Of a stretch of 20,617 bases of DNA, positions 1-20,617 are shown in pieces. Position 1 is the first letter of the stretch, and each line of letters starts with the position of its first letter. Position numbers and translations under genes: made by a program. The notes beneath the pieces are model-generated. The model made no database searches. It saw only the letters and a program-made list of their open reading frames with translations, and was not told where the DNA came from. The DNA is from a virus: IMG/VR virus record IMGVR_UViG_3300046822_000211, positions 1-20,617 of that record; one strand, given 5' to 3'.

Positions 1-13
1 AACTGGGGAAAAA

Positions 14-30
14 TGTGGAAATGTGGAAAA
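14..30. promoter_or_regulatory. Two DnaA-box-like 9-mers in tandem
   Basis: TGTGGAAAT (14-22) is followed, with one base shared, by TGTGGAAAA (22-30). The second is the reverse complement of TTTTCCACA, which fits the general DnaA box consensus TTWTNCACA; the first differs at one position. A further exact TTTTCCACA lies at 2522-2530. The GTG start of the first gene sits inside this repeat. An origin-like or host-initiator binding site is possible but unproven, because two short matches at a window edge are weak evidence. Confidence 0.25.
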
Positions 31-283
31 CTCAAAATCGACTCCGCAAAGTGTTGATTCTAACCTACATCACGGAGGGGAAATATTAACAGGTTTCCCA
101 CACATTAAAAGGAAAACTCAGCCACACGAAAAACCGTGCACTCGCCAGGTCTACGCGAGCGAGGAAGTAGCCGAAAGAACGGCTAGGAAACTCCTCGAGA
201 GCAAGATCCGCGCGACCGTCGACCGTTGTAAGTTTTGCGGAATGATTCACTTATCGGAGATCAGGCACAATGCTCAAGAATAA
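23..283 (+). CDS. Small Cys-containing phage protein, possible zinc binder
   Basis: This is an 86-aa protein of unknown function. A Cys at residue 39 is followed by a helical stretch (YASEEVAERTARKLL) and then by RCKFCGMIHLS at residues 68-78. The C-x2-C-G-x-x-H arrangement with an upstream Cys matches a recurring type of small phage protein that probably folds around one metal ion. The GTG at 23 is the first start codon in frame inside the window. The frame stays open to base 2 with no stop, so the true start may lie upstream and the gene may be truncated here. A GGGGA lies 13 nt before the GTG, which is a weak ribosome site. The 3' end overlaps the HNH gene by 14 nt, which indicates co-transcription. 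The reading frame is fairly secure; function is unknown. Confidence 0.6.
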   Translation: MENSKSTPQSVDSNLHHGGEILTGFPHIKRKTQPHEKPCTRQVYASEEVAERTARKLLESKIRATVDRCKFCGMIHLSEIRHNAQE

Positions 284-728
284 GAAACGCACCAAAGGCC
301 GCAAGTACAACCGCGGCAAACTCTGGATCGAGCGCCGCGACGAGGCCTTTCGGCGCGCCGGCAACCGTTGCGAGGTCAGCGGCGCCGAAATCGGCCATTG
401 GGGAGTGCCCGACTACGGCGCGAAGGAGATCCCCTGGGTTTGGAAGAGGGCGGCCGACCATATCATCCCCGAGCGATGGATCCGCCAGTTTATGCGCGGC
501 GCCGACCCGCACCTTTTGGAAAACCTCATCGTAATCACCCCCAAGCTTCACGGGCAGAAGTGGGCCGTTGAGCGCCGAATCTACGCCGGCGACTGGCTTG
601 CTTACATCTACGAGCTTAAAAAGTTAGGTTTTGAGGAGGCCCGGGTTAAGAAGGCCCTGGCCGCCCTCGCGAAATCGATCCCGGAGGCCCTATGCAAGCC
701 GACACCGTGCCGCAATACAAGCGTTTAG
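270..728 (+). CDS. HNH endonuclease
   Basis: This 152-aa protein resembles phage HNH (His-Me finger) nucleases, which cut DNA with a beta-beta-alpha-metal core. The core can be read as Asp63-His64 in RAADHIIPER, Asn85 in ENLIVITPK and His94 in KLHGQK, the expected D-H...N...H spacing. A basic N-terminus (residues 2-17) suits DNA binding. The usual zinc knuckle is incomplete: Cys34 is followed by Ser37-Gly38 where C-x-x-C-G would be expected, and the second Cys pair is missing, so structural zinc may have been lost. The gene overlaps both neighbours (14 nt upstream, 37 nt downstream). In phages such enzymes act in packaging-associated cleavage, recombination or homing. Its distance from the terminase here does not favour the packaging role, and no intron or intein context is seen. 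Confidence 0.75.
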   Translation: MLKNKKRTKGRKYNRGKLWIERRDEAFRRAGNRCEVSGAEIGHWGVPDYGAKEIPWVWKRAADHIIPERWIRQFMRGADPHLLENLIVITPKLHGQKWAVERRIYAGDWLAYIYELKKLGFEEARVKKALAALAKSIPEALCKPTPCRNTSV

Positions 729-970
729 AGATCTTACTCGACCGCGCCGCCAGGAAGATCGACGCACACCGCCGGGTCTACCTACTCGAACTCTCGGCGG
801 AACTTTTCGAGCCCGCGGTCCTCGACGGCCGGATCCATGGGATCGAGGAACTCTTTTACCTTTTCGGGGCAAACGCGGTTATTAATTTGTCAAACTACAT
901 CGACCAAATCCGGGCCGAAGAGGGCGCCGCGATCATCGAAAAGGAGCTCAAACGTGCGGATCCGCGATAA
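692..970 (+). CDS. Small helical phage protein, unknown function
   Basis: This is a 92-aa protein I do not recognise. It appears almost wholly helical, with a basic N-terminal segment (RLEILLDRAARKIDAHRR) and a hydrophobic middle (residues 48-70, including GIEELFYLFGANAVI), and it has no clear signal peptide or membrane helix. The ATG at 692 is supported by GGAGG at about 681-685. It overlaps the HNH gene by 37 nt and the next gene by 17 nt, so translational coupling in one operon is likely. A DNA-metabolism accessory role is only a guess from position. Confidence 0.6.
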   Translation: MQADTVPQYKRLEILLDRAARKIDAHRRVYLLELSAELFEPAVLDGRIHGIEELFYLFGANAVINLSNYIDQIRAEEGAAIIEKELKRADPR

Positions 971-1202
971 ATGGCACGAGGTCTCCGGCTTTGCGACCCC
1001 TGGCGCCAAGCCCGAGGACATAGAGGCCATGCGGCGCGTTTTTTACGCCGGCGTAGCCTCGGCCTGGATGCTTATGATCGAAGAGACTCGCCAACTCAAC
1101 CCGCAGCAGGTTATGCACGTCCTCGATGGGATCCGGTACGAGCTCGACGAATTCCAGAAAGAGATCCTTATCGGCATCAAACCGGAGGGCAGCGTCCAGT
1201 GA
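954..1202 (+). CDS. Small phage protein, unknown function (GTG start)
   Basis: This is an 82-aa protein. The reading frame is open further upstream, but the GTG at 954 is the best start: AAGGAG lies at 941-946 with about 7 nt spacing, and codon use upstream of it belongs to the preceding gene. Residues 26-44 (RRVFYAGVASAWMLMIEE) form an amphipathic helix, followed by a second helix ending in YELDEFQKEI. Short helical proteins with an 'FYAG' helix and an acidic C-terminal helix recur in tailed-phage early regions, but their role is not established. It overlaps the gene before by 17 nt and shares a GTGA junction with the small gene after it. Confidence 0.6.
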   Translation: MRIRDKWHEVSGFATPGAKPEDIEAMRRVFYAGVASAWMLMIEETRQLNPQQVMHVLDGIRYELDEFQKEILIGIKPEGSVQ

Positions 1203-1315
1203 TCCACAACTTTTCCACGCCTCGACACGTAACCGGTATTTACCTCTTGAAGCGGCTGCTTTTTTGCAGTTTAATCCTCACCGGGATAGTCGCCTATTTC
1301 CTCTTTAAAAATTAG
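1199..1315 (+). CDS. 38-aa single-pass membrane peptide
   Basis: A short ORF starts at GTG 1199, which overlaps the TGA of the preceding gene as GTGA. GGAGGG lies about 11 nt upstream. The product has a polar N-terminus (residues 1-13), a Leu-rich hydrophobic segment from about residue 14 to 36 (IYLLKRLLFCSLILTGIVAYF) interrupted by Lys18-Arg19, and a Lys-Asn end. This is the profile of a single-span inner-membrane peptide. Phage peptides of this kind include holin-like, superinfection-exclusion and host-membrane-modifying proteins; nothing here decides between them. The stop/start overlap and ribosome site argue that it is a real gene. Confidence 0.5.
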   Translation: MIHNFSTPRHVTGIYLLKRLLFCSLILTGIVAYFLFKN

Positions 1316-1319
1316 ATCA

Positions 1320-1336
1320 GGGCCTCGGGAGGGCCC
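1320..1336 (+). promoter_or_regulatory. Hairpin around the ribosome site of the next gene
   Basis: GGGCC (1320-1324) can pair with GGCCC (1332-1336) across a 7-nt loop, TCGGGAG. The GGGAGG that would serve as the ribosome binding site of the gene at 1341 lies in the loop and 3' arm. It could limit initiation or act as a weak attenuator. This is read from the sequence only. Confidence 0.25.
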
Positions 1337-1340
1337 CCGT

Positions 1341-1688
1341 ATGAGCGGAGAGACTCTTAACCTCGGCAACATTTGCAGCGGCGCCGTTGAGGAAGTTTTC
1401 CAGCGGGAGCTCAGGGCCGTACTGGCCAACATGGCCGACGCGAACACCAACCCGGAAGCCAAGCGGAAGATCAACGTCGAATTTACGTTCAAACCTTTTA
1501 AGGATCGCAGCGGCGCCCAGGTCGAATTCAACTGCACGAGCAAGACGGCCGCGATCGAGACCGTTAAGGGCACCGTCTACCTCGAGCGCCGCGGTACGGA
1601 AATGGTTGCAATTGCCCACGATCCACGCCAGGCCCGCCTATTCAATCCTGGAACGACCTCTATTGACCAGAAAAAAGACTTACAATAG
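1341..1688 (+). CDS. Phage protein of the 'replication terminator protein' family
   Basis: This is a 115-aa protein. Its N-terminus (TLNLGNICSGAVEEVFQREL), the middle ADANTNPEAKRKINVEFTF at residues 32-50, the following KPFKDRSGAQVEF, and a tail containing DPRQARLFN match a widespread phage family that databases often label 'replication terminator protein'. That name is historical; I know of no clear evidence of terminator activity. Residues 44-95 should form alternating beta strands. The family commonly sits beside a roughly 250-aa protein, as it does here at 1715. The ATG at 1341 has GGGAGGG at 1327-1333. A role in DNA replication or recombination is inferred from usual position. Confidence 0.65.
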   Translation: MSGETLNLGNICSGAVEEVFQRELRAVLANMADANTNPEAKRKINVEFTFKPFKDRSGAQVEFNCTSKTAAIETVKGTVYLERRGTEMVAIAHDPRQARLFNPGTTSIDQKKDLQ

Positions 1689-1714
1689 AGTAAACCTCAG
1701 AAACGGAGCAACGC

Positions 1715-2482
1715 ATGATTGAAGAAGCGATAAACCGGATCCTCGAGCTCGCCAAGCCCAACCAGGTCGAACTTAGCGGCCTCCAGTTTTACGACAAACC
1801 TCTAACCCTACTCAGACCACCGGAGGCCCCGCCGATAGCAGTTACAACGCTGGCCGGTTTTATGGACCTTTACCACGAACGCCTCGAGGAAATCGCGGGC
1901 GCCAACGCGGCAAGCGATCTATTCATCCATATACTTAGCCCTAACGTTGTGGAGTTAGTAAGCGCAGCGGAGACCCAGTATGGTTGCCGGCGCGTATGGA
2001 TGCGGGCGAGCCCGCCGTCCGAGCTCGCCAAATTTCCGTTTGGGCAATTCATGGAGCCCGAGAAGTTTCTTATCGGCCTGCAATCCATGTTTCAACGGGT
2101 GAAGATCGAAAGCCCCGACGGCGCCGTCCTCGGGGATCTCGATTATGTCTTGCAGATCGCCAGCAACATTTCGGCCGAGGAGGCCGTCACCCTGGCCGAC
2201 GATGGGATCTCGCAAAAAGTAGGCGCGACCCAGGGCATTGTCCTCAAAGGTCACACGACACTAAAACCGCGCGTAAGCCTCGCGCCCTACCGCACTTTTT
2301 CGGAGATCGATCAGCCGGTCTCGGACTTCCTTTTCCGAGTCCGGAAAGACGACCGCAGTACCGTTGCCCTGGCCTTGTTTGAGGCCGACGGCGGCAGATG
2401 GCGCCTCGGAGCGGTCAAGGCTATTCACGATTGGTTTTTCGCCGCCCTGGACGAGGACGAAGTTATAGCAATTGTCCGATAA
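1715..2482 (+). CDS. Conserved phage protein, unknown function
   Basis: This is a 255-aa protein. I recognise the pattern of a common phage family from its sequence blocks: VTTLAGFMDLY near residue 45, HILSPNVVELVS near residue 72, FPFGQFMEPEKFLIGLQS near residue 107, DDGISQKVGATQGI near residue 162, LAPYRTFSEIDQP near residue 188, and FEADGGRWRLGAVKAIHDWF near residue 223. The family is usually found directly after the gene at 1341 and has no assigned activity. The phrase ALFEADGGRWRLGAV suggests a mixed alpha/beta fold and may be a ligand site, but that is speculation. The start at 1715 has GGAG about 7 nt upstream. The stop at 2480-2482 is followed by the longest non-coding gap in the window, so this is probably the last gene of the first operon. 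Confidence 0.65.
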   Translation: MIEEAINRILELAKPNQVELSGLQFYDKPLTLLRPPEAPPIAVTTLAGFMDLYHERLEEIAGANAASDLFIHILSPNVVELVSAAETQYGCRRVWMRASPPSELAKFPFGQFMEPEKFLIGLQSMFQRVKIESPDGAVLGDLDYVLQIASNISAEEAVTLADDGISQKVGATQGIVLKGHTTLKPRVSLAPYRTFSEIDQPVSDFLFRVRKDDRSTVALALFEADGGRWRLGAVKAIHDWFFAALDEDEVIAIVR

Positions 2483-2512
2483 ATTCCCTCCGCGCAACCC
2501 GACGCGCACACA

Positions 2513-2544
2513 AGGGCCCTCTTTTCCACAGGATAGAGGGCCCT
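2513..2544. promoter_or_regulatory. Perfect 9-bp inverted repeat, terminator stem or operator
   Basis: AGGGCCCTC (2513-2521) and GAGGGCCCT (2536-2544) are exact reverse complements across a 14-nt loop. The loop carries TTTTCCACA, a DnaA-box-like 9-mer. The stem is very GC-rich, but no T-run follows, so intrinsic termination would be atypical. Symmetry and position just before a TTGACA box also fit a repressor operator. The two options cannot be separated here. Confidence 0.4.
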
Positions 2545-2548
2545 CCCC

Positions 2549-2554
2549 TTGACA
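2549..2554 (+). promoter_or_regulatory. TTGACA -35-like box
   Basis: TTGACA is a perfect sigma-70-type -35 hexamer directly after the inverted repeat and upstream of the structural genes. No good -10 hexamer lies at 16-18 nt spacing: the best reads are AACTGT at 2571 and ACTGTC at 2572. The promoter may use another -10 sequence, need an activator, or be a chance match. Confidence 0.25.
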
Positions 2555-2641
2555 GCCGTGTTATCCTCCAAACTGTCCTAGCTGCACCTGCCCGCGGCAG
2601 ATCACGATTTACCGCGGTTACGCTCGCCTAAAGGTCTAACT

Positions 2642-2986
2642 ATCTCTAAAAATTATTCTGTACGCTATCCCGACGGAAGCCGGAGGCATGTCTCGAGAGA
2701 GGAGAAGGAATCCCTCTTACTGGCCGGCCGTATCCGCCAAACCGCCCCGAGAAAATACCTCTACATCGGTCCCCGCCATACCCTTCACGCCTTCTCAGAT
2801 CTCAGAAATCTAGCAGTTCAACCGATCGGGAAACTTCGCCGTTTCCTCGACGGGAATTTTGTCTATGTGGACTCCGAAGGCCTCCAACACAAAGAAATGA
2901 TGGAGACCCCGGAGGGCCTAGTCGAGCGACTCACCAGGACAGGTAAATTAAGGCCTCAAATTCAAACACAGGAGCACACGTTATGA
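2642..2986 (+). CDS. Hidden 114-aa phage gene, apparent ATC start
   Basis: A frame open from 2582 to the TGA at 2984-2986 contains no ATG, GTG or TTG near its beginning. If ATC 2642 is read as start, the product begins MSKNYSVRYPDGSRRHVS, a very natural N-terminus. AAGG at 2631-2634 gives 7 nt spacing. The sequence contains YPDGSRRHVSREEKESLLLA (residues 9-28), RKYLYIG (37-43), a basic helix PIGKLRRF, and LDGNFVYVDSEG (69-80). The last part resembles small beta-rich phage proteins with a 'YPDGS' motif; function is unknown. The stop overlaps the next ATG (ATGA at 2983-2986), as expected for a coupled operon gene. AUC is a very rare start codon. The alternatives are a CTG start at 2582 or 2588, a mutated start, or a base error. 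Confidence 0.6.
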   Translation: MSKNYSVRYPDGSRRHVSREEKESLLLAGRIRQTAPRKYLYIGPRHTLHAFSDLRNLAVQPIGKLRRFLDGNFVYVDSEGLQHKEMMETPEGLVERLTRTGKLRPQIQTQEHTL

Positions 2987-3462
2987 GCACCGCTTTACTC
3001 GACGGACAGAAGAATTTTGCATACGGGCCGGCCGGCGCAAAAAACCCGATCGGCATGGGACGCGCCGTACTCAATTTGACCTCGGCGCAGATCCTTGCCC
3101 TGCAGACGACCGGGATCCAGCTAGTCGCAGCCCCCGGCGCCGGCAAAATGATTGTGCCAGTCCTGGCCATTCAGAACTTTGTGGGCGGATCGATCGCCTA
3201 CACCAACGCCGGCGGCGCCGTCCAGGTCCAGGTTGGATCCCGAGTTAAGAGCTTGACCGAGGCCGCAATTACCACGGTTAGCCCGAACTCGACCCACACG
3301 ACCGACGATTGTACCGGCGCCTCGACCGCGGCCAACCCGCCAACGGACGAAAACGCGGCTATGGTCCTCAAAAAGATCACAAACAACTATGCCGCGGGCA
3401 ACGGGACCCTGAGCGTAGTCGTTTACTACACCATCGAAGATACGGCGCCCGTCGCAGACTAA
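2983..3462 (+). CDS. Probable virion structural or decoration protein
   Basis: This 159-aa protein is rich in Ala, Val, Thr and Gly. It carries LTSAQILALQTTGIQLVAAPGAGKMIVPVLAIQNF around residues 32-66, which breaks into the motif 'LTSAQILAL...APGAGKMIVP', then residues VQVQVGSRVKSL and a C-terminal GNGTLSVVVYYTIED. This pattern recurs in phage proteins predicted to be virion or head-fibre components with a jelly-roll-like beta fold. The GAGK is not a Walker A in this context. GGAG at 2971-2974 gives 8 nt spacing to ATG 2983. A 9-nt gap separates it from the next gene. A surface role is inferred from family resemblance and from position at the head of the fibre block. Confidence 0.55.
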   Translation: MSTALLDGQKNFAYGPAGAKNPIGMGRAVLNLTSAQILALQTTGIQLVAAPGAGKMIVPVLAIQNFVGGSIAYTNAGGAVQVQVGSRVKSLTEAAITTVSPNSTHTTDDCTGASTAANPPTDENAAMVLKKITNNYAAGNGTLSVVVYYTIEDTAPVAD

Positions 3463-3471
3463 GGAGGGCCC

Positions 3472-4146
3472 ATGCCCGCATGGACCGATTCGCCCTTTGC
3501 AAAATCAAAGGGCCTAGTACCGGGCCGGCCGTCCTACTCGGCCGGCTCCAAAAACCAGGGGATCTCCCCTGGCAAAATGTACGTGTCGCAATACGCCGTT
3601 GCCTCGAACGTGGTTACCCTCACGGTAGCCCAGTACGAGGGCAACATCCCCGCGGCCGGAGATCTAATCACCGTCGAGGGGTTGCCCGTTGCGGCTTTGA
3701 ACGTGTCGGACACCGCCCTCGCGAGTGTCACGATCACCAAAGACACCGGCGCCGGTACGATCACATACGCCGCGACAAGCCCCGACGTGGCCACAACGAA
3801 AAGCGGCGGCCAGGTTGTCGCCGCGGTCCCGGAAGTCGCCGAGGTCTCGACCCCGAGCCAGGCCTACCAGGCTTTCGCTGTCCCGAAATCCTCCGCTTTC
3901 GCCGGCCAGAACGGCCGCGAGATCACCCTCAACGCCAAGTTTCCATCGGCGCCCGCCTCGATCAAGTACAACCTCCAGGCCGCGATCAATAACGTCGACG
4001 CCGAGTATACGAGCCTCGGAACCGACCTCACCGCGGCAGGAACCAACTTTTTCAACCTGCCCAATGTTTACAACTTCGTGCGCTACAAGGACACCGGATC
4101 GAGCGGCGGGACCCTCCCGACCGTGATCGCTAAGATCCTCATCTAA
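3472..4146 (+). CDS. Probable beta-rich structural protein
   Basis: This 224-aa protein is not recognised as a named family. The first 35 residues are polar and basic (SPFAKSKGLVPGRP). The segment VVTLTVAQYEGNIPAAGDLITVEGLP at residues 47-72 is a typical beta barrel or Ig-like turn pattern ('G-x-x-I-x-V-E-G'). The rest continues with Thr/Val-rich strands and ends VIAKILI. No Cys residues are present. AAGGAGGG (3462-3469) lies just before ATG 3472 and overlaps the previous stop, giving short but strong ribosome spacing. The gene lies between two other probable virion-surface genes, so a fibre or decoration role is likely but inferred. Confidence 0.5.
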   Translation: MPAWTDSPFAKSKGLVPGRPSYSAGSKNQGISPGKMYVSQYAVASNVVTLTVAQYEGNIPAAGDLITVEGLPVAALNVSDTALASVTITKDTGAGTITYAATSPDVATTKSGGQVVAAVPEVAEVSTPSQAYQAFAVPKSSAFAGQNGREITLNAKFPSAPASIKYNLQAAINNVDAEYTSLGTDLTAAGTNFFNLPNVYNFVRYKDTGSSGGTLPTVIAKILI

Positions 4147-4147
4147 C

Positions 4148-5029
4148 ATGAGCTCGCCCTCAAACTTCCTTTTCGACCTGGCCACAGGCGCCCTAGTCGT
4201 AAAGGACTTGGGAGGCGGCGGCGGCAGCAGCGATGTAAACATTATCGAGATCCTCGGGAGTCCCGTCGCCCTCGGCAATCCGCTTTTTGTCGAGTTAAGC
4301 GACGGGACAAACGCCCTCGGAACAAACGCCAACCCGATCCGAACGAGCCCCGGATCCGGCGCCGCGACTCAGCCAGTAAGCGGCACCGTTGCGGTCTCAA
4401 ACTTCCCGGCTACTCAGCCAGTTAGCGGATCGGTCTCGGTCTCGAACTTTCCCGCGACTCAGCCGATCAGCGCCGTTAGTCTCCCCTTGCCGGCAAACGC
4501 GGCCCAGGAGACCGGCGGCAACCTGGCATCGATCAAAGCCGACGCGGATATCATTGCGGCGGCCGTAGGCGCGCCGGCAGCAACGGCGCCCACCAAGGCG
4601 ATCCTCGAGGGCTTGCGCGCGAACGTGGGGACAACCCTCCCGACGGCCGTAACCGACGGGCAGCTTGTCGACGCCATGGCCGACAAACTCGGCCGAACCG
4701 TCACCCTCTCGAACGGACACAGATCCTTACTCGGAACAGCGGTCCTCAGTAGCTCGAGCAATTCGCTTGTGAGCTTTATCGGATCCGCCGGCGGCAGCCT
4801 CTTTACCGATATCGTTACGTTTATCGTTACGAATGAGAGCTCAACGCCGACCGTGGTTTCTCTCAGCGACGGGACAACGACTTACAAGTTTGCGATCGCA
4901 GCCAACGGCGGCGGCGTCTTTACCTTCGCCTCGCCCTTGCCGGCAACGAGCGCGGCGACCGCCTGGCAGGTCCTTAACTCGGCCGGCGTAGCCCTCGATT
5001 ACGTGGCCCTCTACGTCAAGAACTCCTAA
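4148..5029 (+). CDS. Tail-fibre-like protein with VSNFP repeats
   Basis: This is a 293-aa protein. Residues 74-110 carry tandem 15-residue repeats of the form ATQPVSG-x-V-x-VSNFP, two full and one partial, followed by ISAVSLPLPANAAQETGGNL. Phage fibre or surface proteins often contain this ATQPVSG/LPLPA...ET pattern, which forms an extended trimeric shaft. The C-terminal half (residues 200-293) is Ser/Thr-rich and beta-like and ends in a strand LDYVALYVKNS, consistent with a globular tip. There is no clear ribosome site. The ATG lies one base after the preceding TAA, so translation is probably coupled. The last codon overlaps the next start (TAATG). Confidence 0.6.
   Translation: MSSPSNFLFDLATGALVVKDLGGGGGSSDVNIIEILGSPVALGNPLFVELSDGTNALGTNANPIRTSPGSGAATQPVSGTVAVSNFPATQPVSGSVSVSNFPATQPISAVSLPLPANAAQETGGNLASIKADADIIAAAVGAPAATAPTKAILEGLRANVGTTLPTAVTDGQLVDAMADKLGRTVTLSNGHRSLLGTAVLSSSSNSLVSFIGSAGGSLFTDIVTFIVTNESSTPTVVSLSDGTTTYKFAIAANGGGVFTFASPLPATSAATAWQVLNSAGVALDYVALYVKNS
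4367..4471 (+). repeat. 45-bp in-gene tandem repeat (VSNFP units)
   Basis: Units start with ACTCAGCCA(G) at 4367 and 4412, and a partial third starts ACTCAGCCG at 4457. The 45-bp period encodes 15 residues. The units differ mostly at third codon positions, which indicates an old duplication kept by selection on the protein. Confidence 0.8.
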
Positions 5030-6219
5030 TGTTGCTCCCACAACTCGCCGCGGACAACTTCACTCGAGCGAACGAGAACCCTCTCAGCGACGGCGGAAAC
5101 TGGACGCAATTCGCTTCTACCGCAATTTTCGGCACGGCCAAGCTTGTTTCGAATAACGCCGAGGCCGCCTCGCTTACAAACGCGGACATGGTCTGGACCG
5201 GAGCGACCTGGCCGGCCGATCACTGGTCCGAGGTAACCGCGGCGGCGACCAACGCCTCCTACATCGGGGCCTGTGTTCGTGTCAATATCGGCGCATTTAC
5301 GAGCTATCGCCTGTACTGGCAAGGAACGCTTGGAGGATCCGGAACCCTCACGATCCAAAAATGGAACGCCGGAACCGCGACTGTCCTAGTTACTACCAGC
5401 GCAACGGTCAATGTAGGCGACAAAATTCGCGCCGTTGCTCTCGGCAGTTGGCTATTCTTGCTTTTGAACGGGATCCAGCAGCTTGCCGTGAAGGATACGA
5501 GTTTCGCCACCGGAAGCGCGGGCCTAATCATTACCCCGGTTACTGCGATCACGGACACGCGCCTTAGTGGATGGAGCGGCGGTATCGTACTGCAGCAAGG
5601 CCGGACGACTCTCTTCTCGGACAACTTCACCCGCGCGAACGAGAACCCTCTCAGCGACGGCGGCAAATGGTCGACCATGATCGAGGTCGCAGGAGCGAGC
5701 AGTCCAGCACAGGTCCTCTCGAACCTGATGGAGGCCACCACAGTCAGTACTAGAAATGGCGGCTTCGTCAACTCGACGGGAATCGCCGGCACTCCTAACG
5801 ATCAATGGGCCGAGCTCACCATGGGAGCGAACGCGGGATTAGGCACTGTGGTTTTAGGGCCATGCGTGAGGATGCTATCCGGCGCGACCTGGAATTACGT
5901 CAGGGCCCTCTATAACAACGGAATTTACAATTTCCAGCGAGGTCAGACTGGGGGAGTCTTTACAACCTTTGGCTCGACTTCCGGCGCGCCAAGTCCCTTG
6001 TCCGGCGACGTGTTGCGCGTAGAGGTAGCCGGGACCCTGTACACCATGTTTTACAACAATATCGCGGTTATGGTTTCGAACGACTCAGCCCTTACATCCG
6101 GCGCCATAGGCTTCTCTTTTAACCCGCAGGCGGCCCTCGCAAACGCAAAGTTTAGCCTCTTTCGCGGGGGATCCTTCGAATATCCGAACCAACTCATGCT
6201 ACAGGGCTTAGGGACGTAA
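5029..6219 (+). CDS. Virion protein with two lectin-like modules
   Basis: This 396-aa protein is built from two related modules, residues 9 to about 185 and about 198 to 396. Each begins [15 protein letters not shown]-x-W. Such starts followed by strands like [10 protein letters not shown] and LTIQKW are typical of concanavalin-like (LamG-type) jelly rolls that bind glycans. Each module has the expected later segments: module 1 [19 protein letters not shown], module 2 [18 protein letters not shown]. Both run 'G-D-x-L/I-R-x-x-x-x-G', then a strand, then a glycine-rich end. A receptor- or polysaccharide-binding role on the virion is likely by family. The start ATG overlaps the previous TAA by one base (TAATG). 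Confidence 0.65.
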
Positions 6220-6224
6220 CTCAG
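6219..6224 (+). promoter_or_regulatory. ACTCAG junction motif
   Basis: ACTCAG follows directly on the stop codon (TAACTCAG), before GGAAGG and ATG 6236. The same motif stands at other gene junctions: 8231, 11917, 15238, 15244, 18597 and 19811. It may be a leader element common to structural genes. Confidence 0.35.
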
Positions 6225-6235
6225 GAAGGCACGGA

Positions 6236-6730
6236 ATGAGCTCACCGAATACGATCACTCTCAGGAAGATCTCGCCGCCGGCGCCCGCCGGCCAGGGGGA
6301 GATCCTCATCTTCGCAGACGCGCACAGCGGCAAGGTCCGTGCGATCGATTCAGCCGGCGTCGACGTTTTCCCGGTCGGATCCTCCGGAGGAGTGGGCAGA
6401 GAGGGCCCGATAGGTCCCCGCGGCCCGCAGGGATCATCCGGAGGTAAAGGACCGGACGGTCCGGAAGGCCCGCAAGGTCAAGCCGGGCCGGTTGGGGATC
6501 GCGGAGAACCCGGCCCGCAAGGAGCCACAGGTCCAGCAGGCCCCCCAGGCCCCCAGGGGATCGCCGGCACAGACGGCAAGCAAGGCTTACAAGGAATTCC
6601 AGGCCCGCAAGGCCCCGCAGGTCCCACAGGCCCCCGAGGCCCGGCAGGTCCCATGGGCCCAGGTCTCACCGAGGAGCAGGTCAGAATGATAGTCACCCAA
6701 ATGATCCAGGACTCTTATGTCGGCAGGTAG
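6236..6730 (+). CDS. Collagen-like virion fibre protein
   Basis: This is a 164-aa protein. Residues 54-141 form an unbroken Gly-X-Y run of about 30 triplets (for example [15 protein letters not shown]), long enough for a collagen-type triple helix. Bacterial and phage collagen-like proteins form trimeric rods without hydroxyproline, as on tail or head fibres. The first 45 residues contain [17 protein letters not shown], then [18 protein letters not shown]. This matches the N-terminal module of the next two proteins and is likely the virion anchor. The tail (residues 144-164, [20 protein letters not shown]) is a short helix that could register the trimer. The gene has GGAAGG before its ATG and overlaps the next gene by 14 nt. 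Confidence 0.75.
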
Positions 6731-7520
6731 CCAAGCCCCCAACGTCGAATACTTTCCAAAGGTCTCGACCCCGCCCCCGGCGCCGAAAGGCAGCTTAGGG
6801 CTTTATTTCGATTTAAACGGGATCTTGACCTCGATCGACGACACCGGCCACACGACGAGCGCAGGGGGAGGCGCGACACCCGGCGGCGCCGATACGGATA
6901 TCCAGTTTAACGACGGCGGCGACTTTGGCGGCAACGCCCATTTCACTTTCGACAAGGCCACCGGTAACTTGACCTGGGACCCCACGACGGCCGGATCCCT
7001 CGGAAAGCTTTCGAATCCCGGAACGGGCTCGAGTATCTTGCTGCAGAGCGGAGACACCGGCCAGGCAGCGATCCGAGTCAGCGATGCAGCCAACGCCGAC
7101 AGCGGCGGCAATATCATCATCCAGACTGGGGAGCCAGCACCGGGCGGCGGCGGGATCTTCCTCATTACCGAGAACATTAGCGGCACCGGCGCCGGGATCT
7201 CCCTCGAGGACTCAGACGCAGCCGGCGGGACAGGGATCGCCATAGTCTCCGATAGCAACAATGTGGAGATCTCGGCCAACCTGGGATCGGTCAACATTTT
7301 CGGAGGCAACGGCGGCCAGGTACTTCTTGCCGGCGACGGATCGACGCCTTCGCCGATTGTCCTCGGGCAGACTGGCGACAAAATCCTATTTTTCAACACC
7401 GGATCCGCGCCAGCACCGGCCGCCCAACAGACCGTTACGGGAATCAAAGTGGACGCCGTCGCCGCGAGCATTCTCGCCGCCCTTAAAGCTTACGGCTTAG
7501 TGATTGACGCCACCACCTAA
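6717..7520 (+). CDS. Beta-rich fibre protein, paralogue 1
   Basis: This 267-aa protein has an N-terminal module (residues 8-44, [20 protein letters not shown] then [17 protein letters not shown]) shared with both gene neighbours. Next comes [20 protein letters not shown] at residues 56-75 and [11 protein letters not shown], a pattern well known in tail-fibre and appendage proteins. The middle (residues 100-225) has Gly/Ser/Ile-rich repeated short strands (for example [19 protein letters not shown]), consistent with a triple-stranded beta-helix. The end [20 protein letters not shown]...DATT is a conserved phage terminal motif. It overlaps the collagen-like gene by 14 nt. A trimeric fibre role is inferred. 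Confidence 0.65.
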
Positions 7521-7532
7521 CAAGGGGAAACC

Positions 7533-8231
7533 ATGAGTAGCCCAACGAACAGCCCACAGCCCAACGTGATCTATCTCCCGAAGATCAGCCAGCCGATCCC
7601 CGCGCCGGCTAACACGCTTGGCCTGTACTTCGACAAGACGACGGGCAAGCTTACCGGGATCGACTCGGACGGCAATGCGAGCAGTTTTGACCCTGGCGGC
7701 GCCCCAGGGGGAGCAGACACCAATGTCCAATTTAACGACAACGGAACCCTGGGAGGGGATGCCACCTTCACGTTTGACAAGGCGACCGACATACTCGTTT
7801 TCGACAGCGCAACGCCTGGCGCCGCGATCGAGCTCACCGTCGAGGGGGTTGGATGCTTCGCGTTTTTGGGCGCCGGCACAACCGGAAACGTAGGAGTCGA
7901 CATTAACTCGAGTATCGACGACGGCGTGCTCATTTTTGCGGGCGAAGTACCCTCCGGCGGGATCAACATCCAGAACGCGCCCGCGACCGGGACCTCGGGC
8001 AGCGTCAGGATCGGACACGGCCCGGTTATAGGGACGCCCGATCAATCGATTGTGATCGACTCAAACGGGACACACGTCGCAGTAGGTGGCGGAACGCTAA
8101 AACTCGGTTTCCTGGGAGCAGCGCCTATCGTAAGGCCGGCGATCACCGGCGCGAAGGCCGGCAACACCGCCCTCGCGAGTCTTATCACCCAGGGAGTCAA
8201 CTTAGGGCTTTGGACCGACAGCACGACCTAA
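7533..8231 (+). CDS. Beta-rich fibre protein, paralogue 2
   Basis: This 232-aa paralogue of the preceding product has the same order of parts. It opens with PNVIYLPKISQPIPAPANTL and GLYFDKTTGKLTGIDSDG. GGADTNVQFNDNGTLGGDAT and FTFDKATDILVF follow, then a shorter strand-rich middle with GGINIQNAP and SVRIGHGP, and an end PAITGAKAGNTALASLITQG...LWTDSTT. The terminal helix-plus-TDSTT block is common at the C-termini of phage appendage proteins. The central region has diverged much more than the two ends, suggesting that the ends attach or trimerise and the middle is exposed. AAGGGG before ATG 7533 is a good ribosome site. The ATG lies 12 nt after the previous stop. Confidence 0.65.
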   Translation: MSSPTNSPQPNVIYLPKISQPIPAPANTLGLYFDKTTGKLTGIDSDGNASSFDPGGAPGGADTNVQFNDNGTLGGDATFTFDKATDILVFDSATPGAAIELTVEGVGCFAFLGAGTTGNVGVDINSSIDDGVLIFAGEVPSGGINIQNAPATGTSGSVRIGHGPVIGTPDQSIVIDSNGTHVAVGGGTLKLGFLGAAPIVRPAITGAKAGNTALASLITQGVNLGLWTDSTT

Positions 8232-8250
8232 CTCAGCACGGGGAGCTCAG

Positions 8251-8718
8251 ATGGCCAGGAAGAACAAGAGCGGGAAGCGGCGGCGCCGACCCCTCACTAC
8301 TAGGCAGCAACTTTACATGAAGTATCTATGTAAGGGAGACGGCCAGGTCCAGGCCTGGCAGAAGGCCGGATATAAGTCGAAACAATCCGGTTACGAGAGC
8401 ACCAAACTCCTCCGCGAGCGGATCCAACGCGCTTTTTTCCACGTAGGCCTTACGCCCGAGGGTTACATTTGTAAACATTTACTCCCTGCCCTGGACGCAA
8501 AGCAGACCGAATTCGCCAAGTTTGAGGGCAAGATTACGGACCGCGAGGACACGATCAACTGGACCGCGCGCCTAAAGGCCATGGAAATAGTCAAGGACAT
8601 GGCCGGTTACTCAGCGCCTCGAGAGCATGAGCTCGCCGGCAAGGATGGCGCGCCCCTGTCCATGCCGAAGATCATCGACGTTAGCGGGATGCGATCTAAG
8701 CCCGCCTCGACGACGTAA
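8251..8718 (+). CDS. terS: Terminase small subunit
   Basis: This is a 155-aa protein. A Lys/Arg-rich start (residues 2-14) is followed by LTTRQQLYMKYLCKGDGQVQ and AWQKAGYKSKQSGYESTKLL. This matches the helix-turn-helix arrangement 'LT-x-(K/R)QxxF...Y...G-x-x-A...AGY...' of phage small terminases that bind the pac or cos site. Residues 66-120 include a helical oligomerisation segment with DTINWTARLKAMEIVKDMAG, also typical of this family. It ends with an unstructured acidic/basic tail. It lies directly before the large subunit, with the last stop base adjacent to its GTG. GGGGAG at about 8240-8245 is the ribosome site. The assignment is by pattern and context and is confident. Confidence 0.85.
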   Translation: MARKNKSGKRRRRPLTTRQQLYMKYLCKGDGQVQAWQKAGYKSKQSGYESTKLLRERIQRAFFHVGLTPEGYICKHLLPALDAKQTEFAKFEGKITDREDTINWTARLKAMEIVKDMAGYSAPREHELAGKDGAPLSMPKIIDVSGMRSKPASTT

Positions 8719-10266
8719 GTGCTTGAAGCCCCGCCAGTTCTACGGATGGCCGACTGGTACGAAGCGCAAGAGGTACAACTCGATTTCCACGACTCGACCG
8801 CGACTTACCCGCTTATGGAGGGCGGCCGCGGCGGCGGGAAATCGATCGCCTTACTTGCCGAGGCCGTCTACCAGGCCCTAATCGTTCCAGGCTGCAATTG
8901 CCTCTTGCTCAGGAGGACCCTTACCGCTTCCGAGAAGGGCGGGATCGAGGATCACTTTCTAAAGTACGTGCCCCGGCACTTTTACCGGAACTGGAACGGG
9001 CAGGCGCATTGCGTCACCTTCCACAACGGCAGCAAGCTATTTTTCGGGCACATCAAGAGCGATCGGGATCTCACGCAGTACCAATCCGCGGAGTTTCTCT
9101 TTATCGGGTGGGACGAGCTCACACAGTTTACTTACGCCCAATGGGATTATTTGAAGGGCTCGAATCGATGCCCGGTTAAGTTTGACGTGTTCGGGAAGCC
9201 GACCAAGGCACGCATGGCCGGCGCCACAAACCCTAACGGGATCGGCTCAGGATGGGTTAAGGCCTTGTGGATCACGAAGAAGCCACCGGCCGGCGAAATG
9301 ATCCTCAACTACAAGCCCGAGGATTATCACGCGACCCATTCAACCTACACGGATAACAAGGTTTACCGGAACGACGCCGATTATATCGCCAAGCTTACAA
9401 GCCTTTCGGACCCTGTACTCCGGGAAGCTTGGATCCCCGGATCCTGGGACATTCTCGCCGGCCAATACTTTCAAAACTGGGACGGGGCCTGGGATCCGCG
9501 GGAGAACAAATTTAAAGGCCGGCACGTTCGAACCGTGTCCGAGGTCGAGTTTCAGGCCTGGCAGCCGCGGTGGATCTCGATCGACTGGGGTTTCCAGCAC
9601 GCCAGCGTAATTCTCTGGTGGACTCGAGGCCTCGTGACCGACGGTTTCGGCCGCAAGCGGAATATGATTATCTGCTACCGCGAGTACGTTACCAGGCGCA
9701 TGAACGAGACCGCCCTCGCGCAGCAGATCGGCACTCAGACGGGTCTCATGCCTGGGATGGGCAAGGAATCGGCCGGCAGCGAAACGATCTCTCGCGTGTT
9801 TCTCTCGCCCGACCGTTTCAACCAGCAGAACAGCGAGCACACGATCGCCGACACGATCGGCGACGAGCTCAGGACCTACAAGATCCCCAGGCCAGAGCGC
9901 GCCCGGGACGATCGCGTCAACGGTTGGCAGCTTTGCTCTACGGCTTTCGATACCGACAGCGTAGTCGTGCTGGACACTTGCCGGGACGTAATAGAGTCCA
10001 TTCCCAAACTGCAGCGCGATCCGAAGAAGATGGAGGACGCGATCAAAGAGGGCAACGAGCTCTTTTTGGACGTGTGCGAAAGCTTCCGGTACGGAATGAT
10101 GGGGATGGCCGACGAGAACAGTATCCCGCGGGAGATCGCGATCCAGGAGCGGATCAAGGCGATCTCGAACCCTACCGCAAAGTATATGGAGTATTTGAGG
10201 TTATCCTCTCAGAAGGGCGGCGGCAACGTAACCGTGCCGATCCCTCCCCGGAGGCCTCGAGGGTAA
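8719..10266 (+). CDS. terL: Terminase large subunit (packaging ATPase/nuclease)
   Basis: This 515-aa protein has the length typical of the family. The N-terminal ATPase has a Walker A GGRGGGKS at residues 35-42, an RRTLTASEKG segment near residue 62, and a Walker B FLFIGWDE ending in Asp132-Glu133. The C-terminal RNase H-like nuclease shows SIDWGFQHASVILWW with Asp289 as the likely first metal ligand, followed by TIADTIGDEL (Asp378/Asp382) and RDDRVNGW (about 396-403). It powers DNA packaging into the prohead through the portal and cuts the concatemer. The GTG start at 8719 follows the small-subunit TAA with no gap and has no obvious ribosome site. An in-frame ATG at 8746 would remove nine residues and is the alternative. 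Confidence 0.92.
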   Translation: MLEAPPVLRMADWYEAQEVQLDFHDSTATYPLMEGGRGGGKSIALLAEAVYQALIVPGCNCLLLRRTLTASEKGGIEDHFLKYVPRHFYRNWNGQAHCVTFHNGSKLFFGHIKSDRDLTQYQSAEFLFIGWDELTQFTYAQWDYLKGSNRCPVKFDVFGKPTKARMAGATNPNGIGSGWVKALWITKKPPAGEMILNYKPEDYHATHSTYTDNKVYRNDADYIAKLTSLSDPVLREAWIPGSWDILAGQYFQNWDGAWDPRENKFKGRHVRTVSEVEFQAWQPRWISIDWGFQHASVILWWTRGLVTDGFGRKRNMIICYREYVTRRMNETALAQQIGTQTGLMPGMGKESAGSETISRVFLSPDRFNQQNSEHTIADTIGDELRTYKIPRPERARDDRVNGWQLCSTAFDTDSVVVLDTCRDVIESIPKLQRDPKKMEDAIKEGNELFLDVCESFRYGMMGMADENSIPREIAIQERIKAISNPTAKYMEYLRLSSQKGGGNVTVPIPPRRPRG

Positions 10267-10267
10267 T

Positions 10268-10585
10268 ATGAGCGAAGATGCACAGGGCAGCCAGGAAAGC
10301 CAGGGCAGCGGAGGCCCGAAGCTTCGCAATTATTTCCGCGGCCGATGGATGGCCGACGACGGGACGCATATCGTGTACGTCGATCAAATCCACGCATGGG
10401 CCGGCCTGCAGCGTGTCGATTACTGGCCGGCGGGACAGTGGGCACTCAGGAGCGACGGTACGTTTATGCTAGGCGCCGACACCGACGTCGACTTGCTTTT
10501 GTTCTACGTGAACCTTACCCAGTGGGATCGCGACTTTCTTAAGGCTATGCAAATCGCCTATGCGCCCAACACGGAAAAGCGTTAA
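10268..10585 (+). CDS. Small phage protein, unknown function
   Basis: This 105-aa protein is not recognised. The first 17 residues are low-complexity (Ser, Gln, Gly, Glu). After that the sequence is Trp-rich and compact: RNYFRGRWMADDGTHIVYVD, then WAGLQRVDYWPAGQWALRSDG, and LLLFYVNLTQWDRDFLKAMQ. Aromatic density and alternating strands suggest a small beta domain with a C-terminal helix. GGAGG and GAGGG lie 5-18 nt before ATG 10268, one base after the terL stop. A structural or packaging accessory role is inferred only from its place between terminase and portal. Confidence 0.5.
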   Translation: MSEDAQGSQESQGSGGPKLRNYFRGRWMADDGTHIVYVDQIHAWAGLQRVDYWPAGQWALRSDGTFMLGADTDVDLLLFYVNLTQWDRDFLKAMQIAYAPNTEKR

Positions 10586-10817
10586 CGACCGGCACCACGC
10601 GCCGCGCACGCGCCAGGGCTTGCGGATCCTCGCGAATCGGATCCGCGACGTTTACTCAGCAAACGGGATCGGCTTCCGGCGCGACGGCGAGCTTGTAAAC
10701 AGTGTTTTACGTTCGAGGTCAAGAACTCTTGACACTCCGGAAGGGTTAGGCGAGCAATGGGCAGAAAGACACTCAGTAGCGAAAATGGTCCGGGCCCTGT
10801 ACGAGAGCAACTCCTAG
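10560..10817 (+). CDS. Small basic phage protein, unknown function
   Basis: This is an 85-aa, Arg-rich protein containing RTRQGLRILANRIRDVYSAN at residues 16-35 and AERHSVAKMVRALYES near the end. It overlaps the upstream gene by 26 nt and the downstream one by 61 nt. It is the only long open frame across 10586-10756, and its composition is protein-like, which supports it. The start is uncertain: ATG 10560 has AAGG only at a long distance, and TTG at 10620 in the same frame is the alternative. No named domain is seen. Confidence 0.45.
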   Translation: MRPTRKSVNDRHHAPRTRQGLRILANRIRDVYSANGIGFRRDGELVNSVLRSRSRTLDTPEGLGEQWAERHSVAKMVRALYESNS

Positions 10818-11227
10818 CCGAGATCCTCGATCTCCGCAGGGAGCTTGCCGGCAACGACGACGAACTTGTCGAGGTCCTCCGCGATCAGATCGCCGATCTC
10901 CGGAAGCAGCGGGATTACTTCCAGGGGAAATGCGACCGCCTGGAAATGCACATCGAACGCGGGCCGGCGCCTATCGACAATCGAGTCCCCCGGAAGATGC
11001 GCGAGGAGATCCCGACAGCGCACGATCAGCCGAAGGAAAACCTCGACTCGGTCCGAGGAGTCCAGGCCCCGATCGGCGGCGTAACCAAGGCCCACGCCTG
11101 GCACAACCTGCAAAGCAAATGGGACAGCATGAGCGCCGCAGAGCAAGCGCGCGCCCTGGGAGACGATACGGATCCGCGGCCGACGCAGGTCGACCCGCAA
11201 CCCGCACCACCGAAAGTTAGCGACTAA
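10757..11227 (+). CDS. Coiled-coil phage protein
   Basis: This is a 156-aa protein. Residues about 16-70 (REQLLAEILDLRRELAGNDD onward through LVEVLRDQIADLRKQRDYF) show heptad spacing with Leu/Ile/Val at a and d positions, a strong coiled coil. The remainder is polar, Pro-rich and probably unstructured, ending in PQPAPPKVSD. An in-frame segment AWHNLQSKWDSMSAAEQARAL near residues 115-135 is a short helix. Such proteins may act as assembly or scaffolding adaptors near the portal; this is inference. The ATG at 10757 overlaps the upstream gene, and an AGGG about 13 nt before it is a modest ribosome site. Confidence 0.5.
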   Translation: MGRKTLSSENGPGPVREQLLAEILDLRRELAGNDDELVEVLRDQIADLRKQRDYFQGKCDRLEMHIERGPAPIDNRVPRKMREEIPTAHDQPKENLDSVRGVQAPIGGVTKAHAWHNLQSKWDSMSAAEQARALGDDTDPRPTQVDPQPAPPKVSD

Positions 11228-11239
11228 CGAGGAGGCACC

Positions 11240-11680
11240 ATGGCAGGGTTTCAAACGCACGACGGCAAGATCGCCGGCAACCGTGAAATTGTCCAGAGTT
11301 ACGACAAGGCCCACGGGAAAAAGCCCGACACGATGAAGCCCGGCGCCGCCGGCGGCAACGACGAAATGGGCGGCGGCGAGCCCGGCAACATGGAAGAGAT
11401 CAAAGGCCTGGCGGCCGAGCACGGGCCCGCGCACAAGACCGAGACGCACCATGACCACGAGGGCGGGATGCACCATATGCACTCCGAACACCCCGACGGT
11501 CACAAGCACCGGTCGAGCCACGGATCCGCGCACGAGGCCCACACGGCCGCGATGCACGCCTCGGGAGCCATGGAAAACGACATGGACGAGCACGGCGGCG
11601 AGCACGCGATGAACCAGGAAGAGGAAGAGGCCGGCGGAATGGGCGGCGGCAAGGGCCCACAAATCGGCTTTATGTCCTAA
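11240..11680 (+). CDS. His/Gly/Glu-rich phage protein, possible metal binder
   Basis: This 146-aa, low-complexity protein has more than 15 His residues between 66 and 125, in clusters such as HHDHEGGMHHMHSEH and HPDGHKHRSSHGSAHE, plus Gly- and Glu-rich runs at both ends (GGNDEMGGGEPG; EEEEAGGMGGG). Dense His clusters can bind Zn, Ni, Cu or Co. Phage proteins of this 'HHDHEGG...HPDGH' type occur in environmental phages between terminase and portal, with no known role. GAGGAGG lies just before ATG 11240. The reading frame is supported by codon use and clean spacing to its neighbours. Confidence 0.55.
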   Translation: MAGFQTHDGKIAGNREIVQSYDKAHGKKPDTMKPGAAGGNDEMGGGEPGNMEEIKGLAAEHGPAHKTETHHDHEGGMHHMHSEHPDGHKHRSSHGSAHEAHTAAMHASGAMENDMDEHGGEHAMNQEEEEAGGMGGGKGPQIGFMS

Positions 11681-11686
11681 AGGGCC

Positions 11687-11905
11687 ATGCCCCCACAACG
11701 GACCGCAGGCACCAAAGCAACCGGCTACGTCACCAACAAGCAATCCCCAGGGCCGCGGGAGTGTGCACATTGCCAGCACTTTTCCCGCGGCAATTGCAAC
11801 GGCGCGCATGTTATGGCCGATCCCGAACTTAAAGACCGACGGAACGAGGACGGCACCGTCAAGGTTGAACCAAATTCCTACTGCTTTTGGTACGAAGCCA
11901 AGTAG
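11687..11905 (+). CDS. Small four-Cys protein, zinc or iron-sulfur candidate
   Basis: This 72-aa protein has Cys at about 26, 29, 37 and 66: ECAHCQHFSRGNC and then YCFWYEAK. C-x2-C-x7-C with a distant C-x-W can hold one metal ion or an Fe-S cluster. The opening GYVTNKQSPGPRE and the DPELKDRRNEDGTVKVEPNS linker match a small phage family of unknown role that I have seen described from many environmental phages. AAAGGG lies close before the ATG at 11687, 6 nt after the preceding stop. A regulatory or host-takeover role is possible but not shown. Confidence 0.5.
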   Translation: MPPQRTAGTKATGYVTNKQSPGPRECAHCQHFSRGNCNGAHVMADPELKDRRNEDGTVKVEPNSYCFWYEAK

Positions 11906-11933
11906 GAAAATCGCAGACTCAGGAGATCCACAA

Positions 11934-12317
11934 ATGCAGGTAGAACTCAGTAAGCTTGACATTCAGACCCTCGACAAGACGATCAGCGCACTCATGCAGG
12001 AGCGAGCGCGAAGAGAAGCCGGCGGCATGATGGGGATCGCCGAGCAGCCAGGCAAGCCGGTCGACACTCGGAACAACCTGCCCGGCGCATATGCCCAGGC
12101 GCCGGAATTCGATCTCGATCACCTTTTCACGTACCACGGGCCGGAAGATGGGATCCAGGTCCAGGCTTACGACTCCATCCGATCGACAGCAAAGTATTTT
12201 GCGGAGGTCATTTTGCGACACACGCCAGCCGGCGCCGATAGAACCGCGGCGATCCGAAAACTTCGCGAGTGCGTTATGACGGCCAACGCCGCGATCGCCC
12301 TCCGCGGGAGGTCCTAA
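11934..12317 (+). CDS. Acb2/Tad1-like anti-defence sponge, predicted
   Basis: This is a 127-aa protein. From residue 65 to the end it reads like the Acb2/Tad1 hairpin domain: FTYHGP (Phe65-Thr-Tyr67-His68), IRSTAKYFAEVI with Lys87, then PAGADRTAAIRKLRECVMTA (Asp102-Arg103-Thr104) and NAAIALRG. From established work, Acb2 proteins are phage sponges that bind cyclic di- and trinucleotides made by CBASS, and some bind Thoeris signals, blocking effector activation in the host cytoplasm. From memory, a Tyr and a Lys in these positions contact ligand. Residues 1-60 are an extra arm: a short helix (TLDKTISALMQERARREA) and a linker, longer than in stand-alone Acb2. GGAG about 9 nt before ATG 11934 supports the start, and the frame upstream of it lies in the previous gene. 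Alternatively it may be a virion or assembly protein using the same fold. Confidence 0.7.
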   Translation: MQVELSKLDIQTLDKTISALMQERARREAGGMMGIAEQPGKPVDTRNNLPGAYAQAPEFDLDHLFTYHGPEDGIQVQAYDSIRSTAKYFAEVILRHTPAGADRTAAIRKLRECVMTANAAIALRGRS

Positions 12318-12321
12318 AACC

Positions 12322-12522
12322 TTGCCGGCGCACGAGATTATGCCCGACTTTCGCGCCGGCACTCTCCACAGCGGCCGATCCGGAAAGATTGTCACCAACC
12401 CGCGCCAGGCGAGAGCGATCGAGATCAGTTACGCGCGCAAGGAAGGCGCCGACATACCGGAGAAAAAGAAGGAAAAGCCAAAAAGCCACGGTTGGATGAG
12501 GTCCCACGATGAAAAGCCATAA
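12322..12522 (+). CDS. Small basic phage protein (DUF6496-like)
   Basis: This 66-aa protein has the pattern MPAHEIMPDFRAGTLHSG, then KIVTNPRQARAIEISYAR. It matches a widespread phage family whose core is 'FKAGxLHSGS...V-x-N-x-x-QAIAIALSEAR', known to me as DUF6496. Function is unknown; the fold is a short basic helix pair. A TTG start at 12322 is chosen because GGGAGG lies about 10 nt upstream and the extra residues resemble the family N-terminus. An ATG at 12340 is the alternative. The end overlaps the next start by 14 nt. Confidence 0.55.
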   Translation: MPAHEIMPDFRAGTLHSGRSGKIVTNPRQARAIEISYARKEGADIPEKKKEKPKSHGWMRSHDEKP

Positions 12523-12709
12523 TTGGATGGCCGACGAGGCCAGCCGCGAGAAACACGCCGGCACAAAGGGATCATTTAGCCGGAAGGCCGCGCGCGCCGG
12601 CTATTCGACACAGGCTTACGCGCATTTGAAAGAGCACGCGCCAGGCAGGACCGGGAAACAGGCCCGACTCGCCGAGACTTACGCAAAGGCCAGCAAAAAC
12701 AGGGGATAA
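12509..12709 (+). CDS. Small basic phage protein, unknown function
   Basis: This 66-aa, Lys/Arg-rich protein begins MKSHNWMADEASREKHAG and ends GRTGKQARLAETYAKASKN. Paired small proteins with 'NWIA...' and 'GKTGQRARLAQTL' patterns commonly sit directly before phage portal genes. It starts inside the upstream gene (14 nt overlap), and its stop abuts the portal ATG, so it is co-translated with both. The role is unknown; a nucleic-acid-binding or assembly role is possible because of its charge. Confidence 0.55.
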   Translation: MKSHNWMADEASREKHAGTKGSFSRKAARAGYSTQAYAHLKEHAPGRTGKQARLAETYAKASKNRG

Positions 12710-15232
12710 ATGCCCAACCAGTCAGAGATCGCGAGCGCGACAACCGAAAACGAGGAGCAGGTACAGGAAGATATCGCGCGGTTTAAACCCGGCGAGCTTG
12801 TTCCTATCGATGCCACAAACGATCGCGTCGACCTCGACGAAGAGGACGAGAGCGACCTTACCGTCGACGAGAAAAAGACGACTCTCAGCAGCCTTGCCGA
12901 TCGAGTCGCACAACGGGATCTAGTCAGCCGGCGGATCGAGGTCCGCGATTGCTGGAAAGCACGCTATTTTTACCGCGGCAACCAACACCTGCTACTCGGC
13001 CGTAACCAAGCCTGGGTTTTACCGCAGCAGGTCCTTATGGGCGGCCAGAGTTACGACGATCACAGCCAGGAAACCAATATTTACTTGGCCTTTGGCGACA
13101 CGATCGAGGCCGCACTCACGGCCGGCACGCCGTCTGTTAGGTTTGAGGCCCAGGACCCGAAAAACGCGGCCGATATCGATGCAGCTTGCAACGCCGACCG
13201 CGCGCGCCTGCTAATCGAGCGCAATAACAACATGATTGTGCTGCAGGAGGACCTCTCCCGGTTTCTATGGACCGACGGACGGGCCCTTGTTTACGTTCGG
13301 CACGTCCTGGACGCGCAGCGGTACGGCTATTCACACGCCGGAGTAAGCGCCGTCGAGGATCAGATCTCGTACCTGCCCGAAGAGGGCGGCGAGGGCCCGG
13401 AAAAACTCGAGGCCCCCGATCTCGGCGCCGAGGGCGGCGAAAGCGAGGATCCCGACGAGGGCGAAGTACGCGGATCTGAGGTTATTCGCGTCCTGGGAGC
13501 CCTCGAAACAAAGCTTCCGATCCAGGCCAACGACCTCGCCCACTCGGCTTACCTGCAGTTTTCCGAGGAAATGGATATCACGACGCCGAAGGCGATGTAC
13601 CCGGAGCAATCCGACGACATTACGCCGGCGACCTCGCCGACCGCGGAGAGCGACTACGAACGCCTCGCGCGCACGTCGATTATGATGGGGATGCGGCCGT
13701 CGAGTATGACGTCCGACTCGATGACCTATAACACCACGGTCCAGCGGACATGGGTCCGGCCGAGCTTCTTTTTCGAGGAGAAAGACGACACCCGGCGCCA
13801 GTGGCTTTTCAAGATGTTTCCCAAGGGCGCGATGGTGGTAATTGTGGGCAAGGTAGTTTGCGAGGCCCGCAACGAATCGATGGACGATCACTGGACGCTA
13901 ATCCACGCGCGGCCAGGCGACGGGATGCACCGGCCGGCCCTCGGGCAGCCTGTGATCCCACTCCAGGAAAAACTCAACGATTGCATGGATCTAGTGCACG
14001 AGAGCTTTATGCACTTAATCCCGCGGATCTGGACCGATACCGAGCAGTACGACGTCGACGCCGCCAACGACACCCAACGCGCGCCTGGCCAATACATGAA
14101 GATGCAGCGCAAAGGCGACAAAGACCTCGCCGGCAACTTCTTCGTTGAGCCACAGATCCAACTCGCCGCCGGCTTGCTCGAGTACATCCAGAACCTTTTC
14201 GGCGAGTTTTCGCAGTTCCTATGCGGCGCCTTCCCGGCCCTTTTCGGCGGAAACACCGGATCGAACGACACCGCGCAGGGGATCGCCAGCCAGCGGGATC
14301 AAGCCCTCGGCCGTGTCGGTTTGACCTGGCGCAACATGAAAATCGGATATGCCTCGATCATGCGGCAGGCCGTGATGGCCGCGGCCGAATACCGCAAAGA
14401 GGTAATGACTGGCAACGTGCAGGGCGCCGACGGCCAGGAGACACAGATCGCGATCGATCCCGACGACCTTAAGGGGAATGTACTTTGCTTCCCGGACACG
14501 GACGAGAACTTCCCCGAGTCCTGGGTTGCCCAACGCGCGGTTTGGATGAACCTGCTAGAGAGCGCCAAAAACAACCCGGTCCTGGCCGCGATCCTGGCCG
14601 CGCCGCGCAACCTGCTAATTGCCAAGGACAAGATTGGGGTTAGCGAAATCGTGATCCCGACCGCGGCGAGCTCGAAAAAGCAATTGGGCGAGATCGCGCT
14701 ACTCCTCGAGGGCGGGCCGCAGCCTAACCCGGCCCTACAGCAGGCCGAGCAGAAGCTTGCCGAGCTTATGCCGAGGGCCGCACTCGATCCCACGGTCGAG
14801 CAGGAGATCCTACAGCTACAACAGCAGATCCAGGCCATACCTCCGCAGATCTCGAGCGTAAAGGTCGGAAAACTCGACAACGACCAAATCGAAATGACCG
14901 AAATCGAGACATGGGCGAACGATAGCGAGGGGATCAAGGCCGCGGCCGAGAAGCAAGACGGTTACGCCAACGTAATGCTCCACTACGACGAGCACGCCGC
15001 AGCTATGGCGCAGAAGGCGGCCGGCAAACAGGCGCCGCCGGCGACGAAGCCCGTATCGCTGTCACTCAGCGCCAATTTGAAGGATCTTCCGCCCGAAGGC
15101 CAGGTACAAGCGGCGGCAGAGTTTGGGATCAAACTCGACCAGCAGAAGCTTGTGGCCGAGGATGCCCAGGACAAGATCAACGAAGCGGCCGCGGCCGTCA
15201 GGCCTCAACCTGTACCCGCGACCGTCCAGTAA
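12710..15232 (+). CDS. Portal protein
   Basis: This 840-aa protein is longer than many portals (400-750 aa). It forms the dodecameric vertex channel for DNA packaging and head-tail joining. The body has TPSVRFEAQDPKNAADIDAA, LSRFLWTDGRALVYVRHV (residues 183-200) and the region ending ARPGDGMHRPALGQPVIPLQ. A later helical part reads LFGEFSQFLCGAFPALFGG with GIASQRDQALGRVGLTWRNM, which is typical stem-and-clip helix and wing sequence. Residues 216-256 are an acidic insertion (Glu/Gly/Asp-rich) without matching structure. The C-terminal 150 residues are Gln/Ala/Glu-rich (about 660-840) and may be a long barrel or an extension. The ATG directly follows the previous stop. The assignment is strong from context and pattern. 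Confidence 0.8.
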   Translation: MPNQSEIASATTENEEQVQEDIARFKPGELVPIDATNDRVDLDEEDESDLTVDEKKTTLSSLADRVAQRDLVSRRIEVRDCWKARYFYRGNQHLLLGRNQAWVLPQQVLMGGQSYDDHSQETNIYLAFGDTIEAALTAGTPSVRFEAQDPKNAADIDAACNADRARLLIERNNNMIVLQEDLSRFLWTDGRALVYVRHVLDAQRYGYSHAGVSAVEDQISYLPEEGGEGPEKLEAPDLGAEGGESEDPDEGEVRGSEVIRVLGALETKLPIQANDLAHSAYLQFSEEMDITTPKAMYPEQSDDITPATSPTAESDYERLARTSIMMGMRPSSMTSDSMTYNTTVQRTWVRPSFFFEEKDDTRRQWLFKMFPKGAMVVIVGKVVCEARNESMDDHWTLIHARPGDGMHRPALGQPVIPLQEKLNDCMDLVHESFMHLIPRIWTDTEQYDVDAANDTQRAPGQYMKMQRKGDKDLAGNFFVEPQIQLAAGLLEYIQNLFGEFSQFLCGAFPALFGGNTGSNDTAQGIASQRDQALGRVGLTWRNMKIGYASIMRQAVMAAAEYRKEVMTGNVQGADGQETQIAIDPDDLKGNVLCFPDTDENFPESWVAQRAVWMNLLESAKNNPVLAAILAAPRNLLIAKDKIGVSEIVIPTAASSKKQLGEIALLLEGGPQPNPALQQAEQKLAELMPRAALDPTVEQEILQLQQQIQAIPPQISSVKVGKLDNDQIEMTEIETWANDSEGIKAAAEKQDGYANVMLHYDEHAAAMAQKAAGKQAPPATKPVSLSLSANLKDLPPEGQVQAAAEFGIKLDQQKLVAEDAQDKINEAAAAVRPQPVPATVQ

Positions 15233-15243
15233 CAAAAACTCAG

Positions 15244-15265
15244 ACTCAGAAAAGGAGAACGTATG
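15244..15265 (+). repeat. 22-bp leader shared with 19811-19832
   Basis: The sequence ACTCAG, then AAAAGGAG, then AACGTATG is identical at 15244-15265 and 19811-19832. It includes the ribosome site and start codon of the scaffold-like gene here and of the partial gene there. Here ACTCAG is doubled (15238-15249). Confidence 0.85.
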
Positions 15266-16552
15266 GCCGGCGACGAAGAGGTTTTGCTAGGTTTGGGCGG
15301 CGAGGGTGGAGGGGAAGGCGGCGGCGAGGGCGGCGACGAAGGCGGCGTAATTGTCGAGGAGGAGCCCGGATCCGGCGGCGAAGGCGGCGAAGGCGAAGGC
15401 GGCGAGCCTGGCACTGGCGAAGAGGGCGAGGAGCCCGCGGCAGGAGCACGGAGGCCCGCAGCGTATGGCCCGAAGGAATTAAAGGCCGACCTGCAGCGCC
15501 TTAAGGAGCTCGATCCCAACCTGGCGCAACGCTACCAGCGGGCTTTTTACAAGGTTTCCCAGGTCGATAAGCTTGGCAGCTTCCAGGAGATCTCTCAGAA
15601 ACTCGAGGCGATCGAACTCCATGGCGGCGCCGAGGCAATCGCCGAAAACGCGCAAACGGCACAGAACGCTATCGCACTCGAGCGCGGGTTTGAAAAGGGC
15701 GATCCGCGCGTAATCGACGGATGGGCGAAAGACTTCCCCCAGGGATTCTCCCGGCTTATGCAGCCAGGCCTCGAGAAACTCCGCACCGTCGACCCGGAAA
15801 ACTACGAGAGGCAACGGACACGCCTCGGGCACGAAATGATGGATCACTACGGAGTGTATTCCGTACTTGAGACCATGAAGGCCGCGATCGACGGCGGCAA
15901 ACCCGAGGAAGTAGCCAAGGAATTTAACAAGCTTGGCAAATTCTTTGGCCAGGTCCGCAGCCTGGCGCAGCGCAGCGCGGCGGATCCGAACGATGGGCGA
16001 TCGAAAGAACTCGACACCCGCGAGCAGGAGATCGAGCAGGAAGCCGGAAAGGTTTTCCGCGGCCAGGTCCGGACCCAGGTCAACGCCAGTGTTACGACGA
16101 GCGTAAACAAGCAATTGCGCGACCTGCTAGGGAATCGGAAATTGTCGCCTCAGACCGGCAACCGCTTGCGGAAGGAGATCGCCAGCGAACTCGCGAAGGC
16201 GGTCAACACCGACCCGAATTACCAACGCCAGTACGAGGCGATTATGACCGCCAGGGATCACGGCCGCGCCGTTACGTTCATTTCAAACGCGGCTTTGAAG
16301 AAAGTCCCCGGAGTCGTGCGTCAACTGGTGAAGGAGTTTAACTTGCTCACCGCGCGCCCTGGCGCCGGCCGAACGCCTGGGACGGGGAAGCAACCCGCCG
16401 GCGCCGCACCGGTCCGGAGAGTAGGCGAGCAGCGGATCATAACCGGCAAACCAAAGGCCGACGAAGTCGACTGGACACGGAGCGAGAAATCTGTTTTTAT
16501 TCAAACCCATGGCCAGGTTTACGACAAGCGCGGCAACGTTCGAAAGTGGTAG
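15263..16552 (+). CDS. Scaffold-like capsid assembly protein
   Basis: This 429-aa protein opens with an acidic Gly/Glu stretch at residues 9-60 (repeated EGGGEGG-type units) and continues into a long, highly charged helical region rich in Lys, Glu, Arg and Gln from about 70 to 330. The C-terminus ends HGQVYDKRGNVRKW. Position between portal and major capsid gene, acidic N-terminus, helix richness and lack of catalytic motifs all fit a scaffolding protein that templates prohead assembly and then leaves. No serine-protease motif is visible, so a fused prohead protease is unlikely. It is preceded by the strong leader at 15244 with AAAAGGAG. Confidence 0.65.
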   Translation: MAGDEEVLLGLGGEGGGEGGGEGGDEGGVIVEEEPGSGGEGGEGEGGEPGTGEEGEEPAAGARRPAAYGPKELKADLQRLKELDPNLAQRYQRAFYKVSQVDKLGSFQEISQKLEAIELHGGAEAIAENAQTAQNAIALERGFEKGDPRVIDGWAKDFPQGFSRLMQPGLEKLRTVDPENYERQRTRLGHEMMDHYGVYSVLETMKAAIDGGKPEEVAKEFNKLGKFFGQVRSLAQRSAADPNDGRSKELDTREQEIEQEAGKVFRGQVRTQVNASVTTSVNKQLRDLLGNRKLSPQTGNRLRKEIASELAKAVNTDPNYQRQYEAIMTARDHGRAVTFISNAALKKVPGVVRQLVKEFNLLTARPGAGRTPGTGKQPAGAAPVRRVGEQRIITGKPKADEVDWTRSEKSVFIQTHGQVYDKRGNVRKW

Positions 16553-16679
16553 CCGGATCCGCGCAATCGTTCGAAAGATCTTCCGCCTCGGCAAGCCCGC
16601 GGATGAGCCACACGACGAGGCCCGCAAGCTAATACTTGCAGAGGAAGCGTTTTACAAACGCTTTAAGCGAAATGGATAG
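16509..16679 (+). CDS. Hidden 56-aa basic protein, unknown function
   Basis: An ATG at 16509 opens a frame of 56 codons ending TAG 16677-16679. It overlaps the scaffold-like gene by 44 nt and the next gene by 8 nt (ATGGATAG). The second half is protein-like: SRIRAIVRKIFRLGKPADEP, then HDEARKLILAEEAFYKRFKR, an amphipathic basic helix pair. It fills a gap of 119 nt that otherwise has no gene. No ribosome site stands out, though translation could be coupled to the preceding gene. It is a plausible small assembly or regulatory protein; function is unknown. Confidence 0.5.
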   Translation: MARFTTSAATFESGSRIRAIVRKIFRLGKPADEPHDEARKLILAEEAFYKRFKRNG

Positions 16680-17016
16680 ACGCGGGTTTCTGAGGTCACT
16701 TGTGGGCGGCGTAGCCGTTGCGGCGGCCGTCCGTACATTTCCGTTTAGGGTTTACAGCTTTCCGCCGGCGCCCGTCCTTGCAGGGAATGAGTTTTTAGAT
16801 CATTTCGCTTGGTACGTGACCCCCGGGCAGGCCGCGGCCTATAAGGAACTCCTCGGCGAGCTTAAGCAGATGCCCGGCACCACGGAAGTTATCGACGTCA
16901 ACGACCGCCTTAAAATTATTACTTTCGCGCCGGTCAGGCGGCCGGCGATCGCAATCGCGGATATCCCGCGCACGCGATACGGATATCACGCAAAATTTTC
17001 TCGCCTCTCCGATTAG
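16672..17016 (+). CDS. Protein with a twin-arginine-type signal
   Basis: This 114-aa protein has an ATG start at 16672, with an N-terminus MDRRGFLRSLVGGVAVAAAV. The R-R-x-F-L motif with a hydrophobic stretch of moderate length is the form of a Tat export signal, followed by RTFPFRVYSFPP. A polar mature part follows (about 85 residues) with FLDHFAWYVTPGQAAAYKEL and TTEVIDVNDRLKIITF. Short proteins of the form 'MDRRTFL...' beside capsid genes are a recurrent phage family; whether they truly use Tat is unknown. An upstream TTG (16636) would add 12 residues before the RR motif and is less likely. It overlaps the hidden 56-aa gene by 8 nt. Confidence 0.6.
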   Translation: MDRRGFLRSLVGGVAVAAAVRTFPFRVYSFPPAPVLAGNEFLDHFAWYVTPGQAAAYKELLGELKQMPGTTEVIDVNDRLKIITFAPVRRPAIAIADIPRTRYGYHAKFSRLSD

Positions 17017-17075
17017 CCTCGAGCCCGGACTCTCGTTAAACCGAAAAGGGCGAAGCGAAGCAGGCGGATGCACGA

Positions 17076-17091
17076 CTCCCCCACGGGGGAG
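17076..17091. promoter_or_regulatory. GC hairpin in the leader before the capsid gene
   Basis: CTCCCCC (17076-17082) and GGGGGAG (17085-17091) are perfect complements. They give a 6-bp stem with a CACG loop, or 7 bp with two bases between. It lies within the 168-nt stretch before the capsid start. No T-run follows. It may stabilise the capsid mRNA or influence its translation. A matching CTCCC...GGGAG hairpin follows the gene. Confidence 0.4.
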
Positions 17092-17184
17092 CACTGGACG
17101 CCACACAAACGGCCAGCAGCGAAGGCCGCCGGATCTCAGACCGGCAAACGCAGCGACCAAGTCAGCACCATCCAGAGTAACAAC

Positions 17185-18522
17185 ATGACAGCCCTAGCAA
17201 CGCCCGACGTAGAGGCCGTTGAGCTTGAGGCAGTTCGGGAGGAAATTCCCGATCTGATGCTTACCGAGGACACGTTTTATACCCGTCTGAAAAAGGCGGG
17301 GCGCGTGATCCCGATGAGCACCTCGACCGGCGGCGGATACGGCAGCAGCTTCGATGCGAGCGGCCGGCCTGCCCTCCGTATTCCCATGCGGATCAAAGCA
17401 GGTTCGACTCACACGCAGTTTGACGCCAACGGCGGCGACATGGGCCGCGGCACGGGCTCCAATTATGCAGCGCAGTTTCTTTCCCCGGTTTCCTTCTCGG
17501 AAGCCTGCGAAATCACCGCGCAAGCACAATGGAGTACCGACAGCGGTAAAAAGTCCCGTGTCAACGTTAAGGCGACCGAGTTTACCCATACCCTTGAACA
17601 GTTCAAAAGTAACCTCGACGCGGATCTCCAGGGCGACGGCTCCGGAACTCTCGCAACGGTTACGGCGGCTAGTTCGGGGAGCGGGGCGGCCGGTCCGTCC
17701 TTTTCAAACCTCACCGTTGACAACGCCAACCAGTTCTACGACAACCAGGTTATCCAGGTTTTCCCCTCGGTTGGCGGCACCACACGCGGCGCCTTTCAGA
17801 TCTCGTTTGTGGACGGCGTCACGAACACCCTTTGGAGCGCAGATCCTTTGCCGAGCGCAGGCGGCGCAACCGCGGCCAACGATATCCTCGTTGTCAACGG
17901 CGCAGCCGGCACGGCAGGGACCTCGATCATGGGGATCAAGGCCTACCAGGTAAACGGCAACACCGGGACATTGAACGGGCTTTCCCGCAATCAATACCCC
18001 GGCCGGCTATCCACGCCGACCGTTGACCTCGGAGGCGCGGCAATCACGGAAGCGACTGGCCGTTTCATCACCAGCAAGATCGCCCTGGCACTCGGCAACG
18101 AGTCGCCGGCTTTGGCGGATCTCGCATGGTATGCGAACGTGGACCAGGCCGCGGCCCTCGAAAACCTCGCCGTCCAGGTTGCGATCACCAACCAACAGCA
18201 AATCAAGGGGGATAGCTCCCAGGATATGCTGAAAAAGTTCACGCCCTCGACGTTTGTCGGTTACGACATCATCAAGAGCGTGCACGCACTTCCAGGCCGG
18301 CTCGACGCCCTCTGTCTCAAATACTGGGGGATCGGCGAGCTCAAGGCGGCCGACTTGTACGACGTCAACGGGCAAACGACTTTCCCGACGATCGGGAACT
18401 CGGGCGGCATCAACGCTTCGAGTATTTTCTACTTCGTGACCTCGATGAACGTCTACAACTCGAACGTTCGCGCCGGCGCGTATATCCAAAACGCGCAGAT
18501 CCCCGACGGGATCTTTGGGTAA
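17185..18522 (+). CDS. Major capsid protein
   Basis: This 445-aa protein is the abundant shell subunit, probably with the HK97 fold. It begins MTALATPDVEAVELEAVREE with an N-terminal arm, then VREEIPDLMLTEDTFYTRLK and a segment SSFDASGRPALRIPMRIKAG near residue 55. The middle (about 145-260) has Gly/Thr-rich beta strands with FVDGVTNTLWSADPLP. The end reads SMNVYNSNVRAGAYIQNAQI. Such Ala/Gly/Thr-rich, low-Cys composition and place after the scaffold and Tat-like genes fit. An in-frame ATG at 17068 would add 39 residues that are polar and look unlike the mature protein; ATG 17185 gives the natural start but has only a weak ribosome site. No upstream protease cleavage can be placed. Confidence 0.75.
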   Translation: MTALATPDVEAVELEAVREEIPDLMLTEDTFYTRLKKAGRVIPMSTSTGGGYGSSFDASGRPALRIPMRIKAGSTHTQFDANGGDMGRGTGSNYAAQFLSPVSFSEACEITAQAQWSTDSGKKSRVNVKATEFTHTLEQFKSNLDADLQGDGSGTLATVTAASSGSGAAGPSFSNLTVDNANQFYDNQVIQVFPSVGGTTRGAFQISFVDGVTNTLWSADPLPSAGGATAANDILVVNGAAGTAGTSIMGIKAYQVNGNTGTLNGLSRNQYPGRLSTPTVDLGGAAITEATGRFITSKIALALGNESPALADLAWYANVDQAAALENLAVQVAITNQQQIKGDSSQDMLKKFTPSTFVGYDIIKSVHALPGRLDALCLKYWGIGELKAADLYDVNGQTTFPTIGNSGGINASSIFYFVTSMNVYNSNVRAGAYIQNAQIPDGIFG

Positions 18523-18528
18523 TTCTCA

Positions 18529-18542
18529 CTCCCGCAAGGGAG
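18529..18542. terminator. Hairpin after the capsid gene
   Basis: CTCCC (18529-18533), loop GCAA (GNRA type) and GGGAG (18538-18542) form a stable small hairpin just after the capsid stop. A T-run is absent, so it may be an RNA-stabilising 3' end or a processing site more than a strong terminator. Confidence 0.4.
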
Positions 18543-18559
18543 ACCTGGGAGGGTGGGGG
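18538..18559 (+). other. Putative G-quadruplex between capsid and GroES genes
   Basis: The + strand has GGG, six bases, GGG, A, GGG, T, GGGGG (18538-18559), a full G3-N(1-7) four-run motif. Its first run is also the 3' arm of the hairpin at 18529-18542, so the two structures exclude each other. Confidence 0.4.
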
Positions 18560-18601
18560 CCGCGCATCCAGAGAAACGCGGAATTTTAGGAGATAGACTC
18601 A

Positions 18602-18967
18602 GTGGCGAAAAACACGAAATTGATAGTCGGACCCGATGAGCTCTCACGCCACGGGATCCAGATGCGAGTGCGCTATGTCCCGCGCGTGGACTTTATCCTT
18701 CTCGAGCGGATCAAAGACGAGGCCGATCTCAGTATTGGCGGGATTGTGATCCCGGATGAAGCCAAGAGCCAATCGAACAAGGGCCGAGTCGTGGCCTCGG
18801 GCGAGGGCCGATGGATCGGCGACCGACTTGTCCCGACCGGGCTTGTAGCCGGCGACGTGGTAGTTTTCTCGAAATATGGCGCCGAGGACCTCGAGCTCGA
18901 CGGCGAGCAGTATCTTCTAATGCGCGCCGACGAGGTCAAGCTTAAGGAAGTTTCGGTCCTCTCGTGA
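18602..18967 (+). CDS. GroES-like co-chaperonin
   Basis: This 121-aa protein is similar to GroES/Hsp10, which caps the GroEL ring and helps fold substrates such as capsid subunits. The pattern reads RYVPRVDFILLERI, then a mobile-loop-like DLSIGGIVIPDEAKSQSNKG with the GG-I-V-I-P core. The roof and barrel strands follow (RVVASGEG, AGDVVVFSKYGAEDLELDGE), then the closing YLLMRADEVKL. It is slightly longer than the usual 95-100 aa because of a basic N-terminal extension of about 20 residues. The GTG at 18602 is preceded by AGGAG at about 18588. Phage GroES (as gp31 of T4) usually replaces the host co-chaperonin for capsid folding; no GroEL gene is visible here. Confidence 0.85.
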   Translation: MAKNTKLIVGPDELSRHGIQMRVRYVPRVDFILLERIKDEADLSIGGIVIPDEAKSQSNKGRVVASGEGRWIGDRLVPTGLVAGDVVVFSKYGAEDLELDGEQYLLMRADEVKLKEVSVLS

Positions 18968-19074
18968 GCCCATGGCGCCCAGTTCATAGAAGCGGAGGCC
19001 CAGGCGCCGCCGGCGTGATGCTGATAGTCCTCGCCGCGATCGCCCTGGCCTTTGTGCTTTTCGGGCATTACTGA
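18964..19074 (+). CDS. Hidden 36-aa single-pass membrane peptide
   Basis: A GTG at 18964 overlaps the TGA of the GroES-like gene (GTGA). The frame ends TGA 19072-19074, which overlaps the next ATG. The product begins with a basic, Pro/Gly-rich stretch (SPWRPVHRSGGPGAAG, residues 2-17), then has a clear hydrophobic span VMLIVLAAIALAFVLF (residues 18-33), and ends GHY. A 16-residue, Ala/Val/Leu-rich span with positive residues before it fits a short inner-membrane helix. Perfect fit into the 106-nt gap with both junctions overlapping argues it is real. The role is unknown; a holin-like or membrane-bound assembly factor is possible. Confidence 0.55.
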   Translation: MSPWRPVHRSGGPGAAGVMLIVLAAIALAFVLFGHY

Positions 19075-19811
19075 TGGGTTGCTACTTTACCGGCGACGAG
19101 CGGATCCGACCTCCCGAGGAATACGTCGAGCACTTGACCAGGATCGGCGGGATCAATCGTTTCGGGGATCCCAATTTTATCCTCGTGTGGGGCCAAACCC
19201 GGACCTGGAAGATCTTTGGGACGGACGCCCGCGGCCGCAAGGGCCAGCATACCGTGCTGCAGTTCGGCGGCGTACCAGCTTGGCACCTAATGGCCTGGAA
19301 ACCTCCTGAGACCTGGGGAACGCCGGAATTGTGGTACGCCCTAACCTGGGATCCTGAGAGCAAGACGCATGGCCTCGGCGACTTCCCATGGCGAGGCGAC
19401 TACGCGCCTTGCCGTTTCAACCTGTACGTGCGGCGCATGATAGGCGGCGGCCTGCATTTCGACCCGGCCGGCAACGTAGTCAATAAGCCGGCAAAACTCG
19501 AGATCGACGCGATGCCCCTGGCGCATTGGGTTTTGGATCTGATAGTCCCGAACGTAATCAAAGACCAGGAAACGACTTACGCGCAACGCTGCGAGGCGGT
19601 CCGGAAACGTATGGAAGTAGAGAAAGCCAAGGCCGCACAGCAGGCTTTCGACGCCTACCGGGACGCGAGCCCGGCTTTCGGCGGCGCCGACTTTTCGAAA
19701 TCTTCGAACCGCGAGGCATGGATGCAGCGGATCAAAGAGAAGCAAGCGGGGATGAAGATCTCGGCCGAAGAAATCAAAAAACGGATGGGCTCAGGACACC
19801 GAACGTTTTAA
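19074..19811 (+). CDS. Conserved phage protein, unknown function
   Basis: This is a 245-aa protein. The first 130 residues carry an aromatic-rich pattern: RPPEEYVEHLTRIGGINRFG, PNFILVWGQTRTWKIFG, and AWHLMAWKPPETWGTPELWY. FPWRGDYAPCRFNLYVRRMI follows near residue 104. Later parts are helical (about 155-245), with a Lys/Glu/Ala-rich stretch and an end KKRMGSGHRTF. I have seen this Trp-rich block next to phage head genes, with no function assigned. Its ATG overlaps the previous stop by one base (TGATG), so translation is coupled. It is followed by the duplicated 22-bp leader. Confidence 0.6.
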   Translation: MGCYFTGDERIRPPEEYVEHLTRIGGINRFGDPNFILVWGQTRTWKIFGTDARGRKGQHTVLQFGGVPAWHLMAWKPPETWGTPELWYALTWDPESKTHGLGDFPWRGDYAPCRFNLYVRRMIGGGLHFDPAGNVVNKPAKLEIDAMPLAHWVLDLIVPNVIKDQETTYAQRCEAVRKRMEVEKAKAAQQAFDAYRDASPAFGGADFSKSSNREAWMQRIKEKQAGMKISAEEIKKRMGSGHRTF

Positions 19812-19832
19812 CTCAGAAAAGGAGAACGTATG
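19811..19832 (+). repeat. 22-bp leader shared with 15244-15265
   Basis: This copy is identical to 15244-15265 and starts on the last base of the previous stop codon. It supplies the AAAAGGAG ribosome site and the ATG at 19830. Confidence 0.85.
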
Positions 19833-20617
19833 CCAGCACAGGGCAAGACTCAGATAGCAGACAACATGGCGAGGGACCTCGAGACCAAGATCGACGGGCC
19901 CGTATTTTACTCGCCCAGTCAGGTCCTCGGGCTAATCCCGCGGGACCATTACGTTTACATTTTTAGCCTGTACCCGGAAAAGATCGAAATCGGCAAGGGA
20001 TCCCTCGGCAAGATCACGATCGCGGCCTGCCCGCCGGGCGCCCCGTACAACGAGCCTATTCGCTTTGGTGCCGTGGTTTCGACGACCTATTTCGATGCCA
20101 TGACGCAATGCATGAAAACCGACGACAGCCGGGCCGAGTATATCGCCCAGGATATCGTGCATCCCTTCCTCGCCGGCGATTGGAGCATTGGACAGAACCG
20201 CGAGGACAAAGGGGTTTTTTGGACGCACAACGCGAAACCGACCGCGGCCGAGCTCGCTACCGCGCGCGGCAAAATGGAGAAGTTTCTCCGGAAGCAACTG
20301 CAGTATGCGAACCGGCTCGAGAATCAAAACAAGGTCGAATTTATCACCCCGGACATGGTTATCGCGGCGAACTACTTCCACGAAAACCGGACGTGGAATC
20401 GAGTCTATCAGCGAGAAGAAGCTTGCCCAGGTTGCGGGGGCGAAGTTAAACCCGGGATCATCCGCCACAATTGCGGCTTTATTTACGACTGGCCGCGCGC
20501 CGTCCTGTTCGGCATGGCGACCCTCGAGCAGGCCTCCGGGACCGGGATCGACGTCCCTAAGCTAAAGGCCGAAGTCAACAAGCTACGGTCCAGGAGGGCC
20601 AAGCCGGCGCCACAGGC
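19830..20617 (+). CDS. Zinc-ribbon-containing phage protein (3' end cut)
   Basis: The frame runs open from ATG 19830 to the window end (262 codons). Its start is fixed by the AAAAGGAG leader. The product begins MPAQGKTQIADNMARDLETK, followed by DHYVYIFSLYPEKIEIGKG and TIAACPPGAPYNEPIRFG, a pattern shared by phage proteins found near capsid genes. A small metal site stands at Cys199-x2-Cys202...His213-x-Cys215 (ACPGCGGEVKPGIIRHNCG). The region after it is helical and basic. The family usually has the zinc ribbon near the C-terminus, so the protein is probably nearly complete. A role as a structural or host-interaction protein is inferred. Confidence 0.65.
   Translation, partial: MPAQGKTQIADNMARDLETKIDGPVFYSPSQVLGLIPRDHYVYIFSLYPEKIEIGKGSLGKITIAACPPGAPYNEPIRFGAVVSTTYFDAMTQCMKTDDSRAEYIAQDIVHPFLAGDWSIGQNREDKGVFWTHNAKPTAAELATARGKMEKFLRKQLQYANRLENQNKVEFITPDMVIAANYFHENRTWNRVYQREEACPGCGGEVKPGIIRHNCGFIYDWPRAVLFGMATLEQASGTGIDVPKLKAEVNKLRSRRAKPAPQ

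Follow-up and report, generated by a model that had tools for sequence, protein, structure and literature searches.

The stretch of DNA considered here, which we will call the window, is the 20,617-bp IMG/VR virus record IMGVR_UViG_3300046822_000211, a single metagenome contig. It carries a short gene placed directly before the first gene of the structural region, which we will refer to as the leader gene (Table 1). This gene consists of 114 codons (2642-2983) followed by a TGA stop (2984-2986), and its last bases are shared with the ATG start codon of the following gene in an ATGA at 2983-2986. The frame is open well upstream of the first of these codons, from 2582 (a TAG stands at 2579) down to the TGA.

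Table 1. Features of the leader gene locus in the window
Feature	Position	Strand	Basis or remark
Gene of phrog_1029 (unknown function) closing the preceding operon	1715..2482	+	Syntenic homologue in L009
Inverted repeat AGGGCCCTC...GAGGGCCCT	2513..2544	+	Lies after the phrog_1029 gene and before the promoter
Putative promoter TTGACA, 17 nt, ACTGTC (weak -10)	2549..2577	+	By eye from the sequence
Possible H-type pseudoknot or alternative hairpins	2588..2617	+	Pseudoknot scan; weak on its own
AAAGG, Shine-Dalgarno-like	2630..2634	+	7-nt spacer to ATC; same spacing in L068-L071
ATC, inferred initiation codon	2642..2644	+	TTG at the same place in L068-L071; similarity begins here
Leader gene of the structural operon	2642..2986	+	Open frame, tblastn homologues, best codon score of the three frames
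First structural-region gene after the leader gene (unknown function)	2983..3462	+	Many relatives in uncultivated phages

When the 114-aa protein was queried directly against phages, plasmids, and viral and genome contigs, zero matches were returned, so relatives were sought through the neighbouring gene and the terminase. The records of related uncultivated phages used in the comparison are designated by L-numbers (from L002, L003 and L009 to L147): L002 and L003 were retrieved with the gene 2983-3462 as query, L009-L043 with a terminase alignment, and L068-L147 with an alignment of 13 versions of the gene 2983-3462. Nucleotide errors are possible in any one of these single metagenome contigs. 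No close member of the clade was found in the annotated phage collection. In the relatives for which upstream sequence is present, a short gene lies directly before the first copy of the 2983-3462 homologue. Many phages of the clade carry diverged copies of the latter, which occupy different parts of the structural region; there are at least two in L003 (2659-3237 and 3622-4029), L076, L079, L088 and L098.

With the out-of-frame stop frequency of the window, a run of 114 stop-free codons is expected by chance with P of about 0.06 (approximately 1 in 18), so the open frame says little by itself and homology is needed to decide. The codon score of the frame is atypical (0.06 nats per codon vs 0.15-0.52 in the other genes of the window), and it outscores both alternative frames by more than 30 nats. 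In tblastn comparisons, L068-L071 match the window protein with about 31% identity over 95 residues (E 3e-9 to 5e-9), and L100 matches it with 32% identity (E 4e-8). All of these matches sit at the syntenic position, with the same first structural gene following directly, and the homologous frames are free of stops. Thus, on these comparisons, it is nearly certain that 2642-2986 is a real gene. The original prediction, made from the letters of the window, was therefore correct as to the gene, its coordinates and the ATGA overlap. The database search that it had proposed yielded nothing directly and found its homologues (L068-L071 and L100) through the neighbouring gene; neither a lack of homologues nor stops in the frame of relatives, which it had named as grounds for rejection, appeared. 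The codon usage is less typical than was implied by its wording that the frame reads like a genuine phage protein. It had further proposed that gene callers would overlook the gene and that the AUC start could limit expression of the first gene of the structural operon, and the comparison is in line with this proposal; the structured leader RNA and the recurrence of the unusual start in relatives formed no part of it.

The beginning of the gene is unusual. As had been claimed, no ATG, GTG or TTG is found near it, the first in-frame one after 2582 being GTG 2867 at codon 76. The window reads AAAGG, 7 nt, ATC TCT AAA AAT TAT, and its nearest homologues L068, L069 and L071 read AAAGG (GAAGG in L070), 7 nt, TTG CCG CAC CGC AAC TAT. 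With L068 and L100, the protein similarity sets in at residues 2-3, counted with the ATC as codon 1. From this alignment of starts, it is likely that translation begins at ATC 2642. A frameshift from an upstream ATG frame was rejected as an alternative, since there is no ATG in any frame between the stop of the upstream gene and 2642.

The same locus can be followed in the relatives. L100 has a TTG at the aligned start, with an in-frame stop ten codons upstream, and L120 has ATC GCT AGA CGC AAC opposite the TTG CCG CAC CGC AAC of L068, with no ATG, GTG or TTG between the upstream stop and the aligned ATC. L120 was assigned on synteny together with a short motif at the N-terminus, its pairwise score not being significant, and it is given less weight for that reason. 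Neither L100 nor L120 shows a clear Shine-Dalgarno sequence. The apparent AUC start at 2642 is thus matched in the aligned homologues by TTG (L068-L071, L100) or ATC (L120); the expectation that homologues would begin with ATG at the same point failed, and the locus rather favours weak starts. In a second family at the locus, the leader proteins of L003 and L009 are 62-63% identical, and the conservation, with mostly third-position changes, extends up to a histidine at residue 4. L003 has ATC 2336 at the codon aligned with the CTG of L009, 7 nt after AGAGG, and in L009 a stop lies in frame four codons ahead of CTG 6269 and leaves few possible start codons, the CTG being the sole plausible near-cognate one. 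A third family contains L002, with ATG at this point, and its close relative L012, which has ACG/CTG instead.

Over 18 lineages, which are the analyst's own grouping and are not independent on a tree, the leader gene starts with ATG in 6, GTG in 4, TTG in 3, and a codon other than these in 5, AUC being seen in three (the window, L003 and L120). Weak or non-standard starts (AUC, CUG, UUG or GUG) outnumber AUG about two to one. The next gene, on the other hand, starts with ATG in 17 of the 18, vs 6 of the 18 for the leader gene (Fisher P 3e-4), and the second structural gene has an ATG in nearly all relatives. The position of the start is conserved, the ATC of the window corresponding to the TTG of L068-L071 and the ATC of L003 to the CTG of L009. 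As far as these alignments can be read, the unusual start is recurrent at the locus and not a one-off.

The region upstream of the gene also has its own organization. The putative promoter 2549-2577 would place the start of the transcript near 2584; a consensus promoter scan did not find it. Layouts of the TTGACN-17-nt type were seen by eye upstream of the leader gene in L009, L003, L015, L019 and L039, and in many relatives the leader RNA lies downstream of a sigma-70-like promoter, again by eye. Just before the leader promoter, L009 carries a terminator-like hairpin with a T run (CGCGCATTTCCACAACGGAAGTGCGCGTTTTTT, L009:6060-6140); the inverted repeat of the window lies at the matching place, but it is devoid of a T run. 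Four near-identical phages, L068-L071 (about 1350-1610), share a common sequence from the leader promoter on and have unrelated DNA 5' of the promoter, a pattern which suggests module exchange at the boundary of the structural operon.

Two groups of relatives provide evidence for a folded leader RNA. Between L003 and L009, the 34-nt leader core differs at four bases that form, by eye, two compensatory pairs of a pseudoknot, and this pseudoknot differs from the structure of the family-B leaders. In six of the latter, two hairpins and a loop pairing account for 96% of cells paired, vs 22-49% for slid structures used as a control; 6 pairs have changed on both sides, and the covariation score is higher than in all 500 shuffles. 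The loop pairing is invariant except for one outer pair, so it is backed by pairing and not by covariation. A scan of 18 leaders for two-stem pseudoknots was significant with both of the loop settings used (Fisher 2e-5 and 2e-6), the loop limits having been altered between the runs after the L003 and L009 leaders had been seen, and its controls were null (Fisher 0.99 upstream of the next gene, and no signal in random windows). For the window leader alone, the scan gives a weak p of about 0.11-0.13. The predicted stems pair CUG 2588-2590 with CAG 2598-2600 and CCGCG 2592-2596 with CGCGG 2613-2617, the best first stem in the scan using an alternative CUGC at 2582-2585. For the same leader, simple MFE folding gave no significant result (z -0.9).

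Rfam covariance models gave no relevant match (riboswitches, leaders) in the window and its relatives, which speaks against a known riboswitch or other Rfam RNA as the leader. From one family to another the helices of the leader have different sequences, and the comparison does not establish descent from a single RNA. The compensatory changes in two groups of relatives thus argue that a structured RNA leader precedes the gene, its form in the window being a weak prediction, and it is plausible that this leader is regulatory. Elsewhere, on the minus strand of L036 (7682-7754), a match to the Rfam int-alpA RNA was found just above the gathering score. In L029 (381-1001), and also in L030-L034 and L042, the leader gene and an upstream GIY-YIG endonuclease-like ORF (VIYLHRSGTENLVYIGQTMRFEDRWDEH) form one open frame, in which this ORF replaces the usual leader RNA; a homing endonuclease has possibly been inserted at the leader in this group.

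The leader protein of the window is basic (114 aa, pI 10.1), as are all the leader proteins at the locus (73-114 aa, pI 9.4-12). Searches of PHROGs and Pfam gave no match worth reporting for it, and its comparison by hhalign with families A and B was not significant (probabilities 0.4 and 3.2). The family-B model, with a beta-beta-alpha-beta-beta-beta order, reached a pLDDT of 86 in one of five runs and 56-61 in the others. For the window protein, model confidence is low (pLDDT 59) and the fold matches are meaningless; the model begins beta-beta-alpha-beta like that of family B. With Foldseek, IF3 N-domains and ribosomal proteins came near the top, none of them significantly (E 0.27 or worse for IF3), and with VIA-align the N-termini of IscB came first at Z 4.5, below the tool's noise guide, L25-type proteins also remaining at Z <5. 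PF05198 (IF3_N) had no match over the cut-off in 8 phage records, the control genomes being positive, and Pfam together with the profile comparison (hhalign probability 1.2 with E. coli IF3) rules out an identity with IF3. The resemblance to infC/IF3 is thus a lead only.

We therefore favour, with a probability of about 0.72, the reading that 2642-2986 is a conserved leader gene of the structural operon in a clade of uncultivated phages, translated from AUC 2642, and that its weak start has been retained. The AUC itself could be illusory, since the window is one metagenome contig and a single C-to-G change at 2644 would yield an ordinary ATG; a sequencing or assembly error is, however, quite improbable given that ATC stands at the matching place in the independent contigs L003 and L120, that L009 has CTG there, and that the nearest homologues L068-L071 have TTG, not ATG. 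It is improbable too, if a little less so, that translation starts at another codon, either an internal one or, the frame being open from 2582 and containing two CTGs, upstream at CTG 2588 (or 2582) through the leader RNA. CTG 2588 would lie at the extreme 5' end of the expected transcript, within the putative structured leader, and would have no ribosome site, and relatives have in-frame stops upstream of the aligned start (27-30 nt in L100 and 9-12 nt in L009); the similarity with L068 and L100 sets in right after the ATC, and an internal start would remove the conserved N-terminus.

The atypical codon usage is compatible with a decayed gene, whose copy in the window would have lost its start codon and be on its way out. 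We hold this for very improbable, as the frame is undamaged over 114 codons, the Shine-Dalgarno spacing and conserved residues are retained, similar non-standard starts occur in several lineages, and L009 and L003 differ chiefly in the third base of codons (25, 17 and 43 differences at codon positions 1, 2 and 3). More serious, though we lean against it, is the possibility that, in a real and weakly initiated gene, the leader structure has nothing to do with translation and, for instance, protects the 5' end of the structural-operon mRNA: it lies close to the presumed start of the transcript, and structured leaders occur with strong and weak start codons alike. To come back to the favoured reading, the recurrence of weak or non-standard starts behind a folded leader suggests that production of the protein is deliberately kept low or controlled, and the gene is, as judged from sequence, probably regulated as well as weakly initiated.

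The following course of events can be proposed. A compact structured RNA, predicted as a pseudoknot in many relatives, would lie close to where the transcript is expected to begin; AAAGG would most likely position the ribosome, with inefficient initiation at AUC 2642, and the small basic protein would be made at low output, which would fit a regulatory product. The leader may in turn exert translational control, for example by being bound by the leader protein itself or by another factor, as its structure suggests by analogy with the pseudoknot of T4 gene 32. A stronger version, in which the non-AUG start and the 5' pseudoknot form a dedicated, clade-wide translational switch whose small basic protein binds the leader or the initiating ribosome and controls the structural operon, seems to us unlikely; the modelled fold of the leader proteins loosely recalls RNA-binding beta-beta-alpha-beta domains.

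Among genes with a non-AUG start, the classic example is infC, which starts with AUU in E. coli and through which IF3 controls its own synthesis. The window gene shares with it an apparent non-standard ATN start codon, and the weak initiation of infC is kept by selection, but it does not encode IF3 and its start codon varies between lineages. In S. aureus, the start codon of infC is AUA, cvfC1 starts with AUU and ccpN with AUA, and reporters with AUU or AUA starts give about 10% of the AUG version, ccpN reaching up to 30% in rich medium (PMC13009471). Closest in layout is cvfC1, a 61-aa small protein encoded by the first gene of an operon, whose non-canonical start is kept across staphylococci (PMC13009471). 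However, cvfC1 and ccpN are cellular genes with AUU or AUA starts and a strong extended Shine-Dalgarno sequence, whereas here a phage structural operon has AUC or CUG with a moderate AAAGG or none. Relative to AUG, initiation has been put at 0.86% for CUG, 30% for UUG and 58% for GUG (PMC11497404). T4 gene 32, for its part, has a pseudoknot 5' of its ribosome site, which was perhaps the only viral one in translational autoregulation according to a 2010 review (PMC3014915). The window resembles it as a phage gene with a possible pseudoknot in the same place, but gene and sequence are different, binding of the protein to the leader is conjectural here, and the pseudoknot potential is enriched and covarying in relatives and weak in the window. 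Within the clade, the family-A and family-B leader genes (L002-L043, L066) likewise stand before this structural gene, encode small basic products and have a structured leader, but the window protein has no significant sequence similarity to theirs.

We found no description in the literature of this arrangement of a leader RNA and a weak start. Non-AUG starts being already known from infC, cvfC1 and ccpN, the locus is a new case and variant of them. Few natural AUC starts are on record for bacteria and phages, the papers on an AUC start codon in the library searched dealing mostly with eukaryotes, and the presence of AUC, CUG, UUG, GUG or AUG at one position in related phages offers a natural series for asking why a weak start is kept. 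Gene callers limited to ATG, GTG and TTG would systematically miss or truncate this conserved gene, and if the leader RNA does control translation, it would be among the very few phage pseudoknot regulators. Further along the window, 6236-6730 encodes a collagen-like protein in which Gly-X-Y repeats follow one another over a long stretch and which probably belongs to a virion fibre or the tail, and 11240-11680 encodes a small protein with a very high content of His, Gly and Met (HDHEGGMHHMHSEHPDGHKHRSSHG), for which metal binding is possible.
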